Shown: piece after piece, positions 1-64,000 of the stretch
How positions within the stretch are numbered: the first letter of the stretch is position 1
Layout of the letters: each line of letters begins with the position of its first letter
Assembly (NCBI RefSeq): GCF_000619905.2
Contig: NZ_CP012371.1
Location: 1,612,001 to 1,676,000, forward strand
DNA: 64,000 nucleotides
Direction of reading: 5' to 3'
DNA from: Nitrosospira briensis C-128
GTDB taxonomy: Bacteria; Pseudomonadota; Gammaproteobacteria; Burkholderiales; Nitrosomonadaceae
Program-made: the position numbers and the translations under genes
Notes under the pieces: model-generated
Told to the model about the DNA's origin: nothing
The model's database searches: none
The model's input: the letters and a program-made list of their open reading frames with translations, nothing else

Positions 1-298
1 CGGTTACCTGATTAAGATCGCGATCATAAAACCATATGCGGGAACCATCGCCCACAATAAGCTGCTCGTACGGTTTCTCGTAAATCCATCGAAACTTGCC
101 CGGACGCTCGAATTGCATCGTACCGCCACCTTTTTGTACCGCGCGTCCACTTCTATCGAGAACAGTCTGTGAAAACACCGATCTAACAGTACGGGTATTC
201 TGAATGAAATTCTTGAGACTGTTTATCGCACTTGCCTCGGCGGTAGAGATAAACAAAAAGAACAGCAAAAAAACCCAGCATCGTTCCGGTAGCTTCAT
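1..298 (-). CDS. lolA: Outer-membrane lipoprotein carrier protein LolA, N-terminal part
   Basis: This is the 5' part of lolA, cut by the window start. LolA is the periplasmic chaperone that takes lipoproteins from the LolCDE transporter to LolB at the outer membrane. The start is the ATG complementary to 296-298. A signal peptide with a Phe/Leu-rich core comes first, then the family pattern 'FSQTVLDRSG', 'GGGTMQFERPGKFRW' and 'YEKPYEQLIVGDG'. In many betaproteobacteria lolA directly follows ftsK. Here ftsK is on the same strand further right, but amoC is inserted between them in the opposite orientation. Confidence 0.93.
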   Translation of the reverse strand, partial: MKLPERCWVFLLFFLFISTAEASAINSLKNFIQNTRTVRSVFSQTVLDRSGRAVQKGGGTMQFERPGKFRWIYEKPYEQLIVGDGSRIWFYDRDLNQVT

Positions 299-582
299 GG
301 TATTCCTTAAGTCATCAAGGGAAGTATTATAAAGAAGTGCTTTCGCCCGTGTGGAATAAGCCCGGTTTACCTGAGAATACCATTTTCCTATTTCCTGATC
401 GCAAGCTGGTTTGATCTGGTTTCGCCTGCGATTTTACCGGCTTCTGTTTGCCCCGCCAAAAATGTCTCGCATTATGTCGAAAGCACGGGGAGTAAGCCGT
501 GATTAGCATTTTCCCGGAAAATATCGTATTCCGGGAGATATTGTATATATGGACCAGGCTGAAAATCCGGCATAAAAATGTT
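299..582. other. lolA-amoC divergent intergenic region
   Basis: This stretch separates divergently transcribed lolA and amoC and has no credible gene; the reading frame crossing it on the minus strand has no family features and runs into the start of amoC. At 509-523 there is an inverted repeat with 7-base arms (ATTTTCC, centre C, GGAAAAT). It could be an operator, but no regulator can be named from the sequence. Confidence 0.5.
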
Positions 583-610
583 GGAACCGTCCTATAACAA
601 CAAAGTCTAA
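583..610 (+). promoter_or_regulatory. Sigma-E-type promoter candidate for amoC
   Basis: A -35 element GGAACCG (583-589) and a -10 element TCTAA preceded by G (606-610) are separated by 16 bases. This matches the extracytoplasmic sigma-E consensus (GGAACTT, 16 bases, GTCTAA/TCTGA) well. Transcription would begin near 617, giving a leader of about 75 bases before the amoC ATG. A sigma-E link has been reported for the singleton amoC of Nitrosomonas europaea, so the match is biologically plausible. It is not proven here. Confidence 0.6.
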
Positions 611-646
611 TTTTTGCTGGCGGAGAATAGTTCCCCGTCAACTTAA

Positions 647-1501
<855 letters not shown>

Positions 1502-1532
1502 TCGGCTGGGCAGTTAACCTGAACCATGCTCG

Positions 1533-1580
1533 GACCGCCCCACTCCCCAAGGAATCAGGGGGAGCGGGGCGGTCTTAATT
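1533..1580 (+). terminator. Rho-independent terminator after amoC
   Basis: A perfect 16-bp GC-rich stem (arms 1533-1548 and 1559-1574) with a 10-base loop is followed by TTAATTT. It lies 32 bases after the amoC stop codon and makes amoC a monocistronic unit insulated from ftsK on the other strand. Confidence 0.88.
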
Positions 1581-1671
1581 TATGCAACAACTTCGTCCTT
1601 TTTAAGGTACGAAAACAAAAGTAGCAGACCAGTATTCTTGCAATTCGTCGTGATGTCGTCTTTCACATCGA

Positions 1672-3966
1672 CTAGTCGTTGCGCGCCGGGACCAATACCT
1701 CCCGATTACCGTTGGTTTGCATGGCTGAAACCAAGCCTGCGCGTTCCATTTCTTCAATCAGCCGCGCAGCACGGTTATAGCCGATACGCAAGTGCCGCTG
1801 TACCAGCGAGATCGAAGCGCGGCGCGACTTGAGCACCATCGCAACCGCGTCGTCGTAAAGCGGATCGGCTTCGCCGCCTTCCTGACCTGCTATGCCAGCG
1901 CTTTCGCCCGCGCCGCCCTCATCTTCGATAGAATTAAGCACGCCGTCCACATAACGCGGCGCACCATGCGCCTTCAGGTATTCCACCACCCTGTGTACTT
2001 CCTGATCGGCGACAAAAGCGCCATGCACCCGTTGTGGATAACCGCTACCGGGAGGCAGATAAAGCATGTCGCCCTGCCCAAGCAGCGCCTCCGCCCCCAT
2101 CTGATCCAGAATGGTACGCGAATCCACCTTGCTGGATACCTGAAACGCCACACGGGTCGGGATGTTGGCTTTGATAAGGCCGGTAATCACATCGACCGAA
2201 GGCCGCTGCGTGGCGAGCAGCAAATGCACGCCAGCGGCACGTGCTTTCTGCGCCAGCCGAGCAATCAGTTCCTCGACTTTTTTGCCCACCACCATCATCA
2301 AATCCGCCAATTCATCTATTACCACTACGATCAATGGCATCTCTTCCAGCGGCTCTGGTGCGTCCGGCGTCAAGCTGAATGGATTGGTTAGCGGTTGTTC
2401 GCTCTTGATTGCTTCCCGAACTTTCTGGTTATACCCACCGAGGTTACGCACACCCAGTGCAGACATCAGCTTGTAGCGCCGCTCCATTTCCGCTACCCCC
2501 CACCGCAGCGCGCTCGCCGCCTGGCGCATATCCGTCACCACGGGCGCCAGCAGATGCGGAATGCCTTCATAAACCGACAACTCGAGCATTTTTGGATCTA
2601 CCAGAATCAGGCGCACCTGCTCAGGCGTAGCCTTATAGATAAGGCTCAGTATCATGGCGTTGATTGCCACCGATTTGCCTGATCCGGTCGTTCCCGCAAC
2701 CAGCACATGGGGCATTCTGGCCAGGTCTGCTACTACCGGATGGCCGCCGATGTCCTTGCCTAACGCCATGGTCAGCGGCGACGCCATCTCGGCATAAGCT
2801 TGCGAACTGAGAATTTCCGATAGCCGCACCACCTGCCGCTTGGGGTTAGGAATCTCCAGACCCATGCTGGTCTTTCCCGGAATGGTTTCCACCACGCGTA
2901 TGCTCACAACCGACAACGAACGCGCCAGATCTTTCACCAGATTGAGAATCTGGTTGCCCTTTACGCCCACAGCGGGCTCGATCTCGTACCGGGTAATGAC
3001 GGGACCGGGATAAGCGGCCACCACCTTGACCTCCACGCCAAAATCGATCAGCTTCCGCTCGATCAGGCGCGAAGTAAATTCGAGCGTGTCGGTCGACAGG
3101 ATTTCCACATCCTTTTTCGCCGGCTCGTCCAGCAGGCGCAACGGCGGCAAAGGCGAATCGGGTAAATCGACGAATAGCGGCGTCTGTTTTTCCTTGATCA
3201 CCCGCGGCGACTTCGGAATCATGGTGGCAGGCTGCTCGATATGTAAAGGCGGATTTTCCTGGAAACGTTTTTTCCCGACCTCGACCAATTCGTCCCGCTT
3301 GATTGCCGAGGCCAAGCCGGCGCGGCGATCCTGCCAGTCTTCCCAGCGGCGCCTGACGATCAGGCAGCTTCCCTCTATCACCGCGCCCAGCTTCTCGACG
3401 AAACGCAGCCACGACAGGCCGGTAAACAAGCTGAAGCCGATCGCGATCAATGTCACCAGTGCCAGCGTCGTGCCGGTAAAGCCCAGCATCCGCGACAGGT
3501 TCTTGCTGATTATCAGGCCCAGCACACCGCCCGGCGTCTGGGGCAACGTTATTTGGAGCGTATAAAAGCGCAATGCTTCAAGTCCACTGCTGGCGAATAG
3601 CAAAACAAGAAAACCAACAGCCGAAACAAACAATGGGCGACGATCGAATATGCCCCCATCGATACGATGATAAGACCACGTTACGAGAAAAGCACAAAAT
3701 AATACCCACCACCAGGCTGAAACGCCGAATAGATATAGCAACAAGTCCGCCAGCCAAGCCCCCGCCGTCCCGCCGGGATTTTGCACGGTCGCCGCGCCAC
3801 TGTGGGACCACCCGGGATCGGCACGCTCATATCCATGGAATATCAGTACCAGGTAAAGCGCCACGCCGAGCAATGCGAGCCCCGCGGATTCGCGTAGCAG
3901 CCTGACAACCCTCGGCGGCAAAGGATTGGGACTTGATTTTTTCGCCATAGACTTGACAGAGCTCAT
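1672..3966 (-). CDS. ftsK: DNA translocase FtsK
   Basis: FtsK couples cell division to chromosome segregation: it sits at the septum and pumps DNA so that XerCD can resolve dimers at dif. The 764-residue protein has an N-terminal domain with about four membrane segments (residues 25-200), a short linker, and a motor domain with Walker A 'GTTGSGKS' (about residue 425) and Walker B around '[15 protein letters not shown]'. A C-terminal gamma winged helix ends the protein ('[20 protein letters not shown]'). The linker is short compared with E. coli, as usual outside enterics. A second in-frame Met, seven residues in (MAKKSS), could be the true start. The gene reads toward lolA but amoC intervenes. 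Confidence 0.97.
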
Positions 3967-4170
3967 GGATAGTCTCGGGCTAACAGAAGAATACGGAAAG
4001 AAATCCGATTATATAGGGTTACATCAGGGCTAAAAAGCAGCGTCGCCGCCGCCCTGGCATCGTATGGAAGAAAATGAAGAAAGGCGATCACATATGCATC
4101 GCTACCAGCGGTGCAAAGCTCAAGAATTTTACTCGATCTGTCATTCCTTTACTTGCGCGGCCGATTCAAC

Positions 4171-5481
4171 TCATCGGATGTCGTTATCCTGGAGTTTTTC
4201 ATCCAGTATTTCGATCCAGTGATCGACCGCCATCGACGTACCACTACTCCGGACGTGCATGAGGCATCCTATGTTGGCAGTCGCAATCCGGATTGGCTGG
4301 CCCGATTCCAGCGCCGCTATCTTGTTTTTCAGTAGCTGTTGCGACAGTTCGGGCTGCAAAATGGAGTAGGTGCCTGCCGATCCGCAACAAAGATGCGCAT
4401 CCGGCACATAAGTCAACTCAAAACCTGCGGCAACCAGAATCTTCTCGGCAACACCCCGGATTTGCATTCCATGTTGCAGAGTACAGGGGGAATGGAAGGC
4501 GAGCCGGGTTTTTTTTGCCACACCCCTGTGCGCCAGCGGTCTGCCGAGGAGTGAGACGAGTGCTTGGGTCTCGGCTTCCAGGATTTCGCTGATATCTTTA
4601 GTCAGCTCGGAAATCCGTGCCGCCTTTTCCGCATAGGCGGGATCATGACGCAATAAATGGCCGTATTCCTTTACGGTTACGCCGCAACCACTGGCGGTCA
4701 TGACGATGGCTTCCACTCCAACCACCCTTTCTCCTCCTCCGTCATCTTGCATTCCGACATACGGCCACCAGGCGTCCACATTGCGGCGCATGTAATCCAG
4801 TCCTTCCTGTTGGGCATTGAGATGGTAAGACACGGCGCCGCAGCAACCTGCGTTCGGCGCCTTGATGAGGGATATACCGAGCTTGTCCAATATTCTTGCG
4901 GCGGCGGCGTTGATGTTAGGCGCCAGCGTCGGCTGTACGCAGCCTTCCAGCACCAGCATTTTGCGTTGATGTTGTACAGGAGGCTGAGAAAACTGTGATC
5001 CCGCGAGTTGAGAATTCTTTGTATGCGGTATTGAATCCCGAAGCACACCCGGCAGTAACGGGCGCGCAGATCGCCCCAGCTTCAGCAATGAAGCAAACAC
5101 CCCTGGGTTGGGTAGCGTCTGGCGCAATGCGTAGCGCACGGTAGCTGCAGCGAAACTTCGTCCCACCTTTTTTTCAACAATGCCACGGCCGATATCCACC
5201 AGCCGTCCATATTGCACGCCGGAGGGACAAACCGTCTCGCAGGCGCGGCAAGTGAGACAACGGTCGAGATGCAATTGTGTTTTTTGCGTGACCGGCGCGC
5301 CTTCCAGCACCTGTTTTATCAGATAGATACGCCCACGCGGGCTATCCAGTTCGTCGCCCAGCAACTGATAAGTCGGGCAGGTGGCAAGACAGAAGCCGCA
5401 ATGAACGCAATTCCGCAGTATCGCCTCCGCTTCCTGTCCTTCCGGAGAGTCTTTGATGAAGTCGGCGAGATGAGTTTGCAT
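4171..5481 (-). CDS. glcF: Glycolate oxidase iron-sulfur subunit GlcF
   Basis: GlcF is the electron-transfer subunit of glycolate dehydrogenase, which oxidises glycolate to glyoxylate at the inner face of the membrane. Two ferredoxin-type [4Fe-4S] motifs lie near the N-terminus ('CVHCGFCLATCP' and 'CLTCRACETVCP'). They are followed by two CCG domains of the heterodisulfide-reductase type ('NAGCCGAV', 'HLCCGSAGTY'). The length of 436 residues is normal. It is the last gene of the run reductase-glcD-glcE-glcF, starting immediately after the glcE stop codon. Confidence 0.96.
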   Translation of the reverse strand: MQTHLADFIKDSPEGQEAEAILRNCVHCGFCLATCPTYQLLGDELDSPRGRIYLIKQVLEGAPVTQKTQLHLDRCLTCRACETVCPSGVQYGRLVDIGRGIVEKKVGRSFAAATVRYALRQTLPNPGVFASLLKLGRSARPLLPGVLRDSIPHTKNSQLAGSQFSQPPVQHQRKMLVLEGCVQPTLAPNINAAAARILDKLGISLIKAPNAGCCGAVSYHLNAQQEGLDYMRRNVDAWWPYVGMQDDGGGERVVGVEAIVMTASGCGVTVKEYGHLLRHDPAYAEKAARISELTKDISEILEAETQALVSLLGRPLAHRGVAKKTRLAFHSPCTLQHGMQIRGVAEKILVAAGFELTYVPDAHLCCGSAGTYSILQPELSQQLLKNKIAALESGQPIRIATANIGCLMHVRSSGTSMAVDHWIEILDEKLQDNDIR

Positions 5482-6594
5482 TTATATTTCCGGGTATATC
5501 CGGCCGGGATTCAGTATACGCATGGGGTCGAATTTTTCTTTCAGGCGGCGAGTGATATTCATCATAGCCGGGGTGAGCGGATGAAACACGGGGGCGCACG
5601 ATCCGTAGCTGCGAAATAAAGTAGCATGACCGCCCGCGACCTTCGCAGCGGTGCGTATGGCGAGATGCACTGCCTCGGTATCCGCATCAGCCGAGTCAGT
5701 TACCAGCCAGCGCAACGCTCCACCCCATTCGATCAATTGATTCCCGGGCAGCGATAGTGGCGGTGTCGTCGATTTTATGGACAAGCGCCAGAGCGGCTTC
5801 CCTGTCTGAAAAAACGGGTGGGTCTGTTCGCGCACTGTTTCCCAGAAAACGGCGCCGTCATCGATTTCCTCTCCACCCATTATCGCACGCGCGGCGCGCA
5901 CGGCAGGGGCTGCGCCGGATAGCCTCAAAAAAAGGACACCATCGCAGAAACAGGTTGCGGAAACCGGTAGCGGTTTACCTGCCCAAAAATTCATCTTTTC
6001 GATGGCTTCCGTCTCGTTCATCGGTAAGCACAGCGTAAGCTCCATTGCCGGTAGCGGCAGCACTTTGAGGGAAACCTCGAGCAAGAGACCCAGCGTGCCC
6101 ATCGAACCCGTCATCAAACGCGAAACATCGTAGCCGGCAACATTTTTCATGACCTGGCCGCCAAAACGCAGATCCTCTCCTCTACCATCCAGCATGCGCA
6201 CTCCCAGCACAAAGTCGCGTACCGCGCCGGCGGATGCTCGGCGCGGACCGGACAGGCCGGTAGCAACACAACCGCCGAGCGTAGCGCCAGCGCCAAAATG
6301 GGGTGGCTCGAAAGCCAGCATCTGACCGTGCCTGGCCAGTTCGGTTTCGAGATCGGACAATCGCGTCCCTGCGCGAGCGGTGACCACCAGCTCGGTAGGC
6401 TCGTAATCGACTATGCCGGCGTAAGCGGTGGCATCGAGAATGCCGCCCCCTGAAGGAAGAGGAGCGGCCAGGGCCAGGGGAGCAACGCGACCGCCATAGA
6501 AATCCTTGGTACCGCCGCTGCGTATTATTAATGGCTCGTCAGCGCTGCCGGCCGCTTGAATGGTGTCGGCAAATTGATCAATGAGATATTGCAT
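5482..6594 (-). CDS. glcE: Glycolate oxidase FAD-binding subunit GlcE
   Basis: GlcE is the second flavin-binding subunit of glycolate dehydrogenase. The 370-residue protein carries the FAD_binding_4 fold with 'RSGGTKDFYGG', 'GAGATLGGCVATGLSGP' and 'NVAGYDVSRLMTGSMGTLG', and ends with the oxidase-C motif 'LKEKFDPMRILNPGRI'. It begins 49 bases after glcD and abuts glcF, so the three subunits are very likely co-transcribed and translated together. Confidence 0.95.
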   Translation of the reverse strand: MQYLIDQFADTIQAAGSADEPLIIRSGGTKDFYGGRVAPLALAAPLPSGGGILDATAYAGIVDYEPTELVVTARAGTRLSDLETELARHGQMLAFEPPHFGAGATLGGCVATGLSGPRRASAGAVRDFVLGVRMLDGRGEDLRFGGQVMKNVAGYDVSRLMTGSMGTLGLLLEVSLKVLPLPAMELTLCLPMNETEAIEKMNFWAGKPLPVSATCFCDGVLFLRLSGAAPAVRAARAIMGGEEIDDGAVFWETVREQTHPFFQTGKPLWRLSIKSTTPPLSLPGNQLIEWGGALRWLVTDSADADTEAVHLAIRTAAKVAGGHATLFRSYGSCAPVFHPLTPAMMNITRRLKEKFDPMRILNPGRIYPEI

Positions 6595-6643
6595 GCCTAA
6601 TCGTTGCCAGTCTTCAGACTATGCAAAATCGCCTCATCAATTT

Positions 6644-8098
6644 TCAAAACCTCGGCAGTCCTGGGAATTTTTCTTCGCCCCGATGCACATGCATGGCGCC
6701 ATGCTCGGCGCAACGGCGTAGCGTCGGCACGGCTTTTCCGGGATTCAGCAGTCCATCCGGATCAAAGGCCGCCTTTACCGCATGAAACATCTTCAGTTCG
6801 CCGATCTTGAATTGAGAACACATCTGGTCGATTTTTTCCATACCGACTCCGTGTTCGCCCGTAATGGTCCCCCCGGCCTGAATACACATCTGGAGTATCC
6901 TTGCGCCAAACTTCTCGGTTAATTCAAGCTCTCCCGGCTGATTTGCGTCATAAAGAATCAGCGGATGCAAGTTGCCGTCGCCGGCATGGAAGACATTCAT
7001 GCAACGCAGGCCATACTCGACGGAGAGCGCTTCGATTCCAGACAATACGTTTGCAAGACTCTTGCGGGGAATGGTTCCATCCATGCAGTAGTAATCCGGC
7101 GATATGCGGCCCGCTGCCGGGAAAGCGGCTTTGCGTCCGGCCCAGAATTTAAGCCGCTCGGCCTCATCGCGCGATGTCCTGATCTCGATCGCGCCGCTTC
7201 TTTCCATGATTTCATTAATATGCCGGATTTCTTCCGCCACTTCCTCTGCCGTACCGTCCGCTTCGCATAGCAGAATCGCGGCCGCATCAAGGTTGTAGCC
7301 TGCATGAACGTACTCCTCCACGGCGCGGGTAGTGATTTTATCCATCATCTCCATACCGGCCGGAATAATACCCGCGCCGATCACGTTCGCCACGGCATCA
7401 CCGGCACTACGCAGGTCATTAAATGCAGCAAGGACCACCTGGGCTTTTTCTGGCTTGGGCGTGAGTTTTACGGTAACTTCAGTCACGACGCCCAGCATGC
7501 CTTCGCTGCCCGTCATGAGCGCGAGCAGGTCGTAACCTGGCGCATCCAGCCCATCAGCGCCGATTTCAAGGATCTCGCCATCTATGGTTATCACGCGCAA
7601 TTTAATAATGTTATGCACGGTGAGCCCATATTTCAGGCAGTGTACGCCTCCCGAATTTTCTGCCACATTGCCGCCGATGGAGCAGGCAATCTGCGACGAC
7701 GGATCGGGTGCATAATATAAGCCATACGGTGCCGCCGCTTCGCTGATAGCGAGATTGCGCACCCCTGGCTGCACCCGCGCGGTGCGTGCTGCCGGGTCGA
7801 GCTCAAGTATTTGTTTCAACTTGGCGAGCGACAGAAGCACACCTTCCGCATGGGGCAGCGCGCCCCCGGACAGGCCGGTTCCCGCCCCGCGTGCCACTAC
7901 CGGGATTTTTGCCACATAGCAAACCTCTAGAATTTCGATCACTTCATTTTCGGTTCGCGGCAATGCCACGATCAAGGGCATTTGCCGGTAAGCCGACAAG
8001 CCGTCGCACTCGTACGGCCTCAGGTCCTCGATCTCATGAAGCACCGCATCCGGTGGCAGAAAGGTGCGTAGCCTGGAAACAAGCTCGAGCGCATTCAT
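6644..8098 (-). CDS. glcD: Glycolate oxidase catalytic subunit GlcD
   Basis: GlcD is the FAD-linked catalytic subunit that oxidises glycolate (and D-lactate). The 484-residue protein shows the p-cresol-methylhydroxylase-type FAD domain ('ARGAGTGLSGGALP', 'GGNVAENSGG', 'LMTGSEGMLGVVTEV') and the FAD-oxidase C domain with 'NVFHAGDGNLHPLI' and 'GEHGVGMEK'. In an organism that fixes carbon by Rubisco the substrate is most likely glycolate from 2-phosphoglycolate. It lies 17 bases after the upstream reductase gene, in one operon with glcE and glcF. Confidence 0.96.
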   Translation of the reverse strand: MNALELVSRLRTFLPPDAVLHEIEDLRPYECDGLSAYRQMPLIVALPRTENEVIEILEVCYVAKIPVVARGAGTGLSGGALPHAEGVLLSLAKLKQILELDPAARTARVQPGVRNLAISEAAAPYGLYYAPDPSSQIACSIGGNVAENSGGVHCLKYGLTVHNIIKLRVITIDGEILEIGADGLDAPGYDLLALMTGSEGMLGVVTEVTVKLTPKPEKAQVVLAAFNDLRSAGDAVANVIGAGIIPAGMEMMDKITTRAVEEYVHAGYNLDAAAILLCEADGTAEEVAEEIRHINEIMERSGAIEIRTSRDEAERLKFWAGRKAAFPAAGRISPDYYCMDGTIPRKSLANVLSGIEALSVEYGLRCMNVFHAGDGNLHPLILYDANQPGELELTEKFGARILQMCIQAGGTITGEHGVGMEKIDQMCSQFKIGELKMFHAVKAAFDPDGLLNPGKAVPTLRRCAEHGAMHVHRGEEKFPGLPRF

Positions 8099-8115
8099 CT
8101 CAATTATAAACTCGG

Positions 8116-9081
8116 TTAATTTAATTCTTTTTGCGAATCCTGAATCGAATCGTTAATTTCATGATTCGACAATTTTTCCAGCATTTGTATCATTGCTGCG
8201 CTATCCAACTTTGCGCCGCCGTGGGCGATGCATGCATTGAACATTTGCTGAACGGCGGCCGTATTGGGCAAACTGATGCCCAACGCATGTGCATTGGAGA
8301 GTGCGAGATCCAAATCCTTCCGATGCAGCTCTATGCGGAATCCCGGCTCGAACGCGCGCTTGATCATACGCTCGCCATGAACTTCCAGAACGCGCGATGA
8401 AGCAAACCCACCCATCAGCGCCTGGCGCACCCTGGCAGGATCGGCGCCGGCCTTGGACGCAAACAGCAGGCCCTCGCCGACAGCCTCGATAGTAAGCGCA
8501 GCGATGATCTGGTTGGCAATCTTGCAGACCTGACCTGCGCCATTCTCACCGATCAGCGTGATTGTTTTTCCCAGTAATTCGAGAACAGGCCTGATCTTCT
8601 CGAATACCGGTTCCGTTGCGCCCACCATAATGGTAAGGGTTGCATTCATTGCGCCTATATCGCCACCGGACACGGGCGCATCCACATAGTCACAACCGAG
8701 CTTATTGATATCAGCGGTAAATATTCTGGTTTCGATGGGAGAGATGGAACTCATGTCCATCACGATCTTGCGTGCAATCGGGTGTTCGCGATTGCTGCCG
8801 CTCAGCTCGCGCAACCCTTCGACCACGCCATTCTTGCCGAACAGCACCTGTTCCACATCCTGCGTATCAGGTAGCATGGTGATGACAATGTCGGCGCTTT
8901 GGGCAACTTCGCTGGGCGAAGAGCAGGCCTTGCCCCCCAGCTTGAGCAATTCATCCGGCACGCCGCTGCGAGAATGCAGAAACAATGTGTGGCCGCCATT
9001 GATAAGGTGCCCGGCCATGGGCTTTCCCATGATGCCGAGGCCAATGAAACCGATGCTTGTCATTTTTTTGCTCATCAGCAC
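8116..9081 (-). CDS. garR: 2-hydroxy-3-oxopropionate (tartronate semialdehyde) reductase
   Basis: This is a beta-hydroxyacid dehydrogenase. The N-terminal NAD(P) motif 'IGFIGLGIMGKPMAGHL', the substrate motif 'DAPVSGGDIGAMNATLTIM' and catalytic Lys in 'GQVCKIANQI' place it in the GarR/GlxR group. The expected reaction is reduction of tartronate semialdehyde to D-glycerate. As first gene of the glcDEF operon it fits a glycerate pathway: glycolate to glyoxylate, carboligation, then reduction. No glyoxylate carboligase is in this window. The start may be either of two Met codons before 'MTSIGF'. A 3-hydroxyisobutyrate dehydrogenase role is the main alternative. Confidence 0.85.
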   Translation of the reverse strand: MLMSKKMTSIGFIGLGIMGKPMAGHLINGGHTLFLHSRSGVPDELLKLGGKACSSPSEVAQSADIVITMLPDTQDVEQVLFGKNGVVEGLRELSGSNREHPIARKIVMDMSSISPIETRIFTADINKLGCDYVDAPVSGGDIGAMNATLTIMVGATEPVFEKIRPVLELLGKTITLIGENGAGQVCKIANQIIAALTIEAVGEGLLFASKAGADPARVRQALMGGFASSRVLEVHGERMIKRAFEPGFRIELHRKDLDLALSNAHALGISLPNTAAVQQMFNACIAHGGAKLDSAAMIQMLEKLSNHEINDSIQDSQKELN

Positions 9082-9290
9082 TTGAAGTCCTGCCGGTTAT
9101 CTCAGTTATACTTTTAGGCTCGCCAGCCTCGCTGGTGTCACTCGCGGATTTTTTCGCGGGCAGAGAAGTTTCGCTAGTGTAAACTTTCTTGCGATCCGGA
9201 TGCCGAATACGGGAGCGTATTTCGAACGCATGCTCATGTTTTTTAGCTAGCGTAGGTGTGCATCCAACATTCTTACTATTGGAAATAAAC

Positions 9291-9319
9291 GTTGGGGTTC
9301 CTTCGTCACCCCAACCTAC
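9291..9319 (-). repeat. REP-like element, GTAG plus palindrome (variant 1)
   Basis: Read on the minus strand it is GTAG followed by GTTGGGGT, a 9-base loop and ACCCCAAC: an 8-bp perfect stem behind the GTAG head that RAYT transposases recognise in REP elements. The stem sequence differs from that of the other three copies in the window. Confidence 0.6.
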
Positions 9320-9376
9320 GAGATAATTTTTTAGGGCGCGTCATTGCTGCATACGGATAGGCGTGGGTAACCGAAT

Positions 9377-9407
9377 GATGGGTTATGCTTCGATTCACAC
9401 ATCCTAC
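9377..9407 (-). repeat. REP-like element, GTAG plus palindrome (variant 2, degenerate)
   Basis: On the minus strand this is GTAG, then GATGTGTG and a complementary arm ending AACCCATC. It is a diverged copy of the elements at 38094 and 44618, with one stem mismatch. Confidence 0.55.
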
Positions 9408-9526
9408 ATGCAGGGTTTGTCGTTGCCGAGCTTGAATATCAGACGCCGCATTCCAAATGCGCGCGCTCATTTTTTAGCGTCGAAATAAAAAAGAATATTG
9501 CCATTTGATAATTACAAGGAAATGGA

Positions 9527-9694
9527 ATGATCGAATTTCAACTAGGCAGGCGTAATCGCTGCATTTTTACCTATGTTAATACAAAAGTCGCTCAACACAG
9601 TATAAGCGTACTCGCTTGCGTGGCGACCATGCGCGAAAAAAAACGTAATGGTGCCATGAGTGCTGGTCTTGAACTGCCGGGGGCGCTGGCATGA
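9527..9694 (+). CDS. Possible 55-residue upstream ORF, coupled to rubredoxin reductase
   Basis: An ATG at 9527 lies six bases after AAGGA and opens a 55-residue frame. Its stop codon overlaps the ATG of the reductase gene as ATGA, a classic translational-coupling arrangement. The product (starting MIEFQLGRRNRC, ending GLELPGALA) resembles nothing I recognise; it is not a rubredoxin, lacking the two CxxC knuckles. It may be a leader peptide whose translation opens the downstream start, or a chance frame. Confidence 0.35.
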   Translation: MIEFQLGRRNRCIFTYVNTKVAQHSISVLACVATMREKKRNGAMSAGLELPGALA

Positions 9695-10845
9695 GCAAAG
9701 ACCCGGTAATCATCATCGGCAGCGGTATCGGCGGTTACACCGTAGCCCGGGAATTTCGCAAGCTGGATGCGGAAACGCCTATCCTGATCATTTCCGCGGA
9801 TCATGGCGGATTTTACTCCAAGCCGATGCTTTCGAACGCGCTGGCAACGGGGAAGACGCCCGCGTCCATACTGAATGCCAGCGCCGAGAAAATGGCCGCG
9901 CAGCTCAAGATGACCATCCGGCCCTATAGCCGAGTGGCGGCCATTGATCCATCCAGTAAAACGATAACCTTGGAAGGTGGAGAGAAACTATCCTACAGCC
10001 AGCTCGTTCTGGCGTTGGGAGCTGATGCAATCCGGCTGCCGCTGGAAGGCAAGGGGACGGGAGACATTCTTTCCGTAAACGATCTCGATGACTACGAGCG
10101 TTTGCGGAATGTTCTGGAAGGAAAAAAAGAGGTGACTATCCTGGGTGCGGGCCTGATCGGTTGTGAATTCGCCAATGATCTGACCATGGCGGGTTACCGG
10201 GTACGCGTGATCGATATCAGCACACAACCTCTGGGTCGGCTGCTACCGCAAGCTGGCGGTGCCTTCATGCAACGCAGGCTGGAAGCAGCCGGTGTCGTTT
10301 TCCACTTGGGTGCGGCGACTCAATATGTGGAACGTGTACAAGAAAGCCTGCGCCTGACGCTCGCCAATGGAGAAATCATCCAGACGGATATCGTGCTTTC
10401 CGCTGTCGGGTTGCGTCCACGGACCGCACTGGCTCAAGCAGCCGGTATTGCGGTGAATCGCGGTATCTCGGTCAATCGCTCGCTGCAAACCTGTTATGAG
10501 GATATTTATGCTTTGGGCGACTGCGCCGAAGTGGAAGGTAGAGTATTGCCGTTCGTGATGCCGATCATGCATGCGGCGCGCGGACTCGCGGCGACGCTTG
10601 CCCAGACCCTGACACCAGTACGCTACCCTGCCATGCCCGTGCTGGTAAAGACACCGGCTTGTCCAACCGTGGTATCACCACCCGACGCAGGGAAACAGGG
10701 AGAGTGGCTGGTAGAGGAAGACGAAAACGGAGTCAAGGCCCTGTTTCAAAGTGTGGAAGGCGAACTGCTGGGATACGCGCTGCTGGGTGTTTCAACCAAG
10801 GAAAAGAATGCGCTTGCCGCGCAGTTGCCGGCAGTGATGGAATAA
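9691..10845 (+). CDS. rubB: Rubredoxin-NAD(+) reductase family FAD oxidoreductase
   Basis: This is a two-dinucleotide-binding flavoprotein of 384 residues. An N-terminal FAD motif 'IIIGSGIGGYTVAREF', a central NAD(P)H motif 'VTILGAGLIGCEFANDL' and the FAD-ribityl motif 'IYALGDCAEV' are all present. The 'DHGGFYSKPMLSNAL' segment is typical of the rubredoxin reductase group, which passes electrons from NAD(P)H to rubredoxin. No rubredoxin gene is adjacent; the small frame just upstream lacks cysteine knuckles. In an aerobe the likely role is electron supply for oxidative-stress or hydroxylation systems. The exact partner cannot be read from the window. Confidence 0.85.
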   Translation: MSKDPVIIIGSGIGGYTVAREFRKLDAETPILIISADHGGFYSKPMLSNALATGKTPASILNASAEKMAAQLKMTIRPYSRVAAIDPSSKTITLEGGEKLSYSQLVLALGADAIRLPLEGKGTGDILSVNDLDDYERLRNVLEGKKEVTILGAGLIGCEFANDLTMAGYRVRVIDISTQPLGRLLPQAGGAFMQRRLEAAGVVFHLGAATQYVERVQESLRLTLANGEIIQTDIVLSAVGLRPRTALAQAAGIAVNRGISVNRSLQTCYEDIYALGDCAEVEGRVLPFVMPIMHAARGLAATLAQTLTPVRYPAMPVLVKTPACPTVVSPPDAGKQGEWLVEEDENGVKALFQSVEGELLGYALLGVSTKEKNALAAQLPAVME

Positions 10846-10858
10846 CTCCGCCAATGTC

Positions 10859-10895
10859 GATTCGTCATTCCAAGCTTGACCTGGAATGACGAATC
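10859..10895. terminator. Bidirectional hairpin between convergent genes
   Basis: A perfect 13-bp stem (10859-10871 and 10883-10895) with an 11-base loop sits between the convergent reductase gene and the glycine-zipper gene at 10929. There is no clear U-tract. It resembles the common GTCATTCC-type extragenic palindromes, so it may be a repeat element acting as a terminator. Confidence 0.6.
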
Positions 10896-10928
10896 ATACT
10901 ATTTCCATCTCTCGCCGCGCTCGTACTA

Positions 10929-11543
10929 TCAGTAACCCTTCGAACGCATGCATGAAGCATAAGCCGCCTGATACTGCGCGTCGTGCGACTTGGTTTCGTT
11001 GAGTCCGTACAGGCTTCCTCCCGCCACACCTGTTATCCCACCGATGGCAGCTCCCTTCCCCGCGCCGCTGCCTCCACCTGCGATCGCACCGCCCGCCGCG
11101 CCTATCGCCGCACCGATAGCGGCGCCCAGCGCTGCGTTCTTGACCACTTCCTCGGTTTTGCTGTTCACCTGCTCAGTCGCATACTTATTGCACGCTTCCA
11201 TGACGGACTGCGAAGGGTACGCTGGTTGGGGAGGGTACCCCGCTGGCGGGGAATAGGATGGGGGTGGCGGGATAGCGCCCGAAGTGTTCCTGCTTGACTT
11301 CGCAACGCGGGTATTCCGCTGAGGCTCGACCGGCGCCACCTCTTCGGCCAGCTTCGCCGGCGTGCTCGATTTTGTCGAGTCTTCTACCCCAACGGTTGGA
11401 GACGCATCAACTGCCTCTTGAGAATCAGGCACCTCGGTCTTGGAATCTCGTCCCGTGACAAGCAGTGTGGCGGCAACGGTTGCGCCCACCAGCAGTATTC
11501 CAATCGTCGCGAATTTCCAATAATTAATGGATTCGTTTGACAT
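10929..11543 (-). CDS. Membrane-anchored glycine-zipper protein
   Basis: A 204-residue protein with an uncleaved-looking N-terminal membrane segment (about residues 11-30). A Thr/Pro-rich linker with 'IPPPPSYSPPAGYPP' follows, then a glycine-zipper stretch of GxxxG repeats ('GAAIGAAIGAAGGAIAGGG') and a Cys-containing tail 'YQAAYASCMRSKGY'. Glycine-zipper domains pack as membrane or envelope helices (Rickettsia 17-kDa antigen/Omp-like families). The tail motif is shared with the lipoprotein at 13433 ('YDNGYIQCMYGKGH'), so the two are related envelope proteins. Function unknown. Confidence 0.75.
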   Translation of the reverse strand: MSNESINYWKFATIGILLVGATVAATLLVTGRDSKTEVPDSQEAVDASPTVGVEDSTKSSTPAKLAEEVAPVEPQRNTRVAKSSRNTSGAIPPPPSYSPPAGYPPQPAYPSQSVMEACNKYATEQVNSKTEEVVKNAALGAAIGAAIGAAGGAIAGGGSGAGKGAAIGGITGVAGGSLYGLNETKSHDAQYQAAYASCMRSKGY

Positions 11544-11618
11544 CGTAGCTCCTTCTGAAATGTATTGCTTTTGTCCTTAATCTTCCTGCATCTATTCAAC
11601 CACCGCCTTCCCGCCTAC

Positions 11619-12023
11619 TCAGTGAGACCCGTGCTTGCCGCCTTTCCCATTTTTATTGCCATCACCGCTTTTGCCCTTGTTGTTCTTATCACTTTTGTCC
11701 TTTGCCGTATGTTCATGACCCTTGTGCTTACCTTCGCCATGATTTTGATCCTTGCCTCCCGCTTCATGCCCATGATGGTCCTGATTCCTCAAATCGGAAC
11801 GCTCCTGCCCCTTCGTTGCCCCGGAAGACCATTGCGCGTTCGAGTTTTCGGTACCCTGCTGACCCATGTGTTCGGATGCCATTCCCCCCGACTTCGCATG
11901 TTGACCAGCATCAGTCATTCCATGATGACCATCATGGTGCCCGCCGCCATTTTCCCGCGCTATCGCCGTATTGCCATATACCAGAACAATACCCACCAAC
12001 AATACCGACAAACCTTTATACAT
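11619..12023 (-). CDS. Secreted His- and Gly-rich protein
   Basis: A 134-residue protein with a signal peptide ('LSVLLVGIVLVYGNTAIA') and a mature chain dominated by His, Gly, Lys, Asp and Asn ('GGGHHDGHHGM', 'HGHEAGGKDQNHGEGKHKG'). No catalytic domain is visible. The composition suggests divalent-metal binding in the periplasm, and two other His-rich secreted proteins lie just to the right on the other strand. That role is inference from composition only. Confidence 0.65.
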   Translation of the reverse strand: MYKGLSVLLVGIVLVYGNTAIARENGGGHHDGHHGMTDAGQHAKSGGMASEHMGQQGTENSNAQWSSGATKGQERSDLRNQDHHGHEAGGKDQNHGEGKHKGHEHTAKDKSDKNNKGKSGDGNKNGKGGKHGSH

Positions 12024-12411
12024 GTCCGATCTCCTCTTGTGTTTATTAACTATTTATATTGATGACAGTTTTATCCGGCAATCGGCTCACGAATGCAGGA
12101 ATGTATCCTCTTCAAACTCATTTTCGATTCTTTCAATCTTTACTGACTTTGGTACCCCCTGACTATTGGACTAAAGTACAACCAGCAGTGCATGAGTAAT
12201 CAGAGCCGTCCATCTCGATTACCTATTCGCAATAACGCAGATCGGCTTCATCCGTTTACGTCGAATATTTATTTGTGAATTTTTTGTGAAGTTTATGTAA
12301 CTATACGACAACCGATTGCCTATTGATGCGTTATATCGATTAACGGCAATAAATTGCCTTGGCTGTGGTTCTTTATCAACTGTGATCCTCATCGAGGAAA
12401 TGGAGACTTTC
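12024..12411. other. Divergent intergenic region between His-rich genes
   Basis: This region separates the divergently transcribed His-rich genes and should hold both promoters. It is AT-rich around 12240-12310 (runs such as TTTGTGAATTTTTTGTGAAG). I see no gene, RNA or clear operator. Confidence 0.45.
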
Positions 12412-12756
12412 ATGACAAAAATAAAACTTGCCTGCATCGCTCTTATCATGCTTGGGATGGCCCCCGCCAGTTCAGTTTGGGCGGGAAGAGGCCATGGCCA
12501 CGGTCACAATAACCACGGCCACCACCGCAATCATCACGGCCATAATCACCATCACAACCATGGAGGGGGTAATGGAGGATATGGACTCGCAATAGGGATG
12601 GGATTGTTAGGTTATGGCCTGGGCTATCTGAGTAATAGAGCACCCTCCTATCCACCCCAATATGGCTATCCATCCGCTGGCTACGCACCGGGTTATGGAT
12701 ATGCTCCCGTTATCGTTCCTCCCGCACCGCCGGTTTATATCCAGCAGAGATGGTGA
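12412..12756 (+). CDS. Secreted His-rich protein, tandem copy 1
   Basis: The 114-residue product has a signal peptide ending near 'SSVWA'. A His cluster ('GHGHGHNNHGHHRNHHGHNH') is followed by a glycine-rich hydrophobic segment 'YGLAIGMGLLGYGLGYL' and a Tyr/Pro-rich tail. I chose ATG 12412 because GGAG at 12402 is well placed; a further upstream open start at 12316 has no ribosome site and would bury the signal peptide. It is a paralogue of the next gene, sharing the order signal peptide, His block, GLLGYGLGY and 'PPAPxVYIQQ'. Metal binding is a guess from composition. Confidence 0.75.
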   Translation: MTKIKLACIALIMLGMAPASSVWAGRGHGHGHNNHGHHRNHHGHNHHHNHGGGNGGYGLAIGMGLLGYGLGYLSNRAPSYPPQYGYPSAGYAPGYGYAPVIVPPAPPVYIQQRW

Positions 12757-12814
12757 TAAAGAGCGCTCGCTGTCGTTGATCAAACACAAACACTACTGGG
12801 GTATGGAGACGTAA

Positions 12815-13291
12815 ATGGGAAAAATGAAATTGATGTGCGCGGCACTTATGCTGCTCGGGTCGGTTCCATTAGCATCGGCGGGCAGAGGGCATGGTCACCA
12901 TGGCCATCACAATCACGGGCACCACCATCACCGCCATGGAGGAGGATATGGATTGGCGTTAGGAATGGGATTATTGGGCTATGGCCTGGGCTACTATGGT
13001 AACAGGGCGCCTTATTATCCACCTTCGTATGGCTACGGAAACCAATATAGCTATCCTCCTGTCGGGTACGCGCCTAATTACGGATATGCGCAGCCTTATG
13101 GGTATGCCCCGACCGTTGTGGCTCCCCCCGCTCCATCCGTTTACATTCAACAGCAGGAGGTCGTGCAGGTCCAACCACAGGCTCAAGCTGCCAACTATTG
13201 GCACTATTGCCGTGACCCGGAAGGGTATTATCCCTACGTGAAAAAATGCCCGGACGGGTGGCTGCAGGTCGCGCCCGAGCCCAGCCAATAA
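12815..13291 (+). CDS. Secreted His-rich protein, tandem copy 2
   Basis: This 158-residue paralogue of the previous gene begins 59 bases after it. It has a signal peptide (cleaved near 'PLASA'), the His block 'GRGHGHHGHHNHGHHHHRHG', the segment 'YGLALGMGLLGYGLGYYGN' and a Tyr/Pro-rich region. It carries an extra C-terminal module 'NYWHYCRDPEGYYPYVKKC' plus 'PDGWLQVAP', a motif common at the end of small exported proteins of proteobacteria. The first copy lacks this module. The pair likely arose by tandem duplication; envelope location and metal binding are inferred. Confidence 0.8.
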   Translation: MGKMKLMCAALMLLGSVPLASAGRGHGHHGHHNHGHHHHRHGGGYGLALGMGLLGYGLGYYGNRAPYYPPSYGYGNQYSYPPVGYAPNYGYAQPYGYAPTVVAPPAPSVYIQQQEVVQVQPQAQAANYWHYCRDPEGYYPYVKKCPDGWLQVAPEPSQ

Positions 13292-13432
13292 AACCTTAAT
13301 CCAGCAGTTGATCGCTTTTCGGCTCATTTGCCAACTAAGCGCTATGATGGAAAAGGATTTTTCATACTCCGTGAGCCTCACCTTTTTGGTGAGCTCGCTA
13401 CGAGGCGGATTTAAGTTAAAGGTACTGCCAAG

Positions 13433-14014
13433 ATGCGCAAAATACCTGGATTATTCGCTCTGCTCGTCACATTCGTGCTCGTCGGTTGTACGAGCATCCC
13501 GACAGGGCCCAGCCTGATGGCGTTGCCAGGCTCCGGCAGAAGCTTCGAGCAATTTCGCTACGACGATTACTATTGCAGGGAATTCGCTAATGAACAAGTC
13601 GGTGGCATGGATCCGAATCAGGCATCGATATCCAGTGGAGCAGGCAGCGCCGCGATAGGAGCGGCGCTAGGGGCAGCGGCAGGCGCGGCCTTGGGCGGCG
13701 GACGCGGCGCAGCTATCGGGGCCGGCACCGGTCTGGTGGCTGGAGGCCTGGCTGGAACGCGTACCGCCGGGGCCTCGGGATACGCCAGCCAACAGCGCTA
13801 CGACAATGGCTACATACAATGCATGTATGGAAAAGGCCATCGCGTCCCCGTACAGGGCCAGGTCACCAATGACCCATATACAAATGGCGGCAGCCAATAC
13901 ATGGATACACCTTACCCATCTTATCCCCCGGCCAGAAGCATACGGCGGAGTTCGGTAGTTCCGCCTCCTCCGCCACCGCCTCCGGGCATCCCTCCGCCGC
14001 CGCCCCCGCGCTAA
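13433..14014 (+). CDS. Glycine-zipper lipoprotein with polyproline tail
   Basis: A 193-residue lipoprotein: the signal peptide ends in the lipobox 'LVGC' and mature Cys. A domain with 'FRYDDYYCREFANEQVGG' follows, then a glycine zipper ('GAALGAAAGAALGGGRGAAI') and 'YDNGYIQCMYGKGHRVPV'. The C-terminus is almost pure proline ('PPPPPPPPGIPPPPPPR'). It resembles surface-antigen-type glycine-zipper lipoproteins and shares motifs with the gene at 10929. It may span the periplasm with the Pro tail; no function is known. Confidence 0.8.
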   Translation: MRKIPGLFALLVTFVLVGCTSIPTGPSLMALPGSGRSFEQFRYDDYYCREFANEQVGGMDPNQASISSGAGSAAIGAALGAAAGAALGGGRGAAIGAGTGLVAGGLAGTRTAGASGYASQQRYDNGYIQCMYGKGHRVPVQGQVTNDPYTNGGSQYMDTPYPSYPPARSIRRSSVVPPPPPPPPGIPPPPPPR

Positions 14015-14105
14015 AGCTGCATTACCCTGGATCAGGGGAAGCTGAACGGGTTTTGCAACACCCCATTTTCCCGGCAAACCGCCGGGAATTTGCTTTAATG
14101 AGGGT

Positions 14106-14810
14106 ATGAAACGCCGCTTCGCTTTTGGCGCACTCCTGTTTTGCTGCTGTGTTTTCCCGTCCCAAGGCGGGGAATTCGAAGGATCGCGCCATAAAATGAT
14201 GGAGGAGGTGCTGGCCACATCCGGCAATTTTCCTCCGAGTTCCAGTGTCATGGCGGCAATGGAAAAAGTGCAGCGCCATCGATTCGTGTCTGCCTGGCTA
14301 ACTCCTTTTGCCTATCTCAATCGCCCTCTCCCCATCGGCTACGGCCAGACGATTTCGCAGCCCCTCATCGTCGCACGCATGACCGATCTGCTGAAAGTCA
14401 AGAAGGATGACAAAGTACTGGAGATCGGCACCGGCTCAGGCTATCAGGCGGCTGTTCTTGCGGAAATAGCCGGCTCGGTTTACACCATTGAAATCATAGA
14501 ACCGCTGGGAAAACAAGCGGGCGAGCGGTTGAAATCCCTTGGCTACGACAACATAAAAACAAAAGTGGGCGACGGTTACTACGGCTGGCCGGAAGCGGCA
14601 CCGTTCGACGCAATTATGGTGACGGCTGCCGCAAGCCATGTGCCACCCCCTCTGCTCAAGCAGCTAAAACCGGGCGGACGCATGGTGATCCCGCTCGGTA
14701 CGCATTTTATGACCCAATATTTGATGCTGGTGGAGAAACAGGCGGACGGCTCGGTGACGACCCACCAAATCGTGCCGGTCAGTTTCGTTCCGCTTGTCGG
14801 CGGACATTAG
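14106..14810 (+). CDS. pcm: Exported protein-L-isoaspartate O-methyltransferase
   Basis: PIMT methylates L-isoaspartyl residues in damaged proteins with S-adenosylmethionine. The 234-residue protein has the family motifs 'RHRFVSAW', 'PIGYGQTISQPLIVARMTDL', SAM motif I 'VLEIGTGSGYQAAVLAEIA', 'VGDGYYGWPEAAPFDAIMVT' and 'LKPGGRMVIPLG'. It starts with a signal-like peptide ('FAFGALLFCCCVFPSQGG'), so an exported form is likely, unlike cytosolic E. coli Pcm. The next gene starts two bases after its stop codon, so the two are translationally linked. Confidence 0.93.
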   Translation: MKRRFAFGALLFCCCVFPSQGGEFEGSRHKMMEEVLATSGNFPPSSSVMAAMEKVQRHRFVSAWLTPFAYLNRPLPIGYGQTISQPLIVARMTDLLKVKKDDKVLEIGTGSGYQAAVLAEIAGSVYTIEIIEPLGKQAGERLKSLGYDNIKTKVGDGYYGWPEAAPFDAIMVTAAASHVPPPLLKQLKPGGRMVIPLGTHFMTQYLMLVEKQADGSVTTHQIVPVSFVPLVGGH

Positions 14811-14812
14811 CC

Positions 14813-17236
14813 GTGAATGCGCCACGCCCACCATTTGTTGCCATCGGGCTGCTCTCTGCTTGTGTGCTGGCGTATGAAGTGTTGCTGACGCGCCTGTTCA
14901 GCATCGTGCTGTGGCATCACTTCGCCTATATGATCATCAGCGCGGCAATGCTGGGCTATGGGGCGAGCGGAACGGCGCTAACGTTGCTGAAGAAAAAAAT
15001 CATTCCACACGTTGGAACAGTCTATGTCATGGCTGCCGCAGGGATGGCTTTTCTGATGCCTGCAGCGTTTCTGCTGACGCAACAGGTTCCGTTCAATCCG
15101 CTTGAACTGCTGTGGGATAAAACACAGCTAGCCAAGCTGCTCGCCATTTATCTGCTGATGATGCTGCCCTTCTTTTGTGGAGGGTTGGGTATCGGCCTCG
15201 TCTTGTGGCACTTCGGCAAGGAAGCAGGCCGCATCTATGCCTTTGATATCCTGGGCGCGGGGGTGGGCAGCCTGGGCGTTATCGGCGTGCTGTTTCTCGT
15301 TCCACCGAACAAGGTGCTCATCGTCCTCACGGTGCTGGCCCTGCTGGCTGCCGCTGTCGCCATCATCGAGCTGAAAGTGCGGCCGAAATGGCTGGCGGGC
15401 GTGTTTGCAGGGCTGGCCTCCCTGGTGGTTGTAGCGCTGCCCGGCGACTGGTTGCAAGTGCACATTTCGCCCTACAAGGACCTGAGCCAGACATTGAATA
15501 TTGCCGGAGCAAAGGTGATCGAACAACGTTCCAGCCCGCTGGGACAGATCACGGTAGTGGAAAACACCCGTATCCCCTTCCGCCATGCGCCGGGGATGAG
15601 TCTCAACGCAACGGACGAGCCACCGCCCCAGTTGGGCGTGTTCGTGGATGGAGAAGGGCCGTCCGTGTTGACACGGTTTGATGGCAACCTGGCACCGCTG
15701 GCCTACCTCGACCAGTTTACGTCAGCACTGCCTTACCATGTGCTGGCACAGCCGCATGTACGGCCACGGGTACTAGTGCTGGGCGCAGGCGCCGGCAGCG
15801 ACGTGTTGCAGGCGCTCTACTTCCGCGCAGCGTCTGTCGATGCAGTAGAACTCGATCGCAACGTCATCGATTTGGTTCGGCAACGCTTCCATGACTTTGC
15901 CGGTGACCTTTATGCCCAGCCTGGGGTACACGTGCACGAAGGCGAAGCGCGCGGCTTCGCCAACGCCAGCCGGGAGCACTACGACCTTGTGCAGGTGGCG
16001 TTGCTGGATTCATTTGGTGTCGCCTCGGCAGGACTTTACGGCCTGAGCGAAAGCTATATCTACACGGTGGAGGCACTTCAGACCTACCTGAACCGCCTCA
16101 GACCCGGCGGCATATTGGCGGTTACGCGCTGGCTGACCTTGCCGCCGCGCGATGCGCTGAAGCTGTTTGCCACAGCAACGCTCGCTTTGGAGCGGAACGG
16201 CGTGCCCGATCCTGGCAAGCGACTGGTGATGATACGCGGCTGGAAAACCGTTACCTTGCTGGTAAAAAACAGCGATTTCACAGCGAGTGAAATCGTGGTG
16301 ATCAAGGAATTCAGCCGCAAGCGCTCTTTCGACGTAGCCTACTATCCGGGAATGCACACCGACGAGGCAAACCGTTACAACATTTTGGTGCAACCCTATT
16401 TCTTCGAGGGCGCTGTCGCACTGCTCGGTCCGCAGCGGCAGAACTTCATAGACCGATACAAATTCTATATCGAACCGGCAACTGATGACCGGCCTTTTTT
16501 TTTCCATTTCTTCAAGTGGGAAGCTGCCGCTGAATTATTCGCTTTGCGCGAGCAGGGCGGCATGCCGCTTCTCGACTGGAGTTATCCGCTTCTGGTGGCG
16601 GCTCTGGTACAGGCATTTGTCGTCAGCGTTCTGCTGATCCTGGCGCCGCTGGCGATATCGCGATGCAGGCATACATTGCCCAACGGGCGGGTAGCCCTGT
16701 ACTTCCTCGCCATCGGCCTGGCTTTCATGTTCATCGAGATCGCCTTCATCCAGAAATTTGTGCTGTTCCTGGCTCATCCGCTATATGCCGTGGCGGTCGT
16801 GCTGTGCGCGTTCCTGGTTTTTGCGGCAGTAGGAAGCTGGCTTGCCGGACGGTGGCAGAAGCAGGTGACGGGCACCAGCCATCTGATCGTGGCTGTAATG
16901 GTCATGGCCGCGTTATCGCTACTCTATCTCGCTATCCTGCCGGGCCTGTTCCAGGCGCTCATCCATTTGCCGGACATGGCGAAGATAGCGATTTCAGTGT
17001 TGCTGATCGCGCCCCTGGCGGTATGCATGGGAATGCCTTTTCCCACGGGTATGATGCGGCTGGCGTCCATTGCCCAAAATGCTATTCCGTGGGCGTGGGC
17101 GATCAATGGTTTTGCCTCGGTGGTCGGGGCCGTCCTCGCTACGTTGTTGGCCATTCACCTTGGTTTTGCCGTGGTGATTCTGTTGGCTGTCGTGATCTAC
17201 GGCCTGGCCGCTGTTGCGCTGCGGGGGTTTGCTTGA
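14813..17236 (+). CDS. Membrane-embedded spermidine-synthase-like methyltransferase-fold protein
   Basis: An 807-residue polytopic protein starting at GTG 14813. About six membrane segments come first (residues 8-220). A soluble Rossmann-type domain follows, with 'RVLVLGAGAGSDVLQALYF', acidic 'VDAVELDRNVIDLV' and 'YDLVQVALLDSFGVASAGLY', as in spermidine synthases. About seven more membrane segments end the protein. Related multi-pass proteins are annotated 'spermidine synthase' without proof. Here the spermidine-synthase Asp is replaced in the 'ALLDSFG' region, so the substrate is open. Tight coupling to exported PIMT suggests an envelope role. Confidence 0.8.
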   Translation: MNAPRPPFVAIGLLSACVLAYEVLLTRLFSIVLWHHFAYMIISAAMLGYGASGTALTLLKKKIIPHVGTVYVMAAAGMAFLMPAAFLLTQQVPFNPLELLWDKTQLAKLLAIYLLMMLPFFCGGLGIGLVLWHFGKEAGRIYAFDILGAGVGSLGVIGVLFLVPPNKVLIVLTVLALLAAAVAIIELKVRPKWLAGVFAGLASLVVVALPGDWLQVHISPYKDLSQTLNIAGAKVIEQRSSPLGQITVVENTRIPFRHAPGMSLNATDEPPPQLGVFVDGEGPSVLTRFDGNLAPLAYLDQFTSALPYHVLAQPHVRPRVLVLGAGAGSDVLQALYFRAASVDAVELDRNVIDLVRQRFHDFAGDLYAQPGVHVHEGEARGFANASREHYDLVQVALLDSFGVASAGLYGLSESYIYTVEALQTYLNRLRPGGILAVTRWLTLPPRDALKLFATATLALERNGVPDPGKRLVMIRGWKTVTLLVKNSDFTASEIVVIKEFSRKRSFDVAYYPGMHTDEANRYNILVQPYFFEGAVALLGPQRQNFIDRYKFYIEPATDDRPFFFHFFKWEAAAELFALREQGGMPLLDWSYPLLVAALVQAFVVSVLLILAPLAISRCRHTLPNGRVALYFLAIGLAFMFIEIAFIQKFVLFLAHPLYAVAVVLCAFLVFAAVGSWLAGRWQKQVTGTSHLIVAVMVMAALSLLYLAILPGLFQALIHLPDMAKIAISVLLIAPLAVCMGMPFPTGMMRLASIAQNAIPWAWAINGFASVVGAVLATLLAIHLGFAVVILLAVVIYGLAAVALRGFA

Positions 17237-17406
17237 GCGAGCGATTCATCCCTTTGAGCGAGATCCGGGAGACACAGTTGAGCAGGGTAGGGGATATTGG
17301 GTTGTTATGAACCCTGCTCAGCCTGGAAGGCTAAGCAGGGCAGGGTGAAGGAAACTATCTTTTGTTATCTCGAAATCGGAAGCTCGAATACGTGCTGATT
17401 TATAAG
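17237..17406. other. Intergenic segment with stem-loop
   Basis: After the membrane protein gene there is an imperfect 12-bp stem-loop (arms 17312-17323 and 17329-17340, one mismatch, loop TGGAA). It lacks a U-tract and is at best a weak terminator. The tRNA-like fragment begins just to its right. Confidence 0.4.
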
Positions 17407-17450
17407 TGGATCATGAGCGGTTCGAACGCTCGACCCGCGAATCAAGATTT
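17398..17450 (-). pseudogene. 3' half of a decayed tRNA-Lys
   Basis: Read on the minus strand this matches the 3' half of the intact tRNA-Lys at 26644-26719, from the anticodon loop through the T arm to the acceptor end. The core TGAGCGGTTCGAACGCTCGA is identical. Most of the other differences are transitions, and TTTAT beyond the CCA end is also shared. The 5' half is absent, so it cannot be a functional tRNA. The orientation matches the intact gene 9.3 kb to the right, as expected for the attachment-site duplicate of an old tRNA-integrated element. Confidence 0.75.
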
Positions 17451-17585
17451 CTCAGTGAATAAGATGCAATATCACAACAGAACCAGCAATGCCTTCACAG
17501 CGTTAACCGGTTATCACTATCGCAAGTTGTCGTGTGTTTTTTCCGGTCATTTCTTTGCCAATACGACAGATGCCCTGCGAGAGAA

Positions 17586-18407
17586 TTAGCGTGATTTGAT
17601 GTTCCCATTTTCGTCCGAAATAACGACGTCTACCCGACGATTCAATTGTCGGCCTGCCTGGGTGTTGTTACTGGCGACTGGAAAGCTTTTCCCATAACCG
17701 CGCGTTGTGATGCGAGTGGAATCAATGCCCATATTCATCAAGGTATCGCGGACCGCATTGGCGCGCCGTTCAGAAAGCTGCTGATTATAGTTCTCGCTCC
17801 CTGTGCTGTCTGTGAACCCCTCAATAGCAACGTTGCGTTGGGGATTCTGTTTGAGAACGTCAGCAAGTTTTTGCAACTCTCGAACGCCACCCGATTTGAG
17901 CTCCGCATGATTAGTATCGAACAGCACATCGCCGAGAGTAATGACCGTACCCCGGTCTGATTTTTTTGCATTCAGTTCTTTGAGCTGCGATTCAAGTGTG
18001 CTTGCCCGCATTTCGGCACTCTGTGCCTGCTGCTGAGCCTTTTCCGCCTCTTCTGTTCTCGCAGAAAGGCGAATTTTATTGCGCTCGGCATCGGCGGCGG
18101 ACACATCTGCTTCAGCAGCTTTGCGCTTTGCGGTTTCCTGCGCTATTGAAACTTGCTGTTGTGCCAGATAAGCCAGATGATCCACTTTGGCAGCATCTTT
18201 TCCTTTCTTCCAGGCGTTGTCGGCTTGTGCCAACGTGTCGCCTGCCTGCTTCAGTTCCAAAGGCGCGAGATTGGTAACTTCAGGGTCGCTCTGGGCACTG
18301 CGATAGCTGCTACGAGCGCTATCCAGAAGTGCGTTTGGTGTCGAGCCGCAACCCGCCAGCGCTGCGATAACCATAAACGAGATGGTTAAATAGCCATTTT
18401 TCTTCAT
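17586..18407 (-). CDS. OmpA-family lipoprotein with DUF4398 region
   Basis: A 273-residue lipoprotein: the signal peptide ends in lipobox 'LAGC'. Residues 25-150 form a DUF4398-type helical region with a long Ala/Glu/Gln coiled coil. The C-terminal 110 residues are an OmpA peptidoglycan-binding domain ('LFDTNHAELKSGG', 'IEGFTDSTGSENYNQQLSER', 'ITTRGYGKSFPVASN'). It should tether the outer membrane to peptidoglycan. The next gene in the same direction upstream (18429) is a smaller DUF4398 lipoprotein 21 bases away, so the two probably work together. Confidence 0.88.
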   Translation of the reverse strand: MKKNGYLTISFMVIAALAGCGSTPNALLDSARSSYRSAQSDPEVTNLAPLELKQAGDTLAQADNAWKKGKDAAKVDHLAYLAQQQVSIAQETAKRKAAEADVSAADAERNKIRLSARTEEAEKAQQQAQSAEMRASTLESQLKELNAKKSDRGTVITLGDVLFDTNHAELKSGGVRELQKLADVLKQNPQRNVAIEGFTDSTGSENYNQQLSERRANAVRDTLMNMGIDSTRITTRGYGKSFPVASNNTQAGRQLNRRVDVVISDENGNIKSR

Positions 18408-18428
18408 GAGCGTATCTCCTCCAGGTAA

Positions 18429-18818
18429 TTACTTTAATTTGCGGTTCATTTCGTTTTGTAGTGTTTGATCGCTTTCCTTCAATGCGTCTGCTGCTTGCTG
18501 TGCTTTCGCCGCACGCGCTTTAGCGCTCGCTAGTTGCGCATTTGTTTGCGCGTTTTCACCTAACCTTATGGCACGTTTGTAGTCATCGTCCATCGCTGCC
18601 TTTTCTGCATCCTCCAGGTTTTCCTGGGCAGTTTTCAATTCCACCGGAGCAAATTCCGGCGCCCCGGCGCTTACCGCGTCGGCAACCGCAGTTTTCGCAA
18701 CTGCAAGCTGAGCCGCCGTATCTCTCTTTTCCGTGGTTGCGCAACCTGCTGCGAATACAGCGGCAAGAACTATTACGCTCATCATTTGATACCATTTATA
18801 TTTCGAAAAGTCTTTCAT
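18429..18818 (-). CDS. DUF4398 lipoprotein
   Basis: A 129-residue lipoprotein of the DUF4398 type: the signal peptide has lipobox 'FAAGC', and Ala/Glu-rich helices follow ('LAVAKTAVADAVSAGAPEFA', 'ENLEDAEKAAMDDDYKRAI'). I chose the ATG at 18818, with GGGGAGG about 6 bases upstream; a TTG five codons earlier would overlap that ribosome site. It precedes the OmpA-DUF4398 lipoprotein and probably forms a two-gene operon with it. Confidence 0.82.
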   Translation of the reverse strand: MKDFSKYKWYQMMSVIVLAAVFAAGCATTEKRDTAAQLAVAKTAVADAVSAGAPEFAPVELKTAQENLEDAEKAAMDDDYKRAIRLGENAQTNAQLASAKARAAKAQQAADALKESDQTLQNEMNRKLK

Positions 18819-19446
18819 CGCCCACCTCCCCAAAGATCAATAGAATCTAATTAACAGGACTACTGATGAGTTTATGGGGAAAGTTTTAAATAATCGGTCT
18901 GTTAGCGCACGTAAGCGATGGTAGACATCGCATATGAGCCAGATGATTAAATGGACCGGCCAACGTGGTTAGCGAAAACGACCTCTTTCTTCTCCACAAT
19001 TGCTGTGGATAAGTTTGTGGACAACCTCTGGACACGAGGGGTAAGTCATCTTTCTGTAACGTTATTTACTCAGCTGACCTTTTTTTAAACTAAAAAAATG
19101 CGATAGCATTATCAGGCACTTAGATGGAAAGCCAGCGCTCATGCCACTTTCCACGGAGTTATGGTGGGCATTTGTGTGGATTGCGTTACAGATGTGGATT
19201 ACTGCCAAATGTCAATAGTCTTTGTTGATAGTACTTTCGGATTTCTGTAGATATTGGAGCAAACCGGAATTCAAGTTTGTGCTAACGCAAGCTGGTCTGT
19301 GAGCGGCAGCGGGTTCGAATATAATTGATACGCGTGGCGTTACAAGATGGGAATATGGCTAACATTCAGGCTATCCGGGCCTCTGCGACTGCCAGAATCA
19401 TGCGACACGTGCGGGCCAAGATGTGGGAATTTGGGGCGTACTCTTC
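18819..19446. other. Gene-free region with DnaA-box-like cluster
   Basis: No gene is visible in these 628 bases. They hold a perfect DnaA box (TTATCCACA on the minus strand at 19004-19012), a near match 12 bases away (19016-19024, TTGTCCACA) and two further near matches at 19175-19183 and 19193-19201. An AT-rich stretch (19078-19105) lies between them. CCACA-ATTGC-TGTGG around 18994-19008 forms an inverted repeat. The meaning is unknown. Confidence 0.5.
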
Positions 19447-20022
19447 CTACTGAATCACGCGTGGATGGCCGCCTCTCTTCAATGCGTAAATGGCCTCTTC
19501 CCTGCTTCCTACGGTAATATCAGCCGGACAGAAGAAATATCTGGAAAGCGCCCGTTGCGCATAGTGCTGTGATACATCTTCGAGTTCCTCCCATTTTGAT
19601 CCCCGTGCCCGTACCCATGTCTTGTCGTCACGGGCTATGGCGTATAGCCTTTTTGCGGTACCCCGTAATTTAATTATCAACACTTCCGCTCTCACGTTCT
19701 CTCCAGCACCATCGAGCGCACACTGCATGCCCTCGTAGCTTATGTTTGTCGCGCCTTGGGGGGATTTGATTACCAACGTGTAGCGCACGATATTGTCTTT
19801 TCCCACAACGATGGAAGGAGCGTCAATATAGTGAAGGTTATCGCTGGCAGGGCCAGCGTCAAAAGGCAACAGATTCTCAACTTCAGGGTGGGCGGGCAGT
19901 TGCACCTGCAGCTCAGTCCAGGTTTTGCCGCCATCAAATTCACTATCGAATCCCCTTAACGCCTTCTGGGGAGCGCACGCCGCGAGCGGCAGGAAGCATA
20001 GCAACAACAAAATTCTTTTCAT
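19447..20022 (-). CDS. CNP1-like family lipoprotein
   Basis: A 191-residue lipoprotein: starting at the ATG at 20022, the signal peptide runs to lipobox 'LAAC' and the mature chain resembles the CNP1-like family of betaproteobacterial exported proteins ('FDGGKTWTELQVQLPAHP', 'VVGKDNIVRYTLVIKSP', 'WKEL'-like 'GSKWEELEDV'). A longer frame starting at 20115 would put 31 non-hydrophobic residues ahead of the signal peptide and is rejected. Function unknown; transcribed alone. Confidence 0.78.
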   Translation of the reverse strand: MKRILLLLCFLPLAACAPQKALRGFDSEFDGGKTWTELQVQLPAHPEVENLLPFDAGPASDNLHYIDAPSIVVGKDNIVRYTLVIKSPQGATNISYEGMQCALDGAGENVRAEVLIIKLRGTAKRLYAIARDDKTWVRARGSKWEELEDVSQHYAQRALSRYFFCPADITVGSREEAIYALKRGGHPRVIQ

Positions 20023-20485
20023 GATATAGGCATCATGGCAGAAATCAGGCAGGCTGGAAATCGACATTAGAATCAATAGGACGGACTCACTGCTGTCCCA
20101 ATCAATTCCAAACACTACAAAAACACCGATTGCTTGACTTCGACATCCAATTTATCAAGCGGATCAAATACCGCCGTCAGTGACCCCCTGATAAACAGAA
20201 TCATTTGCTGTAACGAATTTCGAGGTGAATTCGGCTCTGATTTTTTTAGCCCGGCGGCGCCAAAATGCAGATCGCGGCAATAACAGCAGTACAATAAGAG
20301 GCCACCGCAGTCGCCCTGACAAATTCAAACCAGCGGAATACGCGCCTCGGCTTTGGCCAAACGGGGAATCAGTAGGAAAAATACTACCGACGGTTACTTT
20401 GCAGTTCCTTACAAAAAGCCGGACCTCATAAAACCGAAAGGCTCGAGTAACAACTAACTACGAAAACAATACCAGGTGAGGGGAA
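20023..20485. other. Intergenic region before glycosyltransferase pair
   Basis: No gene is seen. The region separates the leftward CNP1-like lipoprotein from the rightward glycosyltransferases and presumably carries both promoters; I cannot pick out a convincing -10/-35 pair. A strong ribosome site (GGTGAGGGG) lies at its right end. Confidence 0.4.
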
Positions 20486-21592
20486 ATGATTGCAATTGTT
20501 AATCCTCAGTTTTACGGAGTTCACGGAATTGCCCGTTATCTCGATTCGTTTCTTACAAATCTGCCAGAGGGATATCCGACGATATATCTGATTACCGGTG
20601 ATGAAAATAGAGAGGAACGCAGCTACCCGGGCGTGGAGATAATCCACCTTCCATATAGTTCCGGCCGCTTAAGCCTGTTTACCTGGGGGTGGCAGGCCCG
20701 CAAATTGATCATACGGATGTACGCCGAAGGCAAAATACGTTGGGTTAACCTTCATTTCCCGCCATTAATTCCTGGGCTGTTACTACCCACGCATGTCCCG
20801 GTGGTGCTAACGGCGCATACGACCTATTTCGGGATGTCAGGCCGGTTTTACTCAACCCGGCACTTCGAGAGCCAGTGGAATGCGGCATCGCTTGCCACCA
20901 AGTCGTGGATGGAGCATAGAATTTTTGATTTGACGCGCGAAGTAATTACCTTGACCGAGCAGGGGCGCCAAGAGGTGTTGACCTACGGGTTTCAAGGACC
21001 GGTGACGGTTATTCCGAATGGCGCGGATGTTTCGTATTTTATGCCTGATGACACGGTTGTGAAGGACATAGACGTGCTGTTCTGTGGCCGCATCGAGCTC
21101 CGCAAGGGCAGTCGCGCAATGGTTGAGTTGTGCCATCGGTTGGTTGCGCTCAAGCACGACATTCGAATTTGCATTGTCGGATACGGAGAGGATGAAGGTT
21201 GGGTAAAGGAGGCAATGGGCTTATATGCCCGCAATGTGAGCATGACAGGCAAGGTGTCGTTCTCCGAAACGCAGAGCTATTACAATCGCAGTCGCGTCTA
21301 TGCTTCCACGTCGTATTACGAGGGACTGCCAGGCACCTGCCTGGAGGCAATGGCAATGCGCCTGCCACCCGTCGTGTGGGATTTCTTGTTCTATCGTGGC
21401 TTGGTCAACGAAGGCGAAACAGGGTTACTGGCCGCTCCCAATGATTTCAGTGCAATGGCAGCCAAGGTATTGGAACTGCTTGCCGACCCACAGCGTGCCG
21501 AGGAATTGGGCAGGAACGGACGCGCCCTCCTGGAGCGCGAATACAACTGGAAAAAGTTGGCCCAAGAGGTATTAGATGTATTCAAACCATGA
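20486..21592 (+). CDS. Glycosyltransferase family 4-like protein
   Basis: A 368-residue GT-B glycosyltransferase. The N-terminal acceptor half has 'NPQFYGVHGIARYLDSFL'. The C-terminal nucleotide-sugar half has 'VTVIPNGADVSYFMPDD', 'VLFCGRIELRKGSRAMVEL' and the retaining-enzyme E-x7-E signature in 'YYEGLPGTCLEAMAMRLP'. It should transfer a sugar to a cell-surface glycan or lipid. It overlaps the next glycosyltransferase by 17 bases. No polymerase, flippase or export genes accompany the pair here. Confidence 0.88.
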   Translation: MIAIVNPQFYGVHGIARYLDSFLTNLPEGYPTIYLITGDENREERSYPGVEIIHLPYSSGRLSLFTWGWQARKLIIRMYAEGKIRWVNLHFPPLIPGLLLPTHVPVVLTAHTTYFGMSGRFYSTRHFESQWNAASLATKSWMEHRIFDLTREVITLTEQGRQEVLTYGFQGPVTVIPNGADVSYFMPDDTVVKDIDVLFCGRIELRKGSRAMVELCHRLVALKHDIRICIVGYGEDEGWVKEAMGLYARNVSMTGKVSFSETQSYYNRSRVYASTSYYEGLPGTCLEAMAMRLPPVVWDFLFYRGLVNEGETGLLAAPNDFSAMAAKVLELLADPQRAEELGRNGRALLEREYNWKKLAQEVLDVFKP

Positions 21593-22784
21593 CGTAGAGA
21601 AGGAAAGGCCGCTTAAGCGCCTGAGGGTAATGATGGTAGGCCTGCGTGGCTGCCCCGGCGTTCAGGGTGGAGTAGAGGCGCACGTCGAACATTTATGTCC
21701 GTTGCTTGTCGATCTTGGTTGCGATGTGACCGTACTGACGCGCTCTTCTTTTCAGCCGTCCGACGTCGGGCCGGAATGGAAGGGCGTAAAACTCGTGACC
21801 CTCTGGGCCCCTCGGTCGAAGGGGCTGGAGGCATTTGTTCATACGTTCTTGGGCGTGCTATATGCGGCGGCCAAGCGGCCTGATATTTTGCATATACAGG
21901 CTATCGGACCTGGAATTATGACCCTGCCTGCCCGATTGCTAGGACGGAAGGTGGTTGTGACCCATCATGGACCTAATTACGACCACCAGGGTTGGGGACG
22001 CTTCGCTCGTTTCGTGCTTCAACTCGGCGAGTTCTTTGCCATGCGGATTTCGCAGAGGCGTATCGTAATCTCGAACGTCATCAGAGAACTGGTGCGTAGA
22101 AAGCACAAAATCGACAGCGACCTGATTCCCAACGGCATAGTGGTTCCCGAAATGCCGACTACATCACATGCATTGAAATCTTTCGGACTGGACGCGGGAC
22201 GTTATGTCTTGCTGGTCGGTCGCCTGGTACCCGAAAAGCGGCACAAGGATCTCATTGAGGCTTTCCGGATGGCTGGCCTGTCAGGCTGGAAATTGGTTCT
22301 GGTAGGAAGTTCCGATCACCCAGGTGCGTATATGCGGGAAGTGGTGGAGATAGCGGAACGTTCACCCAATGTTGTGATGACCGGTTTTCAGACTGGTTTG
22401 GCGCTGCGCGAATTATATGCCCATGCGGCTATGTTTGCGTTGCCGTCCTCGCACGAAGGTTTGCCTATCGCGATGCTGGAAGCCTTAAGCTATGGGTTGC
22501 CGGTGATTGCCAGCGATATTCCTGCCAATTTGGAGATTGGGCTGGCGGCAGAGCATTATTTTCCCCTCGGAAATGTTTCGGTTCTATCGCAACGCCTGAC
22601 TGAGTTCTCGATGATACCCTCGGCGGGCAGCGACCGGGAACGGCGACGGCAATGGGTGCGGGAGCGCTACGATTGGCATGACATCGCGGCACGTACGTGT
22701 GAAGTATATGCGGCTGTAGCAGGGCGAAAATTGCCCATTTCGGAGCAACATGCATCTTTGCCGCCCACGACCGGGTCTGGATGA
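21576..22784 (+). CDS. Glycosyltransferase family 4 protein
   Basis: A 402-residue GT4-type glycosyltransferase. 'GCPGVQGGVEAHVEHL' is the N-terminal nucleotide-sugar loop; 'VVVTHHGPNYDHQGWGRF', 'LIPNGIVVPE', 'LLVGRLVPEKRHKDLIEAF' and 'SSHEGLPIAMLEALSYGLPV' follow. It belongs to the group of rhamnosyl/glucosyl transferases with GGVE loops. Its start overlaps the upstream glycosyltransferase by 17 bases, indicating coupled translation and a shared surface-glycan pathway. Confidence 0.9.
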   Translation: MYSNHDVEKERPLKRLRVMMVGLRGCPGVQGGVEAHVEHLCPLLVDLGCDVTVLTRSSFQPSDVGPEWKGVKLVTLWAPRSKGLEAFVHTFLGVLYAAAKRPDILHIQAIGPGIMTLPARLLGRKVVVTHHGPNYDHQGWGRFARFVLQLGEFFAMRISQRRIVISNVIRELVRRKHKIDSDLIPNGIVVPEMPTTSHALKSFGLDAGRYVLLVGRLVPEKRHKDLIEAFRMAGLSGWKLVLVGSSDHPGAYMREVVEIAERSPNVVMTGFQTGLALRELYAHAAMFALPSSHEGLPIAMLEALSYGLPVIASDIPANLEIGLAAEHYFPLGNVSVLSQRLTEFSMIPSAGSDRERRRQWVRERYDWHDIAARTCEVYAAVAGRKLPISEQHASLPPTTGSG

Positions 22785-22881
22785 AGCCATGCTCGGCCAT
22801 TGCGGCGTTACGCACATTAAGCTGCCGTACACAACATTTACAACATTTGACTATTTCTCATCTGTTCAGCGCAAGAGCGAG

Positions 22882-22953
22882 TTAGATAGCAGGTGTCGGT
22901 TTCTTTTTGGGTTTCTTTGCTTCTTTGTTTTTCTTTTGCTGACCTTTTGCCAT
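22882..22953 (-). CDS. Very small Lys-rich basic protein
   Basis: A 23-residue frame, MAKGQQKKNKEAKKPKKKP followed by TPAI, has a textbook ribosome site (AAGGAG six bases before the ATG at 22953). Nearly half of its residues are Lys. Short proteins starting MAKGQ and rich in Lys recur in proteobacteria as unnamed genes, so I regard this as real although too short for routine gene calling. It may bind nucleic acid; this is inference from charge alone. Confidence 0.6.
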   Translation of the reverse strand: MAKGQQKKNKEAKKPKKKPTPAI

Positions 22954-23275
22954 GATGCTCTCCTTGCATTGATGATGCTCACATAGTGATAAACGCAACC
23001 AGCTCGATAGCTGACGTTATTACTTTTCCGCCGATGACTGCAGTTTTCAGGTGGCTTGAGCCATTTTATACTTATCTAGTGTTGCCGCCTGTAATATTAA
23101 CCATCGGTGCCGTTTGAAATTGATCGGGCGATTGCATTCCAACAACTTACCGTTATTTACTTTCTATCGGTTCCATCATGATCAGTTGGCAGCCGGTAAA
23201 TAATTCGAATTAATATTGACCTGCGCCAAGCACCTGATACATAGAATCAGAGCGTTGGGATCAAAAGCGCTGAAT
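22954..23275. other. Intergenic region right of the small basic gene
   Basis: No gene, repeat or RNA is recognised between the small basic gene and the end of the HflX-type gene. The promoter of the small gene should lie in its left part. Confidence 0.4.
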
Positions 23276-24628
23276 TTATCGCGACTGGCTGAACTGCTCG
23301 CGCAAGTCCTTCACCACATTGGGCTCGCCGCGAACCCGAAAGAAGGTGCCCTCATTGTCTGAGTACTCCTCCAGCACCTGACAGCTTGCGTAGATTCCGC
23401 CGCGCAGTTGCTGTGCCGACCAGGGAAGAAAAAGCTCGGCCTCAACCAGGTCCTGCTGGAAGAACGCGATGATCGTCTGGCGGAGCTTCGCGACGTCGTC
23501 AGGACGGCGTGCGCTCATTACAACGCAATCCGGGTACTGTGTCCGTAGGGCCGCTTCGCGTTCAGCTTGCGCCGCCGCATCGCCGACGTGGTCGATCTTG
23601 TTGAAGACGCGGATGCGCGGCACGACATTCGCACCGATCTCCTCAAGCACGCCATCGGTGACCTCAAGCTGGCGCTCAAACCCGGGGTCGCTCGCATCGA
23701 TGACATGGAGCAGCAGGGACGCATCCAGCGCTTCGTCCAGCGTTGACTTGAACGAGGCGACGAGTCCGTGCGGCAGGTTCTTTATGAAACCCACGGTGTC
23801 GCTGACGAGTACGCGTGGCATGCTCTCCGGGTAGAGGGCACGCACCGTGGTATCAAGCGTAGCGAAGAGCTTATTCGCGACCAGCACCTCGCTTCCCGTG
23901 AGCGCCCGCATCAATGTGGATTTGCCGGCATTTGTATAGCCGACGAGCGCCACGCCAGCGAACCCTTGACGTTTTTGCCGGCGGACGCGCTGCGTCTTGC
24001 GCTCGACATCCATCGCGGCGATCTCCTGTTGAAGTTCGGCGATGCGGTCACGGATTTTGCGTCGATCCAATTCAGTGTGCGACTCGCCGCCGCCCCGACC
24101 ACCGACACCGCTGCGCTGCCGACCTTGCGGCCCCGCAAGCTTCGCCGCCTCGCGCAGGCGCGGCGCCATGTACCCGAGGCGCGCAATCTCCACCTGGGCC
24201 TGCGCAGCACGAGAACGGGCGTTGCGATGAAAAATTTCGAGGATGACCATAGTGCGGTCCATTACCTCGCAGCCAACCTCCTTTTCAAGGTTGCGTGCCT
24301 GCGATGGCGAGATCTCGTGGTCGACCAGGAGGGTATCGATATCCCGGCTATCAGGGCTAGCGGCTATTTCCTCGAACTCGGCGGGTTCGTTGTTCACAAA
24401 CTCGCGTATTTCCTGCCGCTTGCCGGCACCAAGATATCCTGTGACATCGAAACTTGAGCGCTTCTGCACGAACGTGCGAACGACCTCATACCCCAGTGTT
24501 CTTGCAAGTTCGCGCAACTCGCTCAATGACGCCTCGAACTCGTTATCGCTCACGCTCGGCAGCTGTACGGCCGCCACGACGGCGTACCTGGATTTCTCTT
24601 CAACTTCTCTTTGCATTAGGGATTGCAT
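23276..24628 (-). CDS. hflX: HflX-type ribosome-associated GTPase
   Basis: HflX-type GTPases bind the large ribosomal subunit and can split stalled ribosomes. The 450-residue protein has the N-terminal HflX domain with 'DTLLVDHEISPSQARNLEKE' and a Gly-rich link 'GVGGRGGGESHTELDRRKI' (usually GxGE/TQLE). The G domain carries 'GYTNAGKST' (G1), 'DTVGFI' (G3) and 'NKID' (G4). The usual betaproteobacterial hflX sits beside hfq; this one stands alone in an accessory region, so it may be a second, transferred paralogue. Met 5 is an alternative start. Confidence 0.9.
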   Translation of the reverse strand: MQSLMQREVEEKSRYAVVAAVQLPSVSDNEFEASLSELRELARTLGYEVVRTFVQKRSSFDVTGYLGAGKRQEIREFVNNEPAEFEEIAASPDSRDIDTLLVDHEISPSQARNLEKEVGCEVMDRTMVILEIFHRNARSRAAQAQVEIARLGYMAPRLREAAKLAGPQGRQRSGVGGRGGGESHTELDRRKIRDRIAELQQEIAAMDVERKTQRVRRQKRQGFAGVALVGYTNAGKSTLMRALTGSEVLVANKLFATLDTTVRALYPESMPRVLVSDTVGFIKNLPHGLVASFKSTLDEALDASLLLHVIDASDPGFERQLEVTDGVLEEIGANVVPRIRVFNKIDHVGDAAAQAEREAALRTQYPDCVVMSARRPDDVAKLRQTIIAFFQQDLVEAELFLPWSAQQLRGGIYASCQVLEEYSDNEGTFFRVRGEPNVVKDLREQFSQSR

Positions 24629-24773
24629 ATCTCGAGTGGACGAATTCAGATAGTACCTGCAAATGCTATAGCCGCTGTGCTAAGTATGCAATTTACAACA
24701 ATGCTTCGGCTGACAACTCGTGCATAAGAAAGACAGTATGCATTTTTCCACGTCTCCCCCGGAGCAACTCCAG

Positions 24774-25478
24774 TTATTCTTTGTTGCCTTCGGCGGCTTT
24801 TTTCGGACGGCCCGCCTTGCCGCGTGTGACACGCTGGTTGAGCGTGGATTCAATTTCCTTTTGAAAACGCTCAGCCCCAAGCACAAAATTGCCGTTGGTT
24901 GAGCCCCGAATCTGGCTGAGCACGTCTGCGTCCAGATCCGTCTTGAACAGGTCGCGATAGGCTATCTGACGCTGGGCGTCACTTAGGCCCAAGCAAAGAT
25001 ATTGATCGTGAGGCCGGATAAGACGGCTCGGCTGGCCTTCTGCATTCGCCATGTAGCTCGACCAGCGATAGTCGCGGGGATGCCGTACCATACCGGCGCG
25101 CACCGGGTTGAGTTCGATATAGCGGTAGCAGGCAAGTAAATAATCCTCGGTCTGAGTAAGGCAGGAGCGGAAGCGTCCTTCCCAGAGGGTACCGCTGCAC
25201 CGGTAGGTGCGGTTGATGTACTGCACGTAACACTGGCCCAGATGTTTCATGAGCAGGCTCGCACTGTCCGCCTTTTCAGGTGTCAGGAGCAGATGGACGT
25301 GGTTGGTCATGAGCACGTAGGCGTGCACGACACAGCCGAAGCGGGCCGCGTTCTCCTCCAGGTAATGCAGATAGAAGAGGTAATCGTCTTCGGAATAAAA
25401 GCAGACTGCACGGTTGTTACCGCGCTGGATAATGTGCCATGGAATGCCGGGAAGATTCAGGCGAGGGCGGCGCGGCAT
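24774..25478 (-). CDS. REP-associated tyrosine transposase (RAYT), copy 1
   Basis: A 234-residue Y1-type HUH transposase of the RAYT (TnpA-REP) family. The N-terminus 'MPRRPRLNLPGIPWHIIQRG' is typical, 'MTNHVHLLLTP' is the HUH metal motif and 'SGTLWEGRF', 'YIELNPVRAGMV' and 'YRWSSY' are family signatures. RAYTs act on single-stranded REP palindromes rather than moving themselves freely. Upstream (25525-25548) lies a motif related to the end motif of the second RAYT at 33286. It carries a Lys-rich C-terminal extension 'RVTRGKAGRPKKAAEGNKE'. Confidence 0.93.
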   Translation of the reverse strand: MPRRPRLNLPGIPWHIIQRGNNRAVCFYSEDDYLFYLHYLEENAARFGCVVHAYVLMTNHVHLLLTPEKADSASLLMKHLGQCYVQYINRTYRCSGTLWEGRFRSCLTQTEDYLLACYRYIELNPVRAGMVRHPRDYRWSSYMANAEGQPSRLIRPHDQYLCLGLSDAQRQIAYRDLFKTDLDADVLSQIRGSTNGNFVLGAERFQKEIESTLNQRVTRGKAGRPKKAAEGNKE

Positions 25479-25524
25479 TGGCCTTTGCAGTTAATGTCTA
25501 GACACTGGTATCGTATCACGAAAT

Positions 25525-25548
25525 AATCGTGGTCTGTCCCCTATTATT
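25525..25548. repeat. RAYT upstream end motif, copy 1
   Basis: A 24-base segment with the pattern AATCG, GTCTG, CCCC and ATTATT lies 46 bases before the start of RAYT copy 1. The same pattern (AATCG, GTCTG, CCCC, ATTGATT) occurs 49 bases before RAYT copy 2, where it forms the right inverted repeat. No matching left end is found for this copy. Confidence 0.55.
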
Positions 25549-25661
25549 GCGGAAATACAGTCTCACGGAACGCCACGTGCGCAACATTTTGCACGGTAGC
25601 GAGGATGATGACGGGCAAGGGGATTTGTTTTAGGATTATGCGTTCAATTATTGGGGGTGGG

Positions 25662-26114
25662 ATGAAGCACTTAATCACGATCTTGCTAATGGCTCTGGTA
25701 GCTCCAGTGATGGCTGAGAGTGAGCTTTCTGACGAGGAAGCAAAGAGAGCAGCACAACGAATGGCCACGTCTATAGAAGCAATGCAGGGAGAATTGCCCG
25801 GCGCAAATAGAGACAGCTATCAATTGCAGATAAGGCCAAAACTGGAAGCGCTGATTAAAAACTGGCCTGAAATGAATGGCAGAAACCGTGCAATCTTCCC
25901 CTATCAAGCTTGCCAGCAAGCTGCCAGGGATTTGATGGGATATGCGGATACATTCTTCCTGCTTAGCGATAGTGCGGATAATCGCCAACGGCGCGAGCGG
26001 AAAAAAACCCAATTTAATACCGCGCATCCGGAATGTACGGCCAGCATTAAAAATCCTGACATGAGCTTGAAGGAAATTCTAACCGAATTTGACAGTCGAT
26101 CGAATCCCGAATAA
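25662..26114 (+). CDS. Secreted hypothetical protein
   Basis: A 150-residue protein from the ATG at 25662, chosen because GGGGGTGGG lies just before it and a signal peptide ('LITILLMALVAPVMA') begins there; a start at 25605 would add 19 residues ahead of the signal. The mature protein is helical and charged with two Cys ('PYQACQQAARDLMGYADTFF', 'FNTAHPECTAS'), which could form a periplasmic disulfide. I do not recognise the family. Confidence 0.65.
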   Translation: MKHLITILLMALVAPVMAESELSDEEAKRAAQRMATSIEAMQGELPGANRDSYQLQIRPKLEALIKNWPEMNGRNRAIFPYQACQQAARDLMGYADTFFLLSDSADNRQRRERKKTQFNTAHPECTASIKNPDMSLKEILTEFDSRSNPE

Positions 26115-26592
26115 TCTGTTTCCCCTCCCCCTGGCCCGTCCGGGCGGAATTGTTTCCACCTTAACTCCTTCCACAGCCGCCAGCGCCAGAGGTTGAGCCG
26201 TTTAAGTTTCTAATAGTGCGGGATCCGGAAATGGTACCTCGTGTCTGCTACTCGGCCCCAGACCTTCCGTCGTTACGGGAGTGGTACAGGCATCATCCGG
26301 GAGCAACAATCCATATTGTACGGGTCTGGGGAACCAGGCCCGGATGTGCAGAAGTTGACGATGGCATAGAATATTTGCAGATTTATTCTGGCGAAGGATG
26401 GATACCGGAGCGTCCCTCAGGCAACGGACAGAGACAGACGACGAAGGCAGCGGCGGATTGCCGTTAAAATAGCTGAAAGGTTTCCGCCCTCAGTCCCAAA
26501 TTCCGCGCGAAATAGCCCCAAACGAAACGCGCCGTTACATGGGCATGGCCACAGAGTAAGTTAAAACAACTCACTTACATCAGGACTTACAC
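26115..26592. other. Intergenic region left of tRNA-Lys
   Basis: No gene can be supported. A frame from a GTG at 26216 to 26467 would encode 83 residues (MRDPEMVPRV... no signature) but lacks a ribosome site and family features. The right end leads into the tRNA-Lys terminator. Confidence 0.4.
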
Positions 26593-26636
26593 AAAAAAAA
26601 GCAGTTACCCTAAAGAAAATAAATAGGATAACCGCT
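26593..26636 (-). terminator. Terminator of tRNA-Lys
   Basis: On the minus strand, directly after the tRNA, arms AGCGGTTATCCT and AGGGTAACTGCT pair with two mismatches and are followed by eight T residues. This is a clear Rho-independent terminator. Confidence 0.8.
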
Positions 26637-26643
26637 TGTTTAT

Positions 26644-26719
26644 TGGTGGGTCGTGAGCGGTTCGAACGCTCGACCTACGGATTAAGAGTCCGCTGCTCTA
26701 CCAGCTGAGCTAACGACCC
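26644..26719 (-). tRNA. tRNA-Lys (anticodon CTT), CCA encoded
   Basis: The complement folds into a standard cloverleaf: acceptor GGGTCGT/ACGACCC, D arm GCTCAGCTGGTAGAGC, anticodon stem around loop CTCTTAA giving anticodon CTT, T arm GAGCG-TTCGAAC-CGCTC. The 3' CCA is encoded (26644-26646). It reads AAG codons. A decayed 3' half of the same tRNA lies at 17398-17450 in the same orientation. Confidence 0.97.
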
Positions 26720-26919
26720 GGAATTTCTAAGCGACCTTGGGCGGCACAAGAAATACAACTTATCTTTGTGTACCGACCTCAGCGATGCAATGCTACCACA
26801 TCCATCGATAAATTCGAATGGGGAACGCGAACGAATGATGGCGTAATGTTACGCGACAAGAAGCTTTTTATTCGATCAAGCGGATAGCTCGACTTTCAAA
26901 AATCGTCTATATAAATTGT

Positions 26920-27672
26920 TCAGGAGGATTGGCTACCCGCCATGCACTCATCCAATAGGGCAAGCATGCGCTGCCAGTGCGAACCTTTCCAGAAAACGCG
27001 CTGGCAAGTATCGCACGTGCTGAAGTGATCGAAATGCTCGCGTATAAAGGGTGGAATACGCGTCAGCACTTCTGTTTTATCAATGGAATGCAATGCCGTG
27101 TTGCATTCCAGGCATAGCGTAAATGGCCGTACGCTCCGCGCGAGGTCCAGCCGGTCGAATATTTCGCACAACTGTTGCGCCGGTTTTAATGCGTGCACGT
27201 AACACCCGTGGGTGATTGTGCGGCGCTTGAGCAGTTCTCTGTCGCGCGTAAGCAGAATGCGCCCATCGCGCGCGACGATAGCCTCTATATTGCCATCCTG
27301 GAAGTTGTTATCGTAAAGTGTATCGAAGCCTGCCATGCGAAGTAACCGGGCGAGCCCACCCATGTGGGCGTCTGCAATAAAGTGCGTCGTGCGTAGGGGC
27401 TTCTCCCGCACTCGCAACATGGGGGTGATGTCGAGCATCTCGAACCTGGGAAAAACCGCGACCCGATCGCCATCTTTCAATAGCCGCTCGAACCCTACCG
27501 ATTCTCCATTGACCAGCACCAATTCAACTTCGGTATGAGGCACGCCGAGCGCTTCGATCATGTGCTTGGTTGTCGCCGCTCGGGCGCAAGGGCAAGCAAA
27601 TTCTTGCTTGCGCCGTTCGGGCGCGAGAAAATCGTTCAGTTCCTCGTAGAACCGGAATGTTGCGGTGACCAT
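26920..27672 (-). CDS. Ubiquitin-like/Mut7-C RNase domain protein
   Basis: A 250-residue fusion. Residues 1-80 resemble the beta-grasp ubiquitin-like domain found ahead of Mut7-C ('VELVLVNGESVGFERLLKDG', 'DRVAVFPRFE'). Residues 95-245 are the Mut7-C PIN-type RNase domain ('FIADAHMGGLARLLRMAGFD', 'RILLTRDRELLKRR') with a zinc ribbon 'CLEC' and 'CDTC' and a final 'VFWKGSHWQRM'. The family is predicted to cleave RNA; its biological target is unknown. It is transcribed alone, next to tRNA-Lys. Confidence 0.88.
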   Translation of the reverse strand: MVTATFRFYEELNDFLAPERRKQEFACPCARAATTKHMIEALGVPHTEVELVLVNGESVGFERLLKDGDRVAVFPRFEMLDITPMLRVREKPLRTTHFIADAHMGGLARLLRMAGFDTLYDNNFQDGNIEAIVARDGRILLTRDRELLKRRTITHGCYVHALKPAQQLCEIFDRLDLARSVRPFTLCLECNTALHSIDKTEVLTRIPPFIREHFDHFSTCDTCQRVFWKGSHWQRMLALLDECMAGSQSS

Positions 27673-27792
27673 CCGGAAAGTATTGCACTTTTCAGCAAAA
27701 AGCGCATGTCGACGTCTATGAACCGACTAGATAGCAAGCTTGCTGGTGGAGAGCTTCCCGCAAACCTTATCGGTGAGCGGCTCTGCCTGATG

Positions 27793-28275
27793 TTAATGCT
27801 GCCGGCCCGGATACTTGCCGGTGAGCACCCACGCGTCGATAACGGGTCGCAATAACGTGCTTACATATTCGATACGCACACCCATCTTGTCGGGTGCGGT
27901 AATAATCGCGTGAGCGCGCTTCCCAGGCTCCGAATGCAGAAGCGCATCAATGCCGATACCTTGCTGCTTTAATTCTTCTATCTTGCCTTCTATATCTGAT
28001 TCCCAGATGCCAAAGTAGAGAATTTGCCCAGTATTTTTTTCCGAAAATATTCCGTTACCGTTGGCTTGAAGCAGCTCCACATAGGGTGGTCGGTTCCGGG
28101 AGTACATCGCGGCCACTTTTATGGTTTCGGCCTGCTGCGTATCTGGATTTTCGATATATAGGACACTCTCTGCGGGTTCGGTAAATTTCACGTCCAGCAC
28201 TTTCGAGTAGTGCTCAGCGGCTTCCTGATAATCACGAGCGACTATGCCGATATGGTAGTAGATGTGCTCCAACAT
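27793..28275 (-). CDS. VOC (glyoxalase-like) family protein
   Basis: A 160-residue protein of the vicinal-oxygen-chelate fold: 'IYYHIGIVARDYQEAAEHYS' is the first beta-alpha-beta unit with a metal-type His, 'PYVELLQ' carries the central Glu, and 'VRIEYV' the last strand Glu. The reaction is unknown. I chose the ATG at 28275, where the VOC domain begins and GAGG lies upstream; Met codons at 28308 or 28368 are open but lack good ribosome sites and would add tails of 11 or 31 residues. Confidence 0.7.
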   Translation of the reverse strand: MLEHIYYHIGIVARDYQEAAEHYSKVLDVKFTEPAESVLYIENPDTQQAETIKVAAMYSRNRPPYVELLQANGNGIFSEKNTGQILYFGIWESDIEGKIEELKQQGIGIDALLHSEPGKRAHAIITAPDKMGVRIEYVSTLLRPVIDAWVLTGKYPGRQH

Positions 28276-28536
28276 ATTTTTCGCCTCATTTTTATCAAGA
28301 ATGGTCATTATGCATTTGTCCGGCGGGACACAAGGCATCAATGCCGATGCCGTATTCCCTTGGTCCATTATGTTTTGTAGGTCATTCCAGCCAATGCGTC
28401 AAGAAAGCCTGAAATCCACTTACCGATAATTTCGAATCGCTTGATGCTGGAGCTCAACACTGATCGGTAAGGCATGGGGGTACCTTTGAGCCTCAGTATA
28501 TTGTAAAGTGCGATCCAGATTGCTAACCACCAGCTC

Positions 28537-29253
28537 ATGACTTCTGCCGAACCCACCACCATCTTCACGCACTCCTGGTCGCTCTATGACCTGCTCACGG
28601 AACACAACTATATGTTTCACCGTGAGATATATAGCGGTGTCGTGGATCTTCTGGCGCTGCGAAGCGATAAGGAACATTATCGTCTGTTGGATCTGGGCTG
28701 CGGCAACGCACGCTATTTGGCACCCTGCCTGAAGCGATCACCCCCTGCGTTGTATGAAGGGGTGGATTTATCCGAGGCGGCACTGGCAGAGGCGCGCGAG
28801 TACCTTGCGGAATTGACCGGCCAGGTCATTTTGACCCATGGAGATCTTCTGGAAGCGGTAGAGTCGACAGGAAAAACCTGGGACATCCTCTTCACGGGAT
28901 TTGCGATTCATCACCTGATGCCCGATGAGAAGGCACGTTTTTTCCGCGCGGCCGGGCGCTGCCTTTCTGAAAACGGCTGGCTGATCCTAGTGGATGTCGT
29001 GCGCGAGGAAAATCAGGACCGGAAAAGCTATCTGGACGGCTATCTGAAATTCATGCGCGAAAAATGGACGCACGTGCCGCAGGATCAGTTGGAGGAAGCC
29101 TGTACACATGTCCATGACCACGATTACCCCGAATGTCTTTCAACCTTGCAGGAAATGGCCGGTGCAGCGGGTTTGAACTCCACCCAGCTGATCAGCCGCC
29201 ACGCGCAGCACTACACGCTTCTGTTCTCACGGTCTGCTCCGGCCAAAGGCTGA
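28537..29253 (+). CDS. Class I SAM-dependent methyltransferase
   Basis: A 238-residue methyltransferase with SAM motif I 'RLLDLGCGNARYLAPCL', acidic 'EGVDLSEAALAEA', motif 'ILTHGDLLEA' and post-motif 'WDILFTGFAIHHLMPDEKA'. Substrate unknown. A sodium-symporter-type gene begins 17 bases after its stop codon, so they may be co-transcribed. Confidence 0.85.
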   Translation: MTSAEPTTIFTHSWSLYDLLTEHNYMFHREIYSGVVDLLALRSDKEHYRLLDLGCGNARYLAPCLKRSPPALYEGVDLSEAALAEAREYLAELTGQVILTHGDLLEAVESTGKTWDILFTGFAIHHLMPDEKARFFRAAGRCLSENGWLILVDVVREENQDRKSYLDGYLKFMREKWTHVPQDQLEEACTHVHDHDYPECLSTLQEMAGAAGLNSTQLISRHAQHYTLLFSRSAPAKG

Positions 29254-29270
29254 GGATTTCCCCCACCACC

Positions 29271-30245
29271 ATGCTCCAGAGACTGACCCTTCTATTCCCG
29301 GTCTGGATGGTTCTCTCCGGGGCAATCGCCCTGTGCTGGCCGACATGGCTGGTGGCCATGAATCAGGGATCGGTGATGGTGCTGGTCCTTGCCTTCATCA
29401 TGCTGTGCATGGGGCTGACGCTGACTCTCGAGGATTTTCGCAGGATTGCCCGCATGCCGAGGGCGGTGGCAATCGGTTTTGCGGCCCAGTATACAATCAT
29501 GCCTTTGTTGGGCTGGGGAGTGGCCAATGCACTGAACCTGCCGCCGCACTTTGCCGTAGGCTTGATCCTGGTGGGCTGCTGCCCCGGTGGTACGGCTTCA
29601 AACCTGGTGAGCTATATCGCAGATGCGGATGTAGCACTTTCAGTGGTAATGACGGTCTGCTCCACTCTGGCGGCTATCGTCTTGACACCGTTGCTGACCA
29701 AATTCCTTGCGGGAACCATGGTCCCGGTAGATACCTGGCTATTGTTCAAGCAAACCCTGCAAGTCGTGATTGTCCCCGTGGTGCTGGGCATCCTGCTCAA
29801 CCGCTACGTTCCGCGCCTGGTCATGCGCGTGATGCCGGTGGCACCGCTGTTGTCAGTGATAGGGGTATGCTTCATCTGTGCCGTGGTGTTTGCCGCCAAT
29901 GCCGAAGCCATACTGAACCATGGCCTTGAACTGATTCTCGCCGTTGCGCTGCTACATGGAGGAGGTTTCCTGCTTGGCTACAGTTTCGCGTGGATGCTGG
30001 GCTGCGAGCGCCAGACCGCCCGCACAATTTCCATCGAGGTCGGCATGCAAAACTCCGGGCTTGCCATTGTGCTGGCCAAGCAGGCCTTCCCGTTGCTGCC
30101 GCTGGCGCCTGTTGTCGGTGCTATTTCAGCGGTAATGCATTCTTTGCTGGGTAGTCTGCTGGCAGTGTTGTGGCGCACGCGCTCATTGGAACTCAAGACC
30201 GAGCTAATCCAGACTGCTTCTGTATCGGATCGAAGCAATATCTAG
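29271..30245 (+). CDS. Bile acid:sodium symporter (BASS) family transporter
   Basis: A 324-residue membrane protein of the BASS/NTCP family with about nine membrane segments and family motifs 'MLCMGLTLTLEDFRRIARMP', 'VGCCPGGTASNLVSYIADAD' (sodium-site region) and 'TISIEVGMQNSGLAIVLA'. Bacterial members carry pyruvate, pantoate or other organic anions with sodium. I start it at ATG 29271; the frame is open to 29133 but that part overlaps the methyltransferase and has no membrane character. Confidence 0.9.
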   Translation: MLQRLTLLFPVWMVLSGAIALCWPTWLVAMNQGSVMVLVLAFIMLCMGLTLTLEDFRRIARMPRAVAIGFAAQYTIMPLLGWGVANALNLPPHFAVGLILVGCCPGGTASNLVSYIADADVALSVVMTVCSTLAAIVLTPLLTKFLAGTMVPVDTWLLFKQTLQVVIVPVVLGILLNRYVPRLVMRVMPVAPLLSVIGVCFICAVVFAANAEAILNHGLELILAVALLHGGGFLLGYSFAWMLGCERQTARTISIEVGMQNSGLAIVLAKQAFPLLPLAPVVGAISAVMHSLLGSLLAVLWRTRSLELKTELIQTASVSDRSNI

Positions 30246-30484
30246 TCCATCCACTACTTCAGTATTCTTGAATGAGCCAGGCGCCCGCTTTTGCAGGAAT
30301 GCAATACCGCCACACGATAATCGTTAACGCCTTGGATTTGCACGGTCGCGTTGCCAGTTTTTTTACACTTTTGGATGAAGAGGTAACCCAGCGATAGATC
30401 GTCCCGCTCCTAACGCGTATCCTGATATCGTCCGGATATCCCATCTTCAGCCAGGCAACGCTCGCTGAAATCCCAGCTTGGCTA

Positions 30485-30766
30485 TTAATGCTCGGTCTCG
30501 CCATCCAATCCGTGCATAACACTACCCAATGCGGCAGCCATGGTTTCCATGCCGTTCGCCACTAGCTCAAGCTGCTCATTATTTGGCGTTGGAACATCTA
30601 TCATTGCCAGCGTTTCGTCCAACGGCAATTTCCCGTAACGCATTTGATAGTGTGCGACATTCATTGCAAGTAATCTGGCACATTCCGCCAGTTCGGCCTT
30701 ATTCGCAATATTCATCAATCTATCGACGTGAGCTATATGGTGCTCAAGCTTTTTCAGGTAGGGCAT
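30485..30766 (-). CDS. Hypothetical 93-residue helical protein
   Basis: A small cytosolic-looking protein (start 'MPYLKKLEHHIAHVDRLMNI') that is almost entirely helical, with repeated hydrophobic heptads and conserved-looking 'MRYGKLPLDETLAMIDVP'. The frame is open 28 codons further upstream but that extension has no ribosome site. No family recognised; it lies alone before the integration zone. Confidence 0.45.
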   Translation of the reverse strand: MPYLKKLEHHIAHVDRLMNIANKAELAECARLLAMNVAHYQMRYGKLPLDETLAMIDVPTPNNEQLELVANGMETMAAALGSVMHGLDGETEH

Positions 30767-31260
30767 AGTATTTTTCTTGTGAAGGTTAATTAAGGGCGAA
30801 AAAAAGGCCCACGCGGGAGACGTGGACCTGTAAGTGAGCGAGACCACCATCTAAAATGGTGGCCTCAGGTAAGTGTACGCAGGCGCGATTTATTTGAACC
30901 GAGGAATAGAGGGGTGATTGCCGCTTTGATCTTCAGTTCTGAACGTGATCTTCGGTTTTGAGCGCTTCCCGACAGCAAGTAGCTCGCGCCATCATGCGTC
31001 CGCCAAGAGGGCATTCCTGCGCGCGCTGAGACTGATAATGCTGTTATTGTCTCTGTCCGCTTACCGTTCTCGGTTCGATCGAGGCTGATCCAATCGAAAC
31101 ATGCGCCCCATGGATTTGTAGGCTGATCTGGCAGCCCTTGTCAGGCGCTGATTACGGAAAAGTCCAGTGCGACCAGTCATCGATCAACAAAAATCTCACA
31201 ATTTGCTTAAATCTTGGCGGTGATGACCGTCGCACTCAATGCAACAGATTGTCCTGAGCT
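30767..31260. other. Intergenic region with integrase 5' relic
   Basis: No intact gene. At 31121-31160 a segment matches 32021-32059 imperfectly; on the minus strand both read like the first codons of a tyrosine integrase (here LTRAARSAYKS). The remainder, 30767-31120, shows nothing I can assign. Confidence 0.45.
31121..31160 (-). repeat. Diverged duplicate of integrase 5' end
   Basis: This 40-base segment shares GATCTGGCAGCC and ATTAC-GAAA with 32021-32059. Translated on the minus strand it gives LTRAARSAYKS, compared with LTSDKAARSSRNYLKESG in the longer relic. Homology then stops, so only the start of a second integrase-like gene may remain. Confidence 0.4.
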
Positions 31261-31449
31261 TTATTTTCCTGCAAGAGATTGGCATTTATCAACAAAAGCT
31301 TGCCGCTCAGCTTCGCTTTCGAAAGTGGTAAGCACCGACTGCATTCCTGTGCCGGAACAATTCGTTGAATTTACTTCGGGAGCTCCGCCACCACAGCTAA
31401 CCAATGCGGCACTAAGGGTAATAATAAATACAATATGTTTGAAACTCAT
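31261..31449 (-). CDS. Small lipoprotein
   Basis: A 62-residue lipoprotein: signal peptide 'MSFKHIVFIITLSAALVSC' with lipobox 'LVSC', then a short mature domain with two more Cys and 'FESEAERQAFVDKCQSLAGK'. A good ribosome site (AGAGGAAG) precedes the ATG. It lies among integrase relics. Function unknown. Confidence 0.7.
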   Translation of the reverse strand: MSFKHIVFIITLSAALVSCGGGAPEVNSTNCSGTGMQSVLTTFESEAERQAFVDKCQSLAGK

Positions 31450-31838
31450 TAAATTTCTTCCTCTTTAAAAATCATTAATATGGCGCGGATTCAAAATCGA
31501 GTGCAACAACCAGCAGTTGCTTGGTGTAACTCACAGGCACCCCGAAGGATGCCTTAAAGGATTCCAACTCCCAGCATTTTGCGTAGTCGGGGTTGTATCG
31601 CTTTACGCCGCTTTCGCCAATCATCTATACGCAGAACCAATTCCGAGTAGTATTGTTTTGATCCGTCACCCTCGCTCGGGAGTTAGAAGTTCCGACATTA
31701 TCTGTCAGATGCTAACACACTTAAGATGAGCTTCGGCGTCGCAAGATCGGGATACTTATTTTTTTCTTTCCACGCCCAGTAGGTTTCTGACGCTAAGCGA
31801 TTTAGAGCAGCGGAAACAGAGAATAGCAAGCTCGGCGA
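31450..31838. other. Gene-free stretch downstream of integrase relic
   Basis: No gene is supported. On the minus strand a few stretches (for example 'ETYWAWKEKNKYPD') could be further decayed integrase, but stops and shifts interrupt them and I cannot define a boundary. Confidence 0.35.
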
Positions 31839-32050
31839 TTACTGGTCGATACCCTTTAACAGGAACTCGCACTCGCTTGATATCGCCCTAGCCAAATTGC
31901 AGCCCAGCACCGTTTTACAACCAGGATTCTATTGCATAGCGTAGCTAATCAAGCCGCCAATACTTGCCGCCGTTAGGTAGCACCAGTAGGTACAAACCCG
32001 CTTTCCTTAAGATAGTTCCGGCTTGATCTGGCAGCCTTATCAGATGTCAA
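31839..32050 (-). pseudogene. Decayed tyrosine integrase, N-terminal domain
   Basis: Reading the minus strand with one single-base shift gives LTSDKAARSSRNYLKESG, then LYLLVLPNGGKYWRLDY, then KTVLGCNLARAISSECE and FLLKGIDQ. This follows the arm-binding domain of P4-type (DUF4102) integrases in order: start, GGLYLLV-PNGxKYWR, K-LALG, AR and LL-GIDP. An in-frame stop and the frameshift show that it is dead. The catalytic domain is not visible. Confidence 0.7.
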
Positions 32051-32312
32051 TTACTGAAAGTGCCAAAAGAGACGGTCGGACTTCAGTTCCAAATCTGCCG
32101 TTCGCGCATGCTCGACCAGGTCAATTTCTATCAAAAACCTTTTTCGTCCGTTGCTATAGGTTGAAGCGCCACCCATCCGGTTGGCATGTCGTTTAACGCC
32201 CTCCTTATGCGAATCGAGAGTTGTTTTGCGTTATGTTCACTAACGAACAGAGAAGACTTCGGAAAAGGGCGTTAATATTCAAAAGGCTATCAAGCAGAGG
32301 AATTTCCGGACA
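32051..32312. other. Short gene-free stretch before the membrane protein
   Basis: No gene. It contains the upstream region of the integrase relic and the leader of the gene at 32313, with a ribosome site AGAGGAA near its right end. Confidence 0.35.
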
Positions 32313-33026
32313 ATGACCGATCAATTTGAGCGTACGGCCGTCAAGCTTTCTCAGAGGCCCTTGGGTATTATCGCCCTCTTTATCGTGCTAATTCATGGAT
32401 TTGCCAGTCTAGTTGTTGGGTTCACCACGAATATCGGAGAGAATAATCAGTCCATACTGGTATGGTTCCTAGTATTGTTTCCGGTGATTGTGTTCTTGGT
32501 CTTTGCTTGGCTCGTGAGCTTCCGCCATGTGAATCTGTATCCGCCCGAGGCCTTCCCTGATCCGCGGGTCTTCGCCGATCTTGCTACACTTACTTACGGT
32601 CAAGCAAAATTCGACAATCTGAATTTGCAGAAATACTCACAATCTCAATCCGCGGCGCCCCCACATTCTCTGAGAACGAGTGCGACCGGAAGTCTGTATT
32701 GGCTGGGCCACGATCTTATGTGGACTGCGGACATACTCCTTCGGAAGGGCCCCGCAGAACAGGCGCTGATCGGGTTGGCCCAAGCGCGGCACCACCTGGT
32801 TCAAGTCGGACTCGGGGAAACCCCAATCGAATATGAGATCGTTGCTTTGAACGAACTGATCAAACTATCTGAGGAGCTTTCACCCTCCCTTCGAGACAAG
32901 TGCGCTAGCCAACTGGGCTCTATCATTGACCGTATCGGAATGGTGGTAGAGGCTGCGCAGGCCAACTTCCAGGTGCCCCCGCACTGGACGCGCGTTCGAA
33001 GCCAAAAAACCCGGGTTGGTGACTGA
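32313..33026 (+). CDS. Hypothetical protein with two N-terminal membrane helices
   Basis: A 237-residue protein with two membrane segments ('LGIIALFIVLIHGFASLVVG' and 'VWFLVLFPVIVFLVFAW') joined by a short loop. A soluble helical domain of about 160 residues follows ('LYWLGHDLMWTADILLRKGP', 'LIGLAQARHHLVQVGLGETP'). The cytoplasmic domain resembles stand-alone accessory proteins of mobile regions, but I do not recognise a family. It sits between integrase relics and a RAYT element and is likely acquired. Confidence 0.65.
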   Translation: MTDQFERTAVKLSQRPLGIIALFIVLIHGFASLVVGFTTNIGENNQSILVWFLVLFPVIVFLVFAWLVSFRHVNLYPPEAFPDPRVFADLATLTYGQAKFDNLNLQKYSQSQSAAPPHSLRTSATGSLYWLGHDLMWTADILLRKGPAEQALIGLAQARHHLVQVGLGETPIEYEIVALNELIKLSEELSPSLRDKCASQLGSIIDRIGMVVEAAQANFQVPPHWTRVRSQKTRVGD

Positions 33027-33274
33027 CTGCCGTTTTATAACGGATCAGGCGAGGGGTCGCGGTGCATGCTCTTGATTCACTTTGCCGCATTATCGGCATT
33101 ATCGGATTGGGGGAGCGCTCAACCTTCACTCGATGCAATCCAAATACCCTGATACCTCGCAACCGCAACCAGCGTATGTATCCGCCGGCTAACTATAATT
33201 ATCGTAAACAAGCGGCCCCATCAATTGCGGCGTTGAGCGCCCGTTATCCAGACCAAGCTGTCTGAACCGAGGAA

Positions 33275-34074
33275 AATCAATGGGGTCAGAGTCGATTCAT
33301 TTTGAATTGTTCTGATTTCCTATCTCCGCCCTTGGCCGCAGGCGCTACCCGCCTCTTCAATTTCTCTTGAATACTTTGCTTGAACCGGTCGTTTCCCAAT
33401 ACCCAGGCCTTGTTGGTTGCCTCTCTGATTACGTTAATGCTCTTTTCAGAAATCGGATACTCGAATAACCGCTGGTACGCGCTTTGGCGTTCCTCGTCAA
33501 TTCTTCCCAAACGTAGGTATTCGGAATGTGGGGTTACCAAATCATTGGCCCAGCCCAGGGCATTGTAGCCATAGCTTGACCAACGGTATTCGGATGGATG
33601 GGCTACCATACCGGCGCGTACAGGGTTCAGTTCTATATAACGCATACAGGTCAGCAAATACGCCTCGGTATCAACCAGAGTAGCTTTGTAGCGCCCTTCC
33701 CATAACGTACCGGTGCGCCGGTAGCAATGATTGAAAAATTGGACATAATAACGGCCCAGCTTTTGCAAGGCTTTGCTTAAACTCTGCTCTTTATGGGGGG
33801 TGATGAGTAAGTGCACGTGGTTGGTCATCAGCACATAGGCGTGAATGTCACAACCATGCTTCTGACAGGCTAATCGCAACTTATCAAGATAGAACCGATA
33901 ATCGGCCTCCACACAAAAAATCTCAGTCCGATTATTACCACGTAAAATTACGTGCTGCGGTTGGTCAGAAAGGATAAATCTCGGTAAGCGCGCCATTTGC
34001 AATTCCTGTCGCGGAAAAGTTTTCAGTAAACGTCATCGTTACTGCATGATCAATCGAGTCTGACCCCATTGATT
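33275..34074. mobile_element. RAYT unit bounded by 23-bp inverted repeats
   Basis: Left repeat 33275-33297 and right repeat 34052-34074 are inverted copies with one mismatch in 23 bases (AATCAATGGGGTCAGA, then G or C, then TCGATT). The RAYT gene lies between them; its stop codon falls inside the left repeat. The boundaries suggest that the gene was mobilised as an 800-bp unit. Confidence 0.7.
33286..34002 (-). CDS. REP-associated tyrosine transposase (RAYT), copy 2
   Basis: A 238-residue HUH Y1 transposase of the RAYT family: 'MARLPRFILSDQPQHVILRG', HUH motif 'MTNHVHLLITPHKEQSLSKA', 'RRTGTLWEGRYKATLVDTEA' and 'MRYIELNPVRAGMVAHPSEY'. It is clearly related to the copy at 24774 but differs in the C-terminal third. 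Its last codons overlap the left inverted repeat. RAYTs process REP palindromes, several of which occur in this window. Confidence 0.94.
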   Translation of the reverse strand: MQMARLPRFILSDQPQHVILRGNNRTEIFCVEADYRFYLDKLRLACQKHGCDIHAYVLMTNHVHLLITPHKEQSLSKALQKLGRYYVQFFNHCYRRTGTLWEGRYKATLVDTEAYLLTCMRYIELNPVRAGMVAHPSEYRWSSYGYNALGWANDLVTPHSEYLRLGRIDEERQSAYQRLFEYPISEKSINVIREATNKAWVLGNDRFKQSIQEKLKRRVAPAAKGGDRKSEQFKMNRL

Positions 34075-34320
34075 CCGCATTGATTCCGTGCTTGCCCATG
34101 TCGATAACCCCCACTTAGTTCGGTTACCAACAATTTGAGGCAACGTATCCCCTTGATGTACTCCTTCGGTTACTTTTTTATTGAGGCAATTCGCGATTAG
34201 ATTTTTTGTCAGCAAGTTGCTGAAGGCGATCTATACTTAATAAGTTTGTGCAGTAAACCACGCAAAGTAACAGCACCAAAAACGGGAAGCTCAGAAAAAC
34301 CTATTTCTTAGGAACCAGTC

Positions 34321-34947
34321 ATGACTCTCAGCAAATCGTTAGTTGCAACTGCTCTCATTGTATTTGCCTCTGCTTCGCACGCCAACACGGTTATTAAATT
34401 TGACGCGGTGATCGGTCACCCGAATGGTGTTGCTGTTCCAGATGGTTATTATGGATCCGCCTGGCTAGGATGGACAAATTTCCATCTAATAGAGGTTACA
34501 AATCCCAGTTGGTCCAATAGCGGTGCGGTACAGGCAAGTGTGTCATTACCCGGTGTAGCGAATACAGATTCAGGTTTGCCCTCCCAGATATACTCCATAG
34601 CGCCGTTTACACTAAATTCCGCTTACTTCGCCGCAGATTGGAATGATGGCCTTGAGGTTAACGTCAGAGGCTTATCAGAGGGGTTAATCATTCATAGTAA
34701 ATCATTCACTATTGATACACAGCACCCCACTCTCATGACATTTGATTGGGAGCATGTTGATACTCTGTTGTTTTCGGCAAGAGGGGGAATTCCGAACAGC
34801 ACGTTTAGCGGCACCGGGACAGGATTCGCTATGGACAACCTGATTATTAATGGTCCTGTATCAATCACGCCAGAACCCGAAACCTACGCCATGCTCCTGG
34901 CTGGTCTCGGTCTTTTAGGATGGAGAATGCGCAGCGTTAGAAATTGA
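34321..34947 (+). CDS. PEP-CTERM sorted secreted protein
   Basis: A 208-residue exported protein. The signal peptide 'SLVATALIVFASASHA' and the C-terminal PEP-CTERM signal ('PEPETYAMLLAGLGLLGWRM' then a short basic tail) are diagnostic: exosortase would cleave at the PEP motif and release or anchor the protein. The middle is a beta-rich domain without enzyme motifs ('YYGSAWLGWTNFHLIEV'). PEP-CTERM proteins accompany exopolysaccharide production; no exosortase is in the window. It is followed by a terminator. Confidence 0.88.
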   Translation: MTLSKSLVATALIVFASASHANTVIKFDAVIGHPNGVAVPDGYYGSAWLGWTNFHLIEVTNPSWSNSGAVQASVSLPGVANTDSGLPSQIYSIAPFTLNSAYFAADWNDGLEVNVRGLSEGLIIHSKSFTIDTQHPTLMTFDWEHVDTLLFSARGGIPNSTFSGTGTGFAMDNLIINGPVSITPEPETYAMLLAGLGLLGWRMRSVRN

Positions 34948-34975
34948 TCAGCCAATAAAAGAAGTGTGTAAATTA

Positions 34976-35000
34976 ACCCGCCTAGAGCGGGTATTTTTTT
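34976..35000 (+). terminator. Terminator after the PEP-CTERM gene
   Basis: A 6-bp stem ACCCGC/GCGGGT with loop CTAGA is followed by A and seven T residues, 28 bases after the stop codon. Confidence 0.85.
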
Positions 35001-35180
35001 GTACCCAAACTCCCCATAAAGATTCTCCGCTCCATCGGTCTTTAATATCGAAACCTTGGATCGATCTGCCGGACTCATTCCCAGCTTACCTCTAATACGG
35101 ATTCAAAGCGGATAAGTAGCGCCGCACTGCTACGCCAATGTTCGGTGCAGGAGTAGCAAGTATCTGGGCAGCGTGCTCGA
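35001..35180. other. Gene-free stretch between terminator and integrase relic
   Basis: No gene seen. If the integrase relic to the right continued, its central part would lie here, but the frame ends at the TAG at 35181 and no further integrase motif is recognisable. Confidence 0.35.
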
Positions 35181-35348
35181 CTACACCCCAAACGCCAAGC
35201 GCTTTTCTTTTCCTCCGAACCGATACTTGAACCGCCAGTATTTTGAACCGTTCGGCATTACTTCAAGATACATTCCACCACCATCCGTTAGTTTGTACGA
35301 CTTAGTTCCAGGCTTCGCCTTCCGGGCTGCGACATCGTTTAATTCATG
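35181..35348 (-). pseudogene. Truncated P4-type integrase beside tRNA-Ala
   Basis: On the minus strand a 50-codon open segment reads ELNDVAARKAKPGTKSYKL, TDGGGMYLEVMPNGSKYWR, FKYRFGGKEKRLAFGV and then stop. This is the DUF4102 arm-binding domain of tyrosine integrases with its hallmark KAKPGTKSYKL-DGGG-YL-V-PNGSKYWR-KYRF-GKEK-LAFG. The start codon region is broken (stops just upstream) and the catalytic domain is missing. It lies about 180 bases from the 3' end of tRNA-Ala and points away from it, the standard layout of a tRNA-integrated island. Confidence 0.85.
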
Positions 35349-35525
35349 TCAATTCACCTACTGGGGGCATCAAATTTGCATTGGAGGCATTTGTTGCCAA
35401 ATTATGCCCCTTTTGACAGCTTGTTTGCAATAGATGGGAATGGATGGCAGGAAACAACAAACTCGCGTATCTATTTGATTTACGAGGGTTTTTTGAACTA
35501 ACTTGAACTGCTTAAAACGGGTGAT
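35349..35525. other. Spacer between integrase relic and tRNA-Ala
   Basis: This stretch adjoins the tRNA 3' end where an attachment core would lie. No second copy of the tRNA 3' end was found to its left within the window. Confidence 0.35.
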
Positions 35526-35601
<76 letters not shown>

Positions 35602-35742
35602 ACATATTAAGCGCTATTTTATAACAAAAAACGACAGCAGAATATTTACGTTACCCAAGAGCGGCAAATGAGTACTCAATACCAGCGAGTACCCCGGTAG
35701 GGTGGATGACTTACAAAGGAACTTGACGAAGCCCGTGTCCGC

Positions 35743-36648
35743 TCACACCCAATTCTTCCCAATCAGAAAATCCGTATAAAGCTTATCTTCCGCACTACCC
35801 GCCTCGGGCTTCCAGTCATAGCGCCATTTCACGATGGGTGGCAGCGACATGAGGATGGATTCGGTGCGACCACCCGATTGTAATCCGAATAAGGTTCCAC
35901 GGTCCCACACCAGATTGAATTCCACATACCGGCCACGACGGTATGCCTGGAAATCGCGTTCGCGCTCGCCATACGGCGTATTCAGGCGGCGCTCCAGGAG
36001 CGGCACATAGGCGGGCACAAAATGCTCGCCCACGCTTTTGGTCAGGTTGAAGCAGGCATCGAAATCCGGCTTGCCTAAATCATCGTAGAAGATGCCGCCG
36101 ATACCGCGGGGCTCCTTGCGGTGCTTCAGGTAAAAATAATCGTCGCACCATTTCTTGAAGCGAGGGTGATAGTCGGCACCAAACGGTTGTAGCGCATTTT
36201 TGCAGGTTTGGTGGAAGTGTACGGCATCTTCTTCAAAACCGTAGTAGGGAGTCAAATCCATGCCGCCGCCAAACCACCATACCGGCTTGGCACCTTCCTT
36301 GCGCGCTTCCAGGTAACGCACGTTCAGGTGCACGGTGGGTGCGTATGGGTTGCGGGGATGCAACACGATCGATACCCCCATCGCCTCAAAGCTGCGTCCC
36401 GATAATTCGGGTCGCGCGGCAGTGGCGGAGGCGGGCAGGCCGCCGCCGAATACGTGCGAGTAGTTCACCCCGCCGCGCTCGAATACGTTGCCTTCCTCCA
36501 TCACGCAACTTAACCCGCCGCCACCTTCCGGGCGCTCCCATCTGTCGCGGTGAAAGCGTTTTCCGTCCACTTTCTCCAAGCGCTCGACAATGCGTTCCTG
36601 AAGTCCGGTGAAGAACTCTTTAGCCTGTTGCGTGGTGTCCATACACAC
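35743..36648 (-). CDS. hemF: Aerobic coproporphyrinogen III oxidase HemF
   Basis: HemF oxidatively decarboxylates coproporphyrinogen III to protoporphyrinogen IX using oxygen in haem synthesis. The 301-residue protein has '[20 protein letters not shown]', '[20 protein letters not shown]', '[20 protein letters not shown]' and '[20 protein letters not shown]'. It ends a minus-strand run fis-purH-purD-hemF. Ammonia oxidisers have a high haem demand for cytochromes c. Confidence 0.97.
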
Positions 36649-36707
36649 TCCCGATACCGCTTTGTTATTTTTTCCGGGCAGCCGTGCTCCGTGCCCATGT
36701 CTATGGG

Positions 36708-38021
36708 CTATTTACGGTGATTGATAGCCCGGTAGCCAATGTCGCGCCGCATCTGGCAGCCATCGAAATGAATCTGCTCGGCAATTTCGTAGGCTCGGCG
36801 CTGGGCCATTTTTACGCTATCCCCAAGCGCGGCTACGCACAACACACGGCCGCCCGCAGTCACGATTTCCTTGCCGTTTTCTGCACCCAATGCCGTGCCT
36901 GAGTGGAACACGTGAAAGTCTTTTTCCGGCTCTTCCGTAGACGCCAACTCCGCCGGCAGGTCATGAATCACGTCACCTTTACGCGGCGAATCCGGATAGC
37001 CATGGGCTGCCAGCACCACACCCAGGGCGGTGCGACGATCCCATTCGGCTTCCACTTTATCGAGCGTTCCATTCAGGGCATGCTCTAACAGCGTTATCAG
37101 ATTGCTTTTCAGGCGCAACATGATGACTTCGGCTTCCGGATCACCCATGCGGCAATTGAACTCCAGCACCTTGATGCCGCCGTCCGGCGTGATCATCAAT
37201 CCGGCATAGAGAAAGCCGGTGTACCGTTCGCCTTCCTGTTCCATGCCCTGCATAGCTGCGTGGATTACTTCGCGCATTATCCTGGCGTGAAGGGCCGGTG
37301 TAATCATGGGTGCGGGAGAATAGGCGCCCATGCCGCCCGTATTCGGCCCCTGGTCGCCTTCTTTCAGCCGCTTGTGATCCTGGCTGGTGGCAAGCGGCAG
37401 CACATGGCGCCCATCCGCCATGACAATAAAACTGACCTCTTCGCCTTCCAGAAAATCCTCGATCACAACGCGCGCCCCGGCATTACCCAGCCGGTTTTCG
37501 ACCATCATCGCATCGACTGCCTCATGGGCCTCTGCCAACGTCATCGCCACCATGGCACCCTTGCCTGCAGCCAGGCCGTCTGCCTTGATGACGATGGGCA
37601 CACCCTTCTGGTCCACATATTGATGGGCTTCGGCAGCGGAACTGAAGGTAGCATAAGCAGCGGTGGGAATGCCGTGGCGCTGCATGAAAGCCTTGGAAAA
37701 ATCCTTGGATGTTTCCAGTCGCGCTGCCTGTTTGGTGGGGCCGAAAATTTTCTGCCCGGCTGCGCGAAAGGCATCCACGATGCCCTCCGCCAGAGGTGCT
37801 TCCGGCCCGACGATCGTGAACGCGATGGATTCCTTTTTGGCAAATTCCACTAATTCGGGAATAGCTGTGATGGGAAGATTCTCCAGGCCGTCTTCCATTG
37901 CCGTGCCGGCATTACCCGGCGCGACGAAGACCTTTATGGAGCGACTGATCCGCCATGACTGGAGGAGCCTCCACGCTAAAGCGTGTTCTCTGCCACCTCC
38001 GCCGACTACAAGTAGTTTCAT
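36708..38021 (-). CDS. purD: Phosphoribosylamine-glycine ligase PurD
   Basis: PurD (GAR synthetase) joins glycine to phosphoribosylamine with ATP, the second step of purine synthesis. The 437-residue protein has the N-domain '[19 protein letters not shown]', the ATP-grasp motifs '[17 protein letters not shown]' and '[19 protein letters not shown]', and '[16 protein letters not shown]'. It lies 172 bases downstream of purH in the same direction, with a REP-like element in the gap. Confidence 0.97.
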
Positions 38022-38093
38022 ATTTCTAACCTGAATTTGCGAACATCCGCTTTGCGGAATGCCTGTGCTATCCGACTTTGCGCTAGTAGTTTT

Positions 38094-38124
38094 GATGGGT
38101 TGCGCTGCGCTTCACCCATCCTAC
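38094..38124 (-). repeat. REP-like element, GTAG plus palindrome (variant 2)
   Basis: On the minus strand: GTAG, then GATGGGT, an inner GAAGCGCAGCGCA loop, then ACCCATC. The 7-bp stem is perfect. It lies between purH and purD and is nearly identical to the copy at 44618. Confidence 0.65.
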
Positions 38125-38193
38125 CCAAGTTGCATACGCATTAAACTGGGAGTGGCGCATATTTACCGAAAGAAATGACGCTTCGACACATGC

Positions 38194-39756
38194 TCAATGT
38201 CTGAAATGCCGCACGCCGGTCAATACCATTGCCACACCTTGCTCATCCGCGGCAGCAATGACTTCTTCGTCGCGCACGCTGCCACCGGGCTGGATAACTG
38301 CCGTGGCGCCAGCCTGAACGACCACATCCAGCCCATCTCGAAACGGAAAAAACGCGTCCGAGGCCACTACCGAACCGGCAAGCGTGAGCCCAGCATTCTG
38401 TGCCTTGATCGACGCGATGCGCGCGCTGTCCACCCGGCTCATTTGCCCGGCGCCGACACCCAGCGTCTGGCCGTTGGCGCAAAACACGATGGCGTTGGAT
38501 TTGACGAATTTAGCCACGCGCCAGGCGAACAGTAGATCCTGCAATTGTTGCGGCGTCGGGTGTACTTTGGTTACCACTTTCAGTTGCGCGGCAGTGACGT
38601 TGAGGTTGTCGGGTGTCTGTACCAGCAACCCACCGCCTACGCGCCTGAAGTCGAAAGTGTTACTGCCGGTCTCGAGCGGCACGGTCAGGACGCGTAAGTT
38701 CGCCTTTCGGGCGAGAATCTGTTGCGCCTCGCCGGTTAACTGGGGTGCAATGATTACCTCGACAAATTGCTTGATCACCGCCTCAGCCGCTGCCCCGTCC
38801 AGCACGCGATTGAAGGCGATGATGCCACCGAAAGCGGAAGTCGGATCGGTAGCAAGCGCCAGCTTGTAAGCCGCGAGCGGTGTGGTGGCAACGGCCACGC
38901 CGCAGGGATTGGCATGCTTGAGGATGACACAGGCGGGCAGGTCAAATGTCTTGACGCATTCCCACGCGGCATCCGCATCGGCGATATTGTTATATGACAG
39001 CTCCTTGCCCTGCACCTGGGTGTAACTGGCAAGACTGCCGGGAACAGGAACAGGTTCGCGATAAAACGCAGCCTGTTGATGGGGGTTTTCGCCATAGCGC
39101 AAATGCTGGCCGATGCTGAAATTGAGATTGAGGCGTTCGGGAAAGGCTTGGCGTTCTCCACCTTCACTTTTGATCGAGGTGAGGTAATTGCTGATGGCGC
39201 TGTCGTAAGCGGCGGTGTGAGAGAAAGCCTTGCAAGCCAGCTTGAAACGGGAATCCTGCGCAACCGCGCCTCCGGATGACTTCATTTCCGCCAATAGGGG
39301 CGCGTAATCCTCCGGGTCGGTGACAATGGTTACGCTTTTATAGTTCTTCGCCGCGGCGCGCACCATGGTGGGCCCGCCAATGTCGATATTTTCAACGGCC
39401 TCTTCCAGGCTGCATCCAGGCCGCGCAACGGTCTCGCGGAAAGGATAAAGATTCACCACCACCAGTTCGATAGCCGGGATTGCCGCCTTTTCCATGGCTG
39501 ACATATGCTCGGGCAGGTCTTTCCGCGCCAGAATACCGGCGTGTATTTTTGGATGCAGGGTTTTCACCCGCCCGTCGAGCATTTCAGGAAAACCAGTGTA
39601 ATCCCCGACTTCGGTAACGGCCAGGCCGGCTTCCTTCAGTAATTTGGCGGTGCCGCCGGTGGACAGGATGGCTACGCCCAGCTCGCGCAGTTCTCTGGCA
39701 AACTCGACAATGCCGGTTTTGTCGGAAACGCTGATCAGTGCTTGTTTAATGGACAT
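38194..39756 (-). CDS. purH: Bifunctional AICAR formyltransferase/IMP cyclohydrolase PurH
   Basis: PurH catalyses the last two steps to IMP: formyl transfer to AICAR and ring closure. The 520-residue protein has the IMP cyclohydrolase domain first ('[20 protein letters not shown]', '[11 protein letters not shown]') and the transformylase domain with '[19 protein letters not shown]', '[12 protein letters not shown]' and '[16 protein letters not shown]'. It follows fis in the common betaproteobacterial order dusB-fis-purH. Confidence 0.98.
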
Positions 39757-39859
39757 TCGAGGTCATTATTGGAATTGAGTATATAGCGCCACTGCTGCGG
39801 CGGTTCATGCTTCGGTTACCTGTACTGCTGTGATGGTGGCGGACGTGAACTATCCTGGA

Positions 39860-40102
39860 CTATTTGATCTGATACTGCTTCATCTTGTTGCGGAGCGTAT
39901 TGCGGTTGATACCAAGCAACTCCGAAGCTCGGGTCTGGTTGCCGCCGGCATGCTTCATTACCAGTTCGATCAGCGGTTTCTCCACGCTGCGTATTACCAT
40001 ATCGTGGATGGCGTGCGGTTTTTCGCCGTCCAGATCATTGAAATAATCTTCCACGGCCTTCCGTACGCACCGGGCGATGTCATTTTCATTAATAATGCTC
40101 AT
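39860..40102 (-). CDS. fis: DNA-binding protein Fis
   Basis: Fis is a nucleoid protein that bends DNA and activates rRNA promoters. The 80-residue product is slightly shorter than E. coli Fis (98) but has its C-terminal core: 'PLIELVMKHAGGNQTRASEL' and the helix-turn-helix 'LGINRNTLRNKMKQY'. Its start overlaps the dusB stop codon by four bases, as in most proteobacteria. Confidence 0.96.
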   Translation of the reverse strand: MSIINENDIARCVRKAVEDYFNDLDGEKPHAIHDMVIRSVEKPLIELVMKHAGGNQTRASELLGINRNTLRNKMKQYQIK

Positions 40103-41142
40103 GCGACGAGTTCCTCAGCCTCAACGTAAGTCAACCGCCGTCCATAGCCGGCAAGTCTGGTAAAAAATTCATTCACCGCCGACAACTGCTGGTCCGTGCT
40201 TTGCAACTGGTTCATGGCATGACGGAACCCGGCAGAACCGACCAGCCCTTTGGTGTACCAGGAGATATGCTTGCGGGCAATGCGCACGCCGGAATATTCT
40301 CCATAGAAGTTATATAGATCATGCAGATGCTTGATGAGCACACGGTGAATCTCGGCGACTTCGGGCAACTGCAGATGCTTCCCGGTTGCCAGATAGTGGT
40401 TGATTTCGCGGAAGATCCAGGGTCGCCCTTGGGCGGCGCGGCCGATCATGATGGCATCAGCGCCGGTATATTCGAGCACGTGTTTTGCTTTTTCAGGGGT
40501 AGTGATGTCACCATTGGCAATAATCGGGATTTTCACTGCGGCCTTTACGGCGGCGATAGTGTCATATTCCGCATGGCCGGTGTAGGCGCAAGCACGAGTG
40601 CGTCCATGGATGGCCAGCGCCTGAACCCCGGCGCTCTCGGCGATCTTCGCCACCGCGAGCGCGTTTTTGTGCTGGGTGTCCCAACCGGTACGGATTTTCA
40701 GGGTAACGGGAACATCTACCGCGCCGACCACGGCATCGAGTATGCGCCCGACCAGGGGTTGATCCTGCAGTAACGCGGAACCTGCCATGACATTGCAGAT
40801 TTTCTTGGCGGGGCAGCCCATGTTGATGTCTATGATTTGTGCCCCTTGCGCCACATTGTAGCGGGCAGCTTCAGCCATCATCGCCGGGTCGGCACCCGCA
40901 ATCTGTACCGAAATCGGGTCCACTTCACCTTCATGATTTGCCCGGCGCCGCGTCTTTTCGGAACCCCACAGCAGCGAATTGCTCGACACCATTTCCGATA
41001 CCGCCATACCCGCGCCCATGCTCTTGCACAACTGCCGGAAAGGACGATCAGTCACCCCTGCCATGGGTGCGACGATCAGCTTGTTTTTGAGAATGTGAGA
41101 ACCGATTCGCATGACTTGATTTGACGGCAATGCCGACGGCAA
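40099..41142 (-). CDS. dusB: tRNA-dihydrouridine synthase DusB
   Basis: DusB is an FMN enzyme that reduces uridine to dihydrouridine (position 17) in tRNA D loops. The 347-residue protein has 'LIVAPMAGVTDRPFRQLC', 'DINMGCPAKKICNVMAGSAL' with the catalytic Cys, 'VTLKIRTGWD', 'IHGRTRACAYTGHAEYDTI' and 'IMIGRAAQGRPWIFREI'. It is translationally coupled to fis (overlap ATGA-type). Confidence 0.97.
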   Translation of the reverse strand: MPSALPSNQVMRIGSHILKNKLIVAPMAGVTDRPFRQLCKSMGAGMAVSEMVSSNSLLWGSEKTRRRANHEGEVDPISVQIAGADPAMMAEAARYNVAQGAQIIDINMGCPAKKICNVMAGSALLQDQPLVGRILDAVVGAVDVPVTLKIRTGWDTQHKNALAVAKIAESAGVQALAIHGRTRACAYTGHAEYDTIAAVKAAVKIPIIANGDITTPEKAKHVLEYTGADAIMIGRAAQGRPWIFREINHYLATGKHLQLPEVAEIHRVLIKHLHDLYNFYGEYSGVRIARKHISWYTKGLVGSAGFRHAMNQLQSTDQQLSAVNEFFTRLAGYGRRLTYVEAEELVA

Positions 41143-41470
41143 AGCGCACAGAGAAACAAAATAGGTGCAATCTTAACAGGAAATGATCATGACTTCTAAA
41201 ACCACTGCGCCATCAATGGATAGATGCAGGATTTTACGGGCTGACGATAATTCAGTTAACTGCACCGACTCGCTACAGGCAGCATCTTCGGGTTTTATCC
41301 CGGACGTTTTATAAATTCGCGTGATGATTGCGCAGGATTTTGTTTTGTAGGGGGATTTTGTGAAAGGGTGGCGTAGTTATTCATATGCCCGACTGAACGA
41401 AATTTTCATACGAAACAAAAGACCAGCGAGGGCGCGCATCAATTTATGAAACATCCGGGTTATAGTCCGG
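41143..41470. other. Intergenic region between dusB and ubiH
   Basis: It lies upstream of the dusB-fis operon and downstream of the ubiH gene. A 43-codon frame on the plus strand (41183-41314, after AGGAA) is present but has no recognisable features. No terminator of standard form was found. Confidence 0.35.
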
Positions 41471-42751
41471 TTATCCTCTCGCACCGAACATCATACGCCG
41501 CGCGACGAATCGCTTGGCTTGCGGCAAACAATCCAGCGCGCTCAGCCCGCTGTTCCGCAGGGCGCCCAGCACGAGATCGTCGTTGGAAAAAAGCTTTATC
41601 AATGAATCGGTGAATATCCGCCCGACGCTACTATCCGTCCGGCGCTTATCACCATATCTGGCAAGCATTAACGGCGTGCCTATGTCGGCGGGCGATGCAA
41701 TAATTTCTTCAGCCAGTTCCCACGCATCGCGCAACCCCAGGTTGAAACCCTGTCCCGCAACGGGGTGCAAAGTTTGTGCCGCGTTGCCGATCAATACGAC
41801 GCGGCAAGCCGTGACGGGCGTGGCGTATTTCAATGCGAGGGGAAAACCGGCCCGCTTGCCGGTTTCGATGAATTTGCCGAGACGGTCGCCGAAATGGCCA
41901 TGTAGCCGGGCAAGAAAGGCTGCGTCATCCAGTGCAAGAATTTCCTGGGCCGCTGATGGAGAAACGGTCCACACCAATGCAAAGCGGTCGCCCGAAGGCA
42001 GCAGCGCCACCGGGCCATCCGGCGTAAAGCGCTCATAAGCGATGTCGTGCTGAGTACGCACAGGGCCGTTGCCGCTGGCGTTCGTCGTTTGCGAAGTTCG
42101 TTTTGCGGACCGGCGTAATGCGGCGGTGGGGGGTTTCGCTACCGTGGCGGGCGGCATGCTCCCGGAGCGCTCCGTTTTGACCTGTGCAACGATAGCCCAC
42201 TGCTGGTAATCATGCACGTGCTGGGTTACGCCTTCGATTTGCGCAGTGAGGCGGCCGCCGTCCGCAACCGCCAGCAGCCGCGCCGTTACTTTCTTTGTGA
42301 CCCCATCATGCTGAAATTCAACCTGGCCCAGCCCGGCAGACGTTTCCAGCCGGGTTACCTGTGCCCCCGCCAGGTAGTCGACATTGCAGTTTTGCAACGC
42401 CTCATGCATGGCCCGAAACACATCATGGTGACTGACTACGTAACCCAAAGCCGGCACACCGGTTTCGTCAGCGGTCAATACGGTTCGGCCGAACCCGCCT
42501 CGATTGGAGATATGAATGGTAAGGATGGGCGTGACTTCCGGCAGCTTGTCCCAGACACCTAAACGCTGCAGGATGAGCCGGCTGCCATGAGACAACGCCA
42601 ACGGACGGGAGTCTTCCGTTTTTGCAGGCATTCCGCGCGCTTCCAGCAACAGCACGGATGTGCCACTGCCGCGTAGTGCGAGTGCCAATGCCATCCCTAC
42701 CGGGCCGCCGCCGATAATGATCAGGTCGTAATCGTAATGATGGGTGCTCAT
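41471..42751 (-). CDS. ubiH: UbiH/UbiF-family FAD monooxygenase
   Basis: A 426-residue ubiquinone-ring hydroxylase: Rossmann FAD motif 'LIIGGGPVGMALALALRG', the DG-type motif 'LLAVADGGRLTAQIEG' and the GD motif 'VLIGNAAQTLHPVAGQGFNL'. An inserted Ser/Thr-rich segment near residues 200-230 ('ATVAKPPTAALRRSAKRTSQ') is unusual. The position after pepP (pepP-small gene-ubiH) is as in E. coli, supporting UbiH rather than other paralogues, though which ring carbon it oxidises cannot be read from sequence. Confidence 0.88.
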   Translation of the reverse strand: MSTHHYDYDLIIIGGGPVGMALALALRGSGTSVLLLEARGMPAKTEDSRPLALSHGSRLILQRLGVWDKLPEVTPILTIHISNRGGFGRTVLTADETGVPALGYVVSHHDVFRAMHEALQNCNVDYLAGAQVTRLETSAGLGQVEFQHDGVTKKVTARLLAVADGGRLTAQIEGVTQHVHDYQQWAIVAQVKTERSGSMPPATVAKPPTAALRRSAKRTSQTTNASGNGPVRTQHDIAYERFTPDGPVALLPSGDRFALVWTVSPSAAQEILALDDAAFLARLHGHFGDRLGKFIETGKRAGFPLALKYATPVTACRVVLIGNAAQTLHPVAGQGFNLGLRDAWELAEEIIASPADIGTPLMLARYGDKRRTDSSVGRIFTDSLIKLFSNDDLVLGALRNSGLSALDCLPQAKRFVARRMMFGARG

Positions 42752-42847
42752 GTTTTAGCCGGAGATTTTAAGAGGACTTGCTCGATGCCTCATTTTTGCC
42801 ACACTTCATCTTTGTTGCCACCTATCGCCCATGGGGCCCAAGGCGGT

Positions 42848-43225
42848 TCATGATTGCTCATGGCGATCATTGCGCTTGTTTTGATTTGCCCTGTCAATGC
42901 TTTCCTCGATAATTTCGGCGTCCTCGATAACGACATAGGGTGCTTCCACTGCATCCATCGATTTTTGCAATTTGCGGCGCAGCCACCATAACCTGAGTCC
43001 AAATCCAACGGCAGCGACCGCGAATAACGCAAGAAATGCGGTAAAAAAGAAAATACCCAGAACCACCATGATGATCAAAAATGGGGCCAGGAGCAGGTAA
43101 GTGAGCCAGCGCTTGCCAGGGCTGCCACCATCGGCACGAAAAATATGCACGGTCTCGTCTTCGGGACCGCCGGCATTTCCCTGCCGCGATATGCGCTTTA
43201 TGATTATCCGATCGTTTTCGTCCAT
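42848..43225 (-). CDS. Small membrane protein between pepP and ubiH
   Basis: A 125-residue protein with a charged N-terminus and a long hydrophobic pair of helices ('WLTYLLLAPFLIIMVVLGIF', 'FFTAFLALFAVAAVGFGL'), then a basic and acidic tail. It overlaps the end of pepP by 22 bases. No known family; co-transcription with pepP and ubiH is likely. Confidence 0.75.
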   Translation of the reverse strand: MDENDRIIIKRISRQGNAGGPEDETVHIFRADGGSPGKRWLTYLLLAPFLIIMVVLGIFFFTAFLALFAVAAVGFGLRLWWLRRKLQKSMDAVEAPYVVIEDAEIIEESIDRANQNKRNDRHEQS

Positions 43226-44550
43226 GATTTCGATTTTTTCCGATCGCGCATCAGTTCTTCAATCTCCGCTACCGTTTTGGGCGCGGCTCCCGTCAATACT
43301 TCACACCCGGTCTCCGTCACTGCCACGTCGTCTTCGATGCGTATACCGATATTCCAGAAATGCCGTGGGACATTGTCGGCCGGGCGGACATAACACCCCG
43401 GTTCCACTGTCAGGGTCATTCCCGGCTGCAGCGGGCGCCATTCTCCGTTATGCTTGTATTCGCCCACGTCATGCACATCCAATCCCAGCCAGTGGCCGGT
43501 GCGGTGCATGTAAAAACGCTTGTAGTCTTCCGATCGGATAACTTCATCTACACTGCCGTGGCACAGGCCGAGATCGATGAAACCTTGAGCCAGCACCTGC
43601 AATGCGGCGTTATGCGGGGCATCCCAGGTGTTGCCCGGCCGCACCGCCTTTATCGCTGTTGCCTGTGCGGACAATACCAATTCGTATAAATCCCGTTGTG
43701 CCGGGTTGAATTTTCCGTCCACCGGAAAGGTCCGCGTAATGTCGGCGGCGTAGCCGTCCAATTCGCAACCGGCGTCGATCAATAACAATTCGCCGGCCTT
43801 CAGCCTGGTATTGTTTTCGACATAGTGCAGTACGCAGGCGTTCGCCCCACACGCAACGATGGATGTATAGGCAGGCGCCTGCGCGCCATGGCGGCGAAAC
43901 TCGTGCAGCAATTCGGCCTCCACTTCATATTCGCCCATGCCGGGACGCGTGTTCTGCATGGCACGGCGATGGGCGCCGCTGGAAATCTCCGCCGCACGGC
44001 GCATGACTTGAAGCTCTTCCGTACTTTTGAACAGGCGCATCTCATCCAGCAGCAACCGGATGTCACGAATTTCGGCCGGCGCGGCAGTACCGCTACGCGA
44101 TTGTTGCCGCACCCGGTTGACCCAGCCAATCACGCGCGCGTCCCACGCCGTGTCGTCGCCCAGCGCGCAAAAAACGGCGGGTTGGTCCGCCAGCAGTTGG
44201 GGCAGCATTTCGTCCAGCTTGGCGATGGGATATGTTTCGTCAAACTCGAATGCTTCCCGGGCACCCTCGGGCCCGTAACGGAACCCATTCCAGATTTCAT
44301 ATTCGACATTTTTCTCGCGGCAAAACAGGATGCTCTTTGGTGCATCCGTACCGGCCCCTGCCACGACCACAAGTACTGCCTCGGGCTCGCCAAAGCCTGT
44401 CAGGTAATAAAAATAGCTGTCGAAGCGATAGGGATAATGCGCATCTCTATTTCGCACCCGCTCCGGCGCGGTAGGAATGATGGCAACGCCCTTCCGCATT
44501 TGGGATGCCAGACGATGGCGCCGTTCGCTGAAGGCTTGAATGGGGATCAT
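43204..44550 (-). CDS. pepP: Xaa-Pro aminopeptidase PepP
   Basis: PepP removes N-terminal residues that precede proline. The 448-residue protein has an N-terminal creatinase-like domain ('RRHRLASQMRKGVAIIPTAP') and the C-terminal pita-bread domain with the dinuclear metal ligands in 'LLIDAGCELDGYAADITRTF', 'FYMHRTGHWLGLDVHDVG', 'MTLTVEPGCY' and 'IRIEDDVAVTETGCEVL'. It is the first gene of the pepP-ubiH unit. Confidence 0.96.
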   Translation of the reverse strand: MIPIQAFSERRHRLASQMRKGVAIIPTAPERVRNRDAHYPYRFDSYFYYLTGFGEPEAVLVVVAGAGTDAPKSILFCREKNVEYEIWNGFRYGPEGAREAFEFDETYPIAKLDEMLPQLLADQPAVFCALGDDTAWDARVIGWVNRVRQQSRSGTAAPAEIRDIRLLLDEMRLFKSTEELQVMRRAAEISSGAHRRAMQNTRPGMGEYEVEAELLHEFRRHGAQAPAYTSIVACGANACVLHYVENNTRLKAGELLLIDAGCELDGYAADITRTFPVDGKFNPAQRDLYELVLSAQATAIKAVRPGNTWDAPHNAALQVLAQGFIDLGLCHGSVDEVIRSEDYKRFYMHRTGHWLGLDVHDVGEYKHNGEWRPLQPGMTLTVEPGCYVRPADNVPRHFWNIGIRIEDDVAVTETGCEVLTGAAPKTVAEIEELMRDRKKSKSWTKTIG

Positions 44551-44617
44551 GGATAAAGATTCTTACAGCATTTGCCGGATAAAGCAAAATATCCCGGTGG
44601 TTTTTGGTCGATTTTTG

Positions 44618-44648
44618 ATGGGTTGCGCTTTGCTTCACCCATCCTACG
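44618..44648 (-). repeat. REP-like element, GTAG plus palindrome (variant 2)
   Basis: On the minus strand: GTAG, GATGGGT, loop GAAGCAAAGCGCA, ACCCATC, a perfect 7-bp stem. It lies between murU and pepP and differs from the copy at 38094 by two loop bases. Confidence 0.65.
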
Positions 44649-44658
44649 GAAGAGTTAG

Positions 44659-45399
44659 TCAATAGGTGTGTTTTAGCCGGGAATCGATCAGTTGAAGCCG
44701 CTCCGGCGTGCCTACGTCTATCCATACGCCTTGGTAATGTTGGCCGCTCACTTTACCCGATGAAATTGCCTGGCGCAGCAGGGGCGCAAGTTTCGCCAGG
44801 GAACCCGGCACGATATCGGCGAAGAGCTTTGGCTGGTAGACGCCAATACCGCTGAAGGTAAGGTTATTTTTCCCCGAAAGCGCCACTCTGCCGGAATCAA
44901 GGGTGAAGTCGCCCTCGGGATGATGACGAGGATTATCGACCAGTACCAGATGGGCGAGATCGCCATCCAGGCTGGCTTGCATGTGCCGTAAAACCGGGAG
45001 GAGGGAGGAAAAATCGATTTCACAATAGATATCTGCATTAACCGCCAGGAACGGTTGACCCCCCCGATTTTCCCGCTCATGTCTCAGAAAGGGTAGCGCT
45101 TGGGCGATGCCGCCCGCGGTTTCCAATGCGACCGGCTCACGCGAATAACGGATGTTTACACCATAACGGTCGCCGTTGCCGAGCGCAGCCTCGATCATGT
45201 GCCCCAGATGAGCATGGTTGATGACGATGTCGGCAAAGCCGACGCGCGCAAGACTTTCCAGCTGATATTCGATCAGCGCCTTATTCCCCACGCGCAGCAG
45301 CGGCTTGGGTAATGTATCCGTCAGGGGACGCATGCGCTCGCCGCGCCCCGCTGCCAGGATCATGGCCTTGAAGGAGACATTTTCAGAAGGTGTAGCCAA
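44659..45399 (-). CDS. murU: N-acetylmuramate-1-phosphate uridylyltransferase MurU
   Basis: MurU makes UDP-MurNAc from MurNAc-1-phosphate in the peptidoglycan-recycling bypass that skips de novo MurA/MurB. The 246-residue nucleotidyltransferase has 'AMILAAGRGERMRPLTDTLP', 'KPLLRVGNKALIEYQLESLA' and 'VNADIYCEIDF'. It overlaps amgK, its pathway partner, by 17 bases. The start is a TTG at 45399; an ATG 12 codons in would remove the lead-in but leave the nucleotide motif nearly at the N-terminus. Confidence 0.9.
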   Translation of the reverse strand: MATPSENVSFKAMILAAGRGERMRPLTDTLPKPLLRVGNKALIEYQLESLARVGFADIVINHAHLGHMIEAALGNGDRYGVNIRYSREPVALETAGGIAQALPFLRHERENRGGQPFLAVNADIYCEIDFSSLLPVLRHMQASLDGDLAHLVLVDNPRHHPEGDFTLDSGRVALSGKNNLTFSGIGVYQPKLFADIVPGSLAKLAPLLRQAISSGKVSGQHYQGVWIDVGTPERLQLIDSRLKHTY

Positions 45400-46390
45400 C
45401 TTTCGCTTCCGTCGATTTGGTGACCGTCCATTCGTCCAGCAGCGTCAGCAGAGGATGAAGTTCGCGGTAGCGCTCGCACGCCTTTCGCAAATATTCCTCC
45501 ACCAATGGTATATGGGTGAGGTAATCGCTTTTGCCGTCACGGTAATTCAGGCGCGAGAAGATCCCCAGCACCTTGATATGGCGCTGTACGCCCATCCATT
45601 CAAAATCGCGATAAAAATCGGCAAAATCGCCAGCCACCGGCAGCCCGAGTTTGCGCGCCTGTTCCCAATAGCGGATCAGCCAGTCCAGTATGCGTTCCTC
45701 GCTCCAACTTATGTACGCGTCCTTGAACAGCGACACCAGATCATAGGTAATGGGTCCATAGACCGCATCCTGAAAATCGATAATGCCCGGATTGGGGGTG
45801 GTCACCATCAGGTTGCGCGAATGATAGTCACGATGCACAAACACCCTGGGTTGAGCCAGGTTGTTCTGGATGATTCGTTGGAAAATGCGGTCCAGTTCCG
45901 CTTTTTGAGCCGACCCGGGCACGACATGCAGATGCCTGCCCAGATACCAGTCCGGGAACAGGTTCAGCTCTCTCAACAGCAGCGCTTCGTCGTAATCCGG
46001 CACTACATTCGCGTAGCTCGCAAGCTGGATTTTAATGAGCGCCGCCACCGCGTCACGGTATAAGCAATCAGTATCATCTGCATCGCCGTTCAGCGCCTGG
46101 AGATAGGTTGTGCTTCCGAGATCGGAAAGCAGCAGGAAACCTTGCGCCAGATCCTGCGCCAGGATTTCCGGCACATGCACGCCTGCCGCGGCGAATAACC
46201 CGGCCACGTGCACAAAAGGCGCGCAATCTTCCTGAGGCGGCGGTGCATCCATTGCGATCAGCGTCCCGTCGCTGAACGTCACACGAAAATAACGGCGGAA
46301 ACTCGCATCTGCGGAGGCGGGCGCCAATGTGAAGGGTTTACCGGGAAATTGTGTCCCGATCCAGTTTTCCAGGAGGCGAAAACGCTCCAT
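45383..46390 (-). CDS. amgK: N-acetylmuramate/N-acetylglucosamine kinase AmgK
   Basis: AmgK phosphorylates the anomeric carbon of MurNAc (and GlcNAc) before MurU in cell-wall recycling. The 335-residue aminoglycoside-phosphotransferase-fold protein has the catalytic loop 'VFVHRDYHSRNLMV' and the Mg motif 'NPGIIDFQDAVYGPITYDLV'. It lies directly upstream of murU on the same transcript. Confidence 0.92.
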   Translation of the reverse strand: MERFRLLENWIGTQFPGKPFTLAPASADASFRRYFRVTFSDGTLIAMDAPPPQEDCAPFVHVAGLFAAAGVHVPEILAQDLAQGFLLLSDLGSTTYLQALNGDADDTDCLYRDAVAALIKIQLASYANVVPDYDEALLLRELNLFPDWYLGRHLHVVPGSAQKAELDRIFQRIIQNNLAQPRVFVHRDYHSRNLMVTTPNPGIIDFQDAVYGPITYDLVSLFKDAYISWSEERILDWLIRYWEQARKLGLPVAGDFADFYRDFEWMGVQRHIKVLGIFSRLNYRDGKSDYLTHIPLVEEYLRKACERYRELHPLLTLLDEWTVTKSTEAKVGYTF

Positions 46391-46492
46391 AATAGTTCGC
46401 TGATTGCCTATTTTGCCGAAGTATGAGATTTTAGCACGCGTGCGTCACTCCTCACCCGGCCGGGTGAGGGAGCAAAAATTATGGAGATAACC

Positions 46493-46795
46493 ATGGCTAG
46501 TCAAAAAGTAGTGGACGAAATCGTCACCAAGGTCAATGAGCTTTTGTCACAGAATCCTATAAAGGATGTGGAAAAGAACATGCGGGTCATGCTTTCGGGA
46601 TTATTCACCCGCCTCGATCTGGTAACCCGCGAAGAATTCGAGGTGCAGCAGGAAATACTCAAACGCACACGCGAGAAATTGACGGCGCTGGAAACCAGGG
46701 TCGCCGCGCTTGAAGCTGCCGCTAAGTCGGATAAATCGGCAGGCACGCTCGATGTTCCGGTGGAGACGCTGGATGATCTGTCGGAGACGGAATAA
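46493..46795 (+). CDS. ubiK: Ubiquinone biosynthesis accessory factor UbiK (BMFP family)
   Basis: UbiK is a small coiled-coil accessory factor for aerobic ubiquinone synthesis (formerly YqiC/BMFP). The 100-residue protein from ATG 46493 has the family core 'NPIKDVEKNMRVMLSGLFTR', 'LDLVTREEFEVQQEILKRTR' and a C-terminal coiled coil 'EKLTALETRVAALEA'. I prefer 46493 to the ATG at 46481 because GGAG lies seven bases before it. The gene precedes comM, as in many betaproteobacteria. Confidence 0.92.
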   Translation: MASQKVVDEIVTKVNELLSQNPIKDVEKNMRVMLSGLFTRLDLVTREEFEVQQEILKRTREKLTALETRVAALEAAAKSDKSAGTLDVPVETLDDLSETE

Positions 46796-46902
46796 TCAGC
46801 TATTCGATATTAAAATGTCGCGTTTTCGGACATCCAGCAACGACTCGATTCCGCCGTACTATTCCTATTGATCCTGTTGCTTCTGGTTGAGGATCTTTCT
46901 GC

Positions 46903-48411
46903 ATGCCGCTAGCTATTCTCTATAGCCGAGCGATCTCCGGCATGGAGGCGCCACTGGTCACGGTGGAAGTTCACATCGCAAACGGTCTGCCCAGCTTTAC
47001 CATCGTCGGACTACCGGAAGCGGAAGTGAAAGAAAGTAAAGACCGGGTGCGGGCGGCGCTGCAAAACGCGCAATTCGAATTTCCCGCCCGGCGCATCACC
47101 GTCAATCTCGCCCCCGCCGATTTGCCCAAGGAGAGCGGGCGCTTCGATCTGCCTATCGCACTGGGCATACTGGCGGCAACGGGCCAAACCCCTTCGGACA
47201 AGCTCGACAGATATGAATGGGCGGGTGAACTCGCCCTGACTGGAGAGCTGCGCGCGATACGCGGCGCATTGGCAATGACGTACGGCGCAGCGCGTTCCGG
47301 ACGAAGTTTCGTGCTACCTGCGCAAAACGCGCCTGAAGCCGCCCTGGTCAAGGAAGCCGCCGTTTATCCGGCGACATCGCTGCTTCAGATTTGCGCACAC
47401 CTTGCCGGGCGCGAGCCGTTGCAGCTTTATACGGCATCCAGCGTAGCAGGCACGGAAACGAGCACGTTCCAGCATCCGGGCATGGAAGAGGTGAAAGGCC
47501 AGGCGCACGCCAAGCGTGCCCTGGAAATCGCGGCGGCAGGCGGCCACAGCGTGTTGATGGTGGGTCCGCCCGGCACGGGCAAGTCCATGCTGGCTGCGCG
47601 CCTTCCCGGCATTTTGCCCTCCATGACCGAGGATGAGGCACTTGAATCCGCGGCGATGCAGTCCCTGAGCAGTGGCGGCTTCAACGTTGCCAACTGGAAA
47701 CGCCGCCCTTATCGCTCGCCGCACCATACGGCATCGGGTGTTGCGCTGGTCGGCGGCGGCAGCAATCCGCGCCCCGGCGAGATTTCGCTGGCGATGAACG
47801 GGGTGTTGTTTCTCGACGAACTGCCGGAATTCGACCGCAAGGTTCTGGAAGTATTGCGCGAACCGCTGGAATCGGGACGTATTACCATATCACGTGCGGC
47901 ACGCCAGGCGGATTTTCCCGCTCGGTTCCAGCTGATTGCGGCGATGAACCCCTGCCTCTGCGGTTATCTGGGACATTACAGCGGGAAATGCCATTGTACT
48001 CCCGACCAGGTGGCGCGCTACCGCGGCAAAATCTCGGGCCCGTTGCTTGATCGTATCGATATACAGGTGGAGGTGCCCGCCGTACCACAGGAAGATTTGA
48101 TGCGCCAGGCGCAAGGCGAAACGAGCAAGGCGATCGGGGAACGGGTTGAATTGGCTTATCAGCGCCAAATAGCCCGGCAAGGCAAGGCCAACGCCCATCT
48201 GGCAGTAAAGGATATCGATAGGTACTGTGTGCCGGATGCGCTGGGGGAGACTTTGCTCAAACAAGCCATCAGCCGCCTGAATTTTTCCGCACGCGCTTAT
48301 CACCGCGTCCTGAAAGTGGCACGCACCATCGCCGATCTGGCGGCAAGCGAAACCATAGCCAGCGCCCATATTGCGGAAGCGGTGCAGTACCGGAAGCTGG
48401 ACAGGAATTAG
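46903..48411 (+). CDS. comM: YifB/ComM-family Mg-chelatase-like AAA ATPase
   Basis: A 502-residue hexameric helicase-like ATPase. ComM promotes branch migration when transformed DNA is integrated. An N-terminal ChlI/Lon-type domain ('SFTIVGLPEAEVKESKDRVR', 'NLAPADLPKESGRFDLPIAL') precedes the AAA domain with Walker A 'MVGPPGTGKSMLAARLPG' (about residue 221), Walker B 'GVLFLDELPEF' and a C-terminal Cys motif 'MNPCLCGYLGHYSGKCHC'. It is the last housekeeping gene before the modification cluster. Confidence 0.95.
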   Translation: MPLAILYSRAISGMEAPLVTVEVHIANGLPSFTIVGLPEAEVKESKDRVRAALQNAQFEFPARRITVNLAPADLPKESGRFDLPIALGILAATGQTPSDKLDRYEWAGELALTGELRAIRGALAMTYGAARSGRSFVLPAQNAPEAALVKEAAVYPATSLLQICAHLAGREPLQLYTASSVAGTETSTFQHPGMEEVKGQAHAKRALEIAAAGGHSVLMVGPPGTGKSMLAARLPGILPSMTEDEALESAAMQSLSSGGFNVANWKRRPYRSPHHTASGVALVGGGSNPRPGEISLAMNGVLFLDELPEFDRKVLEVLREPLESGRITISRAARQADFPARFQLIAAMNPCLCGYLGHYSGKCHCTPDQVARYRGKISGPLLDRIDIQVEVPAVPQEDLMRQAQGETSKAIGERVELAYQRQIARQGKANAHLAVKDIDRYCVPDALGETLLKQAISRLNFSARAYHRVLKVARTIADLAASETIASAHIAEAVQYRKLDRN

Positions 48412-48770
48412 ACCAGCCAGGGTGTATCAAGCCACTCTCAATCACATGGATCAATATGGCGCAACTTGGCGAGCCCATTCGATTCCACCTTTGTCATTCA
48501 GATGGTTTTGTCGAGTTACGCCGGCTACCCTGAAAAAACCAGATCTATTGAATCCGACGTACCTCTGCTTTGCGGCGTAAAATATTTTTTATCAAACGGC
48601 TTGACAGCGATAATTCCGTATACTAATTTTAAACATGCTGGAAGAAACAAACCGGGGAGAAGCCTGTGTTCATCCCGCAGGACAAACATCGCAGTCTCAA
48701 TCCAGCCTGATATTACATTCCCCAATTCCCTTGAGTTATCGCTGCTACTTTCCATAAAAAGGAGTTAATA
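48412..48770. other. Intergenic region upstream of the repeat-peptide gene
   Basis: This stretch holds the promoter candidate at 48601-48629 and a strong ribosome site (AAAAGGAG, 48757-48764) ahead of the repeat-protein gene. No gene is credible on either strand. Confidence 0.6.
48601..48629 (+). promoter_or_regulatory. Sigma-70-type promoter candidate for the modification cluster
   Basis: A perfect -35 box TTGACA (48601-48606) is followed after 17 bases by TAATTT (48624-48629) as a weak -10. Transcription would start near 48636, leaving a leader of about 135 bases before the ATG at 48771. Confidence 0.5.
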
Positions 48771-49502
48771 ATGTCTGATGAGCAGAAACCGGAGGATTCT
48801 CCAGCACCCGTTCCGGAAATTGATCCACAGGCAGCGAGAGCGCCGCAGCCTCGTTCACTGGCTGCAAATGCCAGACTGGCCGATCTTACGATCGGCGATC
48901 TGACTTCCATTATTGCGGCTGAGACCAACAAAGCCATCGCATCCCGCTTGGGCAATCTCGGCAATATAGGCGCTGCCGGCAGTCATGTGAATTCCGGTCC
49001 GCCGGGATTTGTCAACGGTGGTGGCCATGCCAATTTCGACCCAGCCAGAGGCATCGGCAATCGCGTGAATGTCGGCGATCTCGGCAGGGCAGGTGTCCAT
49101 GTGAACTCCGGCCCGCCGGGATTCGTCAACGGCGGCGGTCATGCCAATTTCGACCCAGCCAGAGGCATCGGCAATCGCGTGAATGTCGGTGATCTCGGCA
49201 GGGCAGGTGTCCATGTGAACTCCGGCCCGCCGGGATTCGTCAATGGCGGGGGACATGCCAATTTCGATCCGGCCAGAGGCATCGGCAATCGCGTGAATGT
49301 AGGCGATCTTGCCAGGGCCGGCTCGCATGTGAATTCCGGCCCTCCGGGATTCGTCAATGGCGGGGGGCATGCCAATTTCGATCCCAGGGTTAACGTGGGC
49401 GCCGGGCTCATCAACGTCACCTTGCCGGACGGAGGCCAGGTCGCCATTCCGGCTGCCGGCCCGGTGGATTTGCACGTACGCGGCTTCCACATTACACGTT
49501 AG
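48771..49502 (+). CDS. Repeat-bearing putative RiPP precursor or modified substrate protein
   Basis: A 243-residue protein with no signal peptide. Residues 1-68 are a leader-like region: an acidic, Pro-rich start and a helix 'LADLTIGDLTSIIAAETNKA'. Four 38-residue repeats follow, the first three nearly identical and the fourth shortened, with invariant core 'HVNSGPPGFVNGGGHANFDP' beginning at His72, 110, 148 and 186. The rest of each unit is 'ARGIGNRVNVGDLGR'. A unique tail 'PVDLHVRGFHITR' ends the protein. It has the strongest ribosome site of the cluster and five probable processing genes downstream. I infer a precursor whose His/Asn/Asp/Phe residues are modified; a structural substrate is the alternative. 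Confidence 0.75.
   Translation: MSDEQKPEDSPAPVPEIDPQAARAPQPRSLAANARLADLTIGDLTSIIAAETNKAIASRLGNLGNIGAAGSHVNSGPPGFVNGGGHANFDPARGIGNRVNVGDLGRAGVHVNSGPPGFVNGGGHANFDPARGIGNRVNVGDLGRAGVHVNSGPPGFVNGGGHANFDPARGIGNRVNVGDLARAGSHVNSGPPGFVNGGGHANFDPRVNVGAGLINVTLPDGGQVAIPAAGPVDLHVRGFHITR
48975..49400 (+). repeat. Four tandem 114-bp coding repeats
   Basis: The codon for the first His of each unit lies at 48984, 49098, 49212 and 49326, an exact 114-base period in frame. Differences between units are mainly synonymous third-position changes, while the amino acids are held constant apart from two positions (Ser/Val before the first His and Gly/Ala near the end). Confidence 0.95.
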
Positions 49503-49533
49503 CCAACCCGGCCGATGAATCATATGCCGCTCC

Positions 49534-50646
49534 ATGTTGGTTGAGGGGGCGACCTGGTCAGGTCGTGCCGCCCGATCGCTTCGCGCTTTTGTCGAAGCGG
49601 CCTGCCAGGATGAAAAGTTGCGCCGGTTACTCGAAATTGATCCTGCGACAGCGCTGCGCGAGTGGCAGTGGGAATCCGATGTCGTGCCGGCGTCGCTGCC
49701 TCCGCCTATGGGCGCGGTATCGGTCTGTATCGATGACGCGAGCCTGTTGGGTCCGATAGCGTGGCGAACCGAGACGGATAAAGCACTGTTGCGGCAAACG
49801 CAGCTGCGCCTTTTACTTGCGGGCGCCAAGCCTCTGGCCCTGATCCATGGCAGCGAGCAAAGCCTGACCGCCTTGGCAGCCTGGATGCGGGCCCGCGGTT
49901 ACTACACGCTGCTTGGTCCGCACGAATTCCTGCCGCAACACGATTCATGCAAGGGTGGCTACAGTAATCGCATGACAAAGGTAACCAGCGCACGGGCCGG
50001 TTCCGGCGCATGGCGTGGATTGCTGGTTGCTCCCGACGAACAAACCGTGCTGATGGCATGGCTATGTCAGCTGTTTGGATGGGAAAGCTTCCTGGGAAGA
50101 CTGCTCGGTTATCCGTCCTGCTGCTGCAAAGCGTTCGAAGACCGCTGGCCAATCGCTGCTTCGAACCACGAAGGGGACGTAGGCCTCATGCTGCTGGAGG
50201 AATCGGAAGCGGCGCCGACGGTGCATAATCTGAGTTGGACCACAAACATTTTTTCGCGCTATTTTGGGTGGGAAATTATTCAGCATTTTCCCTGCCGGCT
50301 GGATTGTCCCGCCACGACAAATCTGGCCCGGCGCTATTTCGCGGTACTTACACACTATTGGCCGGCGGAAGCGCAGGAGATACTGGGATATTTGGCATCT
50401 CCCCTGCTGGTGATCCCCAATCACGGCTACAGCCTTTTTCGCGGCGGATGCGTGATACGTGAGAACAACGGCACAAGCCTGATCTATGATCCCGAACAGG
50501 TCCGGATTATCGGTATGGACAGTATGTTTACCGATGAAATCGTATCTTCGTCCCGATTGACGGCGGGTATGAACGGGGGCTGGAAAATTGCCGGTGGCGA
50601 CGTTCCAGGCTGGCTGCTGGATGTCAGCCTCGATGAGGCTGTTTAG
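49534..50646 (+). CDS. Unknown protein with CCC motif, DUF483-like pattern
   Basis: A 370-residue cytosolic protein with two parts. Residues 1-150 show nothing recognisable. Residues 165-300 hold 'LLGYPSCCCKAFEDRW' (Cys196-198) and 'HFPCRLDCPATTNLAR' (Cys254, Cys258), the order 'GxPxCC...F' then 'PCxxxC' seen in the poorly known DUF483 family. It lies 31 bases after the repeat protein and 12 before the radical SAM gene. The cysteines could hold a metal or cluster, or accept a peptide. A role in processing the repeats is inferred from position only. Confidence 0.65.
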   Translation: MLVEGATWSGRAARSLRAFVEAACQDEKLRRLLEIDPATALREWQWESDVVPASLPPPMGAVSVCIDDASLLGPIAWRTETDKALLRQTQLRLLLAGAKPLALIHGSEQSLTALAAWMRARGYYTLLGPHEFLPQHDSCKGGYSNRMTKVTSARAGSGAWRGLLVAPDEQTVLMAWLCQLFGWESFLGRLLGYPSCCCKAFEDRWPIAASNHEGDVGLMLLEESEAAPTVHNLSWTTNIFSRYFGWEIIQHFPCRLDCPATTNLARRYFAVLTHYWPAEAQEILGYLASPLLVIPNHGYSLFRGGCVIRENNGTSLIYDPEQVRIIGMDSMFTDEIVSSSRLTAGMNGGWKIAGGDVPGWLLDVSLDEAV

Positions 50647-50658
50647 GAGAATCGCGAT

Positions 50659-52242
50659 ATGAAATATTTCAGCAGGCCCTACAGGGAAAGTGCCGAAAGT
50701 ACCTATTTGGCGGAGGCTCACAGCAAGCACTACGAACCTTTCGGTACGATCAGCTTAAGCGATCAAACCGTGCTGGGCACGGAAGGCATTGTCCTGGAGG
50801 ATATCGCGGGCGAGACGCTTGCCATTCACCCCGAGAATGCGGCGTGGGCATTTCTCAGTGCCGGCGAGTCAAAGTGGTTTCGGCAACTGGATAAAAAGCC
50901 CTTTGGCTGGTTACGCCATAATCTATCGCAATACGGTCCGGATAATGCACTCGATTTTGCCGCCCAACTCTATCGGCGCGGTCTGCTGACGCTTAATGGA
51001 CATGCTGCCGTGGACCGGCGGATGTTCGCGGACGGGCCCAATTACGACGAGGGAAACCTGATCGAGCTGCTCATTACCGAGAAATGCAATCTTGCCTGTC
51101 CCTACTGCCTGGCGGGAGCCAACTCATCCATGCCGGCCATGGATCGGGATATTGCCCGAAAGACTGTGGATCTTGCATTTGCCATGCGCGAGAGCGACAC
51201 GCTGGCTTTCGAGTTTGCCGGGGGTGAGCCGTTCCTGAAATATGAGCTCATGAAGGAAACCGTGACATACATTCGTAATCATCCATTACGAGGCAACCGC
51301 AGGCTATTTCTCAGCACGCAAACCAATGCCACCTTACTGAATGAGGAACGGGTCCGCTGGCTGAAGGAGGAGGATATCCGGGTAGGAATTTCTCTCGATG
51401 GAGGCGCACAACAGCAGAATTCGAGCCGCCCTCAGGTCAACGGCAAGGAGTCCTTCAGCAAGATTGCCAGAGGAATCGACCTGCTGCACCGGTTCGAGGT
51501 ACCCTTTGGTGGCCTGGTGGTGCTGAACCGGTCCAATGCGGAAGACCCGGCGGCCTTGGCCGCCACCATGCTCAATCTCGGCATCCATGGCTTTCGGCTG
51601 AATCCCGTGGCCTATCTGGGCGATGCGCGAAAGAACTGGAACAAGGTTGGTTTGAGCCAGGATCAGATTATTGATTTTGTCAAAGACCTGATGAGCCACG
51701 TAGTGGCGCAAAAATTGCCATTGCTGGAGGACAACGTCCGCAGCATGTGCGACTTTCTCACCAGTAAACAGCGTAGAACGCGCTGCATGCGAACCCACTG
51801 CGGAGCGGGGGAAACTTTCCAGGCCGTTGCCGCCAATGGTGATATCTATCCCTGCGGCCGTGCCACGCAATCACCCGGGCTCAAGCTGGGAAACATTTTC
51901 GATGCCGGCCTGGAAAGCCTATCACAACCGTCCCGGCATAATGCCGTCATACAGCAAATTCGCGAACGCCGCCCCACTGATCTCGAAGGGTGCGACACCT
52001 GCTCCTATCGGCAGCTATGTCAGTCCGGGTGTTCCGCGCAGGCCTGGGAGCGTTATGGCACGGTCCGCCACCGTACCCCCGAATGCTCCTTTTACAAAAC
52101 GCTTTATCCCTATTTGATGCGCTGGCTGTCCTTCGATGAAATCGCGTTCGATCACCTGAACACTTACAATTATTTCAATAACGAGGGTAAACGCTTTTCC
52201 CGCGACTTTGCCCCCATAAAATACCATGCGGTAGCAGTGTGA
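50659..52242 (+). CDS. SPASM-domain radical SAM peptide maturase
   Basis: A 527-residue radical SAM enzyme. Residues 1-125 look like a PqqD-type peptide-recognition domain ('FGWLRHNLSQYGPDNALDFA'). The [4Fe-4S] motif C-x3-C-x2-C is 'KCNLACPYC' (Cys143, 147, 150), followed by 'EFAGGEPFLKYE' and 'VGISLDGG'. The C-terminal SPASM domain has Cys in 'CGAGETFQAVAANGDIYPCG' and the C-x2-C-x5-C-x3-C array 'CDTCSYRQLCQSGC'. SPASM enzymes install thioether, C-C or C-N links or epimers in RiPPs. Ribosome site GGAG precedes it; its stop overlaps the next start (GTGA). Confidence 0.92.
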   Translation: MKYFSRPYRESAESTYLAEAHSKHYEPFGTISLSDQTVLGTEGIVLEDIAGETLAIHPENAAWAFLSAGESKWFRQLDKKPFGWLRHNLSQYGPDNALDFAAQLYRRGLLTLNGHAAVDRRMFADGPNYDEGNLIELLITEKCNLACPYCLAGANSSMPAMDRDIARKTVDLAFAMRESDTLAFEFAGGEPFLKYELMKETVTYIRNHPLRGNRRLFLSTQTNATLLNEERVRWLKEEDIRVGISLDGGAQQQNSSRPQVNGKESFSKIARGIDLLHRFEVPFGGLVVLNRSNAEDPAALAATMLNLGIHGFRLNPVAYLGDARKNWNKVGLSQDQIIDFVKDLMSHVVAQKLPLLEDNVRSMCDFLTSKQRRTRCMRTHCGAGETFQAVAANGDIYPCGRATQSPGLKLGNIFDAGLESLSQPSRHNAVIQQIRERRPTDLEGCDTCSYRQLCQSGCSAQAWERYGTVRHRTPECSFYKTLYPYLMRWLSFDEIAFDHLNTYNYFNNEGKRFSRDFAPIKYHAVAV

Positions 52243-53474
52243 AGCTCAACGACGCCGGTCTAAAGGAAGGACTGCCGAAACATGTACTGACGGACTGTGC
52301 GGGCCTGTGTTACCCGGCCGGGCCCGGCGAAACCGTTGACATATTGCTCGGATTCTCCACGCTGGCCCGTTCGGTACGCTTACGGAACCAGCTCTCCGTA
52401 GCGATGGACACAATGGACGCGAACGAGCACCCGCTCGCGCAGCGTCTTATCGCGACCCTTGACAACCTGCCTGCCGATGCCCGCGCCCGGCTGTTTTCCA
52501 CTCCACTGGCGGAAATAGACACCGCCCCGAGGGCGGAACCGGACGACGCCGGTAATCCCGGCGCGGGAAAGATATTGTCCGGGGTGCGGCATTTCATTCA
52601 CCATCCCGACGTACGCAACATCACCTTTATTCTGCCCCGTTGTCTCTTCTCGACGGGTCCGCTGTATCTGCCGCATGTCCATGCTGTGCTGTCCAATGAT
52701 GCGCCAGGCGTCACACTGGCGGTGGTGGAAAATGACGGTAAAACCCATTTCGTCTGGAGTGATGGATTGAGTCTGACGCTTGTCAATGACGGAAGCGGAT
52801 TACCAGCGGGTTTCAGTCATCCCCGCCTCGCGGCCCTGCCGTCTATTGGAGGTTTTCCCGTGCTTAATGGAGTCGCCGAAGTCACTCCCCTGCTATCCTC
52901 TTTCGAACCCGCAACGGATGATGAGATTGACGTGGGAGCCGGGCGCATCGAAGCAGCGCTGGAACTGCTTAACCAGATCTGGCCGCTCGCCTTCCATGCC
53001 CTCCATCGCCACGTCAAGGCATTGTGTATTCTGAAACAACGCGGGTACTCGCGCAGCCACAGCCCGCCGGAGCTGCCGGGAACAATATTCATGAGTGCCG
53101 ATGACGTCGAGCATATCGGCGATTTGTTGTGCCATGAATCGAGCCATATCAGGATGAATATTTTCCGGCGCTACGATGCGATTGCCCGTGCGCGCGATCC
53201 AGACTCGGAAGCCATCGGTTTCGTCTCCCCCTGGCGGCCGGATTTACGTCCACTGCGGGGACTGGTGGATGGCGTACATGCTTTTCTCAATGTTTGCCGC
53301 TATTATCGTCGGTTGGAGATGCGATTTCCCGATGCATGGACCGCCGGCACGATTTATGAGCGACAAAAACGGAATGTGATTCAGGCAGGCATTACGTTGC
53401 GCGAGCACGCTGTGCCGACGCAGATCGGCGCCCTCCTGCTGGAAGAATTTGCCCGCGAGGAAGGCTTGCTGTGA
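52239..53474 (+). CDS. HExxH-motif putative peptide beta-hydroxylase
   Basis: A 411-residue protein starting at GTG 52239, four bases into the radical SAM stop. The key signature is HESSH (His299-Glu300, His303) in 'HIGDLLCHESSHIRMNIFRR', followed by 'PWRPDLRPLRGLVDGVHAFL'. This is the arrangement of the HEXXH-motif proteins that recur beside SPASM radical SAM enzymes and are described as 2-oxoglutarate-dependent peptide beta-hydroxylases rather than proteases. The N-terminal 200 residues probably bind the substrate. Function on the repeats is inferred. A metalloprotease remains the alternative. Confidence 0.78.
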   Translation: MKLNDAGLKEGLPKHVLTDCAGLCYPAGPGETVDILLGFSTLARSVRLRNQLSVAMDTMDANEHPLAQRLIATLDNLPADARARLFSTPLAEIDTAPRAEPDDAGNPGAGKILSGVRHFIHHPDVRNITFILPRCLFSTGPLYLPHVHAVLSNDAPGVTLAVVENDGKTHFVWSDGLSLTLVNDGSGLPAGFSHPRLAALPSIGGFPVLNGVAEVTPLLSSFEPATDDEIDVGAGRIEAALELLNQIWPLAFHALHRHVKALCILKQRGYSRSHSPPELPGTIFMSADDVEHIGDLLCHESSHIRMNIFRRYDAIARARDPDSEAIGFVSPWRPDLRPLRGLVDGVHAFLNVCRYYRRLEMRFPDAWTAGTIYERQKRNVIQAGITLREHAVPTQIGALLLEEFAREEGLL

Positions 53475-54130
53475 ATACTCTCACTCCCGACTGCATGATC
53501 GATACCGGCACGGGTTTGAATATCGACCCTTCGTCGCTTGCCCGGCTGCGTATGGAATTCCTTGATCGTGGCGCGGCCGTATTGGGCCCACCCGCTCTCA
53601 ACCATGATACGCATATGAATCTTCTCGGCGAGGCGCTTGCGCAACGGCGGGATGCCAGCTGGAGCCTGGTTGCGAAGCAGTGTCCTGGAGAAATCTCCCA
53701 GCATAATGTACGCGCGCATCTCGGACCGCACGCACGGAGCTTTCTCTCGTCGGCATCTGTACTGGCCTATCTGGAGCGTGTCACCGGCCATCGGCTTGCT
53801 CCGTCCTGGAGTGCCAGTTGCTATACCTATTACGATGAGCCAGGTCAACACATGGGCGAGCACTGCGACAAAAAGGAAGCCTGTCGCATTGCTCTGCTGA
53901 TCTACCTTCAGACCCTCTGGATGCCCGGTGTCCAACCGTCGACGGGGCTTCAACTACACGTCTTTCGCGGCGACAATGCAGCAAGCGGGTTACTGCTACG
54001 CATCACCGGGTTGTCCAACCGGATTGTTTTCCTGAACGGCGCGGAGCAGGCGCACCTGCGGCCCGCTCTGGCTGCGGGGGAACATATGACGATGCTGGCG
54101 GGCTGCTACCGGCTAGCAACCCCGGAATAA
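53471..54130 (+). CDS. 2OG-Fe(II) oxygenase-like protein
   Basis: A 219-residue protein starting at GTG 53471 within the previous stop (GTGA overlap). A cupin-type iron site is visible: H-x-D as His131 and Asp133 in 'GQHMGEHCDKKEACRIALLI' and a distal His195 in 'GAEQAHLRPALAAGEHM'. The Arg that normally sits ten residues after the distal His to hold 2-oxoglutarate is His205 here; Arg197 or Arg214 might replace it. It would be a second candidate hydroxylase in the cluster. The fold assignment is good, the cosubstrate uncertain. Confidence 0.72.
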   Translation: MNTLTPDCMIDTGTGLNIDPSSLARLRMEFLDRGAAVLGPPALNHDTHMNLLGEALAQRRDASWSLVAKQCPGEISQHNVRAHLGPHARSFLSSASVLAYLERVTGHRLAPSWSASCYTYYDEPGQHMGEHCDKKEACRIALLIYLQTLWMPGVQPSTGLQLHVFRGDNAASGLLLRITGLSNRIVFLNGAEQAHLRPALAAGEHMTMLAGCYRLATPE

Positions 54131-54152
54131 CCCACAAGACAACCTTAACGCC

Positions 54153-54728
54153 ATGCAATGGAATGATTGGCCTCCAAGCGATCCTGCGCTTATGCCAGGT
54201 TACGAAGCGTGGCGAGTTGGAAAGCTCGAGGATGCCCGGTTGTTCTTTCAGGCAAGCGCAGAGAAGCAACCGGACCAGGCTGATGTCTGGCGCGGGTTAG
54301 GTAATGTTGCCTGGTCCCGCAAGGATTTTACGGTCGCGCTTACCCATTTCAGCGCAGCGTTACACCTGGCGCCGTGGAATCCGATGCACTGGGGTAATGT
54401 GGGCTTGGTTCGCCGCGACCTTGGCGAACCGCAAGCCGCGATATCGGCCTTTCGCGTTGCGCTCGGCCTTGATCCGGAATATGCGCCAGCACTCAATGAA
54501 TGGGCAAATGTCTTATTCGATGTGGGTCGCTATGCGGAAGCATTGCCGCTGTATGATGCCTCGCTGGCAATCGACAGTGATCGAGCGGTAATACATCACA
54601 ACAAGGGAGTCTGCTTGCGCTATCTGGGAAGATTGCCGGAAGCAGTATGCTATTTTCGCGCCGCGTTGATACTGGACCCTGGTTACCACTATTCCCTGGA
54701 AGAACTGCAGCGCCTGGGGGAAACATAG
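54153..54728 (+). CDS. TPR-repeat protein of the modification cluster
   Basis: A 191-residue protein made of about five tetratricopeptide repeats ('ADVWRGLGNVAWSRKDFTVA', 'MHWGNVGLVRRDLGEPQAAI', 'APALNEWANVLFDVGRYAEA', 'AVIHHNKGVCLRYLGRLPEA'). No enzyme domain. TPR scaffolds bring partners together, so it may hold the substrate or assemble the tailoring enzymes. It starts 22 bases after the oxygenase gene and is the last intact gene of the run. Confidence 0.85.
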   Translation: MQWNDWPPSDPALMPGYEAWRVGKLEDARLFFQASAEKQPDQADVWRGLGNVAWSRKDFTVALTHFSAALHLAPWNPMHWGNVGLVRRDLGEPQAAISAFRVALGLDPEYAPALNEWANVLFDVGRYAEALPLYDASLAIDSDRAVIHHNKGVCLRYLGRLPEAVCYFRAALILDPGYHYSLEELQRLGET

Positions 54729-54863
54729 GTACCAAACAATAAAACCCGCAAACCGGTAACCGCACTCTACGATGTCGTGATCGTGGGCGGCGGCATTGTC
54801 GGCTTGTACCCAACGCCTGGCGACGGTTGGGGATGGTTAGGGCAAATGCCCGCAGGGGCGTGA
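54729..54863 (+). pseudogene. Startless FAD-oxidoreductase N-terminal fragment
   Basis: In the frame that continues past the TPR stop codon, 54768-54809 encodes YDVVIVGGGIVGLY, the beta-alpha-beta FAD/NAD-binding start of a flavin oxidoreductase, preceded by NNKTRKPVTAL. There is no start codon between the TAG and this motif, and after 'GLY' the family sequence stops and a TGA follows at 54861. It looks like the remaining N-terminus of a deleted oxidoreductase gene. Confidence 0.6.
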
Positions 54864-54897
54864 TAGAATCAACCTCCACCTCAAACGTAGTACTGCC

Positions 54898-57800
54898 ATG
54901 AACGAAACCCCTCGCACCAAATTGCTGGAAGAAATCCTCGCACGCCGCATTGTGCTGCTGGACGGCGCCATGGGAACCATGATCCAGAGCTACAGGCTCA
55001 ACGAAGCGGATTATCGTGGCGCTCGCTTTGCCGATTTTCCCCATGACATCAAAGGCAATAACGATCTTCTGACGCTCACCCAGCCGCAGGTTATCCGCGC
55101 CATCCACGATGCCTATCTGGAAGCCGGTGCGGATATCATCGAAACCAACACCTTCAATTCCACCGCCGCCTCGATGTCGGATTACCACATGCAGGATCTG
55201 GTATACGAACTCAATTTTGCCGGCGCCAAACTCGCGCGGGAAGCGGCACAGGCGATGGAGGCGAAAACGCCGGAAAAACCGCGCTTTGTTGCGGGCGTGC
55301 TGGGTCCGACCACTAAGACGGCATCGATCTCCCCGGATGTCAATGACCCGGGTTTCCGCGGCATCACTTTCGATCAACTGGTGGCGGATTATTCCGAATC
55401 CATTCGCGGCCTGATCGACGGCGGCGCGGATATCCTGCTGGTCGAAACCATATTCGATACGCTCAATGCCAAGGCAGCACTGTTCGCTGTGGATCAATAT
55501 TTCGAGACGCACGGCACAAGATTTCCTGTGATGATTTCGGCAACGATTACCGATGCTTCGGGACGTACGCTTTCCGGGCAGACGCCGGAGGCTTTCTGGA
55601 ATTCCGTAAGTAACGCACGGCCATTGTCGGTCGGGCTCAACTGCGCGCTGGGGGCGGAGTTGATGCGTCCCTATATCGAAGATTTATCCAGGGTGGCCGG
55701 TGTGCGTGTCAGCGCGCATCCCAATGCCGGCCTGCCCAATCCGCTGGCTGAGACAGGCTATGACGAGTCGCCTGAATACACCGCGGGTCTGATAAAAGAT
55801 TTTGCGCAATCGGGTTTCGTCAATATCGTCGGCGGCTGCTGCGGTACGACACCCGCCCATATCAAAGCGATTGCGGATGCAGTGAGCGGTATCGCACCGC
55901 GAGTCATACCCGATATTCCAAAAAAATTGCGGCTGTCCGGCCTGGAGCCGCTCGCCATTGGCGATGATTCATTGTTCGTGAATGTCGGCGAGCGAACCAA
56001 CGTTACCGGTTCGAAGGCCTTCGCCCGTTTGATACTGAACAACAATTATTCGGAAGCGCTGAGCGTTGCCCGCAACCAGGTCGAGAGTGGCGCGCAGATC
56101 ATCGATATCAACATGGATGAAGCGATGCTGGACTCGCAGAAGGCGATGGTTACGTTCCTGAACCTTGTCGCCGCCGAGCCGGATATCAGCCGTGTGCCCA
56201 TCATGCTGGACTCGAGCAAGTGGTCGGTGATCGAAGCGGGACTGAAATGTATTCAGGGCAAGGCGATCATCAATTCCATCAGCTTGAAGGAAGGCGAAGC
56301 GGAGTTCATCGAACATGCGAAGCTTGCGCTCCGCTACGGGGCAGCGGTAATTGTCATGGCGTTCGATGAAGCAGGTCAGGCTGATACGCTTGAGCGCAAA
56401 GTGGACATTTGCACGCGCTGCTACCGCATTCTTGTGGATGAGGTAGGCTTTCCACCTGAGGACATCATTTTTGATCCCAATGTTTTCGCGGTCGCCACGG
56501 GCATCGAGGAACATAACAATTACGGCCTGGATTACATCAATGCCACGCGCCTGATCAAGCAAACCCTGCCGTATGTCAAGGTGAGCGGCGGCGTTTCCAA
56601 TGTGTCGTTCTCTTTCCGCGGCAACGAGCCGGTGCGGGAAGCGATCCATACCGCTTTCCTCTACCACGCGGTTCGCGCCGGCATGACCATGGGCATCGTC
56701 AACGCCGGGCAACTTGGCGTTTATTCGGATATCCCCAAGGATCTGCTGGAACGGGTCGAGGATGTGCTGCTGAACCGCCCCCCCAAAGAAGGTGGAGACG
56801 CAAGCGCCACCGAGCGGCTGGTGGAATTTGCCGAGAGCTTCAAGGGACAGACCAAGGAGAACGTTGAAGACCTTGCCTGGCGCAACGAGTCGCTGCAGCA
56901 ACGCCTGACTCACGCGCTGGTAAGGGGTATCACCACTTACATCGTGGAAGATACCGAGGCGGCACGGCTCGAAGTCGCTGAGGCAGGCGGGCGCCCCATC
57001 CAGGTGATCGAGGGGCCGCTCATGAACGGGATGAATGTGGTGGGCGACCTGTTCGGCTCGGGCAAGATGTTTTTGCCCCAGGTGGTCAAGTCAGCGCGAG
57101 TCATGAAGCAGGCGGTGGCGCACCTGCTGCCGTTTATTGAAGCGGAAAAGAAACTGCTGGGCGATTCCAGGCCCAAGGGCAAGATCGTGATCGCCACGGT
57201 CAAGGGCGATGTTCACGATATCGGCAAGAATATCGTCACGGTAGTCCTTCAGTGTAACAATTATGCCGTGGTGAATATGGGCGTAATGGTGCCTGCTGCA
57301 CAGATTCTGGAAATGGCGCGGCGTGAGCAGGCCGACATGATCGGGCTGTCGGGCCTGATTACGCCCTCGCTGGAGGAAATGGCGCATGTGGCGAAGGAAA
57401 TGGAACGGGAAGGTTTTACCATTCCTTTATTGATCGGCGGGGCAACCACTTCGCGTGTGCACACTGCCGTGAAAGTGGCTCCCCATTACAGCGGCATTAC
57501 CGTATGGGTCCCGGATGCGAGCCGCGCCGTGAGCGTGTGCAGTAACTTGCTGTCGGAGGATCTGAAGGCGGGTTACGTGGAGAAACTCCAGGCCGAGTAC
57601 GAAAAAGTGCGCGCCCAGCATAAAAATAAAAGGGGGCCTGCGCCAATGCTATCCATAGCGGATGCCCGGAAGAATTCTTTTAAAATCGATTGGGAGAGCT
57701 ACACGCCGCCTGAACCGGATTTCATCGGCGTAAGGTCCTTGAGAAACTATCCACTGGAAAAACTGGTACCTTTCATCGACTGGACGCCGTTCTTTCAGGC

Positions 57801-58629
57801 GTGGGAATTGTCCGGCCGGTTTCCGGCAATTCTGCAGGACGAGGTGGTGGGAGAAGCGGCCACCAATCTGTACCGCGACGCCCAGGACATGCTGAAAAAA
57901 ATCGTCGAGCAGAAATGGCTGACAGCCAATGCCGTGTTTGGCCTTTTTCCCGCCAACACGGTAAATGATGACGACGTTGAAATCTACACGGATAAGGCTC
58001 GCACCCGGCTGGCAATGACTTTTCACAATTTGCGCCAGCAGACCAAGAAACCGGCCGGGCGTCCAAACCTGTGCCTGGCTGATTTCGTCGCGCCCAAGGA
58101 AACCGGTATAAAGGATGCCATCGGGGCATTCGCGGTGACTGCAGGTATGGGTATCGACGCGCGGATAAAAGCATTCGAGGAGGCGCATGACGACTACAGC
58201 GCAATCATCCTGAAGGCGCTGGCGGACCGTCTGGCCGAAGCTTTCGCCGAGCACATGCATTGGCGGGTACGGCGCGAATTCTGGGGTTTTGCAAAAGATG
58301 AAGACCTGGATACCGAGCAACTCGTCGGCGAAGAGTATCGTGGCATCCGCCCCGCGCCGGGCTATCCCGCTTGCCCCGATCATACCGAGAAAGGGCCTTT
58401 GTTCGAAATGCTGAAAGCGCCCGAAAATGCGGGCATTATCATCACTGAATCTTACGCGATGGTGCCTACTGCGGCGGTATCCGGTTTTTATTTTTCTCAC
58501 CCCGACGCCGATTATTTTGCGGTAGGCAAAATCGGCAAGGATCAGGTGGAAGATTATGCGAAGCGCAAAGGCTGGACGCTGGAGGAAACCGAGCAATGGC
58601 TGGCGCCCGTTCTCGCATATGATCGATAG
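54898..58629 (+). CDS. metH: Cobalamin-dependent methionine synthase MetH
   Basis: MetH transfers methyl from methyltetrahydrofolate through cobalamin to homocysteine. The 1243-residue protein has all four modules: homocysteine domain with zinc Cys ('GLNCALGAE', '[15 protein letters not shown]' near 311-325), folate domain ('[20 protein letters not shown]', '[11 protein letters not shown]'), cobalamin domain with D-x-H-x-x-G 'GDVHDIGKN' (axial His773), and the SAM-activation domain ('[18 protein letters not shown]'). Length is normal. No cobalamin riboswitch is evident upstream. Confidence 0.98.
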
Positions 58630-58722
58630 CTACGGTCGAAAAGTGAATGTTGGTCGGCTGACGCCGGCCAACTGACTGCGGGCATGCGGTATTCTGTAGA
58701 AAGGTGATGCGAGACGAGTCGA

Positions 58723-60876
58723 TCAGCTCTTCATGCGGGTGATTTTCGCCACTTCGGGAATACGCCTCAAGCTGCGCATCACTTGCGCCAGATGATGGCG
58801 GTTACGGACCTGCAACATGAAATTCATGGTTGTGTACGTACCCTCTCCTTCATCTTCGTCCATGGCAACATTGTCAATATTGGATCCGGCCTCGGCGATC
58901 GCAGCGGCCACTCTCGCCAGCACACCACGTTGATCGGCCACCAGCAGCTTGATGCTGACCTCGAACTGCCTGCTGATATCCTTGCCCCAAGCCACGTCCA
59001 GCCAGTTTTCCGAGTTACCGCGGTTTTTTAAAGCGGCCGGGCAGTCATGGGTATGAATCACAAGCCCCTGATCTTTCTTGATAAAGCCAACAATGGAATC
59101 CCCCGGGATGGGGCGGCAGCATTTCGCAAACTGCACTGCCATGCCTTCTGTGCCAAGTATGGTGATGACACCTCCGGTCCCATTCGGGCCGGAGGCGGAT
59201 TCTCCCGGAACCGCCAGCCGTCTGGCAATTACCGCCGGCAGGTGCTTGCCCAGCCCCATATCCGCCAGTAAATCCGTCTTGGATTTAGCCCCGCTCTCAC
59301 GTGCCAGTTTTTCCCACTGCGCCGCAGTTATCGTTTCGGGATCGACCTTGAGCGAAATTAAAGCTTGATTCAGCAAGCGCTCCCCCAGTTTGGCCGACTC
59401 TTCATATTGCATGGTCTTGAGAAAACGGCGGATATGCGAGCGTGCCTTGCCGGTGCCCACGTAATTAAGCCAGGCAGGATTGGGTTTTGCATGTGACGCA
59501 GTCACGATCTCCACGCGGTCGCCGCTTCGGAGCATGGTGCGCAGCGGCGCATTTTCGCCGTTTATTTTTGCCGCCACGCAGCAATCCCCGATGTCGGTAT
59601 GCACTGCATAGGCGAAGTCCACCGCGGTGGATTCTTTCGGTAGCGCTAATATCTTGCCTTGGGGCGTAAATACGTAGACCTCTCCGGGAAACAGGTCAAC
59701 TTTGAGATGTTCCAGGAATTCCAGCGAATCGGTGGAATCGCTGAGCGTCTCCAGCAGGCTCTGCAACCACTGGTGGGTTTTCATGTGCAGGTCGTTGAGA
59801 TCTGCATCCGTACTCTTGTAGAGCCAGTGAGATGCGACACCTGCCTCGGCGATTCGATGCATTTCGGGAGTGCGAATTTGCACTTCGATGGGCGTGCCGT
59901 AGGGTCCCCACAAGGTGTTGTGCAACGACTGGTAGCCATTTCCCTTGGGGATGGCGATATAGTCCTTGAATTTTCCGGGGATGGGATTGTAGAGGCTGTG
60001 CAATGCACCCAGTGCGATATAACACGAGGGTACGTCTTTGACAATGACGCGAAAGCCGTAGATATCGAGGATCTCGGAGAATGTGAGATTCTTCTCCACC
60101 ATTTTCGTGTAGATACTATAGAGCTGCTTTTCTCGCCCCGTCACCTCGGCATCCAGCCCTGCCACTTTAAGACGCTGCTTGATCGTATCCAGGATTTTCG
60201 TGACCATTTCCCGGCGATTTCCGCGGGCCGCCTTGGTGGCGTTGGCCAGAACACGGTAACGCGTCGGGAACAGGTAACGGAAGCTTAGATCCTGCAGCTC
60301 ATGATAGATATTGTTGAGCCCCAGCCGATTGGCGATAGGGGCGTAGATTTCCATGGTTTCGCGCGCGATACGGCGCCGTTTCTCTGCCCGCATCGCTTCC
60401 AGCGTACGCATGTTGTGCAGGCGGTCCGCCAATTTGATAAGTATGACGCGCACGTCCCGCGCCATGGCCAGCAGCATTTTGCGGAAATTTTCCGCCTGTG
60501 CATCCGCATGGGTCTGGAACTCGATCTTGTCGAGCTTCGAAACACCGTCCACCAGATCCGCAACCGATTTGCCAAATCTATTACTGATCTCGGCTTTGGA
60601 GACATGCGTATCCTCCATCACATCGTGCAGTAGCGCGGCTGCCAGCGTCTGGGTGTCCAGGCGTAATTTGCCGAGTATGCTGGCTACCGCCAGCGGATGG
60701 GAGATATAGGGTTCGCCGGATTTTCGGAATTGCCCGGAGTGGGCGCTTTGACTGAAAAGGTAGGCGTTCTGAAGTTCGGAAACATCCTCCCGCTTAAGGT
60801 AGCTCGACAGCTCGCGAAAAAGGAAATTCGCCTCAGGCAAGGTAGCAGAAGAATCCGGCAGACCTCGTGCTCGCAT
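58723..60876 (-). CDS. spoT: Bifunctional (p)ppGpp synthetase/hydrolase SpoT
   Basis: SpoT makes and degrades the alarmone (p)ppGpp. The 717-residue protein has an HD hydrolase domain ('ALLHDVMEDTHVSKAEISNR'), a synthetase domain ('GFRVIVKDVPSCYIALGAL', 'DYIAIPKGNGYQSLHNTLWG'), a TGS domain ('VFTPQGKILALPKESTAVDF'), a linker region and a C-terminal ACT domain. It is the third gene of gmk-rpoZ-spoT, the classical order. Confidence 0.97.
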   Translation of the reverse strand: MRARGLPDSSATLPEANFLFRELSSYLKREDVSELQNAYLFSQSAHSGQFRKSGEPYISHPLAVASILGKLRLDTQTLAAALLHDVMEDTHVSKAEISNRFGKSVADLVDGVSKLDKIEFQTHADAQAENFRKMLLAMARDVRVILIKLADRLHNMRTLEAMRAEKRRRIARETMEIYAPIANRLGLNNIYHELQDLSFRYLFPTRYRVLANATKAARGNRREMVTKILDTIKQRLKVAGLDAEVTGREKQLYSIYTKMVEKNLTFSEILDIYGFRVIVKDVPSCYIALGALHSLYNPIPGKFKDYIAIPKGNGYQSLHNTLWGPYGTPIEVQIRTPEMHRIAEAGVASHWLYKSTDADLNDLHMKTHQWLQSLLETLSDSTDSLEFLEHLKVDLFPGEVYVFTPQGKILALPKESTAVDFAYAVHTDIGDCCVAAKINGENAPLRTMLRSGDRVEIVTASHAKPNPAWLNYVGTGKARSHIRRFLKTMQYEESAKLGERLLNQALISLKVDPETITAAQWEKLARESGAKSKTDLLADMGLGKHLPAVIARRLAVPGESASGPNGTGGVITILGTEGMAVQFAKCCRPIPGDSIVGFIKKDQGLVIHTHDCPAALKNRGNSENWLDVAWGKDISRQFEVSIKLLVADQRGVLARVAAAIAEAGSNIDNVAMDEDEGEGTYTTMNFMLQVRNRHHLAQVMRSLRRIPEVAKITRMKS

Positions 60877-61015
60877 CGTCGTTTCCTTGATTTCCTGTTA
60901 TACCAGTACAGTTTTTTTCAGGACGGCATCACCTTCATGGCAATCGATCATTCTTTTCTACAAATGCTTACAGTGTAAAGCAGGCTTTTTACAAGAAAGC
61001 CAAGCCGTTCAAAAA

Positions 61016-61222
61016 TCAAATGGGACCCATTGTGAGGAGTTCAATTCCCACTCTTCCTTGTGCAAGTTCGCGCAATGCAATGACGGTGGGTTTATCCCGC
61101 GCGGACTCCACCATGGGGGTGCCCCCCACTGAAAGCTGTCTTGCACGAACGGTCGCGACCAACGTCATATCGAAGCGGTTGGGAATTTTTTTCAAACAAT
61201 CGTCAACGGTAATACGCGCCAT
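61016..61222 (-). CDS. rpoZ: RNA polymerase omega subunit
   Basis: Omega stabilises the beta-prime subunit and forms part of a ppGpp site. The 68-residue protein '[20 protein letters not shown]' to '[15 protein letters not shown]' is typical. I start it at the ATG at 61222; the frame is open 17 codons further but that part is not conserved. It lies between gmk and spoT. Confidence 0.96.
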
Positions 61223-61343
61223 GATCTTGCCTCTGCTAATGTATAGAAATTGAAGTATAGAATGCCCCACCAACTAAAGGCAACCTGCGAAAGAGAAGTG
61301 TAGCGCCGCCAGCCATTCGGCCGAACGTTGGAATTATCGTCGC

Positions 61344-61976
61344 TTATGGAGAAAGCGTTCTGCCGAGTTGCGCCACCAGACCATGGTGGCGGGCAAGCTG
61401 TTTCGTCATTCTCAAGCGCTCGGCTTGTACAATGCACTTCAAATCCTGTAATGCCTTGTCCAGCCTGTCATTGATGATAACATAGTCATACTCGCCGGCA
61501 TGGCTGATTTCGTCGCGGGCCGCCGCCAGGCGGCGTCCGATCGCTTCGAGACTATCCTGAGCCCGTTGCCGCAAGCGCATTTCCAGCACCTCGAGCGAAG
61601 GAGGCAGAATAAAAATTTTCACTGCCTGAGAAAAAACCTTTTGCACCTGATGAGCGCCTTGGCTATCAATTTCCAGCAGAACGTCGCGTCCCGAAGCTAC
61701 GGTTTCGTTGATCCAACGTTTTGAAGTGCCATAGAAATTTCCGTAAACTTGCGCACTTTCCAGAAACTCGTCCTGTTTCAGCCTCTGCTCGAAAATCTCC
61801 CGGCGTATAAAATGATAATCGCGACCGTCGATTTCTTCAGGACGCGCCGGCCGCGAGGTGTATGAAATTGACAGGCTCAGGTCGATACCGGTTTGAAGCA
61901 GGGCTTTGACCAGGCTGGTTTTTCCCGCGCCTGATGGGGCACTGATAATATATAAGTCACCCGGCGTTATGATCAT
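61344..61976 (-). CDS. gmk: Guanylate kinase
   Basis: Gmk phosphorylates GMP/dGMP to GDP. The 210-residue protein shows the P-loop 'LYIISAPSGAGKTSLVKALL', GMP-binding 'SISYTSRPARPEEIDGRDYH' and 'DVLLEIDSQGAHQVQKV'. It heads the gmk-rpoZ-spoT unit, tying guanine nucleotide supply to ppGpp control. Confidence 0.97.
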   Translation of the reverse strand: MIITPGDLYIISAPSGAGKTSLVKALLQTGIDLSLSISYTSRPARPEEIDGRDYHFIRREIFEQRLKQDEFLESAQVYGNFYGTSKRWINETVASGRDVLLEIDSQGAHQVQKVFSQAVKIFILPPSLEVLEMRLRQRAQDSLEAIGRRLAAARDEISHAGEYDYVIINDRLDKALQDLKCIVQAERLRMTKQLARHHGLVAQLGRTLSP

Positions 61977-62399
61977 ATTGAAGTTAACCCTACAGTATTA
62001 ACGCACGGTATCACCCCCCAGTTTGCTGGTTGCGGTGTTCCCTCTTTCCAGCTTTTTAACCTAAATCCGGTAGTTGGACGGGGGGAAGTGTACGGTTTTT
62101 GGGGTGCAGGGCAAGGCGCAACGACGCGGAATGGTCGTTCCATTCCAACAAGTTGCAACGCAGCCATGTGCCGCAAAAACTGTGCAATTCTCCCCGTAGC
62201 GCCCTCACCCGGAAGGTGGTGTTAAATAATATGAGATATTGTTATTAATCATAACACTGATCTATTAAATGAGCGGTCAACTACTGGATTTAGGTTTATA
62301 GCAGCGCTGTCGCTTGATTATCAAGTGTGCTGCCAAAGTTTAACAGCTTCGGCTCATTCCAACCAAGCCAACTGATCCGGTTAATCCAATCAATGCCAT
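61977..62399. other. Intergenic region with long palindrome between gmk and trxC
   Basis: No gene. It contains a long imperfect palindrome (62090-62184) and one copy of a 19-base repeat (62064-62082) whose partner lies at the end of trxC (62408-62426), listed separately. Confidence 0.5.
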
Positions 62400-62426
62400 T
62401 AATCCCGAATCCGGCAGTTGGACGGG
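62064..62426. repeat. Direct repeat pair AATCCGG-AGTTGGACGGG
   Basis: Two copies of a 19-base sequence (one mismatch, T or C at position 8) lie at 62064-62082 and 62408-62426. They bracket the palindrome at 62090-62184. The right copy sits in the loop of a hairpin just beyond and overlapping the trxC stop. Confidence 0.6.
62090..62184. repeat. Long imperfect palindrome
   Basis: The arms 62090-62134 and 62140-62184 are imperfect reverse complements around the loop TCGTT. The inner 7 bp (GGAATGG/CCATTCC) are perfect and outer blocks such as GTTTTTG/GCAAAAAC and GCGCAAC/GTTGCAACGC match less exactly. As DNA or RNA this would fold into a long hairpin. It has the look of a miniature dispersed element. 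Confidence 0.55.
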
Positions 62427-62441
62427 TCGGATTCAGGATTA
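62400..62441 (-). terminator. Stem-loop at the end of trxC
   Basis: Arms 62400-62412 and 62429-62441 pair over 13 bases with one mismatch around a 16-base loop. It overlaps the trxC stop codon and has no U-tract, so termination strength is doubtful. Confidence 0.4.
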
Positions 62442-62870
62442 ATGTGCACGAACCCAGCGCACAATATCCTGTGTTGTCAAAGCACCGGCCTGCCGCGCCA
62501 CTTCATGCCCGTCTTTAAACAGAATCAAAGTAGGGATGCTGCGGATGCTGTATTGCGTACCCAACGCTTGCTCGGTATCGGTGTTCACCTTGGCTACACG
62601 GACAAGCGGCTCCAGCATTGCCGCGGCTTGCACGAAGGCTGGAGCCATCATCTTGCATGGCCCGCACCACGGCGCCCAGAAATCCACTACCAGCGGTATA
62701 TCATTGTGGTTTAGGTGTCGTGCGAATGTGGACGTGGTGAGCTCTACTGGATGGCCCGTGAACAAAGGTTGGTGACACTGCCCACAACCGGGTTTCTGGT
62801 CGAGTCGCGCAGTCGGCACACGATTGATCGCTTGACAGTGAGGGCATACGAGGTGAGAGGAGTCGCTCAT
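62439..62870 (-). CDS. trxC: Thioredoxin 2 (zinc-containing) TrxC
   Basis: TrxC is an oxidative-stress thioredoxin. The 143-residue protein has an N-terminal zinc ribbon with two CxxC pairs ('CPHCQAINRV', 'GCGQC') and the thioredoxin domain with active site 'FWAPWCGPCKMMAP' and cis-Pro 'IRSIPTLILFKDG'. Transcribed alone. Confidence 0.95.
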   Translation of the reverse strand: MSDSSHLVCPHCQAINRVPTARLDQKPGCGQCHQPLFTGHPVELTTSTFARHLNHNDIPLVVDFWAPWCGPCKMMAPAFVQAAAMLEPLVRVAKVNTDTEQALGTQYSIRSIPTLILFKDGHEVARQAGALTTQDIVRWVRAH

Positions 62871-63156
62871 GGAGTTCGTATATCGCAGTGATTGATTACT
62901 TGATCAGATGAGGGCGGTCCACCCGATTTCAAATGTCATTTATCCATGTTCGGTCTTTTTGATTCACACGACCTGACAAGCTTTTTAATCTAATGTCCAA
63001 TTCTTGCGGCGGCGGCAAAAAAGCATCCCGGAGATATCCCATCTTCGCTTTGAGGCAAACTGGCCTCCATATTATCTCTGTGGTTTAGCGCACGGATATA
63101 AGCAGTGAAAAAGGCAAATGATATGGATGCTCTATCTCTATATGAAGGGGAACGAC
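62871..63156. other. Intergenic region between trxC and the small membrane peptide
   Basis: No gene or RNA is evident. It contains the divergent promoters of trxC (minus) and of the small peptide gene (plus). Confidence 0.35.
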
Positions 63157-63237
63157 ATGAATAGTATAACTTCCTGGATTATTTATATTGTAATACTTGT
63201 TGCCGGTTTGGGCATTCTGGGAATAGGTTGGGTATAA
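63157..63237 (+). CDS. Tiny single-span membrane peptide
   Basis: A 26-residue frame beginning MNSITSWIIYIVILVAG and ending ILGIGWV is a single membrane helix with a four-residue polar start. A good ribosome site (AAGGGGAAC) precedes the ATG. Such peptides often regulate membrane complexes; no partner is evident. It is too short for routine gene calling. Confidence 0.5.
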   Translation: MNSITSWIIYIVILVAGLGILGIGWV

Positions 63238-63454
63238 GTCATCGCCTCGGACCCATAAACGCCTTGGGGTACTGCTCAGGCCAATTTAGAAAGGGAAGTT
63301 CTCAGACTTTTAATGCTCCGCCCCATCCACGCTTATAAAATAAAGGTCATGTCGCTTGATCTCCTACCTAATACCGATTTTCTACACGTAATGAGTAACT
63401 CGTGGTCTAGGCGGATAGAAGGGTAGACATTTGTATGAAACCTTTTATTCGTGC
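63238..63454. other. Gene-free stretch before relic frame
   Basis: No gene is seen between the tiny membrane peptide and the relic coding segment. No terminator of standard form was recognised. Confidence 0.35.
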
Positions 63455-63601
63455 GAATTTCGGTCTGGCGCCGTACGATATGTCACTCTAAATTCTGCAC
63501 CTAAAGGCCGGACACCGAAAGGGCTCGCCGAGCTGGAGAAGTCAGCCAACGTCATGATCGACGATTTCCTCTGGTGGACCTCAGCTTTAAAGGCAGCCTG
63601 A
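63455..63601 (+). pseudogene. C-terminal remnant of an unidentified oxidoreductase-like gene
   Basis: An open frame without a usable start encodes EFRSGAVRYVTLNSAPKG, RTPKGLAELEKSANVMIDD and FLWWTSALKAA before a TGA. The amphipathic ending resembles the C-terminus of flavodoxin-fold NAD(P)H oxidoreductases, but the match is from memory of the pattern and weak. It ends 19 bases before the SDR gene, so it may be the truncated remainder of a former operon partner. Confidence 0.35.
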
Positions 63602-63620
63602 GAGTTTTGATTGAGACAGC

Positions 63621-64000
63621 ATGAAAACCTCGATAAAGACACACGAAGGACACGTGGCCTTGGTGACCGGCGCCGCCCAAGGTATCGGACAAGCGATCGC
63701 ATTGGCACTCGCGGAACGGGGCGCGGAAGTGATTGCGACGGACCTCACGCTTCCGCACCAGACCGTGGACAAGATCGGCCGATCGGCGCACGCGTTTCAA
63801 CTTGACGTGACAGAGGAAGAGGACTGGCGTTCGGTATCCCTTAAGAGCCGCGATATCGGCGAGGTGGATATCGTTGTAAACAATGCGGGTTATTTTCCAA
63901 ATCGCTCTATCGACGAACTGGATCTGCCGACGTGGCGGAAGACGATGGCCACGAATTTGGACTCACACTTCTTAAGTGTGAAGTATTTCTTGCCAACAAT
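63621..64000 (+). CDS. Short-chain dehydrogenase/reductase, N-terminal part
   Basis: The gene runs off the window; 126 codons are present. 'ALVTGAAQGIGQAIALALAE' is the TGxxxGxG cofactor motif, Asp in 'VIATDLTLP' suggests NAD rather than NADP, and 'DIVVNNAGYFP' is the NNAG motif. The catalytic Tyr-Lys lies beyond the window. Substrate unknown. Confidence 0.93.
   Translation, partial: MKTSIKTHEGHVALVTGAAQGIGQAIALALAERGAEVIATDLTLPHQTVDKIGRSAHAFQLDVTEEEDWRSVSLKSRDIGEVDIVVNNAGYFPNRSIDELDLPTWRKTMATNLDSHFLSVKYFLPT

What the first reader, a model, noticed from the sequence alone, without database searches (positions are those of the whole stretch)
48771..54728. Six-gene repeat-peptide modification cluster with three different candidate tailoring enzymes
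A repeat protein with leader-like N-terminus is followed at 31, 12, -4, -4 and 22 bases by a CCC-motif protein, a PqqD-like/SPASM radical SAM enzyme, an HExxH putative hydroxylase, a 2OG-Fe(II) oxygenase-like protein and a TPR protein. Seen in sequence: the motifs and overlaps. Established: SPASM radical SAM enzymes modify ribosomal peptides, and HEXXH-motif proteins accompany some of them. Inference: the three enzymes act on the HVNSGPPGFVNGGGHANFDP repeats. I know no named RiPP class with this repeat and enzyme set. No protease or exporter gene is in the run.
Basis: partly seen in the sequence, partly recalled or inferred. Interest (0 to 1): 0.92.

Follow-up and report, generated by a model that had tools for sequence, protein, structure and literature searches.

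The report
Conserved four-repeat modified-peptide gene cassette
An ammonia-oxidising bacterium carries a six-gene cassette whose first gene encodes four identical 20-residue repeats and whose other genes look like enzymes that chemically remodel them; the repeat is letter-for-letter the same in a distant bacterium, so the product probably does something specific that is not yet known.

Summary
In detail: six genes in tandem at 48771-54728 with the stated gaps. The same six genes in the same order were found in eight gene sets: the window, Nitrosospira/Nitrosovibrio relatives, a Nitrospira-labelled MAG and Paracoccus yeei. Each repeat protein carries four exact copies of HVNSGPPGFVNGGGHANFDP (32 of 32 identical) despite many synonymous changes; leader, spacers and tail are 53-66% identical. 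Apart from one chance A match and one distant partial D match, repeat protein A and HExxH enzyme D occur in the same 6 of 101 genomes. D passes the cut-off of the aKG-HExxH peptide beta-hydroxylases. C is a SPASM radical SAM enzyme. E has the 2OG-Fe(II) triad but is below Pfam cut-off. The seven A proteins tested lack Cys, Trp and Tyr; all three Asn of the core sit at i+2 of His or Phe (HVN, FVN, HAN), the Aro-Xaa-Asn pattern of three-residue cyclophanes. Best reading: a multi-core RiPP in which C makes cyclophanes, D beta-hydroxylates and E hydroxylates, perhaps Pro in GPPG. No chemistry is shown. A PqqD-like domain was not found.

The parts
48771..49502 (+). A: repeat precursor protein, 243 aa, no Cys/Trp/Tyr; leader, 4 cores, spacers, conserved tail
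48771..48983 (+). leader of A (71 aa, Pro-rich start then LADLTIGDLTSIIAAE-type segment)
   Evidence: invariant positions L39, D43, L44, I47 in 7 of 7; 52.7% mean pairwise identity
48984..49043 (+). core repeat 1 HVNSGPPGFVNGGGHANFDP
49098..49157 (+). core repeat 2, same 20 aa
49212..49271 (+). core repeat 3, same 20 aa
49326..49385 (+). core repeat 4, same 20 aa
49386..49499 (+). conserved C-terminal tail of A (VTLPDGG..IPA.GP.D...RG)
   Evidence: 66.1% mean pairwise identity, alignment
49534..50646 (+). B: 370 aa, GYPSCCC and HFPCxxxC motifs, distant DUF483-like segment; role unknown (possible metal-binding partner or scaffold)
   Evidence: PF04467 weak in 7 of 7 members, best E 0.0016, below cut-off; Cys196, 197, 254, 258 in 7 of 7; no fold match
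50659..52242 (+). C: SPASM radical SAM enzyme, 527 aa, with an N-terminal extension of about 130 aa without Pfam match
52239..53474 (+). D: aKG-HExxH-type peptide beta-hydroxylase, 411 aa
   Evidence: TIGR04267 above cut-off; profile match to ChlH 8s5f and to 22nu with shared PWRxDLRPxxGL
53471..54130 (+). E: 2OG-Fe(II) oxygenase-like, 219 aa, H131-C-D133 ... H195, R184 and R197 invariant
54153..54728 (+). F: TPR protein, 191 aa

Best explanation
A multi-core RiPP-type cassette. A is the precursor: an N-terminal leader, four identical 20-residue cores and a conserved tail. C, a SPASM radical SAM enzyme, is proposed to join the aromatic ring of His1, Phe9 and His15 to the beta-carbon of the Asn two residues on (HVN, FVN, HAN), giving up to three three-residue cyclophanes per core. 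D, an aKG-dependent HExxH enzyme, is proposed to beta-hydroxylate residues of the cyclised core (His, Asn or Asp). E, a 2OG-Fe(II) oxygenase, is proposed to add a further hydroxyl, most simply on Pro in the collagen-like GPPG. B and F are proposed partner or scaffold proteins. Shown: the genes, their motifs, their co-occurrence, the absolute conservation of the core in the sets seen. Inferred: that A is the substrate (about 0.85), cyclophanes at Aro-Xaa-Asn (about 0.55), hydroxylation by D (about 0.7) and E (about 0.6), and which residues (about 0.3). Release and destination of the product are unknown; the fixed core suggests a fixed physiological function (metal binding or cofactor-like) rather than a diversifying toxin.
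For: Gene order A-F kept in 8 gene sets incl. an alphaproteobacterium. A and D fall in the same 6 of 101 genomes after dropping one chance A hit and one distant partial D hit. 32 of 32 cores identical in amino acids in 8 gene sets; among the 28 copies, 27 distinct DNA sequences, mean 10.4 of 60 nt differing per pair, so selection is on the peptide. Core 100% vs leader 52.7, spacers 56.7, tail 66.1% identity, 7 sets. C is the best-conserved of the five other proteins in Paracoccus (64% vs B 34, D 39, E 54, F 49%). All 3 Asn at i+2 of His/Phe: 4 of 560 placements; 605 of 200000 full shuffles. PMC9062424 names Aro-Xaa-Asn as the motif of strained cyclophane RiPPs (passages); PMC11002830 reports Phe-C4 to Asn-Cbeta and His-C2 cyclophanes (passages). 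D passes TIGR04267 and aligns with ChlH; the HEXXH enzyme of that system is reported to hydroxylate Asp and His on a preinstalled cyclophane (PMC12636437, passages). C matches the ChlB radical SAM domain, E 2.5e-15. E: triad invariant in 8 of 8; its model finds 2OG enzymes first.
Against: No experiment. In the best 25 of 79 NCBIfam matches shown, C is below every cut-off, including the cyclophane-forming GrrM/OscB (80.4 vs 310 bits) and AmcB (97.3 vs 425), and scores best against PapB, a ranthipeptide maturase (171.9 vs 340). Among solved structures the ChlB domain is only fourth of 15; 5wgg and two sulfatase-maturase sequences score better. D's match to ChlH is modest (E 0.0001), and an engineered protein, 4rzp, matched at E 0.00058 in the same search. 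The Asn-at-i+2 test was chosen after seeing the sequence; some common offset from -6 to 6 occurs in 5685 of 200000 shuffles (2.8%). His-to-Asn cyclophanes are not in the passages I read. E is below Pfam cut-off; its model has mean pLDDT 58.6 and its matches have TM-scores up to 0.58 with rmsd of about 8-16 A. No protease or exporter was found conserved with the set. A is long (208-247 aa) and the window copy matched no Pfam family.
Confidence: 0.55

Rival explanations
1. Same pathway, different radical SAM chemistry: C does not make cyclophanes but, for example, epimerises residues, makes another C-C bond (such as within Val) or acts on backbone carbons; D and E then hydroxylate.
For: C is below the cut-off of each of the 25 families shown. 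TvgB, a radical SAM enzyme working on a repeat precursor beside an iron/2OG enzyme, makes cyclopropylglycine from Val (PMC9062424, passages), and the core holds V2 and V10.
Against: Three of three Asn at i+2 of an aromatic residue; the TvgA motif is TVGG, absent here.
Confidence: 0.25
2. D (or E) releases the cores by oxidative backbone cleavage, which is why no protease gene is present; the product is a set of four identical modified 20-mers.
For: PflC and PosC, aKG-HEXXH enzymes, hydroxylate and also cleave the backbone oxidatively; the pfl cluster has no nearby protease gene (PMC12636437, passages). No protease lies inside the six-gene run in the loci compared. Spacers vary in length and sequence while cores do not.
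Against: PflC and PosC cut at an ARMD motif, absent here; one spacer in L011 is a single Ser, leaving little room for a spacer-directed cut. Housekeeping proteases could serve.
Confidence: 0.2
3. A is a repeat protein that works unmodified (for example a metal-binding or scaffold protein) and the enzymes act on something else.
For: No modification has been shown; His-containing repeats could bind metal; no exporter in the run.
Against: A not found without the enzymes in the 101, 295 and 398 genomes searched (overlapping sets, capped scoring in the last two); A lies 7-33 nt before B in 7 of 7 sets measured; three peptide-tailoring type oxidative enzymes side by side.
Confidence: 0.1

Closest known systems
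ChlB/ChlH: radical SAM cyclophane enzyme with aKG-HExxH hydroxylase
   Same: radical SAM enzyme plus HExxH hydroxylase; D aligns with ChlH incl. HExxH and PWRxDLRPxxGL, C matches the ChlB radical SAM domain
   Different: Separate genes rather than the fused form described in PMC12636437 (passages); four-repeat 243-aa precursor; extra 2OG-like enzyme, DUF483-like and TPR proteins
Triceptides (XncB, OscB/GrrM, HaaB, YhhB)
   Same: Aro-Xaa-Asn motifs in the core; weak GrrA/OscA1 match in 2 of 7 A proteins, best E 0.0016, none in the window copy
   Different: C is far below the cut-offs of GrrM/OscB and AmcB; His-Val-Asn and His-Ala-Asn are not among the cross-links in the passages read; 20-residue invariant repeat
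tvg cluster of Halomonas (TvgA/B/C)
   Same: repeat precursor, radical SAM enzyme, iron/2OG enzyme
   Different: TVGG repeats, two membrane-associated transporter genes, and no HExxH, TPR or DUF483-like gene among the five described (PMC9062424, PMC11002830, passages)
pfl/pos clusters (PflC, PosC) and biphenomycin BpmH
   Same: aKG-HEXXH enzyme in a RiPP cluster; no nearby protease in pfl
   Different: pfl has an MNIO-nitroreductase and the bpm cluster an MNIO and a B12-radical SAM enzyme instead of a SPASM enzyme; other precursors (PMC12636437, PMC12257519, passages)

Membership tests
aKG-HExxH-type peptide beta-hydroxylase (TIGR04267) | curated score cut-off | tested here: met
   75.1 vs 40 bits, window copy
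aKG-HExxH-type peptide beta-hydroxylase (TIGR04267) | HExxH and PWRxDLRPxxGL residues shared with ChlH | tested here: met
   HESSH invariant in 8 of 8
aKG-HExxH-type peptide beta-hydroxylase (TIGR04267) | 2OG-dependent hydroxylation of a peptide | not testable with these tools
   no assay
SPASM radical SAM peptide maturase | CxxxCxxC and SPASM cysteines | tested here: met
   Pfam PF04055, PF13186 above cut-off; 12 Cys in 7 of 7
Triceptide maturase (3-CyFE) | enzyme belongs to a named cyclophane-maturase family | tested here: not met
   GrrM/OscB 80.4 vs 310, AmcB 97.3 vs 425 bits; 25 of 79 matches were shown, others unseen
Triceptide maturase (3-CyFE) | Aro-Xaa-Asn motif in the core | tested here: met
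   HVN, FVN, HAN; all 3 Asn at i+2
Triceptide maturase (3-CyFE) | i to i+2 C-C cross-link in the product | not testable with these tools
   needs MS/NMR
Thioether RiPPs (sactipeptides, ranthipeptides; PapB is C's best NCBIfam score) | Cys in the core | tested here: not met
   0 Cys in 7 of 7 A proteins
His-Xaa-Ser system | HxsB cut-off | tested here: not met
   141.8 vs 370 bits
2OG-Fe(II) oxygenase (prolyl hydroxylase-like) | HxD...H triad | tested here: met
   H131, D133, H195 invariant in 8 of 8
2OG-Fe(II) oxygenase (prolyl hydroxylase-like) | Pfam gathering score | tested here: not met
   PF13661 16.7 vs 27 bits in the window copy; 6 of 8 members match PF13640 at E <= 1, best 0.00038
2OG-Fe(II) oxygenase (prolyl hydroxylase-like) | double-stranded beta-helix fold | tested here: inconclusive
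   26 matches at E <= 0.001, all HalD/HalA/HalB or BesD-homologue type 2OG enzymes; PHD2 and P4H weaker; model pLDDT 58.6
PqqD-like recognition domain in C | Pfam match in the N-terminal extension | tested here: not met
   0 of 7 fragments; no structure was predicted for C
DUF483 (B) | Pfam gathering score | tested here: not met
   18.9 vs 25 bits in the window copy; weak match in 7 of 7

The most novel reading that the evidence does not exclude
A new RiPP class: four identical 20-mers per precursor, each carrying three three-residue cyclophanes including new His-to-Asn links, beta-hydroxylated by an aKG-HExxH enzyme and hydroxylated on a collagen-like GPPG by a 2OG oxygenase, with a product so constrained that its sequence is identical in beta- and alphaproteobacteria, implying a fixed physiological role such as metal handling or a cofactor-like function.
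Probability: 0.3. Interest if true: 0.9.

Novelty: new variant of a known kind. Interest (0 to 1): 0.74.

Why it matters
If true, a single conserved peptide unit, worked on by three different oxidative metalloenzymes, is shared as a block between ammonia oxidisers and Paracoccus plasmids. It would add a substrate with an unusually clear sequence rule for radical SAM and HExxH chemistry, and an invariant core points to a function other than antibiosis. The four identical cores make mass-spectrometric testing simple.

Tried and rejected
A seventh gene: a flavin amine-oxidase-like gene follows F in L009, L011, L013 and L026. Rejected as a required part: at E <= 1e-20 it matched in 16 of 41 relatives, all of the same genus, 4 of them with A and 12 without, and not in two cassette-bearing genomes, the window's own and G017. 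It sits near yifB or near a P-type ATPase gene in the cassette-less stretches read. A helper role where present is not excluded.

Chance hits dropped before counting: G037 (a protein with NEGGHANFSP that looks like a glucokinase, name recalled) and G680 (the locus shows an SDR-like and an AMP-ligase-like ORF, names recalled) for A; G080 (26% over residues 237-363) for D, a distant HExxH-type stretch whose surroundings I did not read. L003, L004, L005, L006 appear to be the same genomes as L013, L008, L011, L009 (identical match figures for E and F) and were not counted twice.

Viral contigs: 8 loci with 22-31% identical radical SAM stretches within residues 135-468; their neighbours were not read. 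Phage records: no match for A. PHROGs: none for A, B, D, E. Fold search for B (model pLDDT 64.4): 0 matches at E <= 0.001. Promoter and terminator scan: fewer sites than the mean of shuffles. Literature: no paper held contains HVNSGPPG, FVNGGGH, NSGPPGF or SGPPGFVN. Nitrosospira with RiPP gave 2 papers, not opened; DUF483 gave 7, not opened. Other searches showed no listing of this cluster, but beyond the four papers read in passages only listings were seen, capped at 20 (one search listed 20 of 255). The library lacks most subscription journals, so this is not proof of absence from print.
Full report
What is there. Six + strand ORFs lie head to tail at 48771-54728 with gaps of 31, 12, -4, -4 and 22 nt. 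A (243 aa) has four exact copies of HVNSGPPGFVNGGGHANFDP, starting at 48984, 49098, 49212 and 49326; no other stretch of the window comes within 10 mismatches in any of six frames. B carries GYPSCCC and HFPCxxxC. C is a radical SAM enzyme with SPASM domain. D matches the aKG-HExxH peptide beta-hydroxylase model above its cut-off. E looks like a 2OG-Fe(II) oxygenase, below cut-off. F is a TPR protein. The window lies in a single-contig genome of 3,210,113 bases; this size fits Nitrosospira briensis C-128, one chromosome of 3.21 Mb (abstract in a search listing, PMC4964001), which is an inference.

Is the cassette real. One scan of genome contigs with C found six loci: Nitrosovibrio Nv17, a Nitrosospira multiformis MAG, a MAG labelled Nitrospira, Nitrosospira 56-18, Paracoccus yeei and Nitrosovibrio tenuis. 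Each of the six holds A to F in this order. With starts chosen by me, C and D overlap by 4 nt in 6 of 7 sets and D and E by 4 nt in 6 of 7. G021, a same-genus genome, is the eighth set. Paracoccus yeei carries C at 64-65% identity on 4 plasmids and A on the same 4, of 72,556 records; one was read and shows the full set, annotated only as hypothetical, radical SAM, HEXXH and TPR proteins. Its B in L012 is shorter, 287 against 370 aa. Among 101 genomes (own included), D matched in 7 and A in 7; one hit of each was set aside (G080, distant and partial; G037, chance), and the remaining six genomes are the same for both. These six are among the 23 same-genus genomes listed. A matched in 1 of 295 genomes of the Paracoccus family (the starting genome itself), and in 2 of 398 of the phylum sample, of which one is the own genome and one a chance hit. 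B (E <= 0.001) and C (E <= 1e-50) matched in 1 of 398, the own genome. In these larger searches only the first few candidates of each genome were scored, so misses are possible.

Presence and absence as a block. In G004 and G011, which lack A, the yifB gene is followed at 80-175 bases by the flavin oxidase gene; in G021 the six genes stand between these two, and in the window between yifB and a remnant of the flavin gene. In G006, G003 and G007 a P-type ATPase gene adjoins the flavin gene; in L009 and L013 the six genes stand between those two. G020 differs: about 2 kb of unread sequence separates ATPase and flavin genes. None of these six cassette-less stretches gave a match of over 40 residues to A-F; 17 listed same-genus genomes lack A, so this is a sample. 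In L011 another gene stands upstream, and in L008 the flavin gene is missing. In L010 the cassette (48.2% GC against 55.7% around it) lies between IS-type transposase genes and a VirB4-type gene. The pattern fits gain or loss of the whole block; direction is not established.

The core. In 7 gene sets, 28 of 28 cores are identical in amino acids, while 27 distinct DNA sequences occur and pairs differ at 10.4 of 60 nt on average. G021 adds 4 of 4. Mean pairwise identity in the 7 sets is 100% in cores, 52.7 in leaders, 56.7 in spacers, 66.1 in tails. Each of the 8 A proteins has four exact cores. Spacer length runs from 1 to 24 residues. The 7 A proteins counted lack Cys, Trp and Tyr, which excludes Cys thioether and Trp/Tyr chemistry on them.

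Mechanism. The three Asn of the core are all at i+2 of His or Phe: HVN, FVN, HAN (4 of 560 placements, 605 of 200000 shuffles; some common offset within 6, 5685 of 200000; the test was chosen after the fact). PMC9062424 names Aro-Xaa-Asn as the motif of strained cyclophane RiPPs (passages). PMC11002830 describes Phe-Asn cyclophanes by XncB/OscB and His cyclophanes to Ala or Arg by HaaB and YhhB (passages). [quoted passage not shown] D's profile matches ChlH (8s5f, E 0.0001) and 22nu (E 4.1e-07), sharing HExxH and PWRxDLRPxxGL; an engineered protein, 4rzp, also appears at E 0.00058, so the sequence link alone is modest. C matches the ChlB radical SAM domain at E 2.5e-15, fourth of 15 structures. 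This is the basis for proposing cyclophanes by C and then beta-hydroxylation by D. E has an invariant HxD...H set in 8 of 8. Its model, of low confidence (pLDDT 58.6, pTM 0.65), finds 2OG halogenases and hydroxylases first, and PHD2 and a bacterial prolyl-4-hydroxylase lower down, with large rmsd. With GPPG in the core, Pro hydroxylation is the simplest guess, no more. B has four Cys invariant in 7 of 7 and a consistent but sub-threshold DUF483 match; its model found nothing. B and F are assumed to be partners.

Against. In the 25 of 79 matches shown, C is below every curated cut-off and scores highest against PapB, a ranthipeptide maturase. No protease or exporter lies in the run; on the Paracoccus plasmid a subtilisin-annotated and an ABC transporter gene lie 8 kb and more upstream, beside the quinohemoprotein amine dehydrogenase genes, which I take as unrelated. 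D might cut the backbone as PflC does (PMC12636437), but A lacks the ARMD motif. No modification has been observed.

Novelty. The enzyme kinds are known; this core, this set of six and the invariance of the product across two proteobacterial classes were not seen in the listings of the searches made. I rate it a new variant of a known kind, with a real chance of a new RiPP class.

Noticed in passing
window 54729-54809: Remnant of the flavin amine-oxidase-like gene that follows F in related genomes: a short stretch with LYDVVIVGGGIVGLY, then metH; the rest of the gene is gone.
   Followed up: yes
L009 13262-15244, L011 13215-15173, L013 13071-15038, L026 from 10496: Flavin amine-oxidase-like gene (about 655 aa, PF01593; weak VioA-like score) directly after F, overlapping F by 11 nt in L013. 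It matched in 16 of 41 relatives, 12 of them without the cassette; function unknown.
   Followed up: partly
window 48601-48606: TTGACA upstream of A, also present upstream of A in L026 and L008; the -10 is poor and the promoter scan did not list it.
   Followed up: partly
L010 5448-6622 and 13530-19383: In the MAG labelled Nitrospira the cassette lies between transposase genes and a VirB4-type conjugation gene, with a lower GC than its surroundings.
   Followed up: partly
L025 2778-9555 and 12147-13343: On the Paracoccus yeei plasmid the cassette lies about 4 kb from a quinohemoprotein amine dehydrogenase operon with its own radical SAM maturase, a subtilisin-annotated gene and an ABC transporter gene; an alpha/beta hydrolase gene stands directly before A. 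L011 also has an alpha/beta hydrolase gene before A, of another Pfam family.
   Followed up: no
L046 (G020) 11319-13286: About 2 kb of unread sequence between the P-type ATPase and flavin genes in a cassette-less genome; no A-F match there.
   Followed up: no
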